Notes: generated by a model not told the origin, from the letters alone. A stretch of DNA of 64,000 bases from Gloeocapsopsis sp. IPPAS B-1203 (GCF_002749975.1 NZ_PEIG01000018.1:1-64000); one strand, 5' to 3'. Positions 1 to 64,000 are shown, counted from the first letter of the stretch. Numbers and translations are program-made.

Positions 1-273
1 AATGGCTTTGATTACCAGTATATTGGCAAGAAAGTCGCACCCACGTTCAAAATCCCCAAAGGCGAACATTATGTTCGGATAGAAAGTGGCAAAGGTGAGT
101 TAGGCATCTACATCATGGGTGATGATCATGTCTTTCCTTGGCGGTGGAAGATTCGTCCAGCAGATTTCAATAACTTGCAGATTTTGCCGCACCTTTTGCG
201 GGGTGTCAAAGTAGCTGATATTGTGACAATTTTGGGTAGTGTAGATATCATCATGGGTTCTGTAGACCGTTGA
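1..273 (+). CDS. ndhH: NAD(P)H-quinone oxidoreductase subunit H, C-terminal part
   Basis: The 90 in-frame codons from the window edge match the C-terminus of NdhH, the 49-kDa/NuoD-type subunit of the NDH-1 complex of cyanobacterial thylakoids, which lines the quinone site next to NdhK. Diagnostic stretches are [22 protein letters not shown] and the terminal [12 protein letters not shown], the usual NuoD/NdhH end. The 5' part lies outside the window. The TGA stop shares its last base with the ATG of the next gene (TGATG), so the two are probably translated as a coupled pair. Confidence 0.97.
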
Positions 274-1460
274 TGACGCAATCGGTGAGTGATTCTAATC
301 CAGCGTTGTGTGAGGCGATCGCGCTGCGGATCGCCCAAAGTCCGCAGCACCGGATTACCTTTGCGGAATATATGGATTTAGTGCTGTACCATCCTCAGTA
401 CGGCTACTACAATACTCATGCCACGAAGCTTGGTAAGCAAGGCGATTTTTTTACTTCACCACACTTGGGCACAGATTTTGGCGAATTACTCGCCGAACAA
501 TTTCTCCAAATTTGGGAAATTCTAGAAAAACCTGTTCCTTTTACATTACTGGAAATGGGAGCAGGGCAAGGTATCTTAGCGTTAGATATCTTGAACTATC
601 TCGAAGGGTGCTATCCAGATTTTTTAGCGGCACTCAGTTATGTCATTATTGAGCGATCGCCTTCTTTAATTCAAGAACAGCAACAGCGACTTCAAAAATA
701 CCATAATCATATTCAGTGGCAGACACTCGAAGAAATTCCAGTAAACTCGATAGTTGGTTGCTGTTTTTCTAACGAATTAGTAGATGCGTTACCTGTACAT
801 CAAATTGTCATCGAAAACGGACAATTACGCGAAATTTATGTCACAACCCAGACAGCAAGTACTTCTCACGCAACATTTACAGAAGTCGTAGGCGAACTTT
901 CAACAGCGAGAATCATCGAATACTTTGACTTAAACAAAATTGCCTTACCTTCTCCTACCTATCCTGAAGGCTACCACAGTGAAGTCAACTTAGCAGCTTT
1001 AGATTGGTTGAAAATGGTAGCAGCACGCCTACAAAGAGGTTACTTGTTAACCATTGATTACGGCTATTCAGCTAACCGCTACTATAATCCCATTAGGCAA
1101 GGAACGCTACAGTGTTACTATCGCCATCATCGCCACAACAATCCATATCTATATATTGGGCAACAGGATATCACTGCTCATGTAGATTTTACAGCGCTGC
1201 AAGCATGGGGTGAATTGTGTGGTTTAACAACAGTAGGTTCAACTCAGCAAGGATTGTTCTTGATGGCTTTAGGGTTAGGAAATCGCATTGCTGCACTGAG
1301 TACGTCGCCACAGCAATCACTAGAAAAACTGCTACAGCGCAGGGATAGCTTACATCAACTCATCGATCCGATGGGGCTTGGTGGATTCAATGTCTTAGTA
1401 CAATCTAAAGATGCGATCGCGGATACGCAATTAAAAGGTTTAAGTTTGCCTTTAATCTGA
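273..1460 (+). CDS. MidA/NDUFAF7-family SAM-dependent methyltransferase (COG1565, DUF185)
   Basis: A 395-residue class I methyltransferase. The SAM-binding loop is EMGAGQG (about residues 94-100). The family signatures GDFFTSP (about 58-64) and SNELVDALP (about 166-174) are intact, and the length is normal. The ATG at 273 overlaps the ndhH stop; a TTG one codon earlier is a less likely start. Mitochondrial NDUFAF7 dimethylates an arginine of NDUFS2, the homologue of NdhH, during complex I assembly. Physical coupling to ndhH therefore suggests that this protein modifies NdhH or assists NDH-1 assembly. Family assignment is firm; the substrate is inference. Confidence 0.9.
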   Translation: MTQSVSDSNPALCEAIALRIAQSPQHRITFAEYMDLVLYHPQYGYYNTHATKLGKQGDFFTSPHLGTDFGELLAEQFLQIWEILEKPVPFTLLEMGAGQGILALDILNYLEGCYPDFLAALSYVIIERSPSLIQEQQQRLQKYHNHIQWQTLEEIPVNSIVGCCFSNELVDALPVHQIVIENGQLREIYVTTQTASTSHATFTEVVGELSTARIIEYFDLNKIALPSPTYPEGYHSEVNLAALDWLKMVAARLQRGYLLTIDYGYSANRYYNPIRQGTLQCYYRHHRHNNPYLYIGQQDITAHVDFTALQAWGELCGLTTVGSTQQGLFLMALGLGNRIAALSTSPQQSLEKLLQRRDSLHQLIDPMGLGGFNVLVQSKDAIADTQLKGLSLPLI

Positions 1461-1737
1461 GCCACGGATCGCAAGCAATCTGCTAAAGTTGGCAAGAGAG
1501 GTAAATGTAATCTTATGTCTTGTTGCGCTGATTAAGCTTCTATTCTTCAATCCAGCCTCGAAGACTCTGTTTGCTAACTAACTGAACTTAGAAATTTGAT
1601 ATCCTTCAGTTCGAGACTTTCGCACTTGGAAACTCTGGACGTGTAGTTCTTTCAATGAAAGCACGATCTTTCGCAAGTGTGAGTAATTTTTCTATAACAG
1701 TAATTAAAGTAAATCTAAAGTTCTCAAAGGAGACAAG

Positions 1738-1833
1738 ATGAACACTCATGACTTGTTAATGCTGATATTACTACTTACTCCTGGTATTCTTCTTTCAGTT
1801 TTGATTATGGCTACTTTTGCGGCTGGAGGCTGA
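1738..1833 (+). CDS. Very small single-pass membrane protein, 31 aa
   Basis: A short reading frame preceded by a strong Shine-Dalgarno (AAAGGAG at 1726-1732, about 5 nt before ATG). The product is a hydrophilic N-terminus (MNTHD) followed by one long hydrophobic segment and a short Ala/Gly-rich tail, the build of small photosynthetic or NDH-1 membrane subunits. I do not recognise a specific family, so no function is claimed. It stands alone between the methyltransferase and the CAAD gene. Confidence 0.55.
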   Translation: MNTHDLLMLILLLTPGILLSVLIMATFAAGG

Positions 1834-2304
1834 TATTGGCTTGGAATGTAGTGTATTTGTACTTTAAAGTGTTACCTCAGTGCGAACGTTAATTTTAGTA
1901 CAGTAAGCTAAACAGCACATCACTTATCATATAGCCACAGCGCATAGCCATCAGATAATGATTTTCACAACGCGCTGGAAGAGAAAAACAGATGATATGC
2001 TAAGCAAAACTAGTTTTAGAGCAGTAATTGCATAAAAAACAGTAATTGAAGGCTGAAAATTTAGTAAAATCAGCTATCTTAGTTTAAGTGTTTACACGCA
2101 AAAGGAGGATATATTACTCTGTCTTCTGACTTGATTTACAATATCACCTCTCTATCTTGGAGTTGATGAAGCAGATTTGTGAGTCAAGTATTGTAAAAAG
2201 AAATCGAAAAGACTTTATCTTTGTCAATCTTAGCGGTGCTATACGTTTAAAGTATCACCGGAAAACACTCGTCAAAGTTGTCATTTGAAAACAACGTTAA
2301 AACT
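1834..2304 (+). other. Intergenic stretch with an orphan Shine-Dalgarno
   Basis: This 470-base AT-rich stretch holds no long reading frame. A near-perfect ribosome binding site (AAAGGAGG, 2101-2108) is followed at a suitable distance not by ATG but by ATT at 2112. From there an 18-codon frame runs to a TGA. It may be a leader peptide with a rare start, or part of the 5' leader of the CAAD gene. Confidence 0.3.
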
Positions 2305-2751
2305 ATGGAATCACAAGTGCAACCACCGGAATACGCAAACCCTACTTCTTCGGAAACGATAGGGGTATCAGATTCAGCACCTTCAGGATCTTTAGCCTTG
2401 CCACCTTCTACACAAGACGAACAATGGCGGCGAGTTGGATCGCAAATTTCTGAATTTCTCGCACAGCTACCTGAGTACATTGGCAGATTTTTCAACGAGT
2501 ACAAGCAGCCAATTATCACTGTTGGTTTAATCCTGGCAGCTATCATTACCGTCAAGGTAGTTCTAGCTGTATTAGACGCACTGAATGATATTCCACTACT
2601 CTCACCAACTTTTGAATTGGTGGGTATTGGTTATTCAGTTTGGTTTGTGAATCGATATCTACTTCAAGCTTCCAAACGGCAAGAGTTATCACAAGAACTG
2701 CAATCGCTTAAAAAGCAAGTAATCGGCAGTCAACAACTACCAGAATCATAA
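2305..2751 (+). CDS. CAAD domain protein (CURT1-like thylakoid membrane protein)
   Basis: 148 residues from ATG 2305; a TTG at 2278 would add nine codons. A disordered polar N-terminus (about 1-45) is followed by an amphipathic segment and two transmembrane helices, ITVGLILAAIITVKVVLAVL and the PTFELVGIGYSVWFVNRYLL region. A short charged helix rich in Gln/Glu/Lys ends the protein. This order is typical of the CAAD domain, first described appended to cyanobacterial aminoacyl-tRNA synthetases and homologous to plant CURT1, which bends thylakoid margins. It acts in the thylakoid membrane. The family call is secure; the precise role in this organism is not known. Confidence 0.85.
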   Translation: MESQVQPPEYANPTSSETIGVSDSAPSGSLALPPSTQDEQWRRVGSQISEFLAQLPEYIGRFFNEYKQPIITVGLILAAIITVKVVLAVLDALNDIPLLSPTFELVGIGYSVWFVNRYLLQASKRQELSQELQSLKKQVIGSQQLPES

Positions 2752-2987
2752 ATAGGTCTGAAATTACCAGCATAAAAGATATAAGGGCGAGGGGATTTGT
2801 GTCTTAGCAAAACCTACGCCCATTTATTGTGTCAGGCATTTATCTTATAGTGATTTATGTCTTGAAGCTAACGCTTTTGACTACAGCTATCGAAACAAAA
2901 CCGATCTCTACTGGTTTTTTCTTTATGAGTCCACGTCAAGAGACCTAGTTTGTATAGCTGCGAAGAAAGTTGCTAAGTATTTTGACG

Positions 2988-3977
2988 TCACTGTTGCACT
3001 ACATATTGAGATTGAATTGGTTCGACTCTACCTGCACGAACTAAAGCTTGGTAAATAGAGGCAGTCACTTCAGCACGACTAGCATCGCGGTTTGGTTCTA
3101 GGACATTGGTTTCAGGATAATTAACGACTAAACCAGCATCAGTTGCAGCAGCTACCTGTTCAACTGCCCACTTAGGAGTTTGATCGGCATCTCCAAATAT
3201 ACCCAGTACTTGAGTAGGATTTTGTGGAGTTGGTAGATTTAAACCACTGGCAAGGGCAACTAATACTTGGGCACGAGGAATTTGTTGTTGTGGTTGAAAG
3301 ATATTTCCTGGGTAGCCTTGCATAAAGCCACTTCTAATCGCACTACCAATCGCTGGAACTCCCCAGAAATCAGCAGGGACATCAGTAAAAGCGATCGCCT
3401 GTTCTCCAGGACCTAGCTGCTGATCAAAAGCAGCTTGTAAGATCGCCGCAAATTCTGCACGCGTTACGGGTTCATCGGGACGAAAATAGTCGCCAGCAAA
3501 GCCACTGACAATCCCACGTGCCGAAAGTTCGTCAATGAATGGACGCGCCCAGTGATTTTCGGGAACATCAACAAAAGCAATTGGTTGCAGTTGTTCTGGA
3601 GTAGGAGAAGGAGTCGGTGTTGGTGTCGCTTGGGGAACGGGTGCTGGAATTGGAACAACGCCAGCAAAAGGTCGTGGTTGTGCGGGTGCAAGTGCTTCAG
3701 GTGACGGTATGGTAGGAGCTACTGTAGGGAGTGGTATTATCGGTGCAACAGTTGCAGTTGGTGTTGGAGTTGGGGCAACAGTAGGACTAACAGTGGGTGA
3801 GGGCGATGGAGTTGATAGCCCAGGAAGACCAACCCAGTCAAAACCGCGATCGCGACGACCAATTGACCAAAATAAAATGGCTCCGATGGCGCTAAAAGCA
3901 ACCAAAATGGCGATAAACTCGTCAAATCCTAAGGGACTTCTTGGCGATGACGGTGGGTCGGGAGGGAGATTTGTCAT
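2988..3977 (-). CDS. SLH domain protein with proline-rich linker
   Basis: A 329-residue protein with one N-terminal membrane helix (FIAILVAFSAIGAILFWSIG, about 20-39). A long low-complexity Pro/Thr/Ala linker follows (about 50-125), then three S-layer homology repeats: FVDVPENHWARPFI, FTDVPADFWGVPAI and a weaker FGDADQTPKWAVEQ, each with the TRAEF/SRAEV-type turn. SLH repeats bind peptidoglycan-linked polymers, so the protein probably tethers the inner membrane to the wall across the periplasm. It has no beta-barrel porin domain, unlike the SLH-OprB porins. The linker's codon repetition creates spurious reading frames on the other strand. Confidence 0.85.
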   Translation of the reverse strand: MTNLPPDPPSSPRSPLGFDEFIAILVAFSAIGAILFWSIGRRDRGFDWVGLPGLSTPSPSPTVSPTVAPTPTPTATVAPIIPLPTVAPTIPSPEALAPAQPRPFAGVVPIPAPVPQATPTPTPSPTPEQLQPIAFVDVPENHWARPFIDELSARGIVSGFAGDYFRPDEPVTRAEFAAILQAAFDQQLGPGEQAIAFTDVPADFWGVPAIGSAIRSGFMQGYPGNIFQPQQQIPRAQVLVALASGLNLPTPQNPTQVLGIFGDADQTPKWAVEQVAAATDAGLVVNYPETNVLEPNRDASRAEVTASIYQALVRAGRVEPIQSQYVVQQ

Positions 3978-4092
3978 CTGAATTACCCAGATAAGCGTAA
4001 AATCTAACTCTTAAAAAATTAACCTACAGGTGCAAATTTTGAAATACTCCATTTTGGAGAGTTTTACTGAAAAATCGCGGATAAATTTGCTT

Positions 4093-5388
4093 TTAAAGAA
4101 CTCGTAGTACGCTAGGAATGCTGTCTACTGCTTCGAGGGTGCGAATTTCATCCAAAGATGAGTGAAAATTGCCTTCGCGGACATTGTGGGTGACAACAAC
4201 AATTTCGGCTAGATCGCCTTGCAAACCAATTTGGACGATCGATTCTAGGCTAACGCCGTAGTTGCCAAAGCAAGTTCCTAATTTCCCGATCACACCAGGG
4301 CGATCTTTGGTGAGAAAACGAGCATAAAATCGCGTTGTCAGTTCAGCCATTGGGGCGATCGCACAATAATCTTGATGCGAACAAGCAAGTAAAGGATTGG
4401 ATTGCGTTTGTACCTGATTACTTTTTGTTTTCAAGACTGCGGCAATATTCATAATATCTGAGACAACAGCACTCGCCGTCGCCCCAGCCCCAGCCCCAGG
4501 ACCATAAAACATCACTTGTCCTAAGGGTTCACCTTCGATCAGAATCGCGTTATAAACTCCATTAATACTTGCTAAAGGATGCGATCGTGTTACCAGTGTG
4601 GGGTGCACTCTTACTGAAAGTGCTGAGGTAGGTTGTGTCCGTTGAGCAATCGCTAGCAGTTTAATAACAAACCCCAGTTTATCGGCATACGCAATATCTG
4701 CTTGGCTAACGCTACGAATTCCTTCACTATAAACTTCTTGTAGCTTGATACGTCCGCCAAATGCCAAAGAAGCTAGAATCGCAATTTTGTCTGCGGCATC
4801 TAAACCATCAACATCTGCACTCGGATCGGCTTCAGCATAACCAAGTTTTTGAGCATCGGCTAAAACTTCATCAAAGTCACTGCCTTCAGTTTGCATCCGT
4901 GTCAGGATGTAGTTTGTTGTGCCATTAACAATCCCTGTTACTGCCTGAATGCGGTTAACGCTTAAAGCTTGCTTGAGTGGTTGAATCACAGGGATACCGC
5001 CGCCCACTGCTGCTTCTAGCATGACGTAAACTCCAGCCGCATTTGCCGCTGTAAAAATTTCATCTCCGTAACGCGAAATTACGGCTTTATTGGCAGTAAC
5101 AACGTGTTTGCCGTTCTCAATTGCTTTAAGGATGAGCGATCGCGCGGGTTCCAATCCCCCTAAAACTTCAACAACAATATCAATTTCCGGATGAGAGACT
5201 ATTGATTCTAGATCAGTTGTCAATATCTCTCTAGGGAGGTTTAAAGTACGGTCTTTATCAAGCGATCGCACTCCAATTCGATAAATTTCAATTTCTTCTA
5301 ATAATGGATGGCGTCCAGCAGTATCAAATAGTACCTGTGCAGTACCCGTGCCGACGGTTCCTAATCCTAGTAAACCAACCTTAATCAC
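4093..5388 (-). CDS. hom: Homoserine dehydrogenase
   Basis: Reduces aspartate semialdehyde to homoserine for threonine, methionine and isoleucine synthesis. The N-terminal nucleotide-binding loop is VGLLGLGTVGTG. The catalytic core contains GTTNYILTRM and KLGYAEADPSADVDGLDAADK. A C-terminal ACT domain (KDRPGVIGKLGTCFGNYGVS) indicates allosteric feedback, normally by threonine. There is no upstream ATG close to the core. I chose GTG 5388, giving 431 residues, the usual length; GTG 5409 and TTG 5412 are alternatives. It lies 235 bases upstream of and co-oriented with nothing tightly spaced, so it is probably its own transcription unit. Confidence 0.95.
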   Translation of the reverse strand: MIKVGLLGLGTVGTGTAQVLFDTAGRHPLLEEIEIYRIGVRSLDKDRTLNLPREILTTDLESIVSHPEIDIVVEVLGGLEPARSLILKAIENGKHVVTANKAVISRYGDEIFTAANAAGVYVMLEAAVGGGIPVIQPLKQALSVNRIQAVTGIVNGTTNYILTRMQTEGSDFDEVLADAQKLGYAEADPSADVDGLDAADKIAILASLAFGGRIKLQEVYSEGIRSVSQADIAYADKLGFVIKLLAIAQRTQPTSALSVRVHPTLVTRSHPLASINGVYNAILIEGEPLGQVMFYGPGAGAGATASAVVSDIMNIAAVLKTKSNQVQTQSNPLLACSHQDYCAIAPMAELTTRFYARFLTKDRPGVIGKLGTCFGNYGVSLESIVQIGLQGDLAEIVVVTHNVREGNFHSSLDEIRTLEAVDSIPSVLRVL

Positions 5389-5416
5389 AGTTTTTTCGTA
5401 CCAGTTCACCAAAATT

Positions 5417-5452
5417 GAGGAGTCAGGGGTAAGGGGTCGGAGGTCAGGGAAT
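5417..5452. repeat. Degenerate GA/GT-rich short repeats, with a complementary block at 5590-5622
   Basis: Heptamer-like G-rich units (GGAGTCAGGGG, GGTCGGAGGTCAGGG) lie just upstream of hom. A C-rich block of complementary character (CCCCTAACCTCTGACTTC) lies just downstream of petH. Such short tandem degenerate repeats are common between cyanobacterial genes. The two blocks could pair and separate the petH and hom transcripts. Confidence 0.45.
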
Positions 5453-5623
5453 TATCTTGATGATATTCCTGAAATCGTGACATCTTATACCTTGAAATAC
5501 ATCTTCAGGCATAAATTTCTTGGTCTTCTCCACGAATAAATCCGCTTTTTTGAAAACCAATTATTATGCTACAGGAATACACTTTTGTTCTTCCCCTAAC
5601 CTCTGACTTCTGATTCCTGACCT

Positions 5624-7455
<1,832 letters not shown>

Positions 7456-8469
7456 ATGACCAGTAAGCCGGACCGCGTGGTTCTAATTGGCGTTGCCGGA
7501 GACTCCGGATGCGGGAAATCCACATTTTTACGCCGTTTAACAGATTTATTTGGAGAAGAATTTCTCACAGTTATCTGTCTCGATGACTATCATAGTTTGG
7601 ATCGCAAACAGCGTAAAGAAACAGGAATAACTGCACTTGACCCTAGAGCAAATAATTTTGACCTAATGTACGAGCAGATTAAAGCGCTCAAAAATGGTCA
7701 AGCGATTGATAAACCGATTTATAACCACGAAACCGGCATGATCGACCCGCCAGAACGGGTAGAGCCGAATCATATCATTGTGGTCGAAGGTTTACATCCG
7801 TTGTACGACGAGCGAGTGCGATCGCTCCTCGATTTCAGCGTTTATCTTGATATCAGTGACGAAGTCAAAGTCGCGTGGAAAATTCAACGCGATATGGCAG
7901 AAAGAGGTCATCGTTACGAAGACGTGATGCAAGCCATCAATGCCCGTCGTCCCGACTTTGAGGCGTATATTGAGCCACAAAGAGAATTTGCTGATGTGGT
8001 TTTGCAAGTGTTGCCCACCAATTTAATCAAAGACGACAAAGAGCGCAAAGTATTGCGGGTACGAATGCTGCAGCGCGAAGGTAAAGAAGGCTTCGATCCA
8101 GTGTATCTATTTGACCAAGGTTCAACAATTCACTGGACGCCTTGTGGTCGAAAACTGACCTGCTCATATCCTGGAATGCGATTATTCTACGGCTCAGATG
8201 TTTACTATGGTCGCTATGTTTCGGTGCTAGAAGTCGATGGTCAATTCGACCGATTGGAAGAAGTCAGCTACATTGAGACGCATTTGAGCAATACTTCAAC
8301 CAAGTATCCTGGCGAAATGACGCATTTATTGCTACAGCACCGCGAGTATCCTGGCTCGAACAATGGTACGGGATTGTTCCAGGTGTTAACAGGCTTGAAA
8401 ATGCGGGCGACTTATGAGCGCTTGATGGCAGCTAAAAATAAAGAAGCAAAGGTTGCTGTTCAGGTTTAG
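7456..8469 (+). CDS. prk: Phosphoribulokinase
   Basis: 337 residues. Makes ribulose 1,5-bisphosphate from ribulose 5-phosphate and ATP, the Calvin-cycle step feeding Rubisco. The P-loop GDSGCGKST lies near the N-terminus (about 15-23), followed by ICLDDYHSLDRKQRK, the substrate-binding motif IYNHETGMID, and VVEGLHPLYDERVRSLLD. In cyanobacteria and plants the enzyme is held inactive in the dark in a GAPDH-CP12 complex. The two P-loop-proximal cysteines (in SGCGKS and VICLDD) that form the redox switch are present. An intrinsic terminator follows the gene. Confidence 0.98.
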   Translation: MTSKPDRVVLIGVAGDSGCGKSTFLRRLTDLFGEEFLTVICLDDYHSLDRKQRKETGITALDPRANNFDLMYEQIKALKNGQAIDKPIYNHETGMIDPPERVEPNHIIVVEGLHPLYDERVRSLLDFSVYLDISDEVKVAWKIQRDMAERGHRYEDVMQAINARRPDFEAYIEPQREFADVVLQVLPTNLIKDDKERKVLRVRMLQREGKEGFDPVYLFDQGSTIHWTPCGRKLTCSYPGMRLFYGSDVYYGRYVSVLEVDGQFDRLEEVSYIETHLSNTSTKYPGEMTHLLLQHREYPGSNNGTGLFQVLTGLKMRATYERLMAAKNKEAKVAVQV

Positions 8470-8495
8470 AAGTGAGTGCTTCATAAGTTTTCTGG

Positions 8496-8523
8496 GGGCG
8501 CAGCACAATGCGTCCTTTTTTTT
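8496..8523 (+). terminator. Intrinsic terminator after prk
   Basis: A 7-bp stem (GGGCGCA with TGCGTCC, one G-T pair) and a GCACAA loop are followed directly by a run of eight T. It separates prk from valS. Confidence 0.8.
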
Positions 8524-8580
8524 CTTCCATCACCCTGTGGCAAAATCTTATATAAGCTGTCCTCATTTAGTCTTCCCTCC

Positions 8581-11310
8581 ATGACCGCAACTGTGACAAA
8601 TCTGCCCAGCCTCTACGAACCCTTCTCCACTGAAGCCAAATGGCAGAAATCGTGGGAAGAAAACCAAGTTTACACAGCTAGCCCTGAAAATGGCGGCGAA
8701 CCATACTGCATCGTGATTCCTCCGCCAAATGTTACGGGTAGTTTGCACATGGGACACGCCTTTGAAAGTGCCTTAATTGATACGCTGGTGCGCTACCACC
8801 GCATGAAGGGACGCAATACGTTGTGGCTTCCTGGTACGGATCACGCGAGTATTGCGGTGCAGGCAATTTTAGAAAAACAACTGAAGGCTGAAGGCAAAAC
8901 GCGCTACGACTTGGGACGCGAGAAGTTTCTCGAACGCGCTTGGCAATGGAAGGCAGAATCAGGTGGCACAATTGTTAACCAGCTACGACGTTTGGGTGTG
9001 TCGGTAGATTGGTCACGGGAACGCTTCACAATGGATGAAGGCTTATCGAAGGCGGTTTTAGAAGCTTTTGTGCGGTTGTATGAAGAAGGGCTGATTTATC
9101 GCGGAAACTACTTAGTAAATTGGTGTCCGGCTACGCAGTCGGCAGTGTCTGATTTGGAAGTGGAAAGTCAGGACGTTAACGGGCATTTATGGCATTTTCG
9201 CTATCCATTAACTGATGAATCGGGTTATGTAGAAGTCGCGACTACGCGCCCTGAAACAATGCTGGGCGATACAGCAGTGGCAGTTAATCCGAATGACGAT
9301 CGCTACAAGCATTTGATCGGCAAAATGCTGAGATTACCAATTCTCGGTCGGGAAATTCCTGTAATTGCGGATGAATTGGTTGAGATGGAGTTTGGTACGG
9401 GGTGCGTTAAAGTGACTCCCGCGCACGATCTGAATGATTTTGAGATGGGCAAGCGACACAATTTGCCGTTTATCAACATTATGAACAAGGACGGTACGCT
9501 GAATGAAAATGCCGGACTGTTTCAAGGACAAGATCGATTTGTTGCCCGTCAGAATGTGGTGCAGCGGCTAGAAGCGGATGGTGTTTTAGTTAAGGTAGAG
9601 GAATATAAACACACAGTACCGTATAGCGATCGCGGTAAAGTTCCCGTTGAACCGCTACTTTCAACGCAGTGGTTTGTCAAAATTCGCCCCTTAGCCGATC
9701 GCACTCTGGAATTTCTTGACGATCGCAATTCACCGGAGTTTATCCCGCAGCGTTGGACAAAGGTTTATCGCGACTGGTTGGTTAACCTCAAAGATTGGTG
9801 TATCTCGCGTCAATTGTGGTGGGGGCACCAAATTCCTGCTTGGTACGCTGTCAGTGAAACGAATGGAGAAATTACTGATACAACGCCGTTTGTCGTAGCG
9901 CAGAGTGCGGCAGCTGCTCAAGAAAAAGCGACTGCACAATTTGGGAAAAATGTCAAGCTAGAGCAAGACCCTGATGTTTTAGATACGTGGTTTTCTTCAG
10001 GATTATGGCCATTTTCGACTTTGGGCTGGCCTGAGCAAACTCGTGACTTGGAGTTTTATTATCCTACTTCCACCTTGGTGACAGGCTTTGACATCATTTT
10101 CTTCTGGGTTGCCCGCATGACAATGTTGGCAGGACATTTTACCGGACAAATGCCATTCAAGGATGTGTATATTCACGGCTTGGTGCGGGATGAGAATAAC
10201 AAGAAAATGTCGAAGTCGGCAAATAATGGCATCGACCCATTGATTTTGATCGAGAAGTATGGTACTGATGCACTTCGCTACACTTTGATTAAAGAAGTTG
10301 CAGGCGCAGGGCAAGATATCCGGCTCGAATACAATCGCAAAACGGATGAATCAGTCTCAGTAGAAGCATCGCGTAACTTTGCGAATAAACTGTGGAACGC
10401 CGCGCGGTTTGTGATGATGAATTTAGACGGGCAAACACCACAACAGTTGGGTTCACCTATTAGCAGCGAATTAGAATTAAGCGATCGCTGGATTCTCTCG
10501 CGGTTCTATCAAGTCGTGCAGCAAACAAGCGATTACATTGATAAGTACGGATTGGGTGAAGCAGCGAAGGGACTTTACGATTTCATCTGGGGTGATTTCT
10601 GCGATTGGTACATTGAACTTGTGAAATCGCGTCTGCAAAACAAATCAACAACAGCTTCGCGACAAGTAGCTCAACAAACACTAGGATATGTTTTAGAAGG
10701 CATTCTGAAACTTCTGCATCCATTTATGCCACATATTACTGAAGAAATTTGGCATACGCTGACACAAGCAGATGCAAATCAATTTTTAGCGCTGCAATCG
10801 TATCCAGAGGTCGAGCAAAACTTGATTGATTCAGAATTAGAACAAAAGTTTGACCTACTGATTGGTACTATTCGCACAATTCGCAATCTACGTGCTGAGG
10901 CGGATATCAAGCCTGGAATTAAAGTCACAGCAATTTTGCAGAGTGAAAACGCTAATGAACGTGAGACTTTGACACAAGGGCAATCGTATATTCAAGAACT
11001 AGCAAAAATCGAAACATTAAATATTACGGCTACTGTAGATCAACTTGAATCAGCGATTGCTGGTGTAATTGGTACGATCCAAGTACTGATTCCACTAACA
11101 GGTGTCGTTGATATCGAAGCCTTGCGAGCAAAGCTCAAGAAAGATATTACAAAACTTGAAGCTGAAGTAAAGACACTTTCTACACGGCTCAATAATCCTA
11201 ACTTTGTTAACAAGGCTCCAGCTGAAGTTGTCCAAGGAGCAAAAGCAGCGCTCACAGAAGCTGAAACACAGCTACAAATTCTCCAAGAACGGCTACGTCG
11301 TTTGGCTTAA
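8581..11310 (+). CDS. valS: Valine-tRNA ligase
   Basis: 909 residues from ATG 8581. The frame stays open upstream to 8476, but that stretch contains the prk terminator, so the internal ATG is preferred. Class I synthetase motifs are intact: the HIGH equivalent in [11 protein letters not shown] and KMSKS in [11 protein letters not shown]. The CP1 editing domain lies between them ([13 protein letters not shown], the hydrolytic proofreading signature against Thr-tRNA-Val). The anticodon-binding domain is followed by a C-terminal coiled coil (about 840-909, Leu/Lys/Glu heptads) that contacts tRNA. The length is normal for bacterial ValS. Confidence 0.98.
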
Positions 11311-11361
11311 CTTCTCTTGTTTTTTAACGAACCCCTAATAAAGTGTTACAGATAAAATTAC

Positions 11362-11391
11362 TCACCCCTCACCCCTCACCCCTCACCCCTC
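11362..11391. repeat. Heptameric tandem repeat (TCACCCC x 4)
   Basis: Four perfect copies of TCACCCC plus a partial fifth lie directly upstream of the next gene. This is a cyanobacterial STRR-type tandem repeat, prone to copy-number change by slippage. The downstream ATG begins 10 bases after it and no clear Shine-Dalgarno is left. Confidence 0.85.
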
Positions 11392-11400
11392 TATCAGGCA

Positions 11401-11841
11401 ATGCGACATTTGGCTCAAGTGCAAAAACACCAACTTTCTGGTAAGTTGAGTCTCCGGTTACTGGCGGTTCAAGAAGCTGAGTATACTTGGGTCATTCTCA
11501 CTGAGGAGAAAGTGATTCCTCCTGCTGAAGTACTAACAAGCCCTGATGCTGAACAATTGCATGAAGGTTTACTGGTTTTATTAGAGTTATCTCCTAGAGG
11601 GGAAATTAAACAGATTGAAAATGCAACAAACTGGGTGCTGGAGTTAATTAAAACTTATTTAACCAGTGGAATTACACCAACATTTTTGCAGCAGGAAACC
11701 GAAAGAGCAGAACAATGGCGGCAGACTTTAACTTTACAAACGCAGGAATTGGCACGGCGATCGCTCGAAGTTGAAGCGCGTCGAGAACAAATTCAAGCTT
11801 TAGAAGAAAGTTTGAAGAGGGAGAGAGAAGGAGAGAATTGA
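11401..11841 (+). CDS. Conserved-type hypothetical protein with C-terminal coiled coil
   Basis: 146 residues with no recognised catalytic motif. Residues 1-100 look like a compact alpha/beta domain (LSLRLLAVQEAEYTWVIL, then GLLVLLELSPRGEI). From about residue 98 the chain is a charged helix rich in Glu, Arg and Gln with heptad spacing, ending QALEESLKREREGEN, so it probably dimerises. Codon use matches its neighbours and it follows valS on the same strand after a 90-base gap. I do not assign a function. Confidence 0.7.
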   Translation: MRHLAQVQKHQLSGKLSLRLLAVQEAEYTWVILTEEKVIPPAEVLTSPDAEQLHEGLLVLLELSPRGEIKQIENATNWVLELIKTYLTSGITPTFLQQETERAEQWRQTLTLQTQELARRSLEVEARREQIQALEESLKREREGEN

Positions 11842-11904
11842 GGAGCGAGGAGTTAGTGAATAGTGAAGTTAAAAGAGAGGAATGTCTTCCTCTCTAAATA
11901 TTAC

Positions 11905-13944
11905 CTACACTTTTGCTTTCGCTGGAATAGAAACAAGTGCAGGTCTGGGTTTAACTTGACCGTTAGTGTATGCTGGTTCGGGTGAGACGAGTACTTCTCG
12001 AATCAAACGGGCGATCGCACGCTGGGCTAGGCGGCTAGCAACTTGTTGACCCATGCGCTGTAATTCAGGTTTTAACAGTAACTGTGGTATCTGGGGCGCG
12101 ATTTTTGAGGCATCAAAGCCTTGCGTGTCTTGAAGGATATTCCAAACACGCTTAATATGTTCTAACGTTTGTTCTTGCTCAACGGATGCATTTGGTGTTT
12201 CCTCAATTGCCCAAGCGAGGCGATTAGCTAGAGGCGCTTTAAGAATGCGATCGCGTAGGTTACTTGTGACATTTTGTAGAGTATTCTGACCTAAAGCGTC
12301 AATACCTTTAACAATTTCATCCACCAGATTATTGCGAATAAAAGCACCGCGTTCGGAAGAGAGAAACTCAATTGTTTGATCTAGAACTTGATTGAAATCA
12401 TATTCTTGGCTACTACGTGCATTACGTAATAAGTTCTCTAAGCGATTCCAGCGAAAACTACCGTCTCTAAAGAGAAGATCGCGTAAAGACGCGCGTAATT
12501 CTGGGGCTGGATCTGTTAATAAACGCTTGGCAACATAAGGATAAGCTGCACTCAGAACTTTAAAGTTGGCATCGATATTAATGGCAATTCCTTCTAGCGT
12601 CACCAGCGATCTAATAATCAAGGCGTAATATGCTGGAACGCGGAAGGGATATTCGTACATTAACGCTGATAACTCATCAGTAATATTTTTAATGTTTAAC
12701 TCTGCAACACTTGCGCCTAAAGCATTGTTAAAAACTCGTGCTAAAGCCGGAATAATTGGAGTTAAATCGGTGTCTGGGGTGAGAAAATCGAGCTTGACGT
12801 AGTCGTGAGCTAAACCCTCAAAATCGCGGTTAACCATGTGAACAATCGCTTCGATCAAACCATAGCGTTGTTGCGGTTTGATTTCGCTCATCATGCCAAA
12901 ATCGAGATACGCTAGTTTTCCATCAGGAGTCGCTAGTAAATTGCCTGGGTGCGGATCGGCATGAAAGAAGCCATGTTCGAGTAACTGGCGCAGTGAACAT
13001 TGAACACCAACTTCCACAAGATAACGCGCATCAATGCCTTGGGCGCGAATCGCTTCTGCTTGAGTTAGTTTAGTTCCTACGATCCACTCCATCGTAAGGA
13101 CACGACGCTGTGTATACTGCCAATAAATCTTGGGAACATAAATATCTTTAATGTGACCATAAAGCTGGGCAAAGCGTTCGGCGTTTTCTCCTTCGTGGAT
13201 GTAATCCATCTCTTCAAAGATGCGATAACCAAACTCATCTAGAATTGCGACTAAGTCGCTACGCACCCGCTTGATGTTGTTTGCCCATGTAGCAATGCGG
13301 CGTAGTATGTAGAGATCTACTGTGATGCATTCACGTAAATCGGGGCGCTGAACTTTAACGGCAACAGTTTCCCCAGTTTTTAACTTGCCTTTATAAACTT
13401 GTCCTAAAGAAGCCGCAGCGAGTGGCTGGGGTGATAGTTCGGCGTAGATGTTTTCGGGGCGATCGCCGAGTTCTTCTTCAATAAATTGATAGGCAATTTC
13501 GTTGGGAAAGGGCGGGAGTTGATCTTGTAGCTGTGTTAATTCTTCTAAATATAAAGGGGGAACTAAATCAGGTCGAGTCGATAATGCTTGACCAATTTTG
13601 ATATACGCAGGTCCCAATCGAGTTAGAAGTTCGCGTAACTGAATTGCGCGACGCCGTTCATTTTTGACTGCGCGGCTACGCTGTTTGTCCCACCATAAAC
13701 CAAAGGCAAAGCTGATAACTGGGAATAATACTCTGAGTATCCGCCCAAACACTTCGAGTGGTCTATGGCGAAAATACTCGGCGATCGCAATGGGATCGTA
13801 GCGTATGGTTTCTGGTTCTACGTTACTTGCAATCACTGAATGATGTGGTATTCGTTCCTCTACTACGGTTAGATTATTTCCTTGCATAACTGGGGTTGGC
13901 ACACGCTCATCAAGTCTTATTGAAGGTGAATATTTTCCGTTCAT
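11905..13944 (-). CDS. ABC1/AarF/UbiB-family atypical kinase-like protein
   Basis: 679 residues. Family signatures are present: the KxGQ motif in GPAYIKIGQALSTRPD, the Ala-rich loop AAASLGQVYKGKLK that replaces the glycine loop of kinases, VAVKVQRPDL with the ATP lysine, HADPHPGNLL and LDFGMMS. Proteins of this family bind ATP and support prenylquinone synthesis or homeostasis; cyanobacteria keep several, related to plastid ABC1K. The C-terminal third (about 480-679) has no clear catalytic motif and no strong membrane helix. The exact lipid target cannot be told from sequence. The 305 bases upstream (13945-14249) hold no other gene. Confidence 0.93.
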   Translation of the reverse strand: MNGKYSPSIRLDERVPTPVMQGNNLTVVEERIPHHSVIASNVEPETIRYDPIAIAEYFRHRPLEVFGRILRVLFPVISFAFGLWWDKQRSRAVKNERRRAIQLRELLTRLGPAYIKIGQALSTRPDLVPPLYLEELTQLQDQLPPFPNEIAYQFIEEELGDRPENIYAELSPQPLAAASLGQVYKGKLKTGETVAVKVQRPDLRECITVDLYILRRIATWANNIKRVRSDLVAILDEFGYRIFEEMDYIHEGENAERFAQLYGHIKDIYVPKIYWQYTQRRVLTMEWIVGTKLTQAEAIRAQGIDARYLVEVGVQCSLRQLLEHGFFHADPHPGNLLATPDGKLAYLDFGMMSEIKPQQRYGLIEAIVHMVNRDFEGLAHDYVKLDFLTPDTDLTPIIPALARVFNNALGASVAELNIKNITDELSALMYEYPFRVPAYYALIIRSLVTLEGIAINIDANFKVLSAAYPYVAKRLLTDPAPELRASLRDLLFRDGSFRWNRLENLLRNARSSQEYDFNQVLDQTIEFLSSERGAFIRNNLVDEIVKGIDALGQNTLQNVTSNLRDRILKAPLANRLAWAIEETPNASVEQEQTLEHIKRVWNILQDTQGFDASKIAPQIPQLLLKPELQRMGQQVASRLAQRAIARLIREVLVSPEPAYTNGQVKPRPALVSIPAKAKV

Positions 13945-14249
13945 GAATCTCTAACCGCTGTAGCGGAACTATGTTAATAATTGTAACAAATTTTGCGACA
14001 AGCTTCATGTTTTTAGTTGTTTTGTTGGGGATACAGTAATTACCGCGTCGCACAGTTATAAGTTAAGAAACTTCTTTTAACTCAAAACTCTCAAAGTACC
14101 TCGTCAAAATGCGTTAGTTTGATTTTGGTATCCAAATCAGCGATCGCCCAAAAAAAGTGAGCGAGCTTGTCGCGCGTTCCTCATAATGAAAGATAGTGTC
14201 TCCTAAATTGCCAGCCTGCGGCATCTGCCCTCACGGTGAATTCAACATT
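13945..14249. other. Noncoding divergent region between the ABC1 gene and recN
   Basis: Contains one HIP1-type palindrome (near 14142) and AT-rich sequence. No conserved operator or reading frame is recognised. It must carry the promoters of two divergent genes. Confidence 0.4.
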
Positions 14250-15983
14250 ATGTTAATCTGCCTGCGGATCGAAAACTTTGCTTTAATTGATCAGCTAGAA
14301 CTAGAGTTTGGGGCTGGTTTAAATGTTTTAACGGGCGAAACTGGTGCGGGAAAGTCTATTATCTTAGATGCAATCGATGCGGCTTTGGGAGGTAAAGTTT
14401 CTAGTCGCGTCATTCGCACTGGTACAAATCGGGCGTTAGTAGAAGCAACGTTCAAACTCGATAGTATGATTCCTTGGTTAACTGCCCAAGAAATCGAATT
14501 AATCGATGAAGATTGTCTTGTCTGTAGTCGTGAAATGACGACAACAGGTGGTAGCCTCCGCAGTCGTTCGCGGGTGAATGGTATTCTCGTGAATCGCCAA
14601 TTAATGGCAGAATTGCGCGATCGCATTGTCGAAATTACCGCGCAAGGGCAAACAGTACAAGTAGGACAACCTGCACAAGTTCGCGATTGGTTAGATGCTT
14701 ACGGTGGTGCAGCCCATGTACAACAAAGAGAAATTGTCACCGCTGCATTTGCAGACTATCAACAAGCAAAAACCGTACTCGAAAAACGACGACAATCTGA
14801 ACGCGATCGCTTGCAACAACTCGATTTATTGACATATCAAGTTCAAGAACTGAAAACCGCAAATCTTGCCGAACCTGATGAATTTGAACAACTCGAACAA
14901 GAACGCCAGCGATTAAGTCACGTTGTCGAGTTGCAGCAATTGAGTTACCAAGTTTACCAAGCGTTGTATCAAAGCGACGATGACGCGCCTGCTGGTGCTG
15001 ATTTACTCGCGCAATCAGAAGCAACTTTAACCGATATGGTGCAGTATGATGCGCAGTTGCAATCAATTTTGGATTTGGTCAGTGAAGCTTTAGCAAGTGT
15101 AACAGAAGCAGGACGGCAAATTAATGCTTACGGTGAAGGATTAGAAGCCGATCCGCAGCGACTTGTTGAAGTCGAAGAACGCATTCGCGAACTCAAGCAA
15201 ATTTGTCGGAAATATGGTCCAACACTACAAGATGCGATCGCCTATTATCAGAAAATTGCCGCCGAATTAGAAGAACTGAATAGTAATGAATACTCGGTTG
15301 AAGCTTTAGAACAACAAGAACAAAAATATCTCAAGAAATTAAGTCAAGCTTGTCACAAATTAACAGATTTACGCCAAACTGCGGCGGCAAAACTAGAAGC
15401 GCGATTGATTGCAGAACTTAAGCCTTTGGCAATGGAAAAGGTACAGTTTCAAGTGGAAGTGACGGCGACATCTCCTACAGCAATGGGCGCAGATAAAATA
15501 ACGTTCTTGTTTAGTCCGAATCCTGGCGAACCATTACAACCGCTGACAGCGATCGCTTCAGGTGGCGAAATGAGTCGCTTTTTATTGGCATTGAAATCAT
15601 GTTTTTCCGAAGCCGACGCTGTGGGAACATTAATATTTGATGAAATTGATGTTGGAGTTTCCGGAAGAGTTGCACAGGCGATCGCTGAAAAATTACACCA
15701 ACTTAGTCAACATCATCAAGTTTTGTGTGTCACACACCAACCTCTAGTTGCAGCAATGGCAGATCGGCACTTTCGTGTTGATAAAGTTGTGGAGGAAACT
15801 TCCACAACTTCTGATTTGCGTACCCTTGTGCGAGTCACCGCACTTAATAACTTCATGACACGCCGTGAAGAACTCGCAACTTTAGCAGGTGGTAAATCGG
15901 CACATGATGCGATCGCATTTGCAGAATCGTTACTGACGCAAGCTGCACAACGTCGCGTACCTTTGCGAGAATTGGAGCGCTAA
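14250..15983 (+). CDS. recN: DNA repair protein RecN
   Basis: 577 residues from ATG 14250 (MLICLRIENFALID, the typical RecN start); an upstream GTG at 14196 would add an unusual 18-residue leader. This SMC-like ATPase takes part in double-strand break repair. The Walker A GETGAGKS is near residue 30. A long coiled coil (about 160-370) is split by a hinge. The ABC-type signature is ASGGEMSRF and the Walker B is LIFDEIDVGVSG, followed by the D-loop and switch histidine (CVTHQP). The length is close to E. coli RecN. Confidence 0.96.
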   Translation: MLICLRIENFALIDQLELEFGAGLNVLTGETGAGKSIILDAIDAALGGKVSSRVIRTGTNRALVEATFKLDSMIPWLTAQEIELIDEDCLVCSREMTTTGGSLRSRSRVNGILVNRQLMAELRDRIVEITAQGQTVQVGQPAQVRDWLDAYGGAAHVQQREIVTAAFADYQQAKTVLEKRRQSERDRLQQLDLLTYQVQELKTANLAEPDEFEQLEQERQRLSHVVELQQLSYQVYQALYQSDDDAPAGADLLAQSEATLTDMVQYDAQLQSILDLVSEALASVTEAGRQINAYGEGLEADPQRLVEVEERIRELKQICRKYGPTLQDAIAYYQKIAAELEELNSNEYSVEALEQQEQKYLKKLSQACHKLTDLRQTAAAKLEARLIAELKPLAMEKVQFQVEVTATSPTAMGADKITFLFSPNPGEPLQPLTAIASGGEMSRFLLALKSCFSEADAVGTLIFDEIDVGVSGRVAQAIAEKLHQLSQHHQVLCVTHQPLVAAMADRHFRVDKVVEETSTTSDLRTLVRVTALNNFMTRREELATLAGGKSAHDAIAFAESLLTQAAQRRVPLRELER

Positions 15984-16062
15984 TAATAGTCTTGATATAG
16001 TCAGTATCCTGCTTTGAGAAATAATATCTCTTTAGCCAAACAACTAGACTATCATCGAGTAG

Positions 16063-17478
16063 CTAGTGATTTAAGCGGCATGCCTCACTACCTGCTTGTG
16101 TTGAAGCTAAGCATTGCGTTATCCTTAAAACTTCCAAATTGCCGCTGAAGTAAGCGCGAAAATATTGACCATATAACTTGCAAATGGGTGTTACCTGATT
16201 GCCTTGCAAATGCACTAATCCCATACGTTGCAACTTAAAAGCCTGTATTAAATCTATCTCCACTGGCGATGGTGCAGCTACAACCCGACCAAAAGCTATT
16301 GCCAGTTCTGGATGCTGTTGTAGATGCCACAATTGCTGTTGCAAGTGATTGCGATAAATTTCAAACGAGATATGAGATGTTTGCAACAATTGCTCCAAGG
16401 TGACATCGTGATGCCAAATATGATATAGCGCTAACTGTACCAAATAGGGATGCCCTCCTACTTGAGCTATCAGTTGCTCCGCCTCTTCAGATGACCAATC
16501 TAGTCCATACCGCAATGCTAAATCTTGCACTTGAGAACTTGTAAACGCACGTAACTCAATCGGCAACCCCACATTAAACGGCGATTTATTCACATTCAAG
16601 GGGATATATATTTGTGTTGAATGCGCAACGACTAACCGGAGTCTTTTCCAAATTTCTCGATTTTTAGCTTCCTCATGCCAAGTTCGCAACATCCCAAAAA
16701 ATTCGTCAGCTATCTCAGGATATTGGAACAAGAGGTCAACTTCGTCTAACCCTAATACTAAAGGCTGTGTTGTTTCAGCCAGCAGATATTGCTCAAAATA
16801 CATTTTGCTGCTGATTTTACTGCCAAACGTCTCACTCCAATAGTTTGCTAACTGATTAGGCATTTGTACACTTAATCCAACACTGGCACAGAACCACTGC
16901 AAAAATTTATTCAAATCTTGGAAAATTGTCTTATCTGCTAGCTGAAAGTTTAAAAGCACAGTTCGATAGCCTTTTGTTGCTACCTGATCCAAAATCCGCG
17001 CCATCAACGAAGTTTTTCCCATTCGCCTAGAAGCTTCGATCCGGATTAGTGCCCCTGGCTGCACAATTGTTTTGTAACAATCAGTGTCACTAGGAAAACG
17101 CTCGACATAAAAAGCTGAATATAAAGGTACTTGACTTCCTGGAAATTCCGGTTCTAACTCAAGTGTTGATTGTGCAGTATACATCGCCTCCAATTGCTCA
17201 ATTTGTCGTGCTGGTTGGAAATAATCACCAGGCTCTAAAGACAGATTGAAAGCCCTAAAGCAGCACTTTAAAGTTTGCTTATCGACTCCAGATTCGCATT
17301 TAAATACTTTCATTAGGGTGTCCACAGACAATCCTGTGTACTCGTTCAAGGCTTCGAGTGTATAACGGTTGCCAGCATTTTGCCATGTTTCTGCATGGGA
17401 TTTAGCTGCTTGGAGTTTCTGAAATCCTTGAGGTGTTAATATTACACCCCGCCTACGCCTGTATTGTTGTCCATTCAT
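16063..17478 (-). CDS. AAA-like ATPase protein with cyanobacterial regulator-type N-terminal domain
   Basis: 471 residues. Residues about 10-85 (GVILTPQGFQKLQAAK through LTLEALNEYTGLSVDT-like and KQTLKCCFRAFNL) form a helical domain often found ahead of NACHT, AAA or WD40 modules in cyanobacterial signalling proteins. The rest is an AAA_35-type P-loop module. Walker A is EASRRMGKTSLM, atypical because Arg-Arg-Met replace the usual small residues. Walker B is LVLGLDEVDLL. A winged-helix-like C-terminus follows (about 340-450). Proteins of this build are thought to be STAND-like switch ATPases. No effector domain is fused and the partner is unknown. Confidence 0.8.
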   Translation of the reverse strand: MNGQQYRRRRGVILTPQGFQKLQAAKSHAETWQNAGNRYTLEALNEYTGLSVDTLMKVFKCESGVDKQTLKCCFRAFNLSLEPGDYFQPARQIEQLEAMYTAQSTLELEPEFPGSQVPLYSAFYVERFPSDTDCYKTIVQPGALIRIEASRRMGKTSLMARILDQVATKGYRTVLLNFQLADKTIFQDLNKFLQWFCASVGLSVQMPNQLANYWSETFGSKISSKMYFEQYLLAETTQPLVLGLDEVDLLFQYPEIADEFFGMLRTWHEEAKNREIWKRLRLVVAHSTQIYIPLNVNKSPFNVGLPIELRAFTSSQVQDLALRYGLDWSSEEAEQLIAQVGGHPYLVQLALYHIWHHDVTLEQLLQTSHISFEIYRNHLQQQLWHLQQHPELAIAFGRVVAAPSPVEIDLIQAFKLQRMGLVHLQGNQVTPICKLYGQYFRAYFSGNLEVLRITQCLASTQAGSEACRLNH

Positions 17479-18855
17479 CTAGCATCGTCACTCCTTGATT
17501 TTAGTTTGATGTGCTTAAGACTTATTTTCATTTTTCCTAAGCACAGTTAGTTGTCCTGCACCAAACTAGCTTTGGTTCTAAATTGCGTTTATGTTTTTTC
17601 AAAAAAGAAAAATTATTTTACACTCGATAACATCTCTTGATGAATATTAATAATTTAGTTATATATTGTTTCTATTTGAGTTATGCACATCCGCTAGGAG
17701 TTGCTAATAGTAATTGTTCATGACTATAAGCTCTTAGGTTCTCTTCTATGTATTGATTCACGAATCATTTAAAAGCACTATATATCTTGAATACATTCAT
17801 TCGCTGGAAACGATAACTATTGAACTTACCTTCAAGAGTTGTAGAAAGAATAAAGTTGAGAAGTCGGTGGGCGTAATTATGTATCGCAAATTTTACGTTT
17901 TTTAATGGTTAATTGTTGCTCTGCTGATCATTAAATATTGACCGATAACATCTTTTAATTTCTTTTTTTTACTTATTTATTTTGTTTGAAATATTCTATA
18001 GATTCAATCTTGTGTACCAAATTCATCAGATTTAATTTGAACGTGATAACAGTTAATAACAACACGTTTTAAACATCTATAAAACTCAATTGCTGTAGTT
18101 ATTAATATAAGCTAGTTTGTTTAGCACTAACAACCAGAAAAAGTTGGAAAAGGTGCGCACTTCAAACCATTGTTTTTAACGTTTTGTGAAAAAATTGATA
18201 AAAAGTAAGATTTAGTTGCACAGATGTCTGAATTAAATTCTGCAGAACGAGTGGCGATTGCTTACTAACACGCCAATACTACGGTAAAAAATCTTGAAGT
18301 GAATATAGTGCATAAGTAAGAGAAAAATGTAGTTCCACGCTGCGATCTCTATCACAAGTATTTTAGCAATTGCATCACATTTCATTAATTTATCCATAGA
18401 AAAAAACACAATTTCTGCAGATAAGAAAACTTTTCCGATTTTAAGCAAACTTACACTTGCAATCAATTCACTCTAATAACAGTTGAAACCTTTACTGATG
18501 CTGGATTTGGGAACTTTCTGAATATAAATCCTTAAATTTGTCCTTAAAAGCCTAAACTTTGGTTGATCAAAATGAGTTGAGAGTAGAAGCTAGATTTAGT
18601 TTTTCAATGAATCGATTACAAATCAAATAACTATTTATCAACTTATTATCGCTGAAGATGAAATAAAGTTAGCTAACAAATTTCTTCGCTTTGCGATCGC
18701 ACTGTTAGTAGTCGTACTTTTAAAGCTTTCAGATGGGTATTTAATCGCTAATTCAACTTATTGCCTAGGATTTCGCTTTTGAGACTGGCGATCGCAGTTA
18801 CAAGGTATGACAAGCAGACTAATCGCAACAAGATTACGTAAAAGGAGAAGAGTGA
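17479..18855. other. AT-rich 1.4-kb gap at the left edge of the accessory block
   Basis: No convincing gene is present. A 77-codon frame on the minus strand (18233-18466) has amino-acid use unlike the neighbours and no ribosome binding site. The composition is clearly more AT-rich than the flanks. A possible receiver-domain remnant lies near 18636-18782, and AAAGGAG at 18841-18847 is the ribosome binding site of the following gene. The gap looks like eroded DNA at an island boundary. Confidence 0.5.
18636..18782 (+). pseudogene. Possible response-regulator receiver remnant
   Basis: In one frame the sequence reads YQLIIAEDEIKLANKFLR, like the first strand, acidic pair and first helix of an OmpR-family receiver. 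It then loses resemblance and stops at 18780-18782. There is no start codon and no phosphorylatable aspartate. The match is short and may be chance. Confidence 0.2.
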
Positions 18856-19719
18856 GTGAAAAAGATTTTATTTGCTTTATCAGAGTGGGGATATTGGGGC
18901 GAAGAACTGATTGGTCCCTTAGAAGCATGTGATTTAGCAGGATACGATATTACGTTCTTGACCCCAAACGGAAAGAAACCAACTCCATTATCAGTCAGTT
19001 GCGCACCAGGCTACATCGATCCGCCTTTGGGACGGTCGGTTACGTCAGAAGAAATGGCTGAAAAAACACGCAAAGTGCACGAGTCGGAGCGACTGGATAA
19101 TCCTAAGAGTCTTGCTGACTGGTTTCCTCAGCGAGCCTACCCCAGTTCTGCGACCTACCTCAGAGACATGGAAGCTTATTACAAGGAAATCGACAAGATT
19201 ATCACCGAGGAATTAACTGAATACGATGCTCTCGTGATTGTCGGTGGCAGCGGGGCAATGGTCGATTTAGCTAATAACCAGAGATTGCATGACCTTATCT
19301 TAGGTTTTTACAAGTTACAAAAACCAATTGCTGCTGAATGCTATGGTGTTGCCTGCTTAGCATTTGCACGAGACTTTAGAGAGAAAAAGAGCTTAATTTG
19401 GGGTAAGCACGTCACTGGGCATCCGATTGATTATGACTATCTAGATGGTACGGGATTTGAAGGTCATCATGCAATTGATGGTACTAACAAAGGATTTGGA
19501 GATGGGTATATCAACTTTGGTCCTCCCTTCTATCCGCTAGAATTCATTCTCCGCGATGCTGTTGGCTCAGATGGTGCTTTTATCGGCAATGTAGGGCATC
19601 AAACATCCGTTCTTGTTGATTTTCCTTTCATTACCAGTCGCTCAACTGCTTCCTCTTGTGAGTGTGGTCGGATATTAGTGCAAGTGCTGGAAACAGGACT
19701 GACTCGTTACGGGTGGTAG
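18856..19719 (+). CDS. Large DJ-1/PfpI (ThiJ) superfamily protein
   Basis: 287 residues, GTG start with AAAGGAG 9 nt upstream. The DJ-1/PfpI fold is shown by the first strand KKILFALSEWGYWGEEL, the ALVIVGGSGAMVDL strand-turn, and the nucleophile elbow AECYGVACLA with Cys162. Glu16/Glu17 are the likely partner acid. It is longer than minimal DJ-1 proteins because of an insert at about 50-115. Relatives include glyoxalases, chaperones, hydratases and amidotransferase-like proteins. It is the first gene of the co-directional accessory block, 4 bases from the TPP enzyme, so the two are almost surely co-transcribed. A role in handling a reactive carbonyl product is inference. Confidence 0.85.
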   Translation: MKKILFALSEWGYWGEELIGPLEACDLAGYDITFLTPNGKKPTPLSVSCAPGYIDPPLGRSVTSEEMAEKTRKVHESERLDNPKSLADWFPQRAYPSSATYLRDMEAYYKEIDKIITEELTEYDALVIVGGSGAMVDLANNQRLHDLILGFYKLQKPIAAECYGVACLAFARDFREKKSLIWGKHVTGHPIDYDYLDGTGFEGHHAIDGTNKGFGDGYINFGPPFYPLEFILRDAVGSDGAFIGNVGHQTSVLVDFPFITSRSTASSCECGRILVQVLETGLTRYGW

Positions 19720-19723
19720 CCCA

Positions 19724-21474
19724 ATGAAAACGCTGAAAGAGCTACAGACCATGCACAAGGCAGAATTTATGACACGCAAAACTGGATGCTTTGCCATTTT
19801 AGAGCAATTTCTGGCAGATGGTATTCGTTACATTTTTGGCAACCCTGGTACTGTCGAGCAAGGTTTTCTAGATGCTCTGCGGGCATACCCAGATTTGAAG
19901 TATATCTTGACATTGCAAGAAACAGTTGCAGTAATGGCAGCCGATGGTTACGCGCGGGCAACCCAGAAACCTACTGTAGTTCAGATCCACAGTAGTCCTG
20001 GATTAGGGAATGCGATCGGAGCACTTTACCAAGCAAAGCGGGGTCACTCACCACTAGTGGTTATCGGTGGAGATGCTGGAATTAAGTATCAGGCAATGGA
20101 TGCTCAAATGGCAGCTGACTTAGTAGCTTTCGCTGAACCAGTGACCAAATGGTCAACGATGGTGATGGAACCATCCTCGCTTCTGCGCGTGCTGCGACGA
20201 GCGATCAAGATTGCTGCGACTCCTCCTATGGGACCTGTGTATGTTTGCTTACCGCAAGATATTTTAGATGCGCCTGTGGTTGAAGAAGTAAAACCAACTT
20301 CGTTCCCTTCTACCAAAGTAGTGCCCGACGAGGATTTACTCAAGGCTGGAGCGACGATGTTGGCAGCGGCTCAAAAGCCGATGATATTTGTGGGCGATGG
20401 AGTGGCGTTTTCTGGCGCACAAGATGAACTAACTCGCGTTGCTGAACTCTTAGGTGCAGAAGTGTGGGAAGCCGATGCAGGGGAATTGAATATGAGCCAT
20501 GTCCATCCTTTGTATCAAGGTGCAACAGGGCATATGTTTGGCGCTCAAAGCTTACCTATTGTATCTAAGGGAGATGTCAACTTAGTTTGTGGAACTTACC
20601 TTTTACCAGAGGTCTTTCCTGAACTAGGTGATATCTTCGCTTCTGAGGCTAAGGTGATGCACATTGATCTCAATGCCTACGAGATTGCTAAAAATCACCC
20701 TGTTGATATCGGGATGGTCAGCGATCCGAAACTGACACTTGCGAAGTTGGCAACCAACCTAGAAGCAATAATGACAGCAGAACAGAAAGCAGAGGCTAAA
20801 GCTCGAACTGCTGAAATTGCTACAGCGAAAGCAGCTAAACGCGAAAGTGAGTTAGAACGCGATCGCCACCTTCAGGATGCGGTACCTCTATATTTGTCTC
20901 GTTTTATGGCAGAACTGGCAACGCAACTACCAGAGGATGCAATTATCTTCGATGAAGCTTTAACCAATTCACCTGCGGTGACGCGCTATCGACCAACACT
21001 AAACCAGGGCACTACTTCCTGACTCGTGGTGGTTCCTTGGGCGTGGGCATACCAGGAGCGATTGGTGCCAAAATTGCCAACCCTGACAAGATAGTAATTG
21101 GCTTTACAGGTGACGGTGGAGCGATGTACACCATTCAAGCACTTTGGACAGCGGCTCGCCACAATGTAGATGCTAAGTTTGTTGTCTGCAATAACAGATC
21201 TTACCGCATATTGCAGTTGAATATCCAAGCTTACTGGCAAGAGCAGGGTATTTCAGAGCATGATTTTCCGCTGAGTTTTGATTTGTCTAAACCTGCTATC
21301 CGCTTTGATGAAATAGCGCGATCGCTGAGTGTTGAAGCTGTCCGAGTTGAAAAACCAGACGAGATTGCTCCGGCTATCAAGCAAGCTTTGTCACATAAGG
21401 GACCATTTCTCATTGACCTGGTTTTAGAAGGTAATGTGCATCCAGAGATGATTGGGGTTAGGTGTGGACAGTAG
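19724..21474 (+). pseudogene. Thiamine-diphosphate enzyme (benzoylformate decarboxylase/acetolactate synthase-like), broken by a 1-nt deletion
   Basis: Two adjacent frames (19724-21022 and 21037-21474) together make one complete ThDP enzyme of about 583 residues. The N-terminal domain has NPGTVEQGF and the catalytic glutamate in LTLQETVAV (Glu66). The middle domain is present. The C-terminal domain has the cofactor motif GDGGAMYT ending in NN at the right distance. Around 21004 the frame reads aac-cag-ggc where the family needs Asn-Pro-Gly-His-Tyr-Phe; restoring one C (aac-cca-ggg-cac) joins the frames. The rest of both halves is undamaged, so the lesion is recent or a sequencing error. The likely activity is decarboxylation of a 2-oxo acid. 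It resembles benzoylformate decarboxylase more than IlvB. Confidence 0.88.
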
Positions 21475-21583
21475 AACCAGACTCTCAGCGCTGGTTTTAA
21501 GTGGTCTTCGTCCTTATTTCAATTTAAATCTCCGCCCATATACCTAAAGCATCACTTTCATCCAAGGATACTAAGGATACTAT

Positions 21584-21670
21584 ATGCTCCCCTTTAGACT
21601 GTTTTATATCAGCTTATCAACCCCAAACATTGATAGATCTGTCAACTGGTATAAGGATATCTTGCAATTC
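21584..21670 (+). pseudogene. N-terminal fragment of a VOC (glyoxalase/dioxygenase fold) protein
   Basis: The frame from ATG 21584 encodes LFYISLSTPNIDRSVNWYKD, a clear first beta-alpha unit of a VOC domain (metal-binding-fold strand, then the xRSVxWYKDxL helix). After about 21670 the frame carries no VOC sequence. It overlaps, in another frame, a good NTF2-like domain, so the frame open to 21895 is a chimera. Only the first 28 or so codons are genuine. Confidence 0.55.
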
Positions 21671-22077
21671 GAGATCTCAACGCCCGTCATTTTTATGCCC
21701 TCGATGGACTCAGTAGCCTTATTCCTGGCGATCCTGGTACTAATTGGGCAGCGACATTCACACCCGATGGCACATTTTCTATTGTCAGAGCCAATGGAGA
21801 CGTTGTTATTAAAGCGACAGGAACTCAAGAATTACTTCGTGCTTACAAAACTTTTCCAGATGTGCAAACGACTCGGCACTGGATCAATGACCTGATCGTA
21901 GAGCCGAATACTCAAGGTGCTAAAGGGGGGTGCTACATCATTGCCATGAATATCAAGAATGACCCCGCTACTGTTATTAGAACCGGAGTTTACAGGGATC
22001 AAATCGTAAAAATGGGTAGAAATTGGAAATTTAAAAGCCGGACTCTCATCCTTGATGCAAATAGCCCAGCAGGTTGA
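21655..22077 (+). pseudogene. NTF2/SnoaL-like protein missing its start
   Basis: In the frame of 21655 the sequence reads YLAIRDLNARHFYALDG, then WAATFTPDGTFSIV, TRHWINDLIVEP, CYIIAMNI and GVYRDQIVKMG-WKFKSR. This is a complete-looking SnoaL/NTF2-like cone fold with its typical order of strands. There is no start codon: a stop lies at 21652-21654, and the frame is fused to the VOC fragment just upstream. Relatives are small cyclases, isomerases or dehydratases acting on polyketide- or steroid-like substrates. A tail translated from ATG 21862 would lack half the fold. Confidence 0.7.
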
Positions 22078-22140
22078 TTGAGTTTGATTTTCCAGTTAGA
22101 ACCACCCATCAGGACAGCTAATAACTTCTAAGAGGTTTCC

Positions 22141-22836
22141 ATGATCCATCAACTTATATTTGCCCACCCTAAGCCAGGCATGAGTGAAAAGGAATTTCAG
22201 AACTACTGGATTAATGTTCATGCCGTTAAGTATGCTAGCCGAATTCCTCAGATTAAGCGTTACCTAATTGATTCTCGAATTCCATTTGGTTCAGAGCCAC
22301 AAGACCCGCTTTTTAGTGGTGTCGCTGAAATATGGTTAGAAAATGAAGAAGAGCAGTTAGCTTCACTGCAATCTAAAGAGTTCTTGCAAGGCGCCCGTCT
22401 CGACGAACCTAACTGGGCTGCATTCTGGCGCACTGTAGTGTTAGATACAAACACTCACGTCTTGATGGCAGGAGAACCACTTAAAAAGGACTCTACCATG
22501 ATCAAGATATTCGCTCTGGTTAAGCGTAAAGCTGGAATGCCGTTAGAAGAATTTCGGAAGTACAGCTTAGAAATTCATGGACCTAAAGACCTCAAGCTGC
22601 CTGGTTTACGGCGTTATATTCAATGTCACGTACGCGACTCATTCTATACCGTTGGTGAATCAATTTTAGATTGTGTTTCGCAGTTGTGGTTCGACGACAT
22701 CCAAGCTATTGAAAAAATGCTGGAGTCAGATGAAAACAAAGAATCTGCTGCCGATTTAGCAAACTTTGTTGAACTCAAATATGCTCACAGCTTCATTACA
22801 GATGAGCACTGGATTATTGGACCAGAATCCCGCTAG
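22141..22836 (+). CDS. Tandem EthD-domain protein (dimeric alpha/beta barrel)
   Basis: 231 residues forming two EthD-type ferredoxin-like halves. The first is HQLIFAHPKPGMSEKEFQNY-WINVHA (1-110). The second is IKIFALVKRKAGMPLEEFRK and LEIHGPKDLKLPGLRRYI (120-231). The GMS/GMP-xx-EF-xxYW and H-P/H-G motifs mark the family, seen in the ETBE degradation locus and in fungal polyketide and quinone pathways. Fusion of two halves gives a pseudo-dimer in one chain. It sits 63 bases after the NTF2-like remnant with its own ribosome binding site (AAGAGG). The substrate is unknown; context suggests an oxidised small organic molecule. Confidence 0.85.
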   Translation: MIHQLIFAHPKPGMSEKEFQNYWINVHAVKYASRIPQIKRYLIDSRIPFGSEPQDPLFSGVAEIWLENEEEQLASLQSKEFLQGARLDEPNWAAFWRTVVLDTNTHVLMAGEPLKKDSTMIKIFALVKRKAGMPLEEFRKYSLEIHGPKDLKLPGLRRYIQCHVRDSFYTVGESILDCVSQLWFDDIQAIEKMLESDENKESAADLANFVELKYAHSFITDEHWIIGPESR

Positions 22837-22872
22837 CAATCTAAGACATAGTGTTTGATTTGGACGACAATT

Positions 22873-23079
22873 ATGATACATCAAAGTGAAGTTATAGCTG
22901 CTGTAAAGAATCTTGTCGTTTCTATTGCAGTGTTTAATTTAGAAGAAACCGCAAAGTGGTATAAAGAGCAATTAGGTTTTGAGGAAGTCGTCAGAAGAGA
23001 GTTTCCAGAATTTGACACTCGGATTTTATTAATAGAGGCAGATGACGTCAGAATCGAGTTAATCGAAGAAAAGAATTAG
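22873..23079 (+). CDS. Half-length VOC-family protein
   Basis: 68 residues from ATG 22873. One beta-alpha-beta-beta-beta unit of the VOC fold is present: VVSIAVFNLEETAKWYKEQL then VRREFPEFDTRILLIEADDV and IELIE. A full VOC enzyme needs two such units (about 130 residues). The codons after the stop (His-Phe-Asp-Ser-Phe-Lys-Pro-Ala) resemble the normal continuation of the family, so the TAG at 23077 probably truncates an older, longer gene. It could still work as a dimer of half units. Confidence 0.6.
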   Translation: MIHQSEVIAAVKNLVVSIAVFNLEETAKWYKEQLGFEEVVRREFPEFDTRILLIEADDVRIELIEEKN

Positions 23080-23389
23080 CATTTTGATTCCTTTAAACCT
23101 GCTATAAACTCTTCGATATATTGTTAAAAAGATCAATTTAAAAAAGTTTCTTTTAGAGATAATAAAGTCAGGGATATCCAGTTTATGGAGACATTTAAAT
23201 CTCTAAATAATTAAAAAATTAGGTGAAAGTAAGCATCATTTAAGGGCTGTTATCGGTCAATAGTCAATGGTTAGTGGAGCAAAGATTAATCATTAATCAG
23301 CAGAAACCGATCAATAATTTGCCCACCTACTTAGTAGTAGCACTTATTAAAGACTAATCCTGATTAATTTAGACAATGATTGCTGCAAC
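23080..23389. other. AT-rich intergenic stretch with no recognised content
   Basis: Follows the truncated VOC frame and probably includes its decayed 3' half, then the promoter of the GMC oxidase gene. No operator or terminator is evident. Confidence 0.35.
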
Positions 23390-24919
23390 ATGAGCGAGAC
23401 ACAAATCATGACTGATATTAAAGCAATTGTAATTGGCAGTGGCTTTGGTGGGGCTGTAGCTGCATTGCGTTTAGGGCAGGCTGGAATTGAAACAGTAGTA
23501 CTAGAAAGAGGGCGTCGCTGGACGATTGAAGACCCGACTAAGAATGCGACTTTTGCAACATTTAGAAATCCAGATGGGCGGGCAGAGTGGTTAAATACAG
23601 TTACAAAAACCCCAGGTTATGAAGGTATTCCGATTGAAAAATATACAGGAGTGCTCGAAGTACTGGAAAGAGGAAACTACAAGTTTCTCGTAGGTTGTGG
23701 TGTAGGTGGTGGTTCTTTAGCCTATGGAGGCATTCTGATTCAGCCACCGCAAAAGCTATTTGAGCAGGTATTTCCTGGCTCGATTAGTTATGAAGAGATG
23801 GATGCCATTTATTTTCCGCGAGTACACTCTGTTATTGGTAGTGCACCTATTCCAGATGACGTTCTAGAAAGTGAATATTACCTGGGACTAAAGGTGTTAG
23901 AACAACATGCACTCAAGTCAGGATTGCCTTATGTTGAATCAACTAATGGCTTAACTAATGGCATTACTCGATTTCCTATGGGAGTGGATTGGGACATTGT
24001 CCGCGAGGAAATTGCAGGAAAAAGGGTTCCCTCGGTAATTGCCGCTGAATTCTGGTTTGGTAACAACAGCGGTGGTAAGAAAACTCTGGATCAAAACTAC
24101 CTGAAGTCAGCTGAGGAAACAGGTGCAGTTGAAATCCGCACGCATCATCTTGTAACCAAAGTGGCTGAAAAACTCGAAGGTGGGTATGCAGTTGCGGTAA
24201 ACATTATTGATGATTCGGGTGAAATCATTGACCAGCAAACATTAACTTGCCAGTACCTGTTTATGGCTGCTGGCGTGATGGGAACTTGCGAACTTTTGAT
24301 TAAAGCTAAAGCCAAGGGCGATTTACCAAGAATCAATCATTATCTAGGTGAGGGATTTGGTAACGATGGCGATACCTATGCCTTCCGCACTAATCTCTCA
24401 GAAACAACCAATCCGCATTTAGGTGGTCCAGGCGCGATCGCGGTTCTCAATTATGAAAATCCGATCTTGCCCTGTGTGATGATGCGCGCGCCATTACCAA
24501 GATTTGAACAGGATTTTCCCCAAAAGAATGTCATTGGTAGCTTTGTGTTTGCGATGACTCCTGATCGCGGCAACTTTAGCTACGACTCTGCTTCGGATAC
24601 AGTTCAATTAAATTTCGCCAGCGACCCCAAAGCGAAAGAAGCTGCGAAGTACTTAGCCGAACTACTGAGCGACAAAAACGGTGGCGAAGTGCCTCCGATC
24701 GCCTCTCAAACGACTGGTCATCAATTGGGGGGGGCTTGTATGGGTCAAGTTTGCGATGATTGCGGGCGCGTAGTAGGACATCCAAACCTATATGTAGTCG
24801 ATGGTGCATTAATTCCAGGGTCGAGTACTTGTGTCAATCCGGCGTTGACAATCGCCGCGATCGCCGAACGTTCCCTGGAGCGGATTTTAGCTGAAGACAT
24901 TAAACATTCATATTTGTAA
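23390..24919 (+). CDS. GMC-type FAD-dependent oxidoreductase, cholesterol-oxidase-like
   Basis: 509 residues. The Rossmann FAD loop is VIGSGFGGAVAALRLG (about 14-29), followed by VVLERGRRW and the GMC glycine-rich segment GCGVGGGSLAYGG (about 104-116). The C-terminal half has HQLGGACMG and GRVVGHPNLYVVDGALIPG. The final CVNPALTIAAIAER carries the catalytic asparagine; the histidine is in GHQLGG. This arrangement fits class I cholesterol oxidases and related alcohol oxidases better than choline or glucose oxidases. There is no Tat or Sec signal, so it is cytoplasmic. The downstream NTF2-ankyrin gene starts 9 bases after it. The expected reaction is oxidation of a hydroxyl to a carbonyl with O2 or another acceptor. 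Confidence 0.88.
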   Translation: MSETQIMTDIKAIVIGSGFGGAVAALRLGQAGIETVVLERGRRWTIEDPTKNATFATFRNPDGRAEWLNTVTKTPGYEGIPIEKYTGVLEVLERGNYKFLVGCGVGGGSLAYGGILIQPPQKLFEQVFPGSISYEEMDAIYFPRVHSVIGSAPIPDDVLESEYYLGLKVLEQHALKSGLPYVESTNGLTNGITRFPMGVDWDIVREEIAGKRVPSVIAAEFWFGNNSGGKKTLDQNYLKSAEETGAVEIRTHHLVTKVAEKLEGGYAVAVNIIDDSGEIIDQQTLTCQYLFMAAGVMGTCELLIKAKAKGDLPRINHYLGEGFGNDGDTYAFRTNLSETTNPHLGGPGAIAVLNYENPILPCVMMRAPLPRFEQDFPQKNVIGSFVFAMTPDRGNFSYDSASDTVQLNFASDPKAKEAAKYLAELLSDKNGGEVPPIASQTTGHQLGGACMGQVCDDCGRVVGHPNLYVVDGALIPGSSTCVNPALTIAAIAERSLERILAEDIKHSYL

Positions 24920-24928
24920 AGGTCAACT

Positions 24929-26413
24929 ATGAGTCAGGAAGAGACACAGCAAGTCGCCGAGAAGTGGTTTAAGGCACTCGATCAAGCTGATTATGCAACC
25001 GCAATGAGTTGTTTGGCAGACGATATCGAATGGATCAATCTTCAACCCGTCAAAGGTGTTAGCGATATCATTCCCTGGATTGGTACGTCCTACGGAGTTG
25101 CAGAGGTAACGAAATCATTTCAAACACGCGATCGCATTGCTCAAGTCAAGGTTTTCAAACCCGTCGATCTCATTGTGCAAGGAGATCAGGCATTTGGCAC
25201 AGTGCATGACATTACAACCGTTACAGCAACGGGACTCACCTTTGATATCACTTTTGCCACCTGGATGCAGATTCGCGATGGCAAGATTGTCAAATGGAAA
25301 TCTTACTGCGACCCATCACCGATTATTGCAGCATTTCGGGGAGATATGCGATCGCGTTTAATTGAAGCTGTCGAAAATGACGATCTAGAGACAGTGACAA
25401 GTCTTTTGCAACAGGGTGCCGATCCTAATACGCGCAATCCAGAAAATGGTTTAACTGTATTAATGACCGCAGCTTGTCATGCCAATGTTGCAACGGTGAA
25501 ATTGTTGCTCAATGCTAGCGCTGATGTTTTCACGACAGACAGCAAAACTGGAGCAACTGCCTTACATAAAGCTTGCCAAGGCGGTAGTGTAGAAGTTGCT
25601 CAGTTACTACTAGATGCTGGGGCATTTATTGATGCTGTAACGCCGACAATGGGGCATACCCCAATTATGGATGCTCTGTGGTACAAGTGGCCAGAATTGG
25701 TAAGGTTACTTGTTGAACGAGGAGCAAACCTCTATTTGAGTACCCACTATGGCTTTACCTTAGAAGATCACCTCAACTTTGAACTTAACGTCAATCAAGG
25801 CGAAGAGAAGCAGAAGTTTATCGTCATTCAAGAAATCATTGATGCGGGTAGAAAAGCTGCACGCGAAAGCATTGACTCTCAGAAAGTGATGGCAGCAACT
25901 AATCAAGGAGATCTAGAGACAGTTAAGCAGTTAATCGAGAATCAAGCTGATGTTAATACCGTCTACCCTCATATGAATTCTTTCCTAGATGGACACACCC
26001 CCCTATTAGTTGCTGCACGCGACGGACATATAGAAATTGTCAGAGAACTTCTCAAAGCAGGCGCTAAAGTCAGAGTTGAAGATTGGGTGTTTAAGGGTGC
26101 TCCCATCCACAAAGCAACTTACAACGGCAATCCTGAGATTCTAAAAATGCTTGTTGAACATCCTGACATCGATCTTGACGTTCAGGGACCCATCAATGGT
26201 TATACCCCACTTCATGATGCCCTATGGCATGGGTATAGCGAATGTGCTGAAATTCTGATCAACGCTGGAGCCAAATTAGAACTCATAGGACACGACGGTA
26301 AAACACCATTAAATATCGCCGTTGATGTATTTGGTAGTGATGGTGAAATTCCCCAATTGATTCATTCAAAATTGGCAGACACTAATATAGCGGTTAGCAA
26401 TTTCTTCTGTTAG
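24929..26413 (+). CDS. NTF2/SnoaL-like domain fused to ankyrin repeats
   Basis: 494 residues. Residues 1-135 form a SnoaL/NTF2-like domain (AEKWFKALDQADYATAMSCL, DDIEWINL, the MQIRDGKIVKWKSYCD end strand). From about 145 there are at least seven ankyrin repeats in two groups: LIEAVENDDLETVTSLLQQG, TALHKACQGGSVEVAQLLLD, and after a charged gap (about 285-320) VMAATNQGDLETVKQLIENQ through HGYSECAEILINAGAKL. It overlaps the GMC operon (9-base gap, ribosome site AAAGGTC), so it may bind the same substrate or hold pathway enzymes together. This domain pair is unusual. There is no signal peptide. Confidence 0.85.
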   Translation: MSQEETQQVAEKWFKALDQADYATAMSCLADDIEWINLQPVKGVSDIIPWIGTSYGVAEVTKSFQTRDRIAQVKVFKPVDLIVQGDQAFGTVHDITTVTATGLTFDITFATWMQIRDGKIVKWKSYCDPSPIIAAFRGDMRSRLIEAVENDDLETVTSLLQQGADPNTRNPENGLTVLMTAACHANVATVKLLLNASADVFTTDSKTGATALHKACQGGSVEVAQLLLDAGAFIDAVTPTMGHTPIMDALWYKWPELVRLLVERGANLYLSTHYGFTLEDHLNFELNVNQGEEKQKFIVIQEIIDAGRKAARESIDSQKVMAATNQGDLETVKQLIENQADVNTVYPHMNSFLDGHTPLLVAARDGHIEIVRELLKAGAKVRVEDWVFKGAPIHKATYNGNPEILKMLVEHPDIDLDVQGPINGYTPLHDALWHGYSECAEILINAGAKLELIGHDGKTPLNIAVDVFGSDGEIPQLIHSKLADTNIAVSNFFC

Positions 26414-26539
26414 CTATTAGCTTCTTTAAAAGCTTGAGCGCGCAATACATGTACTCAATATACTTGTCCTCACCTGAATGGGTCTTGCTATAGAAGTTGA
26501 AAAAAACTACGCTAACCTCCTAAATTCCCTCCTTACTAA

Positions 26540-26606
26540 AACTTACACAAGATCTCTCTGAACCTCTTATTCCTTTGCGAGCTTTGCGTACTTTGTGGTT
26601 TGTTTC
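26540..26606. repeat. Dispersed 'TTTGCGNACTTTGNGG'-type intergenic repeat
   Basis: The text CTCTCTGAACCTCTTATTCC then TTTGCGAGCTTTGCGTACTT belongs to a low-complexity family seen between many cyanobacterial genes, built from CTTTGCGNN units. It splits the GMC group from the second DJ-1 gene. The remaining bases of 26414-26667 show nothing else. Confidence 0.5.
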
Positions 26607-26667
26607 TTAAATGCTACGTCTATAAAAAAATACTCACATAAACTCAGCCAAAAAAACAAAACAGAAT

Positions 26668-27234
26668 ATGAACCTTAAAGGTAAAAAAATCGGCATCTTA
26701 CTAGAAAGCGACTTTTACGAACACGAGATTTGGTACTACCATTATCGCTTTCCCGAAGAAGGTGCAGAACTCCACTTTTTAACTCGCTTATGGGGTCAAC
26801 CTTCTCTCACTTTTAAAGGACATGAATATCATGCACCCTTTGAATGTAATGAAAGCTTTGAAGATATGAGCGATGAAGAACTTAAAAGCTATGCAGCGAT
26901 CATTGTGCCATCCGCTATTGTCTCCGATCGCCTCAGATATACAGATGATATTCATAAACTCCCACCAGCAACCGAGTTTCTCAAGCGAGCATTTGCTGAA
27001 AAAAATATCATCAAAGGAATTATTTGTCATGGAATGTGGCTAGTTTCTCCTGTACCAGACTTAGTGCGAGGTCGTCCCGTTACTTGTCACAATAACTTGC
27101 ACGGCGATGTTATCAATATGGGCGCTATTTACACTGATTACGATGTCGTTGTCGATGAAGATTTGGTTACAGGACGTACAGGCGCTCACTGTCATCTGTT
27201 TGCCAAAAAGATTATAGAAATGCTCGCAGCATAA
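26668..27234 (+). CDS. DJ-1/PfpI family protein
   Basis: 188 residues, normal length. KKIGILLESDFYEHEIWYYH opens the fold with the acidic partner (Glu18 or Glu20). AAIIVPSAIVSDRLRYTDD is followed by the nucleophile elbow IICHGMW with Cys120-His121, and GRPVTCHNNLHGDVINMGA and DEDLVTGRTG close it. It matches PfpI/YhbO-like proteins, which act as glyoxalase III or deglycase-like enzymes or as proteases in archaea. It is only distantly like the first DJ-1 protein of the block. It precedes the debranching enzyme gene by 26 bases and is probably in the same operon. Confidence 0.88.
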   Translation: MNLKGKKIGILLESDFYEHEIWYYHYRFPEEGAELHFLTRLWGQPSLTFKGHEYHAPFECNESFEDMSDEELKSYAAIIVPSAIVSDRLRYTDDIHKLPPATEFLKRAFAEKNIIKGIICHGMWLVSPVPDLVRGRPVTCHNNLHGDVINMGAIYTDYDVVVDEDLVTGRTGAHCHLFAKKIIEMLAA

Positions 27235-27260
27235 ACTTAAGATTACGCAGAAATTAAGCT

Positions 27261-29354
27261 ATGACTTTAACAATAGATGCACCGAAGATAACATATCAAA
27301 TAGAAAAGGGAAGCCCTCATCCTTTAGGGGCAATTCCAGATAATAATGGAGTCAATTTTTCAATTTTTTCAGAACATGCTACCTCAGTTGAATTATTGTT
27401 GTTTGATGAGCATGACGATCCAGCACCAATACAAATTATTGAATTAGATCCAAACGTAAATAAAACATTCCACTTCTGGCACATTTACGTTAAAGGATTG
27501 CCCTCAGGAATGCATTATGCCTATCGGATAGATGGTTCTCCCGATCGCAGTGCAGGTCATCGCTTCGACAAAGACAAAGTTCTGATTGACCCATACGCCA
27601 AAGGAAACAACAAAACGCTTTGGAAACGGGGTAATGCTTGCGTACCTGGTGATAATCTTGCAACCTCGATGCGTAGCGTAGTTATCGATACCTCAGATTA
27701 TGACTGGGAAGGCGATCGCCCGCTGAATCGTCCAATGAGTGAAACAATTATCTACGAGATGCACGTTGGCGGGTTCACCAAGTCACCCTCTTCTGGTGTC
27801 CAGTATCCAGGAACTTTCACTGGAATTATTGAGAAGATTCCTTATCTCCAAGACTTGGGAGTCACAGCGGTGGAACTGATGCCTGTATTTGAGTTCGACG
27901 ATACGGAAGTGCGAGAGGTTAACGGTAAGCTGCTCAAGAACTACTGGGGCTATAGTACTATGGGCTACTTCGCTCCGCATACAGGTTATTGTGTCAACCC
28001 AGAAGAAGGACAGCACGTCCAAGAGTTTCGTGACATGGTTAAAGCTTTGCATAAAGCTGGAATCGAAGTCATCTTGGATGTCGTGTTTAACCACACTGAT
28101 GAAGGCAACCATCAGGGACCCATCTTCTGCTTCAAAGGCATCGACAATAGCATTTACTACTATTTGGTTCCTGGAGATAAGCAGTATTATTACGACTACA
28201 CAGGTTGCGGCAATACGTTTAACTGCAACCATCCGATTCCTGAAAAGCTGATTCTTGAGTCTTTAGAATACTGGGTGCAAGAATTACACGTTGACGGTTT
28301 CCGATTTGATGAAGGTTCCGTCTTATCACGCGGTCAAGATGGAACACCGCTGCAATATCCACCCGTAATTTGGAATATCGAATTATCAGAAGTTTTGGCT
28401 GATACGAAAATCATTGCCGAGGCGTGGGATGCAGCTGGATTGTATCAAATCGGCTATTTTCCTGGTTATCGGTGGGCGGAGTGGAACGGACGCTATCGCG
28501 ATGATCTTCGGCGCTTTGTCAAAGGCGATCCTGGAATCATCGGTGCTGTTGCTACGCGAATGACTGGTAGCGCTGACCTCTATCAAAGTCACGGTCACTT
28601 GCCAATTAATAGTGTTAATTTCATGACCGCCCATGATGGTTTCACGCTAAATGATTTAGTTTCATACAACAACAAACACAACGAAGCAAATGGCGAAGGC
28701 AATCAGGATGGCATCAACGAAAATTTAAGCTGGAATTGCGGTTTTGAGGGCGAAACAAGCGATCGCTGGGTGGAAGATCTGCGCGATCGCCAAATCAAGA
28801 ACTTCGCCACGATTCTTCTCCTTTCCCAAGGCGTACCGATGATTGTGATGGGAGATGAAGTACGACGCACTCAAAAAGGCAACAATAATGCCTACTGCCA
28901 AGATAACGAGATTAGCTGGTTCGATTGGAACTTAGTTACTCAAAACAGCGATATGTTCCGCTTCTGGAAATTGATGGTTCACTTCCGCAAACGCCATTCG
29001 ATTCTACATCGCGGGCGTTACTCTACAGGTGCAGTGAATGAGCGTGGTTTAGCAGAAATTTCCTGGCACGGCTGTCGATTATACAGTCCTGGTTGGAATG
29101 ACACTAACGCGCGTGTTTTAGCGTTTACGTTGGGAGGATTCAACGGCGAAGCTGATATTCACGTCATGTGCAATATGTACTGGGAAGAACTTGATTTTGA
29201 TATCCCACCTGTAGAAGGCAGACAGTGGTATCGAGTTGTAGACACCGCACAAGCTTCTCCTTTAGACATTGCAGACTTGGGTAACGAAACTTTGATTACA
29301 GGTAACACCTACTCAGTTCAAAATCGCAGCGTTGTTGTGCTGATTTCTCAATAG
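27261..29354 (+). CDS. GlgX/isoamylase-like glycogen debranching enzyme (GH13_11 type)
   Basis: 697 residues. An N-terminal CBM48-like domain (about 15-115; GAIPDNNGVNFSIFSEHATS) is followed by the GH13 barrel. Catalytic residues are intact: the nucleophile Asp in DGFRFDEGSVL, the acid Glu in IIAEAWD and the third Asp in TAHDGF; the first conserved region is DVVFNHTDEG. It hydrolyses alpha-1,6 links in glycogen or related glucans. DGFRFDEGS replaces the usual DGFRFDLAS. This may be a second, cluster-specific copy besides the housekeeping GlgX elsewhere in the genome. A 126-bp inverted-repeat element follows the stop. Confidence 0.9.
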   Translation: MTLTIDAPKITYQIEKGSPHPLGAIPDNNGVNFSIFSEHATSVELLLFDEHDDPAPIQIIELDPNVNKTFHFWHIYVKGLPSGMHYAYRIDGSPDRSAGHRFDKDKVLIDPYAKGNNKTLWKRGNACVPGDNLATSMRSVVIDTSDYDWEGDRPLNRPMSETIIYEMHVGGFTKSPSSGVQYPGTFTGIIEKIPYLQDLGVTAVELMPVFEFDDTEVREVNGKLLKNYWGYSTMGYFAPHTGYCVNPEEGQHVQEFRDMVKALHKAGIEVILDVVFNHTDEGNHQGPIFCFKGIDNSIYYYLVPGDKQYYYDYTGCGNTFNCNHPIPEKLILESLEYWVQELHVDGFRFDEGSVLSRGQDGTPLQYPPVIWNIELSEVLADTKIIAEAWDAAGLYQIGYFPGYRWAEWNGRYRDDLRRFVKGDPGIIGAVATRMTGSADLYQSHGHLPINSVNFMTAHDGFTLNDLVSYNNKHNEANGEGNQDGINENLSWNCGFEGETSDRWVEDLRDRQIKNFATILLLSQGVPMIVMGDEVRRTQKGNNNAYCQDNEISWFDWNLVTQNSDMFRFWKLMVHFRKRHSILHRGRYSTGAVNERGLAEISWHGCRLYSPGWNDTNARVLAFTLGGFNGEADIHVMCNMYWEELDFDIPPVEGRQWYRVVDTAQASPLDIADLGNETLITGNTYSVQNRSVVVLISQ

Positions 29355-29478
29355 ACCTCCTGCATGAAAAGAATTGCGAATAATTTCGCTGCTAGATAAA
29401 CGAAGTCCACCTTTGTGGACTTTGCTTGGGTAGCCCTGACTTCAGTCGAAGGGCATCTGCGATTCATGCAGGAGGTCT
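29353..29478. repeat. 126-bp element with 16-bp perfect terminal inverted repeats
   Basis: AGACCTCCTGCATGAA (29353-29368) and its exact reverse complement (29463-29478) enclose 94 bases that contain the 60-nt hairpin repeat. The left arm begins at the glgX-like stop. It could be a MITE-like insertion, or a large hairpin that ends or attenuates transcription before the AGE gene. No target-site duplication is obvious. Confidence 0.7.
29405..29464 (+). repeat. 60-nt structured dispersed repeat, copy 1
   Basis: Begins with the hairpin GTCCAC-CTTT-GTGGAC, then GCTTGGGTAGCCC, then a second stem GCCCT...AGGGC and the end GCATCTGCGATT. Copy 2 is at 51871-51930 on the other strand and has the same length. 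Confidence 0.8.
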
Positions 29479-29524
29479 TCGGTTCAGATAGCCCCGATCT
29501 CTTCATTATTTAAGACAAACAATC

Positions 29525-31654
29525 ATGAATACAATCGACTTTACTTTCTCGGATCTCATTGCTGGATATGTAACGCACTTCGACCAAACTCAAGACACTT
29601 TTGGCTTAAAAACCTCTGATGACCGAGAGTTCTTAGTTCATTTAACTTCAACTGCCTTTGGCGAATTGGTACGCAACTTAGGAGAGGCGTATCGCGATGC
29701 TACAGCCCAGATGCGCGAGATGTTGATACCAGGACGATTTGTATTTGCCTACGGTATCTTCTACCCAGATGGAGAAAACGGTGACTACAAGTTTGATGCT
29801 AAACACATTGTTTTTCTAGGTCGTAGTGAGAATGAGTATTTGTTTGAACAACAAAACTGGTGGATTAAGCAGGTACGGGAATTAGCTAACTTCTACCTGA
29901 AAGCTGAGTTTGGCGACGGCGAAATTGACTACTTTGAATACCGTACTAACTTAACTATTACAGGTGATAAGCAAAAATCGGGACGCCAAGAAACTGATAC
30001 GATTTCCCGTTTGGTTTATGGCTTTGCCTCAGCTTATTTACTGACTGGAGAAGACCGTTTTTTAGAAGCTGCAGAAAAAGGTACGAAATATCTGCGCGAA
30101 CATATGCGCTTCCGTGATGAAAGCGAAGGTATCTGCTACTGGTATCATGCTGTTGATATTAAAGATGACGGTACTGAGCAAAAAATCTTTGCTTCTGAGT
30201 TTGGTGATGACTACGACGCGATTCCTTGCTATGAGCAGATTTACGCCTTAGCAGGTCCAACCCAGACATATCGAATCACAGGCGATCGCCGGACGATGGA
30301 TGACATCAAGGCAACGGTCAACCTGTTTCACCGCTTCTTCAAAGACAAAAGTGAAAAAGGCGGCTACTATTCCCACATCGATCCGATTACTCTCAGCCCT
30401 TATAGTGAATCTCTCGGACGCAATCGGGCTAAGAAGAATTGGAACTCTGTTGGCGACCACGCCCCTGCGTATCTGATTAATCTCTGGCTAGCAACAGGCG
30501 AACAAGAATACGCTGACTTTCTAGAATATACTTTTGATACGATCGCCAATCATTTTCCTGATTATGACGAAAGTCCTTTCGTTCAAGAGAAGTTTAATGA
30601 TGATTGGTCAAAAGACTACCAAACAGTGCAGCAGAATCGGTCAATTATTGGTCATAATCTCAAGATTGCCTGGAATCTGACGCGGATGCATAGCCTGATG
30701 GCTAAAGAAACATACAAAAGTTTTGCGGAAAAGATCGGTCACGTTATCCCTGCGGTTGGTTGCGATCGCCAGCGCGGTGGTTGGTATGACATGGTAGAAC
30801 GAGTGTTAGCCCCAGGTGAAAAATTTCATCGACTCGTTTGGCACGATCGCAAGGCTTGGTGGCAACAAGAACAAGGAATTCTTGCCTACTATATTATGGC
30901 TGGTGTCTATCAAGACCCTAATTTTATTCGGTTTGCCCGCGAAGGTGCTGCCTTTTATAACGCATGGTTCTTGGATACTGAATCTGGCGGTGTTTACTTC
31001 AACGTTTTGGCAAATGGAGAACCTTATGCTTTAGGGACTGAACGTGGTAAAGGTAGTCACTCAATGGCAGGTTATCACTCATTTGAGTTGTGCTACTTAG
31101 CAGCTGTCTATACCAACTTGCTAATTAATAAAGAACCTATGGATTTCTACTTCAAGCCAACACCTGGAGGTTTTCCAGATAACATCCTGCGAGTGCAACC
31201 AGATATCCTGCCACCAGGTAGCATTCGGATTGATGAAGTATGGATTAATGGACACAAGTATACTGATTTTGATGCCGAAGCGCTGACAATTAAACTGCCT
31301 ACCGATCAAGCAGAAATGAAAGTCAGAGTGCGAATAGCGCCAGCTAGCGTTGATTTTGACGCTGACTTAATCGAAGTTACCGATGGAGTAGCGAAGATTG
31401 ATTTGGCTGGTTCTCTAGAGCCGAGTATGTTGAAGTATTTCAAGGAAGAACTAGAGAAAGCCCACGCAGTAAAAGGTGTTGTCTTGAATATGCAAGACCT
31501 CAACTCGATCTCTAGTGAAGCATTACGATATCTTGCCTTCTACAAACAAAAAGCAGGCAGTGATTTTAGCATCACAGCGTTAGGTGTCCAAGGAGCAGTA
31601 AAAGAAGCAATCGAGCAAAGTGAATTGAATGAAGAAATCGTAGTAGCTCATTAA
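29525..31654 (+). CDS. AGE-family sugar 2-epimerase fused to a STAS domain
   Basis: 709 residues in three parts. Residues 1-100 form an unassigned beta-rich domain. Residues about 105-520 form an (alpha/alpha)6 barrel of the N-acylglucosamine 2-epimerase/cellobiose epimerase family, with the catalytic-type histidines in VGDHAPAYLI and IIGHNLKIAW and the signature HDRKAWWQQEQG. After a linker, residues about 605-709 form a STAS domain (IDLAGSLEPSMLKYFKEELE, VVLNMQDLNSISSEALRYL) with serines at the phosphorylation position of SpoIIAA-type anti-anti-sigma proteins. A catalytic epimerase joined to a regulatory STAS module is unusual. The position after the debranching gene suggests sugar processing under phospho-switch control. 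Confidence 0.85.
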   Translation: MNTIDFTFSDLIAGYVTHFDQTQDTFGLKTSDDREFLVHLTSTAFGELVRNLGEAYRDATAQMREMLIPGRFVFAYGIFYPDGENGDYKFDAKHIVFLGRSENEYLFEQQNWWIKQVRELANFYLKAEFGDGEIDYFEYRTNLTITGDKQKSGRQETDTISRLVYGFASAYLLTGEDRFLEAAEKGTKYLREHMRFRDESEGICYWYHAVDIKDDGTEQKIFASEFGDDYDAIPCYEQIYALAGPTQTYRITGDRRTMDDIKATVNLFHRFFKDKSEKGGYYSHIDPITLSPYSESLGRNRAKKNWNSVGDHAPAYLINLWLATGEQEYADFLEYTFDTIANHFPDYDESPFVQEKFNDDWSKDYQTVQQNRSIIGHNLKIAWNLTRMHSLMAKETYKSFAEKIGHVIPAVGCDRQRGGWYDMVERVLAPGEKFHRLVWHDRKAWWQQEQGILAYYIMAGVYQDPNFIRFAREGAAFYNAWFLDTESGGVYFNVLANGEPYALGTERGKGSHSMAGYHSFELCYLAAVYTNLLINKEPMDFYFKPTPGGFPDNILRVQPDILPPGSIRIDEVWINGHKYTDFDAEALTIKLPTDQAEMKVRVRIAPASVDFDADLIEVTDGVAKIDLAGSLEPSMLKYFKEELEKAHAVKGVVLNMQDLNSISSEALRYLAFYKQKAGSDFSITALGVQGAVKEAIEQSELNEEIVVAH

Positions 31655-31785
31655 ATTTTAAATGTGGGGTGGGCATCTTGCCTGCCCTTGCCTATTGATA
31701 CAACAAAGCAGGCTATCTCACATTTAATGAAATTAATTTTGTTGAAAGAAACTCTTCAAAACTTCATAGCTTGGTTGAGAGAGAT

Positions 31786-32826
31786 ATGCATCAAAAAATT
31801 GTTTGTTTATTTACTTTTTTCTCCCTTTATCTACCTATTAATGTTCCAAAAGTCATAGCACAAGAAGTTTCACAGCAAGAAACTACATATCAAATAAGCC
31901 AAAGACCTGATACTGATAACCCTACGGAAGTTGCGGTAGGAGTTTATCTAATTGATTTTGATACATTTGATGAAATCGATGAATCTTTTAAGTTAAATGG
32001 CTATTTGTTTTTAACTTGGCAAGATCAACGGTTAGCATTTAATCCCAGCCAAACTGCGGTAAATAGTAAAACTTACAACATCGGAGAAATCTGGACACCG
32101 AATATAAAATTCTTGAACATTGAGAGTGTTCGAGAGACAGCTTATATACTATTGAAAGTAGAACCTGATGGCACAGTTCATTACAAAGAGCGGTTTACGG
32201 GACAATTTAATTCAGAAATGAATCTGCAAAGATTTCCTTTTGATCGCCAAAAACTTAGAGTTATTGTTGAAGCGTTGGACAATATTGAAAACATAGTTCT
32301 TCTTGCAGATAATAGCAAAACAGGCGCAGCCAAAGATGCTTTTTTAACAGGATGGAGAATAAGAGACTTTCAAGCATTCCCTAGGGTAAGAGTATCTGAA
32401 GTTGAAGAAGAAAGTTTTTCCGAATATGTATCTGAAATTAATATTTTGCGTTATCACAATCCCTATATTTGGAATGTATTTCTACCACTATTATTTATTA
32501 TTATTGTTTCGTGGACAGTATTTTGGTCTAGATCTTTTGAATCAAATACTGTAATTGCTACTAGTTCTTTAGTATCAGCGATCGCTTTTAATATAGTTGT
32601 TGTAGAAGAATTACCAAAAGTTTCTTATTTAACCTTCATAAATGGATTTATTTTGATAGTTTATGTGTTTATCTGCTTGGTCATCATCTACACAGTAGTA
32701 AAACACTGGCTCGATTTAGAAAAAAAGAAAGAGCTATCTTTAAAAATTGATCGCACGGCACGCTGGCTAGTTCCAGCAGTATTTGGTGTATCCAACATTA
32801 TCCTGATAGCAGCTTCTCTACTTTAA
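31786..32826 (+). CDS. Pentameric ligand-gated ion channel, GLIC-like (Cys-loop superfamily)
   Basis: 346 residues from ATG 31786, with a signal peptide (about 1-25, ending VIA). The extracellular beta-sandwich has the conserved WTPNIKFLN and the cysteine-free loop RFPFDRQ. Four helices follow: M1 about 226-248, M2 251-276, M3 283-305, M4 325-345. The M2 core SFESN...SSLVSAIAFNI aligns with Gloeobacter GLIC. The -2' glutamate typical of cation selectivity is kept, 9' is Val, and 11' is Ala where GLIC has the histidine needed for proton gating. The subunits should form a plasma-membrane channel. It is last in the co-directional block, 131 bases after the epimerase gene. Confidence 0.92.
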   Translation: MHQKIVCLFTFFSLYLPINVPKVIAQEVSQQETTYQISQRPDTDNPTEVAVGVYLIDFDTFDEIDESFKLNGYLFLTWQDQRLAFNPSQTAVNSKTYNIGEIWTPNIKFLNIESVRETAYILLKVEPDGTVHYKERFTGQFNSEMNLQRFPFDRQKLRVIVEALDNIENIVLLADNSKTGAAKDAFLTGWRIRDFQAFPRVRVSEVEEESFSEYVSEINILRYHNPYIWNVFLPLLFIIIVSWTVFWSRSFESNTVIATSSLVSAIAFNIVVVEELPKVSYLTFINGFILIVYVFICLVIIYTVVKHWLDLEKKKELSLKIDRTARWLVPAVFGVSNIILIAASLL

Positions 32827-32855
32827 ATCACACTCAAGATTACTATACCTAACGT

Positions 32856-33431
32856 TCATCTCCATAAGAAAAACGGTCGATCGTTACCATAGAAGTGAAA
32901 CCGCCCAAAGCCGAGAAATTGACCGTGGGCTTTTTCGCCTGGAGGAAACGCTGTAACGCCAAAGAGATAAACTCCAGAAAATAGCGGATTACGGACAGGG
33001 CGTAAGCCGATTGTAATCGTTTTTCCTGGAGCAACTGGCGGATCGAATATGACTTCAACAGTTCTAGAATCGCGATCGCGCGTCACTTCGCCTAAAGTTA
33101 ACGGTTTTCCTCGGCGATCGCGCGTACCCTCAAATGCAAAGCTATCATTAAGTCTATAACGAATATTACTACTACCATCCCGCTGTTTAATGGTGACTCT
33201 TTGCAATGGTTCATCGGCATTCGCAGGAACATTAATTGTAAAGTAGTATGTTGCACCCCAAGCATTAACGCTATTAAATGTTGTTGTTGCATTAACCAAA
33301 CTTGGTGGTTGCACAAAGTAAACTGTACCGTCTCTTAAACGAACTGCTTGCGCCATTTGTGGTGTTATTTCACTTATTCCTGCAAGCATTAGTGTTGTAC
33401 TGAGTAGAATACTAAGTTTTGGTAACTTCAT
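32856..33431 (-). CDS. DUF2808 protein, exported
   Basis: 191 residues from ATG 33431; a GTG at 33443 is an alternative. A Sec signal peptide (about 1-28, ending AQA) precedes the DUF2808 body: GTVYFVQPPSLVNA, WGATYYFTINVPANADEPL, FDPPVAPGKTITIGLRPVRN and GVYLFGVTAFPPG. This family is largely restricted to cyanobacteria, exported and of unknown function. It converges on the channel gene, leaving 29 bases between stops. Confidence 0.9.
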   Translation of the reverse strand: MKLPKLSILLSTTLMLAGISEITPQMAQAVRLRDGTVYFVQPPSLVNATTTFNSVNAWGATYYFTINVPANADEPLQRVTIKQRDGSSNIRYRLNDSFAFEGTRDRRGKPLTLGEVTRDRDSRTVEVIFDPPVAPGKTITIGLRPVRNPLFSGVYLFGVTAFPPGEKAHGQFLGFGRFHFYGNDRPFFLWR

Positions 33432-33698
33432 TTGATAATTCACAACATTTATACAATAAATAACTCATATTATTATTTTGCCTAATTAGTCAGTACACCT
33501 GCTGCTTGAAGGCGCTGATATTTAAATAAAGTCTATTGCTCTTTAAATTCACACCAGTGGCTTTAATAGGGGCGACAAATTCTGCGATCGCGCCACCCCC
33601 ACAACGCAGTGGATTCCAAAATATAGGGGATTTTGAACTACTTTTCCTTCAGTTCTAACACCTAGAAAATAGTTTAGATAGCAATCATTAGCAAAACA

Positions 33699-34175
33699 TT
33701 AGGAAATCGTTAAAAGTTCTTGCACAATTTGTAAACCTGTAATCAATTGCCAGCTAAAGAATATTAAAAGACAAAGATTGATGCTAATATGGAGATATCG
33801 CGCCCAGTTGTTACCACGTTGCATTAAAGGAGCAAATGCGGCAGAAATTGCAATTAACGCTGTCATTGCTAAACCAACAAATAAGTGAGCATTGACTGGA
33901 ATTTCACCAGCACTTAAGTAGGTAATGATAATACCTCCTACTGCACCAGTTACCATCAGCGCAAGCGCGATCGCTCCTGATTGATAATGTCGAACTGGAT
34001 ATTTACCTTGAATTAATTCTTTTTTACTATCACCTTGAGCATTCCGAGTGCGGCGGACTTGAAAGCCAAGATACGCAGTATAAAGCAAGTAAGCAAACAA
34101 TCCAAGCATCAGTACAGGATGAACCAACTGTATCAGAAAGCCAAAACTGAGAAAATTAACTGTTGTTGCTTCCAT
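33699..34175 (-). CDS. DUF4079 membrane protein
   Basis: 158 residues with four predicted transmembrane helices (about 12-34, 68-88, 96-118, 130-150). Histidines near the helices (LVHPVLML, HYQSGAIA, NAHLFVG, YLHISINL) resemble the haem-ligand pattern of b561-type proteins. DUF4079 is common in cyanobacteria and plants, and a haem role has been proposed from this pattern only. It is 12 bases downstream of the YrhK-like gene stop and co-oriented, so it forms an operon with it. Confidence 0.8.
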   Translation of the reverse strand: MEATTVNFLSFGFLIQLVHPVLMLGLFAYLLYTAYLGFQVRRTRNAQGDSKKELIQGKYPVRHYQSGAIALALMVTGAVGGIIITYLSAGEIPVNAHLFVGLAMTALIAISAAFAPLMQRGNNWARYLHISINLCLLIFFSWQLITGLQIVQELLTIS

Positions 34176-34186
34176 TGCTTATCTCC

Positions 34187-34468
34187 TTACTTCTGCTGAT
34201 TGCTAGGAATAAAAAGTACAGAACCAAGAGTAAACAAAATACTTGCTGATATGTGCAAAAGCGATGAAAAGGAAACACCTTTAACGTTCTCTAAAATGGC
34301 ATCGAAGGTGAACATAATAGAACCAACAAAAAATAGCCAACTGACCAACAATTCGCGGTCAATTTTATCTCTAGACTTTGTGTTTTCAAGATGCTGATGA
34401 TGGTGTAAGGGAATGATTTTTTCGTCTTGTTGCTGAGATTGATAAATGAATTGTTGATTTGGTGACAT
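34187..34468 (-). CDS. YrhK-like small membrane protein
   Basis: 93 residues from ATG 34468; an in-frame TTG at 34492 is less likely. A polar Gln/His-rich N-terminus (about 1-40) is followed by two hydrophobic helices, LLVSWLFFVGSIMFTFDAI and ISASILFTLGSVLFIP, the YrhK-domain pattern. The function of this family is unknown. It is the first gene of a pair with the DUF4079 gene. Confidence 0.6.
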   Translation of the reverse strand: MSPNQQFIYQSQQQDEKIIPLHHHQHLENTKSRDKIDRELLVSWLFFVGSIMFTFDAILENVKGVSFSSLLHISASILFTLGSVLFIPSNQQK

Positions 34469-34535
34469 GACAATTTGTCCTCTATCAGTCAAAGTTCAAA
34501 AGGTACTAAATTCATTTCTTCAGATTGCTATTGAG

Positions 34536-35435
34536 CTACGGCTGACGACGTGTAATATCTTCTAGCAAAGACGAGGTGGTTTGTGGTTGCCAACCGAGTT
34601 GTATCGCTTTGTTTGCTGATGTTTGATTATTAATTGAGAAAAAAGCTGCAATTCCACGTCCCCAATGTTGAGTTGCTTGTTCTAAAGAAATGCCTTTGAT
34701 TTTGCAACCGACAACATCGCCGATTCTTTGAGCGATCGCTTTTTCAGAAATTCCTGATTCTGTCGCCGCATGAAAGATTGAACCCGCAGGTGCTTTTTCT
34801 AAAGCCAACACATACAATTGAGCAACATCATCAACATCTACCGCAGATACTTGATGTGCGCCTGGTGCAATGTAATAAGCAACACCTGTTTCTCGCGCTT
34901 CTTGTACGCGCATCGGAATGTAACTCGTACCACCGCCACGCCCGTAAATATAAAGTGGTAGACGCAAGACAACACTGCGGATATTCTGCTTGCTGGCGTG
35001 GATCGCTGCGGCTTCAGCTTTGGCGCGTTCTGCGAGAAAGAAGTTTGTGGCAATTGCATAGTTTTCATCGGCAATTTCTGCACCTGTATCACCGAGTACG
35101 CTTGTATCAGACGTGGCAATTAAAGGTTTACCCGAACCTGCTAAAGCAGAAGTCAATGCTGCGATGACTCGACAATCAGTTTGTACCGCGCCTACCCAAT
35201 CATCGAAATCGTGGATGAATGCGGTGTGAATTACACCATCGGTTTGTCTTGCAGCAGCAATAAATGATTCAGGATTTTGTAAATCGCCGATACAAGGCTC
35301 GATATTCCGCTTTGCAAGTTTTTTGGCAGTCGCTTCGTTTCTTGCTAATCCGACAATGGTATGTTCTGCGGCTTGGAGTTTTTCGGCAACAACACTCCCT
35401 ATGTAGCCTGTTGCACCTGTTAGAAATACTTTCAT
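34536..35435 (-). CDS. NAD-dependent epimerase/dehydratase family protein (extended SDR, atypical)
   Basis: 299 residues. The NAD(P) loop is LTGATGYIGSVVAEKL at the N-terminus. The usual YxxxK is replaced by a less typical NFFLAERAKAEA region, while VVLRLPLYIYGRGGG matches the sugar-epimerase-like family often annotated as SDR family oxidoreductase. The length is normal for this subgroup, and 34 bases separate it from the co-directional MATE gene. The substrate is unknown. Confidence 0.85.
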   Translation of the reverse strand: MKVFLTGATGYIGSVVAEKLQAAEHTIVGLARNEATAKKLAKRNIEPCIGDLQNPESFIAAARQTDGVIHTAFIHDFDDWVGAVQTDCRVIAALTSALAGSGKPLIATSDTSVLGDTGAEIADENYAIATNFFLAERAKAEAAAIHASKQNIRSVVLRLPLYIYGRGGGTSYIPMRVQEARETGVAYYIAPGAHQVSAVDVDDVAQLYVLALEKAPAGSIFHAATESGISEKAIAQRIGDVVGCKIKGISLEQATQHWGRGIAAFFSINNQTSANKAIQLGWQPQTTSSLLEDITRRQP

Positions 35436-35461
35436 ATTCCGTTTTACTGTATTGATAATGA

Positions 35462-36832
35462 CTAGCGCAGTATTTGATGTGCAATTAATTTATAGAATCG
35501 CCAGGTAAATAGCGCTGCAACAGTGGCGATCGCCACTGATTGTCCTATCCACAACCCAACACTACCCAAGTTGAACCAAAAGCCTAATCCATAACCCACC
35601 GACAAACCGACACCCCAGTAACCTAGTACATTGAGCAACATCGGAATTTGCGTATCTTGAAGTCCTTGCAGCGAACCATACACCGCCTTTTGAAAACCAT
35701 CCAAAACTTGGGCGATCGCAGCAATCATCAATAGTGGTAAGGCGATCGCAACAACTGCTGCATTCTCTGGATTTTGCACATCTAAATAAATTCCCACAAT
35801 CTGTTTTGGGAATAGCAAAAAGGTAATTGAGACACCCACCATAAAGACTGTAGTAATACCCATACTCACCCAAGCGGCTTGCTGAATACCGATGCGCGAT
35901 CGCCGCCCTAACCATTGTCCAACGCGCACTGTGGTTGCATAAGAAATTCCCAAAGGAACCATGAACGCCACAACAATTGTTTGAAATACAACCTGATGCG
36001 CTGCCAAAACTTCAGTACCCAATGTTCCCACCAAGAACGTAATCACCAGAAAAAATCCGATTTCTAAGCCAGAAAATAATCCAATAGGCACGCCTACCCA
36101 AATTAATTCCCAGAGAATGCGCAGTCTCACGCGGTGGAGTTCCTGAAAAATACGATAGTTCTGCAAATTTTGATTTTTAAAGACATACAGCGCTAATGCA
36201 AAGAACATTCCCCATAGCGTCACAACACTCGCGACTCCCAATCCTGCAAGCCCCATTTGCGGAAAACCAAATTTCCCAAATCCTAAGATGTAGTTCCCGA
36301 TAATATTAAAAGTCGTTCCAGTCACCACAATCATCATCACTGGACGCGCCTGCGAAAGCGCGGAAACTGTAGCACGTAGTGCCGCAAATCCTACTGCGGG
36401 AAATAAACCCCACAGCATAATATCTAAATAGGTATTGACAAGTTGCACGGTTTGTGGGTTCTGTCCGCTGTGGCTGAGCCAGGTATCAAGATGTGCAGTG
36501 AAGATCATCAACGGTAGTGCAACTAAAAGTGCTAACCATAACCCTTGACGCGCTACTTGCTCGATGCGGGATTTTTGCCCTGCACCAAAGGCTTCTGCAA
36601 TCAGTGGACTTACGCCCATGACAACACCACTCGCCGTGGTCATAATCGAGAGAAAGATAATTGCTGCCAGTCCTCCTGCTGCCAAAACTTCGGCTCCCAT
36701 TCTGCCCATCATGACGGTATCAGCAAAGCCTGTCGCAGATTGGGCAACTTGGGCACTAGCAAGGGGAATCGCTAACTTCAAGAACTCTCGCACTTCAGTA
36801 TGAATATGCTTTGGCATCTGCATGACAGTCAT
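35462..36832 (-). CDS. MATE family efflux transporter (NorM-like)
   Basis: 456 residues with twelve predicted membrane helices arranged as two six-helix bundles. Typical MATE features are FLKLAIPLASAQVAQSATGF, DTVMMGRMGAEVLAAGGLA and GVSPLIAEAFGAGQ in the first half, and GTEVLAAHQVVFQTIVVAF in the second. The family exports cationic drugs or metabolites in exchange for Na+ or H+. The start may be the ATG at 36832 or 36820. It probably shares a transcript with the epimerase gene. Confidence 0.93.
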   Translation of the reverse strand: MTVMQMPKHIHTEVREFLKLAIPLASAQVAQSATGFADTVMMGRMGAEVLAAGGLAAIIFLSIMTTASGVVMGVSPLIAEAFGAGQKSRIEQVARQGLWLALLVALPLMIFTAHLDTWLSHSGQNPQTVQLVNTYLDIMLWGLFPAVGFAALRATVSALSQARPVMMIVVTGTTFNIIGNYILGFGKFGFPQMGLAGLGVASVVTLWGMFFALALYVFKNQNLQNYRIFQELHRVRLRILWELIWVGVPIGLFSGLEIGFFLVITFLVGTLGTEVLAAHQVVFQTIVVAFMVPLGISYATTVRVGQWLGRRSRIGIQQAAWVSMGITTVFMVGVSITFLLFPKQIVGIYLDVQNPENAAVVAIALPLLMIAAIAQVLDGFQKAVYGSLQGLQDTQIPMLLNVLGYWGVGLSVGYGLGFWFNLGSVGLWIGQSVAIATVAALFTWRFYKLIAHQILR

Positions 36833-36961
36833 TGTAAAATTTCCTGGAAGACTTGCTACACCGTTACTTTAGAAAAATAAGCAACGTGAAATCTTTCTAT
36901 TTTTTGCTGTTTTGTCAAAATCTTGCGGGTAATATCGTTGTGCTTTGAGGTTGTTACATTT

Positions 36962-37003
36962 AGGTAAGCAGGGGAGCAGAGGAAGCAGAGGGGCAGAGGA
37001 GAT
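36962..37003. repeat. GGAGCAGAGG-type purine-rich repeat
   Basis: Degenerate units of GCAGGGGAGCAGAGGAAGCAG lie in the gap upstream of the MATE gene. They are of the simple-repeat kind common in cyanobacterial spacers. The rest of 36833-37057 shows nothing recognisable. Confidence 0.6.
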
Positions 37004-37057
37004 TGGATAGTTGCGACAAATCACAACTTTTGATTAAATTGGGGTAATTTGTTGTGA

Positions 37058-37768
37058 TTAAATTGCTGCCGATCGCGCTTCATCAACTTTTAGTGTTGTT
37101 CCAGTGATAAACTTGGCATCGTCTGAAATGAGAAAAGCGACTATTTTTGCCAGTTCAGCATAAGTTGTCGGACGACTCCACATCAGATCATGAGGAACAT
37201 TCCAGCCTGCAAGTTCTTCGAGGTTATCTGCTACAAAGAATGGAGCCACTGAGTTCATGCGAATGCGATCGCTGCTATACCGCTTAGCATAAAGTTTTGT
37301 GAATCCTTCCATTGCTGCTCGGAGCGTACCACTAAACGGAGTTCCTAAATCGGGTTCTTGAGAATCACACGCCGAAATATTGACAATCGCCCCGCCTCCT
37401 TGTTGACGCATCGGTTCTGTAACAAGCCGTACTAACCGCACCACGCTGAGAAACAGCATCTCAAAGTTCTGTAACCACATCTCGTCGGAAATTTCTAATA
37501 AATCTAATCGAGGCGGATCGCCAAAGCTATTCACTACAGCATCAATCCGCCCAAATTGATTTAATGTGGTTTGCACCAATTGCTCTAAATCATCTAGATT
37601 CGACATCGATCCTTGCATGGCAATTCCGCCGAGTTCCTGCGCTAAATCGAGAACAATTGGCGATCGCGCCAACAGTGAAACCGCATATCCCTGCGCTACT
37701 AACTCACGCGCACATCCTGCCCCAATACCGCGACTGGCGGCTGTTACAATCGCAACCTTTTGACTCAT
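37058..37768 (-). CDS. Short-chain dehydrogenase/reductase, probably with an altered active site
   Basis: 236 residues. The cofactor loop is VTAASRGIGAGCARELVAQG (TGxxxGxG type), followed by NSFGDPP in place of the NNAG motif. GGAIVNISACDS is followed by a helix with LRAAMEGFTKLYAKR, where the usual YxxxK tyrosine is not in its normal place (AAMEGFTK). This suggests changed or lost dehydrogenase activity. The gene is divergent from a truncated LysR regulator 97 bases away, a layout in which the regulator would normally control the SDR. Confidence 0.85.
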   Translation of the reverse strand: MSQKVAIVTAASRGIGAGCARELVAQGYAVSLLARSPIVLDLAQELGGIAMQGSMSNLDDLEQLVQTTLNQFGRIDAVVNSFGDPPRLDLLEISDEMWLQNFEMLFLSVVRLVRLVTEPMRQQGGGAIVNISACDSQEPDLGTPFSGTLRAAMEGFTKLYAKRYSSDRIRMNSVAPFFVADNLEELAGWNVPHDLMWSRPTTYAELAKIVAFLISDDAKFITGTTLKVDEARSAAI

Positions 37769-37865
37769 TGTTTGCCCTCTATTAATTTATTCTTTTAAGT
37801 TAATCTTTGCTGTCTTAGAACAGAAGACTTGATATTGGCAAAACATCTGTGCTGAAAAAGAACAA

Positions 37866-38402
37866 ATGCTGAGTGTTTTTAACCAACTACCAGAATTAAT
37901 CGCATTCGTGGAAAGTGTCGAGTGTCATAGTTTCAGCGCTGCTGCGCGATCGCTCAACACAACTCCCTCGGCAATTAGTAAACGAGTTGCAAAATTAGAA
38001 GATCGCTTAGGAGTACGATTGTTGCAACGAACAACGCGATCGCTCAATTTAACCGTAGAAGGAACCGCTTATTACGAGCGTGTATCGCGCTTACTGCGAG
38101 AACTCAATGAAGCAAATGATTTAATTATTTCTGGTGGGAAACCACGCGGTAAACTCACAATCTCTACATCGCTTGACTTTGGACAATGGCTTTTGGTGCA
38201 ATCAATTCCAGAGTTTTTAGCACAGTACCCAGAAATTCAGATTGATTTACAACTGAGCGATCGCCTGGTTGATTTAGTTGTTAAAGGCATTGATGTGGCG
38301 ATTCGATTAGGAGATTTAGAAGACTCTAGTTTAATTTGCAAACATTTAGAGCGCAGTGAATTGAATTGGCTCTTAGTTGTGATACTGAACCACTACAATT
38401 AA
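37866..38402 (+). pseudogene. LysR-family regulator, truncated
   Basis: 178 residues where about 300 are expected. The winged helix-turn-helix is complete (FSAAARSLNTTPSAISKRVA, RLGVRLLQRTTRSLNLT). The first half of the effector domain is present (GKLTISTSLDFGQWLLVQSI, QLSDRLVDLVVKGIDVAIRL). After LEDSSLICKHLE the sequence leaves the family and stops. The protein might still bind DNA but lacks much of its ligand domain, so a deletion is likely. Confidence 0.8.
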
Positions 38403-38663
38403 ATAAAAGTAGCGGCACAACTCAAAGTTAGTATGTGATGTAACCAGTAGCTACCAGTTTTAGAAACAAACTGGATTGCTTCAATCAACTGCATTTAGAT
38501 TATGGAATGATTGCAGAGTATATCCTAGTAAAAAAGTTATGGATACTATCTGTAAAGTCTACAATGCAAAACCTATAAACTTCTTAGCTTATGTAGAACT
38601 AGTGAAGCAATTCCCTAAGCGGGATTGACACATGGTAACATTAAAGTTACCATTAAGCGTAGT

Positions 38664-39023
38664 ATGAATGTACAAGAATACATTAGAAAAGATGGCTCTA
38701 GTCCTTACCAAAAATGGTTTGATGAATTAGATGCAGTTGCAGCGGCTAAGGTAACAACAGCTAAAGCTCGTTTAGAAGGAGGTAATACATCAAATATTAG
38801 ATGGTTTGATGGAATAGGGGAATACAAAATAGATTGGGGACCAGGATACCGGATATACCTTGTTCAAGAAGGAAAACAATTAATAATTCTATTTGGAGGT
38901 GGAACTAAGAAAACTCAGCAAGCGGATATCAAGTGTGCTAAACAACTTTATGAGGAATACAAGCAACGAAAGAAAGTAGAAAAAGGTAAGGGAGTCAGTC
39001 GCAAGGGAGGTAAAAAGAAATAA
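38664..39023 (+). CDS. RelE/HigB-like type II toxin (phage Gp49-like)
   Basis: 119 residues from ATG 38664; an upstream TTG frame from 38625 is disfavoured. DGSSPYQKWFDELD, RWFDGIGEYKIDWGPGYRIY and LIILFGGGTKKTQQADI are typical of the RelE/ParE superfamily HigB group, which cleaves mRNA on the ribosome. The basic tail (KGVSRKGGKKK) is rich in Lys/Arg. The antitoxin ATG follows the stop by two bases in the toxin-first order of higBA. Confidence 0.88.
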   Translation: MNVQEYIRKDGSSPYQKWFDELDAVAAAKVTTAKARLEGGNTSNIRWFDGIGEYKIDWGPGYRIYLVQEGKQLIILFGGGTKKTQQADIKCAKQLYEEYKQRKKVEKGKGVSRKGGKKK

Positions 39024-39025
39024 TC

Positions 39026-39349
39026 ATGGGGTTAACTAGAGATTTTAAAGAGACACTACGCGCAAGAGTAGAAAGAGAGCCTGAGTTTGTATCTGCTTTA
39101 CTAAATGAGGCTATCGACCTCTTTCTTAATGGAGAAGCAGAAACAGCAAGAATTATATTAAGAGATGTTGTTAATGCAACAATTGGTTTTGAAGAACTTG
39201 CACAACTAACCTCAAAACCGAGCAAAAGTCTTCATCGAATGCTTTCACCAAAAGGTAATCCATCAATGGATAACTTAACAGTCATCATTCACGAACTAAG
39301 TAAAGAATTGAATGTAGATATAAAAACTCAAGTCGTTAGTTGTGTTTGA
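39026..39349 (+). CDS. HTH antitoxin (HigA-like), toxin-antitoxin partner
   Basis: 107 residues. Residues 1-50 (DFKETLRARVEREPEFVSAL, ILRDVVNATIGFEELA) lead into a helix-turn-helix, LTSKPSKSLHRMLSPKGNPS, with DNLTVIIHELSKEL after it. Such antitoxins neutralise the RelE-like toxin and repress the shared promoter, which must lie upstream of 38664. Confidence 0.88.
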   Translation: MGLTRDFKETLRARVEREPEFVSALLNEAIDLFLNGEAETARIILRDVVNATIGFEELAQLTSKPSKSLHRMLSPKGNPSMDNLTVIIHELSKELNVDIKTQVVSCV

Positions 39350-39500
39350 AACATAGTGATGATCGCCTAATCGGGAAAACTGAAATACAACTCTTAAATA
39401 AAATAGACTGCAATCTTTTATTTAAAATAAACTCAAACAGGGAAACTTACAGCTTCGGAATACTTGGATCTTGCTGCGGATATAAAAGGCGAGAACTATT

Positions 39501-40364
39501 ATGGCACAAGCATTTCATGCTGCACCAATTGTTTCTAGTCGGGCGCTGGGTTGGGAACCTTTGATTGCCGAAGAATTTCAGCAACCACCAGGAGGAATAG
39601 ACACGCCAGAAGCTTGGGAAGGACACGCGATCGCATTGTGTCTCGCCCCGAAGCCGCATCGCATTTTTCAAACTGTGGGCGATCGCCGTTACGTCGGACT
39701 TTACGGCAAAGGCGATCTTTCGATTACACCTGCGGGGCTTCCTGCAACTTATTGTGCTGAGGGCGAGGATTGCTATTTGCAGATTCAGCTAAAGCCAGAG
39801 TTTTTTCAACAAGTTGCGGCGGAAGCGATGGAAATTGATAGTTCGCGCCTTGAACTTGTTACGGAATTTCGCGTACGCGATTTGCAAATTGAGCAAACTT
39901 TGATGATGTTACGCACCCAATTACATCAAGGTGGTGGTTGGGGGCGATTGTATATCGAGTCTCTAGCGAATGTGTTAGCAGTGCATTTACTGCGTCAGTA
40001 TTCAACAACACAACCGTGTGTGGCACACTATGAAGGTGGATTAGGCGATCGCCATTTATTTCAAATAACGGAATACATCAACGCACATCTAGAAGAAGAT
40101 ATTAAACTGGCTGATCTTGCAGAATTAGTAGGAATCAGTCAATTCCACTTCAGCCGTTTATTTAAACAATCAATGAAAGTTTCACCGCATCAGTATTTAC
40201 TTCAGCAGCGTGTTGAACGGGCAAAACAGTTACTCAACACAACAAAATATTCTGTTGTTGAAATTGCTTTACAATGCGGTTTCAATAGCCACAGTCATCT
40301 GAGTAAACAATTTCGCCAGCTAACAGGGATGACACCTAAAGCTTATAGATTATCTATCTCCTAA
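39501..40364 (+). CDS. AraC-family transcriptional regulator
   Basis: 287 residues. The C-terminal double helix-turn-helix (about 185-287) is canonical: IKLADLAELVGISQFHFSRL and VEIALQCGFNSHSHLSKQFR, ending GMTPKAYR. The N-terminal domain (about 20-170) is a cupin-like sensor without recognised ligand residues. The target is not evident: the next gene is a membrane protein 182 bases downstream on the same strand. AAAGGCGAG before the ATG is the ribosome site. Confidence 0.9.
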   Translation: MAQAFHAAPIVSSRALGWEPLIAEEFQQPPGGIDTPEAWEGHAIALCLAPKPHRIFQTVGDRRYVGLYGKGDLSITPAGLPATYCAEGEDCYLQIQLKPEFFQQVAAEAMEIDSSRLELVTEFRVRDLQIEQTLMMLRTQLHQGGGWGRLYIESLANVLAVHLLRQYSTTQPCVAHYEGGLGDRHLFQITEYINAHLEEDIKLADLAELVGISQFHFSRLFKQSMKVSPHQYLLQQRVERAKQLLNTTKYSVVEIALQCGFNSHSHLSKQFRQLTGMTPKAYRLSIS

Positions 40365-40546
40365 TTGCTGCATGATTTTTGATGAAATTAATGATTGTAG
40401 GCAGTTTTTAATCATTCTTATTTAAATTTTTGTAAATAAGTGACAATAACTTTTTCTTTCGTCTCCAAAATTTTAAAAGATATTTCACATTTGCATCACA
40501 ATAAATTCGTTAAGCTAAAAATATAAAAGTAAATCACGGCAATTAT

Positions 40547-41038
40547 ATGACTGTTTCTAGTATTCAATTAAAGCGTTCGCCTTGGCAGAACGTTGCAATC
40601 TTAACTCTAGGATTCTGGCTGAGTAGCAGCATAATTTTAGACTGGGTAATTATGCCCAGTTTATACGTTTCTGGAATGATGACTCAAGCTGGATTTACGA
40701 CAGCGGGTTACTTGATTTTCTGGAATTATAATCGCATCGAATTACTAGCAGCAGCTTTAGTGGTAACAAGTGTTTTAGTATTAAACAAAACACAATTTGT
40801 AGAAGATAATTGGCGACGAGGGACGACTGTTTTAGCTTTACTCTTACTGGCTGTACCTTTGCTAGCGACTTACGTCTTGACTCCACAAATGTCTGCGACA
40901 GGTGTGCAATTGAATTTATTTGAGTCAGCCACCGAAGTTCCTAGCACGATGAATTTGCTACACGCAGGTTACTGGGTATTAGAAGCTGTGAAATTTGTTG
41001 CTGGTGGTACTCTGTTATTTTGGGGAATCCGCAGATAA
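40547..41038 (+). CDS. Four-helix membrane protein, DUF4149/TMEM205-like
   Basis: 163 residues with four hydrophobic helices (about 15-35, 62-80, 92-112, 138-160). ILDWVIMPSLYVSGMM near helix 1 and the NRIELLAAALV helix resemble DUF4149/TMEM205-type proteins, but the match is not decisive. The role is unknown. A strong bidirectional terminator separates it from the converging exporter pair. Confidence 0.55.
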   Translation: MTVSSIQLKRSPWQNVAILTLGFWLSSSIILDWVIMPSLYVSGMMTQAGFTTAGYLIFWNYNRIELLAAALVVTSVLVLNKTQFVEDNWRRGTTVLALLLLAVPLLATYVLTPQMSATGVQLNLFESATEVPSTMNLLHAGYWVLEAVKFVAGGTLLFWGIRR

Positions 41039-41064
41039 GCTGAGTTAAATTATGATATCTGTAA

Positions 41065-41095
41065 AAAAGCCTCTTACTTTATGTAGGAGGCTTTT
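41065..41095. terminator. Bidirectional intrinsic terminator
   Basis: A perfect 9-bp stem, AAAAGCCTC (41065-41073) with GAGGCTTTT (41087-41095), serves both converging units. The minus-strand copy is followed by a run of T, and the plus strand continues AGTTTTC. The right arm overlaps the last two bases of the minus-strand exporter gene. Confidence 0.85.
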
Positions 41096-41387
41096 AGTTT
41101 TCTTCATCTTGAGATAAATCAGGATGAAACCACAAGCGAATTGCCAGAAACGCAAATCCTATAGCCGCGATCGCTTTAGTTGTTTTTACAGGTAATAGTT
41201 CTGCTGCCCATCCACCGGCTAAAGCACCGAGTAAGCTTGTTAATAGCAATGCTGCGGCTGTCCCTAAAAATACCATACGGGGAAACTGAGAACGTCCGCT
41301 AAGGGCGATCGCTGCTAATTGGCTTTTGTCACCGAGTTCGGATAAAAATACTGTAATAAAACTTAGTCCGAGTAAATTCCAATCCAT
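41094..41387 (-). CDS. Half-size GDT1/TMEM165 (UPF0016) cation exporter subunit
   Basis: 97 residues from ATG 41387 (MDWNLLGLSFITVFLSELGD); the frame stays open upstream within the neighbouring gene. It has three membrane helices and the family signature E-L-G-D-K-S-Q (about 17-23). The ATG overlaps the TAA of the upstream gene by one base. Cyanobacterial members export Mn2+ or Ca2+ from the cytoplasm or into the thylakoid lumen. A complete transporter needs two signature copies, so this protein probably pairs with the next gene's product. Confidence 0.9.
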   Translation of the reverse strand: MDWNLLGLSFITVFLSELGDKSQLAAIALSGRSQFPRMVFLGTAAALLLTSLLGALAGGWAAELLPVKTTKAIAAIGFAFLAIRLWFHPDLSQDEEN

Positions 41388-41782
41388 TATTGCACGACAT
41401 CCCAAAGCAGCATCATTGAAATCAGCAGTAAACTCACACTTGCCAGTTTTTCTACCGTTCGCGGAGCAATTCGAGTTGCAATCCAGCATCCTAAAAGAAC
41501 ACCTAGCAAACTTGTTGTTACCATTGCGATCGCTGCACCTCCAAAGACAATCCAGGGAGATTGAGATTCAGCACTCATCAAGAGTGTGGATAGCTGGGTT
41601 TTATCGCCAAACTCAGCAAAAAATATTGTAACGAAGGTGGTTGCAAATACTGTCCGCGAAGATTGCCCAAAAGCTGAAGGCTGTTGTGACTCAGTTATTG
41701 TATCGGTATTTTCAAAGGCGATCGCAATATGCTCAGATTTAAGTTCAGCTTCAAGCAACTGGGTAGGCAAATCAGTTTTCAC
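41387..41782 (-). CDS. Half-size GDT1/TMEM165 (UPF0016) cation exporter subunit, partner
   Basis: 131 residues. An extended hydrophilic N-terminus (about 1-42) precedes three helices, with the E-F-G-D-K-T-Q signature at about 57-63. It is translated first and shares one base (TAATG) with its partner. Together the two equal one full GDT1 protein with two inverted repeats. Mn2+ handling for photosystem II is the likely purpose, by analogy with Synechocystis Mnx. Confidence 0.9.
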   Translation of the reverse strand: MKTDLPTQLLEAELKSEHIAIAFENTDTITESQQPSAFGQSSRTVFATTFVTIFFAEFGDKTQLSTLLMSAESQSPWIVFGGAAIAMVTTSLLGVLLGCWIATRIAPRTVEKLASVSLLLISMMLLWDVVQ

Positions 41783-41876
41783 AGGTCTTCAAAACGTCGC
41801 AGCGCTTTCATATTTTTTTCATTTTCTCTGATCTTTGTTACAAAAATCAACCCCATAGTGCCAGGAAAGCGAAAAA

Positions 41877-42227
41877 TTAGTCTTTAATAGCTCGCTCAAA
41901 ACGCAACATTTCGAGGCTGCGATCGCCGTAAACACCACCGATTTGCTGCTGACAACACTCAATGGCAAAGTCATTTAACTCTTCAGGAAAGATACCGTAC
42001 ATATCCTGAAAAATTGCGGGTTCTACTCGACAAAAACGCGGACGATCTGGGTAAATGCGGCATTCGCGGGTAACGCGATCGTAGTTGATACACCAGCCAT
42101 CCGCACCTACCATACTAAAATAGAGTTCTAGTTCTTCAGGTGATAAATAATCTTCAATATCTGGACGCTCTGCTGGATCGAGATTACAGCAGGCTCCACA
42201 TTGCTTTACACATCGCCAGGTAGCCAT
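41877..42227 (-). CDS. YkgJ-family cysteine cluster protein
   Basis: 116 residues. The zinc/iron-binding style cysteine pattern is C-V-K-Q-C-G-A-C-C near the N-terminus, then GWCINYD, ECRIYPDRPRFCRVEP and a late ECCQQ. Homologues are frequent in cyanobacteria and of unknown function. It is an independent unit, 94 bases upstream of the exporter pair. Confidence 0.88.
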   Translation of the reverse strand: MATWRCVKQCGACCNLDPAERPDIEDYLSPEELELYFSMVGADGWCINYDRVTRECRIYPDRPRFCRVEPAIFQDMYGIFPEELNDFAIECCQQQIGGVYGDRSLEMLRFERAIKD

Positions 42228-42432
42228 AATTCAAATTTGGGCTATGATTTTTCTTGCACTTCGAGTTTAACGGTTTTAACCGATAGGCAATGACTATGAG
42301 AAAGGAGCAATGATTGTTTATTGTTTTTTATAGATTTATTAAGTTAGTTAAATTGAGTCATTGCCATCCAGGTAAGATCTAGTGCGGAGCTTTATCTGAG
42401 TTACTTATTCGGTTAGGTAATGGGAGGAAATA

Positions 42433-42573
42433 ATGGACGTTGTATCTGGAATTTTTGAGGGAATCAGCACTTTTCAGTGGGAAACCTTTTTTCAGCTAGT
42501 CAGTGTTGCACTGATCATGCTTGCTGGTCCAATTATCATCTTTATTTTGGCAGCACGCGGTGGCAATATGTAG
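42433..42573 (+). CDS. psb30: Photosystem II subunit Psb30 (Ycf12)
   Basis: 46 residues, too short for ordinary gene calls. It has one membrane helix and ends GPIIIFILAARGGNM. The family end is GPMIIFLLAVRRGNL, with the same WETFFQLVSVALIMLAG layout before it. Psb30 binds at the PSII periphery near PsbE/PsbJ and stabilises the complex. The ribosome site is GGGAGG (42422-42427), 5 nt before the ATG. Confidence 0.92.
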   Translation: MDVVSGIFEGISTFQWETFFQLVSVALIMLAGPIIIFILAARGGNM

Positions 42574-42617
42574 AAAAGCTGTGTGTACAGGAAATGGTGA
42601 GGATAGAGGAATGAACA

Positions 42618-42631
42618 AGGGCGATCGCCCT
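42618..42631 (+). terminator. HIP1-centred palindrome after psb30
   Basis: AGGGCGATCGCCCT is a perfect 14-base palindrome 44 bases past the psb30 stop, followed by CTTATAT. With no loop of its own it may act only as weak terminator or as an HIP1 site. Confidence 0.35.
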
Positions 42632-42790
42632 CTTATATCCTCACTCAGTTATTCAAAATTTGAGATAGTAAGCTCTAATACTGGATACCTAGTCATAACT
42701 GCTTGTCTGGTCAATTTCAGTTGCCAAGAAGAGATAGCTGTACTGTAAATAGCGAAAATCACAACTGCTCTACTATGGTTGCAATCATAT

Positions 42791-43351
42791 CTAACTCGAC
42801 AATCTCATGATTCTACAAGGATTTCCTGCCGCAACGACATTAGCAGGAATATCCTTCGTGACAACGCTTCCTGCGCCAATTGTGGTGTTGTTCCCAATTG
42901 TTATTCCTGGACAAATAATTGCTCCACCGCCGATCCAAACATCATCGCCAATTGCGATCGGTGCAGCCATCTCTAAGCCAGATCTTCTCATTTCAGCATC
43001 GAGTGGATGATATGCTGTGTAAATTTGTACTTTAGGAGCAAGCAACACATTGTTGCCAAGATAAACTTTATTGCAATCTAAAATCATGCAATCGTAGTTG
43101 ATATACAAATTCTCTTTAGCGTAGATGTGGCAACCATAATCGCAACGAAAAGGTGGCTTAACTTCAAAAACTTGACCGACTGAACCAAAAAGTTTTTGCA
43201 CAATCGCGCGCCGGAGTTCGCTCTCCTCAGGAAGTGATAGATTGAAAGTATGCAAGAGATTTTGTGCTTTTTTGTGCATACTTTCAAGCTCAGGATCGAT
43301 GGCGATATATGGCTCATTTGCCAACATTTTCTCGCGTGCTGTTTTGTTCAT
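42791..43351 (-). CDS. Sugar O-acetyltransferase (maltose/galactoside acetyltransferase-like)
   Basis: 186 residues from ATG 43351. N-terminal Maa-type helices (KMLANEPYIAIDPELESMHK) lead into a left-handed beta-helix of hexapeptide repeats: KVYLGNNVLLAPKVQIYTAY with the catalytic histidine in TAYHPLD, then IAIGDDVWIGGGAIICPGIT and IGAGSVVTKDIPANVVAAGN. It acetylates a sugar hydroxyl with acetyl-CoA. The frame starts inside the end of the upstream glyoxalase-like gene's neighbourhood, 5 bases after its stop, so the two form an operon. Confidence 0.93.
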   Translation of the reverse strand: MNKTAREKMLANEPYIAIDPELESMHKKAQNLLHTFNLSLPEESELRRAIVQKLFGSVGQVFEVKPPFRCDYGCHIYAKENLYINYDCMILDCNKVYLGNNVLLAPKVQIYTAYHPLDAEMRRSGLEMAAPIAIGDDVWIGGGAIICPGITIGNNTTIGAGSVVTKDIPANVVAAGNPCRIMRLSS

Positions 43352-43356
43352 CTTTA

Positions 43357-44025
43357 TTACCAACTGATGGCAAGCGGTAATTCAGGTCGAAAATCCACCT
43401 GTTTTCCTTGCTGTTCGTCATCAAAACCAAGTTCTACAAAATACTCTGTTCCTAAACGAACTTTGAGTTGATCCGTGTTAATCACTGCTTGCATCTCTGG
43501 CGAAAGGCTATTCGCAGCAGGACTCACTAATTCTACACGAGTTATTTCGTGTAACCCTACAGAATCGTTGAGAGGTTGTGAGTTTTCAGCAGGATAATGA
43601 TCTGGACGTTGACCAAATGGAATCTGAAAAAGCATTGGTTCAGTCAACACGTCGCTATTTGTTCCTACCATGATACTCATCGTTTCAGGTAGATAAGGTG
43701 GACGATATCCCCAACTAGAAAAAGCAACCGTATCGCCCGAATCCGTGCAACGCAGACAGAAACCAAACGGACAAGCACCATTGTTGCGATCGCGCCACCG
43801 TTCCCAAAGGCGAGTGGGAGCAATTGGCTCAGATTTGGCTTCTTCAGGATTGTGAATCCATAACAGTTCCAACATGGCGTTGTGGAAGAAAAAACGGCGA
43901 TTGGCTGTACCTTGCCCAGCATGGGTGTTAGACGAGCCTTCAATCAAACCGAACGATGCTAAACGATCCGCCTCATCAGCCCCGACATCAGTACAAATAA
44001 AAAGATGGTCGAATTCAAATGCCAT
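43357..44025 (-). CDS. Glyoxalase-like (VOC superfamily) protein
   Basis: 222 residues. FEFDHLFICTDVGADEADRL opens like the Glyoxalase_3 group, followed by FGLIEGSSNTHAGQGTANRR, FFFHNAMLELLWIHNPEEA and a C-terminal strand region. Lyase or isomerase activity is possible but metal ligands cannot be fixed by eye. It is co-transcribed with the acetyltransferase gene. Confidence 0.75.
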   Translation of the reverse strand: MAFEFDHLFICTDVGADEADRLASFGLIEGSSNTHAGQGTANRRFFFHNAMLELLWIHNPEEAKSEPIAPTRLWERWRDRNNGACPFGFCLRCTDSGDTVAFSSWGYRPPYLPETMSIMVGTNSDVLTEPMLFQIPFGQRPDHYPAENSQPLNDSVGLHEITRVELVSPAANSLSPEMQAVINTDQLKVRLGTEYFVELGFDDEQQGKQVDFRPELPLAISW

Positions 44026-44091
44026 ATGGACGTTGCTTGAGAGGGAACTTACGCAACACTAATAACCTAAGTCACCTAACAACAGAATAAT

Positions 44092-46191
44092 TCACTTAGG
44101 TAACTGATTTAAAGCAGTATACGCTGCGATGACTAACTGATGAAAATGCGATCGCGTGATATCAACTTGTTGAGCATTTTCTCGTTTAGTGCCTAAAAAC
44201 CCTGTAGAATCTCCTTGAATGATCGCCAATATTTGACCCTGATCGTTTTTAATTCGCAGTTCAGCCGTTGAACTACTAGCAAATATGCCACAGATATAAC
44301 GGCGTTGATTATAATAAAATTCTGCAAAGTTGCGGCGATGCTCAAGCGAGGACACCTCGCCTGAAGCCGCAACTTCTTTTACAGGTTGCGATTCTCTTTT
44401 AGCGGGTTGTGTCGGCAAGCGCACGCCAACTAATTCTAGTTCAATTGTTGTGTTACCGTTCCAGGTATTTTCGCGCAAGCAGTAGGCAATATCAATTCGT
44501 GGTGGTAGGGGAAAATAATCACGCGCCTTTCTCCAGGCGATCGCACTTATTTGAAACCGTTGTGTATTTTCGTTTTGTGCTAACTTTAGCTTGATATGTC
44601 CCTTACCGACGATCCGCTGTTCGATCACCTCAACATTTGCACTCCAAAATAGCGGATTAGGATTATCAATACCGCAAGGATGAAGCGCGTCTAATTGTTT
44701 GTAGAGTTGACGATCAATCTGACTTAAGTGTACTTGTGCATCAATTTTGATGAGTGGCTTGAGGTGTTCAATTTGCAAGCATTGATGGGCAAATTCCCGC
44801 AAGCGCGATCGCAGTGCAGTTAAGTTCTCCGCAGGTAAAGAAAAACCCCCAGCAGCTTTGTGTCCGCCAAATTTACCTAACAAGTCCTGACAAAAGTCTA
44901 AAGCAGCAAAAACATGAAATTCGGGAATTCCCCGTGCCGAACCACGAATATGATGTTCATCTTCATACGTACCAATAAAGACAGGAACACCGTAGCGTTC
45001 GACTAACCGCGATGCAACTATCCCAATGACACCATGATGCCAATCGGCTTGCACAACGACTAAAACACGTTCTTGCAGTAAATCGATTTGGTTTTGTTCA
45101 ATGTAGGCGATCGCTTCTTGTTCAATTTGTTCGCATAGTTGTTGACGATGCTGGTTAATTTGTTCGCACTGCATGGCACGTTCTAGTGCAGTTCCCATAT
45201 CGTCTGTTGTCAGTAGATCGATGACAATTTGCGGATCGGCAATGCGTCCTACTGCATTAATTCTTGGACCTAGCCGAAAACCGATATCATCAGGCTTGAG
45301 AGATTTAGCATTGACGCTTGTGCTATTAGTGTTACTTTGTACGCCCGCAACTTGAATTAAAGCTTGTACTCCTGCTAGTTGAGATTGAGGAAGCAATCGC
45401 AATCCTCGCTTTACCCAACGACGATTCACGCCTGTTAGCGGGGCAAGATCTGCAATTGTCCCTAAAGTAAATAGTTCAAGCAAAGGTTTAACTAATCCTG
45501 CAATTTGCCCTAATTTTTGTGCTAGCGAAACAGCCAAAATATAAGCTACTCCGACTCCTGCAAGTCCGCGATAAGGAGAAGATTCTGGGATGAGTTTGGG
45601 GTTAAGAATAGCGTTAGCTGGCGGTAGTTGTTGCGGGATGTCGTGGTGGTCGGTGATGATGACTGTTAACTCTAGTTCTCTAGCTTTAGCGATCGCGTCA
45701 ATTGCAGAAATGCCATTATCGACGGTGAGAATTAACTCGACGCCTTCACGCTTAAATTCTTCAACAATGCGCTGATTTATGCCATAGCCCTCGTGCATCC
45801 GGCTAGGAATTGCATAATCAACGTTTGCACCCAACCATCTTAGTGATCGCAGTAATAATGCGGTACTTGTCATCCCATCGGCGTCGTAGTCGCCGCAAAT
45901 TGCAATTTTTTTGTCATGTGCGATCGCAGTGTTTAGCAACTCAACACTCAATGCTAGGTCAGGAAATTCCTCCACTGGTGAAGGCAGAACTTGAGATTCT
46001 GGCTCTAAAAATGCTTGTGCTTGTTCTAGTGTCTCAACTCCGCGATTAATTAATAATTGACCTATAATGGGCGATGTTTGAGCAACTTCAGCTAGCTTTT
46101 GTGCGAATTCTGCTGCTGAATAAATATGCCAACGCTGACTCGGCAGGCGTTGTGGACGATGAGATAATTCTGGAGTAGAATGCTCTAACAC
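44092..46191 (-). CDS. recJ: Single-stranded-DNA-specific exonuclease RecJ
   Basis: 699 residues, GTG start. The DHH phosphoesterase core is intact: ICGDYDADGMTSTALLL, VDNGISA, IITDHHDIPQQLP and the DHHA1 motif GKFGGHKAAGGFS. RecJ degrades single strands 5' to 3' in recombination and mismatch repair. The C-terminus (about 570-699) extends beyond the E. coli protein, as in other cyanobacterial RecJ, with an acidic/Glu-Val-rich insert near 600. Confidence 0.96.
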   Translation of the reverse strand: MLEHSTPELSHRPQRLPSQRWHIYSAAEFAQKLAEVAQTSPIIGQLLINRGVETLEQAQAFLEPESQVLPSPVEEFPDLALSVELLNTAIAHDKKIAICGDYDADGMTSTALLLRSLRWLGANVDYAIPSRMHEGYGINQRIVEEFKREGVELILTVDNGISAIDAIAKARELELTVIITDHHDIPQQLPPANAILNPKLIPESSPYRGLAGVGVAYILAVSLAQKLGQIAGLVKPLLELFTLGTIADLAPLTGVNRRWVKRGLRLLPQSQLAGVQALIQVAGVQSNTNSTSVNAKSLKPDDIGFRLGPRINAVGRIADPQIVIDLLTTDDMGTALERAMQCEQINQHRQQLCEQIEQEAIAYIEQNQIDLLQERVLVVVQADWHHGVIGIVASRLVERYGVPVFIGTYEDEHHIRGSARGIPEFHVFAALDFCQDLLGKFGGHKAAGGFSLPAENLTALRSRLREFAHQCLQIEHLKPLIKIDAQVHLSQIDRQLYKQLDALHPCGIDNPNPLFWSANVEVIEQRIVGKGHIKLKLAQNENTQRFQISAIAWRKARDYFPLPPRIDIAYCLRENTWNGNTTIELELVGVRLPTQPAKRESQPVKEVAASGEVSSLEHRRNFAEFYYNQRRYICGIFASSSTAELRIKNDQGQILAIIQGDSTGFLGTKRENAQQVDITRSHFHQLVIAAYTALNQLPK

Positions 46192-46563
46192 GCTTACCCA
46201 ATGCGCAACTAGCCAAATATTTTAACTCTTAGTTGCTGTAGTTTGAAATATTTTTTTAACGTAGACGCGCAGCAGTGAGCAGCGCGTTGGGCGGTGCCGA
46301 CTTGAAGCGACTGCGAACCCGAAGGGCATGCCGTAGGCTAACACTCTAGACGCAGATACACGGAAGAAAGAGTGAAAGGGGGATTCTCCTAAAATATATT
46401 AAATCTAGTTGATTAGTGATAACAAAAATGGTCAGTAAAAGTTACTAGTCACTAGTCACTAATAACAGCGTAACGATACCAATATTCAGGTTATTTAACC
46501 GGAGATGATATGATTAAAGATTGCCTAAATCAAAGCCATTATAATAATGATTAAAGCAGCTAC
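46192..46563. repeat. Spacer with a dispersed GC-rich repeat
   Basis: The GC-rich block at about 46262-46350 (GCGCAGCAGTGAGCAGCGCG, then GACTTGAAGCGACTGCGAAC and CGAAGGGCATGCCGTAGGCT) belongs to a repeat family typical of this cyanobacterial group. It has local hairpin potential. A direct repeat TAGTCACTAGTCACTA lies near 46446. No gene is seen. Confidence 0.55.
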
Positions 46564-48813
46564 TTAGAAAGGCTGATTTAGCTCAGTAAAATCTAACCAT
46601 TGAGGATTAGCAGACATTAAGGCTGTAGCAGAAGCACAATTTAAAGGTCTAGAGAAAAGATAACCTTGACCAAATTCACAGCCTAACGTGCGTAATATTG
46701 CAAGTTGCTCGGTTGTTTCTGCGCCTTCTGCAACTACATCCATTCCTAAGGTATGAGCTAAGGTAGTAATTGTCCGAATAATTTCATAGTTTTCGGCATT
46801 TGAGTGCATACCACTTACAAAAGAGCGATCTATTTTTAAGATATTTATGGGAAAACGATGTAGATAGCTTAAAGATGAGTAACCTTGACCAAAATCATCA
46901 ATGCTTAACTGAATTCGTTTTGATCTAATTTCTAATAGTGCATGAATTGTTTCTTGAGCATATTCAATCAGTGTACTTTCAGTCATTTCTAGTTGCAAAT
47001 AACTACCGTCTAAGCCAGTTTCTGCTAAAATTTGCTCAATTTGCTCAAGAAAATTTGGTTCTCTAATTTGTTTGCCAGCAATATTTACGCTCATTTTAAG
47101 GGGCATCAAATGCGGAAATTGTACTTGCCAAGCGCGTAATTGGTGACAGGCGGCTCGTAATACCCATTCACCGATAGGCACAATTAAGCCAATATCTTCC
47201 GCAACGGGAATAAATTCTGTAGGAGAAATCAAACCTCGTTGGGGATGTCGCCAGCGGATTAAAGCTTCAAAGCCCTTGAGTTTACCTGTTGCTAAAGAAA
47301 CAATTGGTTGGTAGTGTAGGCAAAATTCCTGGCGTTCGAGTGCTTGGCGCAGATCGCTTTCTAGCTGTAAAAGTTCTAGAGTTTGTTGATACATTGCCTG
47401 GTCAAAAATTGCATACCGTGCCTTGCCTTGTTCTTTGGCTTGATACATGGCAATATCAGCATCTCGTAGCAAATTTTGGGCTTGCGTACAGTTGGGAGAA
47501 TTGAGGACAATTCCGATACTGGCACTACAAAAGATGGTGTGGTTTTCGAGTGTCAAAGGTGATACAAGTTGAGCTTGAAGTCGCTCAGCAATTTTAATTG
47601 CATCAGTAATATCTTTAATACCGTCGAGTAAAATAGTGAATTCATCACCACCGAAACGCGCAATTGTGTCTGTGGAACGGATACTTTGTTCTAAAAGATA
47701 TGCGATCGCACAAAGTAATTGATCGCCGATCGCATGACCTAGACTATCATTGACAATTTTAAAACGGTCTAAATCGATAAATAAAACAGCAAATAAATAA
47801 TCTTTATGACGCTTGGCTCGACTTAAAGCACTTTCAAGACGTTCCATAAATAAAGTACGGTTAGGTAAACCCGTAAGAGCATCATGCAGCGCGTCATAGA
47901 TGAGTTGTTCCTCGGCGCGTTTACGTTGCGTAATGTCGTAAATAATGCCATCAATGCGCGCGGGGTTGCCTTCTTGATCGTAAATAACATAAGTGCGATC
48001 GCTCAACCAGCGAACTTCGCCATCAGGACGCAAAATTCTGTATTCAATTTCCACGCTGCCATGTTCGATGAGCATTTGGCGTGATTTTTGATATCTAGCG
48101 CGATCGTCAGGATGAATCACTTCTTGATATAACTCTGGGCAATCTAAAAATTCTGCAGGTGGGCGACCATAAACCTTTTGTACTGCTGGGTTAAGATAAA
48201 TTAACTTTCCAGTTTCTGGAGCAAACGACCAAACAACATCTTCAAGGGAATTGAGAATACTTTCCAAGCGTTCTTCGCTTACTTGCAACGATTTTTGTGC
48301 TAGCTTGCGTTCTGCAATTTCTCTTCTTAATTGGCGATTAGTTGCTTCTAATTGGGCAGTACGTTCTTGAATTCGTTCTTCTAATTGAGCATTTAACTGT
48401 GAAATTTCTGCTTTAGCGGCTTGGAGAGCCAATTGACTTTTAACACGAGATAAAACTTCAGCAATTTCAAATGGTTTCATGATGTAATCGACACCACCAA
48501 CCTCAAAAGCTTTCACTTTACCAACAAGATCGTCTGAAGCACTTAAAAAAATGACTGGAATGTTACGTGTTAATAGCGATGCTTTCAGCTGACGACACAC
48601 TTCGTAACCATCCAAATCAGGCATTTTGACATCAAGTAAAATGAGATCGGGTGGTGCAGTTTTAGCTCCCATCAATGCCATGGCACCGTTTTTTGCACAA
48701 CGAACTTGATATCCTTCTCCAGACAAGGTTTTGGATAAAACCAAAAGATTTTCTGGAACATCGTCAACGATTAAAATTGTGCGTGAATCGGTACTAAATT
48801 GATGGTTATTCAT
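46564..48813 (-). CDS. Response regulator with PAS, GGDEF and EAL domains
   Basis: 749 residues: a receiver (about 10-130, phospho-aspartate in LILLDVKMPDLDG), a coiled coil (about 130-185), PAS/PAC (about 185-300), a diguanylate cyclase domain with intact GGDEF (RFGGDEFTILLDG), and a phosphodiesterase domain with intact EAL (GFEALIRWRHP), DDFGQGYSSL and EGAETTEQL. It can both make and break c-di-GMP in principle; which dominates depends on phosphorylation. Its ATG overlaps the TGA of the upstream hybrid kinase by 4 bases, so kinase and regulator are a coupled pair. Confidence 0.95.
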   Translation of the reverse strand: MNNHQFSTDSRTILIVDDVPENLLVLSKTLSGEGYQVRCAKNGAMALMGAKTAPPDLILLDVKMPDLDGYEVCRQLKASLLTRNIPVIFLSASDDLVGKVKAFEVGGVDYIMKPFEIAEVLSRVKSQLALQAAKAEISQLNAQLEERIQERTAQLEATNRQLRREIAERKLAQKSLQVSEERLESILNSLEDVVWSFAPETGKLIYLNPAVQKVYGRPPAEFLDCPELYQEVIHPDDRARYQKSRQMLIEHGSVEIEYRILRPDGEVRWLSDRTYVIYDQEGNPARIDGIIYDITQRKRAEEQLIYDALHDALTGLPNRTLFMERLESALSRAKRHKDYLFAVLFIDLDRFKIVNDSLGHAIGDQLLCAIAYLLEQSIRSTDTIARFGGDEFTILLDGIKDITDAIKIAERLQAQLVSPLTLENHTIFCSASIGIVLNSPNCTQAQNLLRDADIAMYQAKEQGKARYAIFDQAMYQQTLELLQLESDLRQALERQEFCLHYQPIVSLATGKLKGFEALIRWRHPQRGLISPTEFIPVAEDIGLIVPIGEWVLRAACHQLRAWQVQFPHLMPLKMSVNIAGKQIREPNFLEQIEQILAETGLDGSYLQLEMTESTLIEYAQETIHALLEIRSKRIQLSIDDFGQGYSSLSYLHRFPINILKIDRSFVSGMHSNAENYEIIRTITTLAHTLGMDVVAEGAETTEQLAILRTLGCEFGQGYLFSRPLNCASATALMSANPQWLDFTELNQPF

Positions 48814-51572
48814 AATGATGACGAGGATTGAGCTAAGTCAATAAGCTGGTCAAAATCAAAGTTTTTTACTTTCTGTTGCAACACTTGTGCTAGAAAATCA
48901 TGTTCGCTGGGAATTTGACCGATCAACTGTAATAATGCTTCGGCGTCAAGTTTAGCTGCTGCATGATGTAATTCGGCGATCCAGCCAGGAGACATCACGT
49001 TTAAGCTGTCAGTTTTTAATACATTGCGTTGTGGTGCTTCTTTTCGGTTAGCCAGTCGTTGGGTAATTTGGTAGCGATAGCGCACGCCGAGATGTTGTGT
49101 GAGTTTTTGCCAGATTGCGTGTTCTCGCACAGGCTTACGCAGAATATCGTCGCCACCTGCGGCTAAGATCGTATCTTCTTCTAAAGTACTAGCAGTTAAA
49201 GCAATAATTGTGACTTGACGAGTAGGATGCGATTTGATTTGTTTAATTGCTTCATAGCCTGAAACAATTGGCATGCGGATATCCATCCAGATCAAGTGCG
49301 GCTCCCAACTTTGGCTGATTGCGATCGCATCAAGACCGTTTTCGGCTTCACGCACCTCGAATCCCACATTAGTCAACATTTGCTTGAGTATGCGGCGATG
49401 TGCTAAATGATCGTCAGCAACTAAAATACGATACGTTGGCTGTCCTGGTGCTAAGCCAATCACCCGCCGAATTATTGATTGTTGCGATGCAGCATAGTCT
49501 GCTAGTTCTAAGCGAATATTAAACTGAAAGCTACTGCCTTTTCCTAACTGACTATTGACTGTAAGTTCTCCTCCCATGAGTTGGACAAAATTTTGGGCGA
49601 TCGCTAAACCTAGCCCTGTTCCTTGTTCAGATTTGCGTCCGGTTTCGGTTTGAACAAAAGGTTCAAATAAAATTGCTAGTTCATGTGGCGCAATTCCTAG
49701 CCCTGTATCTTTAACCTCAAAGTACACTGTTTTGAATGCCGGAGAACCTTTGGATATTTCTTTTAATGCTTGTACGCGTATAGTTACATAACCTTCCTGT
49801 GTAAATTTAATTGCATTACTTAAAAGATTAATTAAAATTTGCCTTAGTTTAACTTCATCAGAGTAAACAAATCGAGGAACTTCTGCAGTATGCTCAACTT
49901 TTAGCTGCAAACCTTTCGATTGAGCTTTAAACTGAAACATTTCTTCAATGCTATTAAGTAATGTGTAAAGATCGAATTTTTTCTTGTTCAGTACACTGCG
50001 ACCTGCCTCAATTTTAGACATATCGAGAACATCGTTAATAAGTGTGAGTAAATGCTCTCCACTACGGCCAATAATTCTCAAATTTTCTTTCTGTTCAGTG
50101 GTGATTGATGTGTCTTGATGCATCAATTTTGTAAAACCAAGAATTGCATTTAGTGGCGTTCGCAATTCATGACTCATTTTAGCTAAAAACTCACCTTTAG
50201 CTTGGCTAGCTGCCTCAGCTGCTTGTTTTGCTGTCTTAAGTTCTGCAGTACGTTGTTCAACTCTTATTTCTAGTTGTTCTAAAGATTCTTTAATCTGCAA
50301 TGCCATGCGATTAAATGACTGTGATAAAACATCAAGTTCTTTAACTCCTTCAATTTTTACATTTTGGTCTAAGTTACCATTTGCGATCGCTTTAGAGGCT
50401 GTGCTTAGTTTTTGAATCGGTCGCATAATCCATTGCGAAGTTAGCGTTCCCACAATTATGGCAACGAATAAAGCTAATAAACACAGAACAATAGTCATCC
50501 GAGTATTTGTATTGATCTGTGCCATGAAGTCAGATTCAGGGACAACAATAACCACTAACCAATCCAGCCCAAGATTGTCATACCAAGGAGACACATGAAC
50601 AAAATGACGTTGATGGTGACATTGAATGTTGAGCTTTTGACTGTGCTTAATTTTGGCAAAACCACCAAATTCATCGTAGATATACTTAGCAATTACTTGC
50701 ATCAATGCATCTTGGCTTTGCAAAACATTTATTCTTTGTGCTTTACCTTGGAAAACAGTCAGTGGTTTTTCTTGACTTGAACTGGCAATTAATAAACCAT
50801 TACGTTCGATGATGAAAATTTTTCCGGAAGGGCTAATATCTATACTGGCTAAGAATTTACTAATTTTAGTTAGCAGAAAATCTGCACCAATGACACCAAG
50901 TAATCGATTATTCTTATCATAAAGTGGACGACTTGCAGTGATTAAAAGATGCTCTGCAGGATCTTCCCAGGTATATACCGGAGTCCATATTGGTTTTCCT
51001 GCTTTGATTGCGTCGGCGTACCAAGCTTCTGCTAAAGGTTCGTAATTGTCGTAAACTCTTAAAACTTTAGTCCGGTTTCCTTGACTATCAGTAGCGTAAG
51101 TAAGTGCTTTTCGTTGAGTATTTACTGAAAGTTCGTCAATTGTAATTCCCTCACCATCTAAATATCGCCCAGATGCTACAAGTTCACCTGTTGTTAATGC
51201 ATAGCCAATGTAGCTAACATCGAATACTTGCATTTGTTTCCAAAAGTAATGTCCTGTATCTTCAAAGCGATATACATCTAATATTCCTAGTTGAACTGCA
51301 TCAACATTTAACTGGTTGATTTGATGTGGTGTAGCTAAGTAGCTATCAAGGTGTTGATCTACGAGTTTGTCAACTTTATCCATTAATTGATCTGCAAGTT
51401 CGTTGACGGCTTGTTGTCCATTACGTAGCGAAATATATCCTACTATTGCTACAGCAACAAAAATTTGCAGCACAAATGGCACAATTAGCAACTTGTGTAG
51501 TCCGATACCCTCGCTTTTATAAATATCATTATTGGCAATTTTCAGATATTGACGTAACTCCAACCACCTCAT
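48810..51572 (-). CDS. Hybrid sensor histidine kinase with dCache sensor
   Basis: 920 residues. The first membrane helix is about 28-48 and is followed by an extracytoplasmic dCache-type domain (about 50-345, with DVSYIGYALTTGELVASGRY and VIGADFLLTKISKFL). The second helix is about 355-378, then HAMP. The kinase core has H-box MSHELRTPLNAIL, N-box LINLLSNAIKF, and G boxes DTGLGIAP and GTGLGLAI. The receiver has WMDIRMP, and a short helical tail follows. It probably passes phosphate to the downstream GGDEF-EAL regulator as well as to its own receiver. The sensed ligand is unknown. Confidence 0.95.
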   Translation of the reverse strand: MRWLELRQYLKIANNDIYKSEGIGLHKLLIVPFVLQIFVAVAIVGYISLRNGQQAVNELADQLMDKVDKLVDQHLDSYLATPHQINQLNVDAVQLGILDVYRFEDTGHYFWKQMQVFDVSYIGYALTTGELVASGRYLDGEGITIDELSVNTQRKALTYATDSQGNRTKVLRVYDNYEPLAEAWYADAIKAGKPIWTPVYTWEDPAEHLLITASRPLYDKNNRLLGVIGADFLLTKISKFLASIDISPSGKIFIIERNGLLIASSSQEKPLTVFQGKAQRINVLQSQDALMQVIAKYIYDEFGGFAKIKHSQKLNIQCHHQRHFVHVSPWYDNLGLDWLVVIVVPESDFMAQINTNTRMTIVLCLLALFVAIIVGTLTSQWIMRPIQKLSTASKAIANGNLDQNVKIEGVKELDVLSQSFNRMALQIKESLEQLEIRVEQRTAELKTAKQAAEAASQAKGEFLAKMSHELRTPLNAILGFTKLMHQDTSITTEQKENLRIIGRSGEHLLTLINDVLDMSKIEAGRSVLNKKKFDLYTLLNSIEEMFQFKAQSKGLQLKVEHTAEVPRFVYSDEVKLRQILINLLSNAIKFTQEGYVTIRVQALKEISKGSPAFKTVYFEVKDTGLGIAPHELAILFEPFVQTETGRKSEQGTGLGLAIAQNFVQLMGGELTVNSQLGKGSSFQFNIRLELADYAASQQSIIRRVIGLAPGQPTYRILVADDHLAHRRILKQMLTNVGFEVREAENGLDAIAISQSWEPHLIWMDIRMPIVSGYEAIKQIKSHPTRQVTIIALTASTLEEDTILAAGGDDILRKPVREHAIWQKLTQHLGVRYRYQITQRLANRKEAPQRNVLKTDSLNVMSPGWIAELHHAAAKLDAEALLQLIGQIPSEHDFLAQVLQQKVKNFDFDQLIDLAQSSSSL

Positions 51573-51996
51573 ACAATTTAATTTCTAATTTTTTGAAATT
51601 AATAAGCCTAAGCAAATTATGATATCTCAATCTAGCAATTAATTTATTATAAGTATTCAGTAATCTTTGTTAGAGAATACATTAATTCTTAAATATTTAT
51701 TTGCATATGATTTCAAAAAAAGATGAATAAATACGAGTTTATACTGAAGTCGAATTTGAACTTATTTGCTATGTCCTTTATAATTTGATATAAATACTTT
51801 CTACTACTCTACTTATAAAAGCTGCACATTAGTAAAACATCCGTGATTGTACGGAAAAGCTGTAAAGCCTAATCGCAGATGCCCTCCGACTCCCTTCGGG
51901 GCTACCCAAGCCAAGTGTACCTTCGTACACTGAAATAAGACTTTTATCTTTTATAGTAATTAACTAGAATTAATCGTTGCTACGAGTCAACGACAA
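51573..51996. other. Intergenic stretch holding repeat copy 2
   Basis: AT-rich upstream half likely carries the kinase promoter. The right half holds the second copy of the 60-nt structured repeat (51871-51930). No coding frame is credible. Confidence 0.5.
51871..51930 (-). repeat. 60-nt structured dispersed repeat, copy 2
   Basis: Same length as copy 1 at 29405-29464 but on the other strand. The leading hairpin is GTGTAC-GAAG-GTACAC. Relative to copy 1 two base pairs of the stem are changed on both arms, keeping the pairing. GCTTGGGTAGCCC and AGGGCATCTGCGATT are identical. Confidence 0.8.
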
Positions 51997-53301
51997 CTAA
52001 AGTAAACGTAGTTGTCCTTCAAGCTGTTCTCCCGAAGCGTGATTTGGCTCAAGTGTATCCAGATCAAAGTCTGACCATTCAGTTTCAGCTGACATCAATT
52101 TTTGTGCAGCCTCTAACATTGAGGCTGAGATATCTTTGAGATCTTCTCTGTTATTTAGATAAGTTTTTAAGGCTTCCATAGGGTCAATACTACTACTTGC
52201 ACCTAGTTCGGGTATGCGTGGGCGTGCAAGTTGGCTAATAAGTTCGGGTTGAATTGTATAAGTATGTGCTGTGCTTAAAATACGATGCAACAATGCTGTA
52301 TCTATTTGATCTAATTGGTCAGAACGCAGCTTATAAATAAGGCGTATAACAGCATCATCAATATTTTTTTTTGCGATCGCCTTTAATATTTTCTCTTGCG
52401 GATCAGCCACATTTGATACATCAACTTCAATTGTGCAAAATGTGCGCACTGGTAAAGGACAAAATTCCCATTGCACCTTACCGCGTTCGAGTTCCACCAT
52501 CACATAGCCTTTGTCTTCTTTTTCCTCGCTAAAATCTACCCGTTCAATACTTCCTGGATAAATAATCGGCGGATCATTTGATTTATTCAGATTTTGGTGG
52601 CGGTGGACGTGCCCCAAGGCAACATAATCAAAACAGGGACGCGTAAGTAATGATAGAGGTACAGTGAAGCCTTTGCCAACTGCTAAAAAGCGTTCTGCAC
52701 CGTAAGAAGCATTATCAACCATCAAGTGCCCTAGTAATACAGTTGGGACTTCTGGGTTCAGGCTGCGGATTTCGCCTTCGAGGGCAACTCGCAGACGATC
52801 AATGAGTAATTGATTAACTTCAGCTAAAGACATTCCTTCGGTTTCAGGGCGTGTCAGCAGTGTAGAACGAGTTAGCCAAGGTAGCGAGATAATTTGAATT
52901 GGACCATTATGGGTTTGGATATGGTGTGTCGTTAGGCGATCGCCGACAACAAATCCTGGTACTCCCAAAGTCCGATAAATACACAAACTTGCCCCACCTT
53001 GTCCTTGTGAATGCTGATCGTGATTGCCAACTAACAATACTGTAGGAACTTGCGCGTCTACTAAGCGGCGAAACTGACTTGCAAATTTTTCTTGCACAAA
53101 TGGTGGCGGCGTTGCATCAGGAAAAGCATCACCACCAAATACAACAAGGTCAACAGGCTCAGATAAAGCACGGTCAATGCAGCGCGAAAGTGTCTTGACA
53201 AAATCCTCCAGTCGTGTATTTGTTCCAGTTTGAGGGTCAATACGTCCGTGGGAAAAGCTACTTCCCATGTGGATATCGGATAAATGGAGGATTTTGAGCA
53301 T
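51997..53301 (-). CDS. SbcD-like metallophosphoesterase (Mre11-type DNA nuclease)
   Basis: 434 residues from ATG 53301 (MLKILHLSDIHMG). Phosphoesterase motifs are complete: LSDIHMG, VFGGDAFPD, VGNHDQHS, GHLMVD and GHVHRHQ, followed by a capping domain. It should trim DNA ends with an SbcC/Rad50-type partner, but no such gene lies nearby. A frame extension upstream to 53346 falls inside a dispersed repeat, so the later ATG is preferred. Confidence 0.9.
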   Translation of the reverse strand: MLKILHLSDIHMGSSFSHGRIDPQTGTNTRLEDFVKTLSRCIDRALSEPVDLVVFGGDAFPDATPPPFVQEKFASQFRRLVDAQVPTVLLVGNHDQHSQGQGGASLCIYRTLGVPGFVVGDRLTTHHIQTHNGPIQIISLPWLTRSTLLTRPETEGMSLAEVNQLLIDRLRVALEGEIRSLNPEVPTVLLGHLMVDNASYGAERFLAVGKGFTVPLSLLTRPCFDYVALGHVHRHQNLNKSNDPPIIYPGSIERVDFSEEKEDKGYVMVELERGKVQWEFCPLPVRTFCTIEVDVSNVADPQEKILKAIAKKNIDDAVIRLIYKLRSDQLDQIDTALLHRILSTAHTYTIQPELISQLARPRIPELGASSSIDPMEALKTYLNNREDLKDISASMLEAAQKLMSAETEWSDFDLDTLEPNHASGEQLEGQLRLL

Positions 53302-53302
53302 G

Positions 53303-53357
53303 AGTTTTGAGTTTTGAGTTTTGTTAGTGTAGCGGTGCGTTAGCACGTTTTGAGTTG
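53303..53357 (-). repeat. 55-nt dispersed repeat, copy 1
   Basis: Read on the minus strand it begins CAACTCAAAACGTGCTAACG and ends with TCAAAACTCAAAACT. Copy 2 at 57892-57946 is on the plus strand with three differences. The core CGTGCTAACGCACCGCTAC includes GTGC...GCAC. The remainder of 53302-53547 is C-rich short repeats (GCTAATCGCT at 53516 and 53537). Confidence 0.8.
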
Positions 53358-53547
53358 AAGAAGTAGGATTTTTGAACGTGGAGAGAACTAGTGTTAGATA
53401 ACTTAACTTACATAGTATTTCCCCCAGTTTCCCAGTCTTCCCATCTCCCTAAACCCCGATCTCTGAACCGAAGGTCTGCGAAGCGCGTCCCCTGACCTCT
53501 CTTCAGACGCTCAGCGCTAATCGCTAAAAGCTAAGTGCTAATCGCTG

Positions 53548-54273
53548 TTAAATATGAATTCCGCATTCGGTTTTACCTGTACCGCGCCAGCGTCCGGCAC
53601 GTTCATCTTCGCCTTCAGCGACGGGGGTAGTAATTGGTTCATCGCCAATACTGGGATAACCTTGATCGTGGAGTGGGTTGTAGATCACACCATGTTGGAA
53701 GACATAATTCCAGGAATCTTTACGAGTCCAACTTGCTAAAGGATTGACTTTAAGACGCTGTTGAGCATCTATTTCAAATACTGGCATATAGGCACGGGTA
53801 ACGGCTTGATCGCGACGCCGTCCTGTAATCCACGCAACCGCGTTCAGATCATCTAAACCACGCTGCAATGGTTCAATTTTTGTGAGGTGGTGAAATTTCT
53901 CAATATCTTTATCCCATAAGTCTGCACCATATTTAGCGGCAAAAGCTTCCCGCGTCTCTACCTCAGGAGTTTTGTAGATTCTCAAGTCAAGGTTGTAAAT
54001 CTCTTTGGCTTTGGCAACTAATTCTAACGATTGCGGAAAATGATGCAATGTGTCGAGGAAAATCACTGGAACTGGTCGTTCAAGGTCGCGGTAGAAAATA
54101 TCAGTGATTATCATATCATCAACATTAAAAGCACTCGTTTGCACCAGTCCTTCTAAAATATGCTCAACGCACCAAGCTAAAATCTCTCTGGGATGAGCAG
54201 TATCAAATCTCTGGTTAAGTTGCTCTAAATCAAAATTATCAATTTGGATGCGAGATTCAATGGAAAAGCTCAT
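53548..54273 (-). CDS. cysH: Phosphoadenylyl-sulfate reductase
   Basis: 241 residues. Reduces PAPS to sulfite with thioredoxin in assimilatory sulfate reduction. IFLDTLHHFPQSLELV is the PP-loop region, ITGRRRDQAVTRAYMP follows, and the protein ends TGKTECGIHI with the redox cysteine in ECGIH. It lacks the paired CC...CxxC cysteines that bind the [4Fe-4S] cluster of APS reductases, so it is the PAPS type. Confidence 0.96.
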   Translation of the reverse strand: MSFSIESRIQIDNFDLEQLNQRFDTAHPREILAWCVEHILEGLVQTSAFNVDDMIITDIFYRDLERPVPVIFLDTLHHFPQSLELVAKAKEIYNLDLRIYKTPEVETREAFAAKYGADLWDKDIEKFHHLTKIEPLQRGLDDLNAVAWITGRRRDQAVTRAYMPVFEIDAQQRLKVNPLASWTRKDSWNYVFQHGVIYNPLHDQGYPSIGDEPITTPVAEGEDERAGRWRGTGKTECGIHI

Positions 54274-54385
54274 GTCGATTATTTTGTTATTTCTCTTACA
54301 TCCAGAATATCTAAATTTGGTGTCGGTGAAAGCTTTTTAGTTGTTTGCGCTCAGCTTTGATTTTTTATGAAGTGGTATTTCTAAA

Positions 54386-54658
54386 ATGCGATTAATCTTA
54401 TACAGTAAGCCAGGTTGCCATTTATGTGAGGCATTGCAAGAAAAATTGGCACAAATTCACTCGTTCAGTTTTGATTTAGAAGTGCGGGACATTACAACTC
54501 GTGCAGATTGGTTTCAAGCGTATCAGTACGAAGTACCAGTCATCTGTAGAGACAATAATGGTAGAGAAGAGCAACTTCCTCGTCCTTCTCCTCGCGCTAC
54601 AGTGTCACAGTTGGAGCAATTGTTACAGAAATATCTCAAAACTCATGGTTCAGAGTAA
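54386..54658 (+). CDS. Glutaredoxin-like protein (DUF836 type)
   Basis: 90 residues. LILYSKPGCHLCEALQEKL carries a C-H-L-C redox motif at about 10-13, then DITTRADWFQAYQYEVPVIC with the cis-Pro turn. A thiol-disulfide role is likely. It is divergent from cysH, separated by 112 bases, and 153 bases upstream of murE on the same strand. Confidence 0.88.
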   Translation: MRLILYSKPGCHLCEALQEKLAQIHSFSFDLEVRDITTRADWFQAYQYEVPVICRDNNGREEQLPRPSPRATVSQLEQLLQKYLKTHGSE

Positions 54659-54811
54659 GAGATGTGTATTCACAGTAGGAGTCAGAGGTCAGGGTTAAAA
54701 CAAGGGCAAGACAATGCCTTATCTGTAATTGGAGTAACGATTCTGAGCCTCTGTGAATGTCCTAAGTATATTGACGCTCATTTAGGTTTTTGTTGTGAGG
54801 AGTATGATGTC

Positions 54812-56308
54812 ATGAAATTGCGTGAATTGTTAATAAAGATTGCAAGTCTTAAAGAAGTTCCCCAGCATCCAGCAATGGATAGGGAAGTCACTGGATTAAA
54901 AACGAATTCCCATGCTTGTCAACCTGGAGATTTATTTATTGGGATGCCAGGGACACGAGTCGATGGTGGTGAATTTTGGGAAAGTGCGATCGCTTCCGGT
55001 GCGATCGCAGCTTTAATTTCTGCAGATATAGCAAAACCAGTCACAAGCGATGCTTGCATCCTTGCTGCAACTGATATGATTCAAGCGTGTGCCCAAGCCG
55101 CAGCAGCTTTCTATGGCTACCCAGCAAAACAGCTAAAACTTGTGGGTGTCACGGGTACGAATGGCAAAACGACAACAACACATTTGATTGAATATTTTCT
55201 CGCACAAGCACAGTTTTCCGCCGCCTTAATGGGAACTCTCTACACGCGATGGCAAGGTTATGAGCAGACTGCAACACACACAACACCATTTGCAGTAGAA
55301 CTTCAGCAACAATTAGCCGCAGCCCGCGATGCTGGTTGTCAGTGGGGAGTCATGGAAGTGAGTTCTCATGCTTTGGCACAAGGAAGAGTGAAGGGTTGTC
55401 CTTTTGAAGTTGGGGTGTTTACAAACTTAACGCAAGACCACCTTGATTTTCACAAGGATATGGAAGATTATTTTGCTGCCAAAGCACTGTTATTTAGCCC
55501 CGACTATCTCCAAGGACGTGCAATTATTAACGCAGACGATCCTTATGGGCAAAGACTCATAGCGCAAGTTTCTCATCAACAACTATGGCGCTACAGTGTC
55601 CACAATGGGGAAGAGGCTGATTTTTGGACAAGCGATTTGAAATATGAACCAACAGGTGTCAGTGGAACGCTGCATACACCCAAAGGAAATATTGCCTTTC
55701 GTTCGCCCTTAGTTGGCGAGTACAATCTCTCAAATATGTTGGCGGCTGTTGCTGCGGCATTACATCTCGGTGTAGATTTAGGCTTGATTGCGCAAGTTTT
55801 ACCAAAATTTACCGAAGTTCCAGGACGGATGGAACGAGTGCAGATTGATTCTGAGCAAGATATTAGTGTAATTGTTGATTATGCGCACACACCCGATAGC
55901 TTAGAAAATTTACTCAAAGCATCACGACCGTTTATTCCTGGCAAAATGATTTGTGTGTTTGGTTGTGGAGGCGATCGCGATCGCACCAAGCGTCCGAAAA
56001 TGGGAGCTATTGCAGCGCAACTTGCAGATATTGCCGTTGTGACTTCCGATAACCCGCGTACTGAAGAACCCGAACGCATTTTGCAAGATGTTTTAGCCGG
56101 AATTCCTGAAACAGTACATCCTCAGGTTATTTGCGATCGCGCCAGTGCAATTCGTACAGCAATTCTGCAAGCCCAACCAGGAGATGGTGTTTTAATTGCA
56201 GGTAAAGGTCACGAAGACTATCAAATTCTAGGAACTGAAAAAATTCACTTTGACGATCGCGAACAAGCAAGATTTGCTTTAAGTGAAAGACGAACAAAAA
56301 GAACTTAA
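54812..56308 (+). CDS. murE: UDP-N-acetylmuramoyl-L-alanyl-D-glutamate-2,6-diaminopimelate ligase
   Basis: 498 residues from ATG 54812, with the ribosome site GAGGAG about 9 nt upstream; the frame is open to 54662 but that part is unlike the family. The ATP loop is GVTGTNGKTTTTHL, MEVSSHALAQGR is the Mg/UDP region, and DNPRTEEPERIL is the DNPR motif selecting meso-diaminopimelate over lysine. It adds the third amino acid of the peptidoglycan stem peptide in the cytoplasm. Confidence 0.97.
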   Translation: MKLRELLIKIASLKEVPQHPAMDREVTGLKTNSHACQPGDLFIGMPGTRVDGGEFWESAIASGAIAALISADIAKPVTSDACILAATDMIQACAQAAAAFYGYPAKQLKLVGVTGTNGKTTTTHLIEYFLAQAQFSAALMGTLYTRWQGYEQTATHTTPFAVELQQQLAAARDAGCQWGVMEVSSHALAQGRVKGCPFEVGVFTNLTQDHLDFHKDMEDYFAAKALLFSPDYLQGRAIINADDPYGQRLIAQVSHQQLWRYSVHNGEEADFWTSDLKYEPTGVSGTLHTPKGNIAFRSPLVGEYNLSNMLAAVAAALHLGVDLGLIAQVLPKFTEVPGRMERVQIDSEQDISVIVDYAHTPDSLENLLKASRPFIPGKMICVFGCGGDRDRTKRPKMGAIAAQLADIAVVTSDNPRTEEPERILQDVLAGIPETVHPQVICDRASAIRTAILQAQPGDGVLIAGKGHEDYQILGTEKIHFDDREQARFALSERRTKRT

Positions 56309-56356
56309 GGTTGGTAATTGGTAACTGGTCATTGGTCATTGGCAGAATATCTACTG

Positions 56357-56410
56357 TTACCCATTACCCATTACCCATTACCCATTACCCATTACCCATT
56401 ACCCATTACC
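56357..56410. repeat. Heptameric tandem repeat (TTACCCA x about 7.7)
   Basis: Nearly eight perfect copies of TTACCCA lie between murE and the next kinase gene. A partner block TTGGTCA-like (56310-56341) just before it is complementary in style. It is a classical STRR and a likely length-variable locus. Confidence 0.9.
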
Positions 56411-56435
56411 TACTTCTAACCTTTATCCAATTGCT

Positions 56436-57842
56436 ATGGATTCGCTTTATAAGTCTATCCTTAATTTACAGCAACCTCCACAACTTTTGGCTGTTAGTCC
56501 GGCTACCTTACTTTCACTGGTGAGGGCTGTTATTGATGCTTTAATTGACAATCAAATTTCAGCAACCCTGTGGCTTAAGCTACCGCCAGGAGAAATTTGG
56601 CAAGCAGAAATTCAGCGTTACTACAACCAAGTACAACTTCCACGGACAACTTACATTATTGTTCCTCAAGATCGCAGTAACTTAGATGCAGAGAAATATA
56701 AATTTCCTAGCATTCCGCTTCAACTGAAGTTTAATAACCAGTTGCGTCGTGAATATTTTCTTATGGTTACATCTCCAAGTTTTTGTAGCCTGATTTTTGC
56801 TTATCGACTAGGACCAAAACAACGGCAAAATAAAGCTAAAGAAAACACACTTGGTAAAGGTACTGCACCATTAACCTCAGCAACAATCCGCAAAAAACCT
56901 CCGTTGGTGGCACTTTATTCGTTTGAGGGACACATCGTTCAACCGATACTAAATAATCTCAAACTTGCCGGTGGAGATGAGGTACAAACAACAGTAGAAG
57001 TTGTACCAGCTATCCCTGAACCGTCATTTTTAAATCAAATCTTAACTAAACAAATTCATTACCAAGAACAAATCCGCAGTCGGACTAAATTTCGTCGCAA
57101 CCAGGCACTCAATAAAGCTGTTCGGACAAAAAAGCAAAGTAGTTTTTCTGTCAGAGATGACTTCTTAAGTGAATTATGTCAAGAACTCCGAACACCTCTA
57201 GCACATATGAAAATGGCACTCAGTTTACTAAATTCTCCACAACTTAAACCAGCACAAAAACAAAGGTATTTGCAAGTACTGAGTACAGAATGCGATCGCC
57301 AAAACTCGCTAATTAATGGTCTATTAGACTTAATTCAACTTGATCGCGCAGTGCAAACGCCATTAGAATCAGTGCGCTTGAGTGAGATTGTTCCTGGTGT
57401 TGTTAGTACATATCAACCGTTGGCAACTGAAAAAGGAATTATGCTGGCTTACACTGTACCAGAAGATTTACCGCCAGTTTCTTGTGTTAATGCTTGGTTG
57501 AAACAAATTGTGATTAACTTGTTGCACAATAGCATCAAGTTTACTCCTACTAATGGTCAAGTTTGGGTGCGATCGCGTCTCCAAAACGATTTTGTCCAAC
57601 TTGAATTTCGCGATACAGGTATTGGTATTGCACCCAGCGAAATTCCTAAGATATTCGATCGATTCTATCGCGTCCGTCCCGCTGCAGGCGAAGATGTGAG
57701 TGGTGCAGGGCTAGGTTTAACAATTGTGCAGCAACTTCTGTTACGCTGTGGTGGTTCTATCTCAGTCAAAAGTCGCTTAGGAGAAGGTTCAACCTTTAAT
57801 GTTCTTTTGCCTGTGGATAATTCTCAGAGTTCAGGGACTTAA
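56436..57842 (+). CDS. DICT-type sensor kinase lacking the phospho-accepting histidine
   Basis: 468 residues. The sensor domain (about 15-200) is DICT-like (REYFLMVTSPSFCSLIFAYR, PLVALYSFEGHIVQ). The dimerisation region reads ELCQELRTPLAHMK: Gln249 stands where histidine kinases have the phosphorylated His. The ATPase domain is complete: N-box NLLHNSIKFT (Asn365), DTGIGIAP (393-400) and GAGLGLTI (423-430). There is no membrane helix, so it is cytoplasmic. It can bind ATP but cannot autophosphorylate at the usual site. The next-but-one gene product shares the sensor domain and has the opposite defect. Confidence 0.88.
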   Translation: MDSLYKSILNLQQPPQLLAVSPATLLSLVRAVIDALIDNQISATLWLKLPPGEIWQAEIQRYYNQVQLPRTTYIIVPQDRSNLDAEKYKFPSIPLQLKFNNQLRREYFLMVTSPSFCSLIFAYRLGPKQRQNKAKENTLGKGTAPLTSATIRKKPPLVALYSFEGHIVQPILNNLKLAGGDEVQTTVEVVPAIPEPSFLNQILTKQIHYQEQIRSRTKFRRNQALNKAVRTKKQSSFSVRDDFLSELCQELRTPLAHMKMALSLLNSPQLKPAQKQRYLQVLSTECDRQNSLINGLLDLIQLDRAVQTPLESVRLSEIVPGVVSTYQPLATEKGIMLAYTVPEDLPPVSCVNAWLKQIVINLLHNSIKFTPTNGQVWVRSRLQNDFVQLEFRDTGIGIAPSEIPKIFDRFYRVRPAAGEDVSGAGLGLTIVQQLLLRCGGSISVKSRLGEGSTFNVLLPVDNSQSSGT

Positions 57843-57891
57843 ACAAGAGGAGTTGTGAGTTCTTATTGTTGAGTTCTGAATTACGAGAATT

Positions 57892-57946
57892 CAACTCAAA
57901 ACGTGCTAACGCACCGCTACGCTAACAAAATTCAAAATTCAAAACT
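57892..57946 (+). repeat. 55-nt dispersed repeat, copy 2
   Basis: 52 of 55 bases match the reverse complement of 53303-53357. It sits just after the DICT kinase gene and before the end of the converging ArsR gene, so it may serve as spacer or terminator. Confidence 0.8.
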
Positions 57947-57955
57947 ACCACTCTT

Positions 57956-58216
57956 TCACTTCCCTTGCAATGCTTCACCGTCTAGCTGATACAAGTGGGT
58001 ATTTCCTTCAGGATGCATCTTTACCAAATTCAATTCTTTAAGTTTATTGAGATGATGCGATACCGTTGGTTCTTTTAATTGCAATAGTGTTGCTAATTCT
58101 TCAACACTGCATTCCCGACTCGCTAAAATTCCCAGCATCTTCAATCGACTTTCATTAGCTAACACTTTAAAGAAGCGTAGCAGCGATTGCATCGCGTCCT
58201 GTTCCATACCTTTCAC
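57956..58216 (-). CDS. ArsR-type winged-helix regulator, short
   Basis: 86 residues (GTG start; ATG 58207 is an alternative). A complete ArsR wing is visible: LLRFFKVLANESRLKMLGIL, CSVEELATLLQLKEPTVSHH, LNKLKELNLVKMHPEGNTHL. No metal-binding cysteine pair is present. Many cyanobacterial relatives continue into a DUF2087 domain after this point; here the frame ends ALQGK, so it is truncated or a minimal form. Together with the downstream kinase it is read on the minus strand. Confidence 0.8.
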   Translation of the reverse strand: MKGMEQDAMQSLLRFFKVLANESRLKMLGILASRECSVEELATLLQLKEPTVSHHLNKLKELNLVKMHPEGNTHLYQLDGEALQGK

Positions 58217-58252
58217 TAATTAGACCTGCATCTAATTAGAATTAGATCAATA

Positions 58253-59725
58253 CTAGCTACAGTATTCGGTTTGCTTGACATCTAACGGCAAGAAAATCGT
58301 CAAAACTTCGCCTTCGTGGGGACGTTGTCGGATGATAAGTTTACCGCCAATAGCTTGAAATAACTGTTTGGTAGCTGTCATGTTCAAACTAATATTGCCA
58401 GTTTCAGGTTGAAATGTGAGTAATTGACCAAGCGACTTACGAATTGGTGGTACGGTAGATTCTTCTCCTTTATTTTCTTCGAGTTGAGATTTTGGCAGTA
58501 ATTGCAACTTTAATTGATCTCCCGCTGGAATAACTTGTACTTGGATGTGACTGCCTGGTGGTAAGCTGCGAGTGAAGTTTTCAATTAACCCTGTCAAGAC
58601 TTGATCCAGCATTTTCGGATCGCTGACTACAGTTGGTAGCTGTTGCGGTAAAACAACATCCAAAGTTAAATTACGCCGGCTGGCTTGTTTTTGCCAACGC
58701 GGAACACTCTGCTGTAAGACCTGCGTTAATGACATTGCTGTTAAATAAGTACCTGAGTGCTTGGCAGTACATTTTTCTAGTTCTGCTGCACGGAATAAAA
58801 GCTCCATGCGGTCAATTTGTTCGGTACACTCATGGTCAATGATTTCCAATCGTTGAATTGCATCAGTTGCTAAATCGCGGCGCTTAAGTAGTAAGCGAGT
58901 CAATGTTCGGATTGTCGTTAAGGGTGTCCGTACCTCGTGCGCGAAGGCTTGAAGTAATTCCACATCTACGCGAGGTGTTGCGTGACTTAGTTCTAAATTA
59001 TTATTTTGTGTAGAATTACGAATTTCTTCGTGGGATTCTGGTATGTGCTGCAACAGCAAGCGGCTAAAGTGCATTACTGTTCGGTAATCTGGCACTACTG
59101 GATAATATTGCTGAATAAGTTCATCTAAATGCAATACCGATTCAGAAGTTGTGAGTGCAGCTCTTGCTCTCAAAGCGTACCATGCCTGTTCCACGACTTC
59201 TGGTTCAAAAGAAAATAAAAATACTGGTACACCATAAGCATTTTCTGCGAGAACCATTGCCAAGCTAAATTGTGCAGTTAAAACAAGACAGAACTGTTCT
59301 CGTGCCAGTGGATCTCCAGAAATCAACGGTAACAAAACTCCTGGTTCTCTAGCTACTTGTGATTTTTGTACTGCAGTACTTAAACTTGATGGCAGTAATT
59401 GATGCTGCCAGGAATCTGCCGTAAAAGTCCAAGAAGGTAATTTGTTAACGAGTTGAGGATTGCTAATAACTGGTACGGGACCTGCCAATATTACTCCTTG
59501 AGTAGATAACTGGCAATTCTCATCAACGGTATGTTTAAGGTAGATTTGTTGCAGTAAGTTCTCCAATGCGGCGATCGCAACTCGCCATTGCTGCGCTGTC
59601 ACATCTACTGCAGTGCTTCCTTCATGACTTGCAGACAATAAGCATGAATGACTACCATAGCCGTCGTGTTGTGTGTCATTACTGGCTAGTATCTCACTCA
59701 GTGTTGGTATTATCCATTTGCGCAC
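58253..59725 (-). CDS. Sensor kinase with intact H-box but degenerate ATPase domain
   Basis: 490 residues, GTG start. The N-terminal sensor is DICT-like, related to that of the kinase at 56436 (REQFCLVLTAQFSLAMVLAE, VPVFLFSFEPEVVEQAW). The H-box FAHEVRTPLTTIRT has His263. The C-terminal domain keeps an N-box-like LIENFTRSLPP (Asn383) but has no DxGxG, and GxGLGL is replaced by ETGNISLNMT, so ATP binding is probably lost. It could be phosphorylated in trans. Another reading is a pseudokinase that scaffolds a partner. Confidence 0.85.
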   Translation of the reverse strand: MRKWIIPTLSEILASNDTQHDGYGSHSCLLSASHEGSTAVDVTAQQWRVAIAALENLLQQIYLKHTVDENCQLSTQGVILAGPVPVISNPQLVNKLPSWTFTADSWQHQLLPSSLSTAVQKSQVAREPGVLLPLISGDPLAREQFCLVLTAQFSLAMVLAENAYGVPVFLFSFEPEVVEQAWYALRARAALTTSESVLHLDELIQQYYPVVPDYRTVMHFSRLLLQHIPESHEEIRNSTQNNNLELSHATPRVDVELLQAFAHEVRTPLTTIRTLTRLLLKRRDLATDAIQRLEIIDHECTEQIDRMELLFRAAELEKCTAKHSGTYLTAMSLTQVLQQSVPRWQKQASRRNLTLDVVLPQQLPTVVSDPKMLDQVLTGLIENFTRSLPPGSHIQVQVIPAGDQLKLQLLPKSQLEENKGEESTVPPIRKSLGQLLTFQPETGNISLNMTATKQLFQAIGGKLIIRQRPHEGEVLTIFLPLDVKQTEYCS

Positions 59726-60374
59726 CAGTACTCACCCCTTCAACTCATAATTTTTTAGTAGTGCTTCAATCTTGATGTCAATACATAAGATATCGAGATT
59801 TGGTCATCAATGACAGTCGTAGAACCGAACCCATAAGTCGCAATTTCCGTTGAGGGTAGCTGTATCTTTTCTTTAAGAGGTGAATAGTAAGCTTGAGCCA
59901 GCTTTAATTGCATTCATAAAATACAGAGTAGCTATCACACTTCGATTGCAGTTATCAGATCTTTTAGAAAACGAACTATAAAGTATACAAAGAGAAAACA
60001 TAACAAGAGATGTAAATAAATGTTTTGGTATTTTTTTGCTGTGATTTTAAATATTTATCTAAAAATTACTAATTGTTTCCGATGTGTTTTTGATGGTATA
60101 TCATTCTTGAGTTATAGATAACAATTATTGTTCTCTGCATTTAGCTATTTTTTAGAAGTAAGTTTTATAAATCAAATATAATTACTGTAATAGTTTTTAA
60201 AAACTTTTCTGGAATCATTAAATCTTCAGTATTGATAATATAAGATTTAATCTATATTAGTTTTTCGTATGTTCGTGTTATTTCCATAGGTTGATGCTAT
60301 TTGTTTAATTAAACTGCTAAAAAATTAGGTATTAGAAAAGAAAATACTTGAAAACATAAGTAGGGTAGTAACAA
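59726..60374. other. AT-rich noncoding stretch
   Basis: 649 bases, strongly AT-rich, between a minus-strand kinase and a plus-strand stress gene. It must hold both promoters. I see no palindromic operator, terminator or reading frame worth calling. Confidence 0.4.
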
Positions 60375-61058
60375 ATGGTTAATGACATAAAAAGACGTGC
60401 AATTGGTGTGTTTTCTAGCTATTTGGATGCAGAACAAGCAATCAGTGAACTGCGCGATCGCGGTTTTTCAATGGACAAAATTTCTATCATTGCCCGCGAC
60501 GAAGCAACTCAAGACGAAATCGCAGGAATTGATGTTAACGATACCTTTGATAATAAATCAGGTGAAGGTGCAACAGCGGGAGCGCTGACAGGTGGTGTAT
60601 TAGGAGGAATTACAGGCTTACTAGTTGGTTTGGGTAGTCTTGTCGTACCTGGTGTAGGTCCAGTATTATTTGCAGGAGAAGTCGCTTCAGCATTAACCGC
60701 AGCGATCGCTGGTGGCGCAGTTGGTGCAGTCACAGGTGGTTTACTTGGAGCATTGCTTGGCTTGGGTATTCCTGAAGAAAGAGCAAGAATTTATAATCAA
60801 CGAGTCGCTAGTGGTGGTTATTTAGTCATTGTCGATGGCACTACACAAGACATCATCAACGCCGAATCAATTTTAATGAATCGCGGCATTCAAGAGTTTG
60901 GCATTTATGAAATTCCTGCAACTACTGGCATTCAAACTTCTCTTGCAGATGCAACAACTGAAGTAACTCATAGCACAGAATATAGCGGACCTACTACGAG
61001 TACTATTCCTAATAACGATCCCAATGTTGTCATTATCGATCGCCGCGAACAGATTTAG
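60375..61058 (+). CDS. Glycine-rich stress protein (YflT/GSP17M-like N-terminus)
   Basis: 227 residues. Residues 1-50 ([31 protein letters not shown]) match general stress protein 17M/YflT. A glycine-alanine-rich hydrophobic segment follows (about 65-140, [20 protein letters not shown]), then a second compact domain ([20 protein letters not shown]). The glycine-zipper-like part could insert into or pack on membranes. Related proteins rise under salt, heat or starvation. It ends inside the 3' end of bioF (26-base antisense overlap). Confidence 0.8.
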
Positions 61059-62238
61059 ATGAAGTGGTAGAAACTATTTTGATGGCGCTCAAAACATCTA
61101 CAAGTTGCTTGATATGAGTAAGAGAATGAGTCGCCATCAGTGAAATCCGAATTCGGCTTGTTGGTACTGTGGGAGGGCGAATTGCAGGAGCAAAAATACC
61201 AGCATCTTGTAAGTGACGAGCAGCAATTAAAGCATCAGCCGCAGTTGGTAATAATAAGCAAAGAATTGCAGAGTCAGAAGGTAATAATTTTAAGTGTGAT
61301 AGTTGATGTATCAGTAATTTAAAATTGTCAATATTGCGCCATAATTGTTGACGCCGTTCGGGTTCTTGCTGAATAATTTGGATTGCTGCTAAAGCTGCTG
61401 CGGTATCTGCAGGTGACAGCGCAGTTGTATATATCCAACTAGGGGCGCGATTGCGTAAGAAATCAATTAAAGTTTTGGTTCCAGCAACATAACCACCTAA
61501 ACTCCCTAAGGCTTTACTGAGTGTTCCAACCTGAATGAGTTGACGTTGCGTACAATCGAAGTGTTCTACACATCCAGCGCCACGTTTGCCCAATACGCCA
61601 GTAGCATGAGCTTCATCAACTAGCAGCATACAGTTGTAATGCTCAGCTAAATTCAGTAGCTCTGATAAAGGACATAAGTCACCATCCATACTAAAAACAC
61701 TATCAGTCAAAATCAGACAGCGACGATAGCGATCGCGTTGTTGATCGAGATGAGTTTGGAGTGATACTAAATCGCAATGCGGATATTCAATCACAGTAGC
61801 ACCGCTGAGAATTGCTCCATTTTTCAACGATGAGTGATTGTATTGATCCGATAAAATAAGATCGCGCTGACCGACTACTGCAGAAACAACGCCCAGATTT
61901 GCCAGATAACCCGAACTAAAGACTAACGCATCTTCGGTTTGCTTAAGAGATGCGATCGCACATTCTAACTCGCGGTGTAATTTGCGGTGTCCGCTGAGAA
62001 GTCGCGAACCTGTACTACCTGTACCATATTTTTGTGTAGCAGTGATTGCAGCTTGAATTAAGCGATCGTCACTGGATAATCCGAGGTAATCATTACTCGC
62101 AAAATTAATCAGCGATCGCCCATTTATTTGCACCATCGCCCCCGAACGTCCTTGAATTGTCTGCACAGTGCGATACCAATCGGCTTTGTGAATAGTTGCA
62201 AGCGATTGTTCAATCCAGTTGTAAGCGTCACTCGGCAT
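61033..62238 (-). CDS. bioF: 8-amino-7-oxononanoate synthase
   Basis: 401 residues. Condenses pimeloyl-ACP/CoA with alanine in biotin synthesis; PLP enzyme of the alpha-oxoamine synthase family. [44 protein letters not shown] and the PLP lysine in [13 protein letters not shown] are all present. The 3' end overlaps the stress protein gene by 26 bases in antisense. Confidence 0.95.
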
Positions 62239-62304
62239 TCTAATTAAGATTTTGATTACTATTGTTCATGGAGAGCAATTTGTCAACAATTTGCAATTCT
62301 CATT

Positions 62305-62336
62305 TCCTCATCCCTCACCCCTCGCTCCTCGCCCCT
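62305..62336. repeat. Degenerate STRR, TCACCCC/CTCGCCCC type
   Basis: Imperfect heptameric C-rich units (CATCCCTCACCCCTCGCTCC) in the spacer before the ABC gene, like the copy at 11362. Confidence 0.6.
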
Positions 62337-62343
62337 AAATTAT

Positions 62344-63327
62344 ATGCCCATCATTTCGGCTGAAAATCTTAGTAAAGTTTATCCTGTAGCCGTTAAAGAA
62401 CCTGGACTGAAAGGAACAATACAACACTTTTTCCGCCGTACTTATCGCATGGTAGAAGCAGTGAAACAAGTTTCCTTTGATATTGAACCAGGAGAAGTTG
62501 TCGGTTTTTTAGGCGCAAATGGTGCAGGAAAAACCACTACCTTAAAAATGCTGACAGGTTTAATTCATCCTTCAGCTGGGCGCGTGCGAGTTGCTGGATA
62601 CATTCCATTTCAGCGGAAACCAGGCTTTTTAAAACAGATCACGCTTGTAATGGGGCAAAAGCAACAGTTGATTTGGGATTTACCTGCATTAGATACTTTA
62701 AAGATCAATGCTGCTGTCTACAACCTCTCAGATAAAGACTATCGTCAGCGTGTCGGCGAACTTACTGAAATGCTTTCACTACAAGGTAAGTTGAACCAGC
62801 CAGTACGCAAGCTGTCGCTTGGAGAACGCATGAAAGCTGAACTGATGGCTGCATTACTCCATCAACCGCAAGTCCTCTTTTTAGACGAACCAACGCTAGG
62901 GCTTGATGTCAATGCTCAAGTAGGAGTACGTGAATTCTTACGCGAGTACAATAAGCGGTATGACGCCACAATTTTATTAACAAGTCACTATATGGCAGAT
63001 ATTAGTGCATTGTGCAAACGCGTGCTAGTTATCCACCAAGGAATGTTAATTTATGATGGCAGTTTAGAAGGACTGATCGATCAATTTGCCCCTTATCGCG
63101 AAGTACAAGTAGAACTCGCACAGCCTTTACCAGAAGCAAAGTTGATGCATTACGGCGAAATCAAATCTATAGAAGGACAATCTGCTCGTTTTTTAGTACA
63201 ACGCGAAGCCTTAACTCGTACTGTTGCGCAAATCTTAGCAGAGTTGGAGGTGATTGACTTAACTGTCACCGATCCACCAGTGGAAGAAGTGATTGGTCGT
63301 GTCTTTAGTGCTGGTGGCGTGTTATGA
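62344..63327 (+). CDS. ABC exporter ATP-binding protein (ABC-2 type)
   Basis: 327 residues. Walker A GANGAGKTTTLKML, signature LSLGERMKAEL, Walker B VLFLDEPTLGLD and the switch His in LLTSHYM are intact. The N-terminal FRRTYRMVEAVKQVSFDIEP and a C-terminal regulatory part are like NatA or viologen-exporter ATPases. The permease ATG overlaps its stop (ATGA), so they form one exporter operon. The substrate is unknown. Confidence 0.95.
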   Translation: MPIISAENLSKVYPVAVKEPGLKGTIQHFFRRTYRMVEAVKQVSFDIEPGEVVGFLGANGAGKTTTLKMLTGLIHPSAGRVRVAGYIPFQRKPGFLKQITLVMGQKQQLIWDLPALDTLKINAAVYNLSDKDYRQRVGELTEMLSLQGKLNQPVRKLSLGERMKAELMAALLHQPQVLFLDEPTLGLDVNAQVGVREFLREYNKRYDATILLTSHYMADISALCKRVLVIHQGMLIYDGSLEGLIDQFAPYREVQVELAQPLPEAKLMHYGEIKSIEGQSARFLVQREALTRTVAQILAELEVIDLTVTDPPVEEVIGRVFSAGGVL

Positions 63328-64000
63328 ATTCAATTATGAAAAAAGCGAGAGTTTTGCTGAGTGCATATTATGCATATATGCTCGAATACCGCGCAGAGTT
63401 ATTTTTGTGGGCTTTGTCTGGTAGCTTGCCACTTATTTTAATGGGAGTATGGACAGAAGCTGCTCAAAGTGGGCAATTTGGATTGTCTCCAGAAGATTTT
63501 GCCCGTTACTTTCTCACTGTATTTGTTGTGAGACAGTTCACTGTTGTTTGGGTAATTTATGAATTTGAGAAAGAAGTTGTCGAAGGAAAACTTTCACCGC
63601 GTTTATTACAACCAATTGATCCTGTCTGGCATCATGTCGCCTCGCATCTTTCTGAGAGATTAGCACGTCTTCCATTTGCTTTAGCATTGGTAGGATTGTT
63701 TTTTATTCTTTACCCTCAAGCCGTTTGGATACCGAGTTTGAGTCACATCTTATTGTTTGCGATCGCAGTCATCTTTGCTTTTATTCTAAGATTTTTGATT
63801 CAATACACATTTGCACTCTTCGCATTTTGGACTGAAAGAGCTAATGCAATAGAAAACTTTTGGTTCTTATTTTATCTATTTTTTTCAGGTTTAATTGCTC
63901 CTTTAGACGTGTTTCCAGAAAATATTCGCAACGTCTTGCTTTGGACGCCTTTTCCGTATTTAATTGATTTTCCTGCATCACTACTCATTGGTTTACCTGT
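63324..64000 (+). CDS. ABC-2 type permease, partial
   Basis: About 225 codons to the window edge. MKKARVLLSAYYAYMLEYRA then several membrane helices (LFLWALSGSLPLILMGVW, LARLPFALALVGLFFILYPQ, ILLFAIAVIFAFILRFLIQY, FWFLFYLFFSGLIAPLDVFP). It belongs to the COG3694-type ABC-2 permeases, which usually come with a second permease gene just downstream. Confidence 0.93.
   Translation, partial: MNSIMKKARVLLSAYYAYMLEYRAELFLWALSGSLPLILMGVWTEAAQSGQFGLSPEDFARYFLTVFVVRQFTVVWVIYEFEKEVVEGKLSPRLLQPIDPVWHHVASHLSERLARLPFALALVGLFFILYPQAVWIPSLSHILLFAIAVIFAFILRFLIQYTFALFAFWTERANAIENFWFLFYLFFSGLIAPLDVFPENIRNVLLWTPFPYLIDFPASLLIGLP

Follow-up and report, generated by a model that had tools for sequence, protein, structure and literature searches.

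Two histidine kinase-related proteins of Gloeocapsopsis with complementary conserved defects and a probable link to the Hik2-Rre1 pathway

Comparison of orthologous sequences revealed that two histidine kinase-related proteins, encoded close together in Gloeocapsopsis sp. IPPAS B-1203, carry complementary defects that have been conserved. The stretch of DNA analysed, hereafter called the window, comprises 64,000 nucleotides (NZ_PEIG01000018.1:1-64000). The plus-strand protein, which we call the Q-kinase, has Gln at the phospho-acceptor position beside a full ATPase domain. Its minus-strand counterpart, the H-partner, has the acceptor His and none of the glycine-rich ATP-binding motifs. The conservation of both defects suggests that the two proteins form one signalling unit, which would be connected with the main stress-response switch of the cell, and the H-partner probably belongs to the Hik2-Rre1 pathway. 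The two kinase reading frames and the ArsR frame between them had been correctly delimited in a preliminary description of the window (Table 1).

Table 1. Features of the two kinase-related genes and the gene between them, in window coordinates
Feature	Position	Strand	Basis
Q-kinase ORF, DICT - HisKA with Gln replacing His - intact HATPase_c, 468 aa	56436..57842	+	ORF, Pfam, alignment, 96 distinct orthologous sequences
Q-kinase DICT sensory domain	56442..56807	+	Pfam PF10069
Q-kinase DHp (HisKA) domain, H-box CQELRTPL	57153..57344	+	Pfam PF00512, alignment
Q-kinase Gln249 codon CAA, phospho-acceptor position	57180..57182	+	Alignment; Gln in 88/96
Q-kinase intact ATP-binding (CA) domain with N, G1 and G2 boxes	57492..57818	+	Pfam PF02518
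ArsR/SmtB-type regulator between the two kinase genes, 86 aa	57956..58216	-	Pfam; judged outside the system
H-partner ORF, DICT-like region - HisKA with His263 - degenerate CA domain, 490 aa	58253..59725	-	ORF, Pfam, alignment, AF2 model
H-partner degenerate CA domain, G1/G2 replaced by its own conserved block	58274..58750	-	Motif counts; histidine kinase CA fold in model
H-partner DHp helices, residues 251-318; helix 1 TTIRTLTRLLLKR Hik2-like	58772..58975	-	AF2 model, helix comparison
H-partner His263 codon CAC, invariant phospho-acceptor candidate	58937..58939	-	His in 173/173 distinct sequences
H-partner DICT-like N-terminal region, residues 123-227	59045..59359	-	Profile-profile comparison; sub-threshold in Pfam

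All three domains of the Q-kinase matched Pfam above the cut-off, with E values of 2e-31 for DICT (109 bits against a cut-off of 23.8), 1.7e-11 for HisKA and 2.5e-26 for HATPase_c. The ATP motifs were complete, comprising an N box, G1 (DTGIGI) and G2 (GAGLGL). For the family comparison we used 96 distinct Q-kinases and 173 distinct H-partners, taken from sampled genomes and 80 named loci. Position 249 was Gln in 88 of the 96 Q-kinases, Arg in four, Glu in two and His in two. Gln was encoded by CAA and by CAG in 44 sequences each, indicating that the residue was held while the codon drifted. The ATP-site residues N365, D393 and G395 were present in 96/96 sequences and G425 in 95/96; Glu at +1 from the acceptor position was found in 93/96 and Thr at +4 in 74/96. 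Pfam and the alignment thus bore out the earlier reading of Gln249 in the H-box of a protein with a full ATPase domain, as in the member of a split kinase that has the ATPase motifs and lacks the phospho-acceptor. The AlphaFold2 model of the Q-kinase (mean pLDDT 77.1) has the same overall plan as that of the H-partner.

The H-partner of the window, which is 97% identical to that of Gloeocapsopsis crepidinum, matched HisKA above the Pfam cut-off and HATPase_c below it (17.5 vs 26.4 bits). His263 lies in the H-box AHEVRTPL. As described previously for the window protein, the acceptor His stands beside a domain that lacks the ATP motifs, and this holds throughout the family: DxGxG (G1) and GxGLG (G2) were each found in 0/173 distinct sequences, and His was invariant with both codons in use (CAC 89, CAT 84). 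The flanking residues were nearly as constant (Glu +1 in 171/173, Thr +4 in 173/173). Where the ATP motifs would be, the family has a conserved block of its own, LGQLL.FQPETG.LSLNL..TK.LFQALGGKL.VRQR. Asn383 of the window protein aligns with the N-box Asn, a position occupied by Arg or some other residue in about half of the family. Among 48 members, HisKA was matched in all and PF10090 (HPTransfase) in one, weakly (E 0.062). The AlphaFold2 model (mean pLDDT 79.9) consists of a mixed N-terminal domain, the DHp helices and a CA-like domain that retains the histidine kinase fold in spite of the loss of G1 and G2. The top structural matches of this model were two atypical kinases, the RetS kinase region (Z 16.9) and DivL (Z 16.4), with ordinary kinases less than 1 Z unit behind; ChpT and Spo0B were absent among the best 50 matches listed, which shows nothing either way. 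The H-partner therefore corresponds to the opposite member of a split kinase, with the acceptor His kept and working ATPase motifs absent. Orthologue alignment, which had been proposed as a check, showed both defects to be conserved, and the long-term conservation of Gln249 and His263 argues that they did not arise by chance.

The two proteins are related only distantly. A DICT-like domain had been assigned to both; the assignment stood for the Q-kinase, and for the H-partner it was reduced to remote profile similarity. Pfam gave no DICT match in the window's H-partner, and only the Q-kinase passed the cut-off; 3/48 H-partner orthologues gave sub-threshold matches (best E 0.022). The N-terminal profiles of the two families aligned over about 105 columns with a probability of 96% and an E value of 1.5e-9, against a probability of 0.5% for the reversed control, and by this measure the two regions are remotely related. 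In the kinase-domain tree the Q-kinases formed one clade and the H-partners another, each with 100/100 support. A recent duplication of one gene from the other is not supported by these separate clades and the long branch of the H-partners. Both proteins have HisKA and HATPase_c domains, and Pfam found no Hpt or CheW domain in either. This HisKA-type architecture rules out a CheA-type split kinase such as CheA3/CheA4 or Hik36/Hik43.

In a sample of 291 genomes of the class, the H-partner was nearly phylum-wide, down to genomes of 1.7 Mb, the size of Prochlorococcus. It was not found there in family f39 (presumed Gloeobacter-like) or in most of family f27. The Q-kinase occurred in roughly 40-45% of the genomes; 139 genomes passed the threshold used, the weakest matches among them being other kinases. 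A profile search in a test set of genomes without a Q-kinase match returned generic kinases only. More than half of the genomes thus have an H-partner and no Q-kinase, and the H-partner is still degenerate there. The absence of the Q-kinase from these genomes implies that the H-partner can do without it, and the obligate pair proposed in the preliminary description is not supported. Of the two proteins, only the H-partner was found to occur without the other, a finding that had been named there as contrary evidence. With an H-partner in almost every genome, co-occurrence of the two genes weighs little, and we did not retain it as evidence.

The two genes lie close together far more often than random placement would predict. 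Among the 116 genomes with coordinates for both genes, the two lay on one contig in 44, within 26 kb in 27 and within 5 kb in 18, vs about 0.3 genome expected within 5 kb by random placement. The close cases were mostly convergent and came from nine families. Around the 80 named H-partner loci, a Q-kinase gene lay within 6 kb in 34, in convergent orientation in 33 of these. The pair is unlinked in most genomes, and the convergent order does not allow co-transcription. The ArsR gene, which had been put forward as a possible output, was found near the pair only in the genus of the window (three loci), and we rejected it as a component of the system.

A different gene association was observed in four genomes from three families, where a tight operon begins with the H-partner gene. 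It is followed by a short sensor-less kinase and then by a response regulator of the NarL/LuxR type. The short kinase keeps both the His and the full set of ATP motifs, and it groups with a Hik2-type kinase at 98/97 in the kinase-domain tree. Its best matches elsewhere are kinases of 385-460 aa, several with a detectable GAF domain, whose H-boxes have the form LLHQLRNPLTALRTF.KLL.KR. The H-box of the operon kinase itself is mostly LHQLRN, which matches the translation of the primer used for mutagenesis of Hik2 His185, DLL(H/Q)QLRN (PMC4751278), and so identifies a kinase of the Hik2/CSK type. The regulator consists of Response_reg and GerE domains. Its orthologue was the top, full-length match in 18/20 genomes tested and was weak only in the Gloeobacter-like family. 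This occurrence in nearly all lineages fits the described conservation of Rre1/Ycf29 across cyanobacteria (PMC9321951). A published primer for the Rre1 receiver ends in ELEAIV (PMC4751278), and the operon-type regulators here end in close variants of it. On these grounds we infer that the operon encodes the H-partner, a Hik2 core and Rre1. A link between the H-partner and Hik2 through joint absence was weakened, for f27 genomes without an H-partner do contain a Hik2-type kinase.

In two-component kinases, the choice of regulator is partly set by the segment of DHp helix 1 that lies below the His. A role of helix 1 in the choice of regulator has also been noted elsewhere (PMC3433190). We scored the helix 1 segments of the other kinases in the collected loci against those of the H-partners, using about 159 segments, some of them spurious pattern matches. 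The 31 segments nearest to the H-partner helix were all of the Hik2 type; their number is biased by the deliberate collection of Hik2 loci, and no other kinase type comes near. The Q-kinases came next, at about half the score. Hik2 and the H-partner share an RT...KR pattern in this helix, which is absent in the Q-kinase.

These observations suggest the following model. The H-partner would be a former histidine kinase with a dead ATPase domain that has kept its dimerisation helices and acceptor His, and may act as a phospho-acceptor of the Hik2-Rre1 pathway in the manner of Spo0B, ChpT or PhyT. The Q-kinase would be an optional addition that binds ATP, does not phosphorylate itself and uses the related DHp helices to dock on the H-partner. 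On sensing a signal through its DICT domain, it would most likely transfer phosphate from ATP to His263 in trans, and the H-partner would pass the phosphate to Rre1 in parallel to Hik2. Rre1 is the likely output, given the genes that share the H-partner's operon in some lineages. Phosphorylation of the H-partner by the Q-kinase is plausible. Kinase-derived proteins with dead ATPase domains can be phosphotransferases, as in Spo0B, ChpT and PhyT (PMC5898713, PMC3433190), CheA3/CheA4 is an example of a split kinase that works in trans (PMC3591291), and a His185Gln change abolished labelling of Hik2 itself (PMC4751278). However, several points count against the model. Helix 1 of the Q-kinase resembles that of the H-partner less than Hik2 helix 1 does, and Gln249 is not absolute (His, Arg or Glu in 8/96). 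In addition, Hik2 has been reported to phosphorylate Rre1 directly (PMC4751278), so that phosphotransfer in vitro lacks no step. We therefore hold the full chain, a heteromeric unit passing phosphate from Q-kinase through H-partner to Rre1, only tentatively, at somewhat short of an even chance.

Other readings have to be weighed against this model. The residues flanking the acceptor position suggest that the Q-kinase might instead be a dedicated phosphatase of Rre1~P regulated by its ATP/ADP-binding domain, with the H-partner as a phosphotransfer or sequestering arm. A Q-kinase without the acceptor His cannot donate phosphate, and it largely keeps the Glu +1 and Thr +4 residues that HisKA proteins use in dephosphorylation. 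Some HisKA kinases do not require the acceptor His to act as phosphatases, as EnvZ mutants show, which supports this reading. However, Thr +4 is more variable among Q-kinases than among H-partners, divergent Q-kinases lack it, and a helix 1 without the RT...KR pattern may not fit the same regulator. We regard a phosphatase role as unlikely, though credible. The frequent occurrence of still degenerate H-partners without a Q-kinase, together with the operon, would also agree with a bifunctional regulator of the PhyT kind, which restrains Rre1 and obtains its phosphate from Hik2 or from regulators by reverse transfer. The Q-kinase would then act elsewhere, and the linkage would be an inherited neighbourhood. 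PhyT itself is a precedent, as a stress-pathway protein that combines an intact DHp motif with a degenerate ATPase (PMC5898713). Neighbourhood alone can hardly explain close linkage in nine families and related N-terminal regions, and we consider this independent role unlikely as well.

The structural matches to RetS and DivL raise the thought of an allosteric pseudokinase pair, in which the H-partner, the Q-kinase or both would form heterodimers with Hik2 and adjust its activity with no phosphate on His263, as in RetS-GacS or DivL-CckA. Ordinary kinases matched within 1 Z unit, and the essentially invariant His263, Glu +1 and Thr +4 of the H-partner would be superfluous in a purely structural role, which makes this reading improbable. 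Each protein lacks one essential kinase feature, and both could in principle be degenerate remnants with no joint function. Strict phylum-wide conservation, the synonymous changes of codon and the conserved motifs newly arisen within the dead domain make this very improbable indeed.

Among known systems, CheA3/CheA4 of Rhodobacter sphaeroides resembles the present pair in that one protein is an acceptor without ATPase and the other an ATPase without acceptor, and neither autophosphorylates alone (PMC3591291). However, those proteins belong to the CheA family, with separate P1, P3 and P4 domains and a chemotaxis output, whereas both proteins here are of the HisKA type and keep the DHp and CA folds, and one member, the H-partner, is nearly phylum-wide without the other. 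Hik36-Hik43 of Synechocystis is a cyanobacterial split kinase with two-hybrid support (PMC7656254), and was the only one found in the literature searched; it differs in being of the CheA/Hpt type, with another domain architecture, and in its place in the pil/tax3 cluster with Rre6. PhyT, which controls the general stress response (PMC5898713), ChpT and Spo0B are like the H-partner in having a kinase-derived DHp domain with the His kept and a degenerate Bergerat domain (PMC5898713, PMC3433190). In contrast, they receive phosphate from a receiver domain, a donor for which no counterpart is known here, and none has been described with a conserved acceptor-less kinase as neighbour.

Rre1 and Hik2, the plastid Ycf29 and CSK, control chaperone and redox responses (PMC13421787). 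The H-partner shares operons with genes of both types in some lineages. In the described pathway Hik2 phosphorylates Rre1 directly, and three accounts of it (PMC4751278, PMC9321951, PMC13421787) do not mention a third, dead-ATPase component encoded alongside. The direction of Hik2 redox control is considered unresolved, and modulators missing from the reconstituted systems may be involved (PMC13421787). The H-partner, a kinase with a dead ATPase that is present almost throughout the phylum and is joined to these genes in an operon in some lineages, is an obvious candidate for such a modulator. According to a 2026 review, Hik2-Rre1 is modulated by Hik34 and DnaK2 (PMC13421787). Hik34 (Slr1285 of Synechocystis) is soluble and acts with Rre1 (PMC3264485), and the H-partner may for this reason be Hik34. 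Loss of Hik34 raises heat-shock transcripts, as expected of a PhyT-like brake, whereas recombinant Hik34 was reported to autophosphorylate (PMC3264485). If the two are the same, the protein is already known, and its lost ATP motifs and operon context would contradict or qualify the reported autophosphorylation.

In its widest form, the model would describe a HisKA-type split kinase in nearly half of the phylum, with a near-universal dead-ATPase acceptor tied to Hik2-Rre1 (CSK-Ycf29), an acceptor-less Gln kinase that phosphorylates it in trans, and thereby a second, independent ATP-driven input to the heat/redox switch. We consider this wider statement possible and rather doubtful. If it is true, the H-partner and the Gln kinase form a natural split kinase of the HisKA type, whereas the characterised examples in the literature searched are of the CheA type.

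Among orthologues of the Q-kinase, the plus-strand protein with Gln at the H-box and an intact ATPase domain, two carry His at this position: L057 (genome G025) and L140 (a Nostoc MAG). Because the codons CAA/CAG and CAC/CAT at the acceptor position differ by a single base, Q-to-H reversion may occur in nature. In the divergent Q-kinases L084, L087, L089 and L090 of genome family f4, the Gln is replaced by Arg. A perfect tandem repeat precedes the Q-kinase gene in the window (table).

The Gloeocapsopsis genome also encodes two ordinary DICT-GAF-HisKA-HATPase kinases (L002 and L003, contigs C1 and C24), whose domain order and canonical His were read from their translations. In three picocyanobacteria-sized genomes, the H-partner, which keeps the His and lacks the G1 and G2 boxes, has a photosystem I gene as one neighbor (both neighbors were domain-checked in L265 only).

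Coordinates of the repeat and of the flanked H-partner genes
Feature	Location	Context
Tandem repeat, TTACCCA, 7 bp, 7.7 copies	window 56357-56410	immediately upstream of Q-kinase gene
H-partner	L265:7713-9080	between psaD and rodA/ftsW
H-partner	L266:8001-9413	between psaD and rodA/ftsW
H-partner	L267:7820-9169	between psaD and rodA/ftsW

In Calothrix brevissima NIES-22 (L146:19-1350), a full-length kinase of the Hik2 (CSK) type lies with the H-partner and Q-kinase inside about 9 kb. This cluster was seen at one of the 80 H-partner loci, which alone is not significant. A Hik2-type kinase was also detected in genomes of family f27 (L364-L369), most of which are missing the H-partner. Hik2 has been reported absent from Thermostichus (PMC9953108), and the f27 kinases would be at odds with that report if f27 corresponds to Thermostichus, which is a guess.
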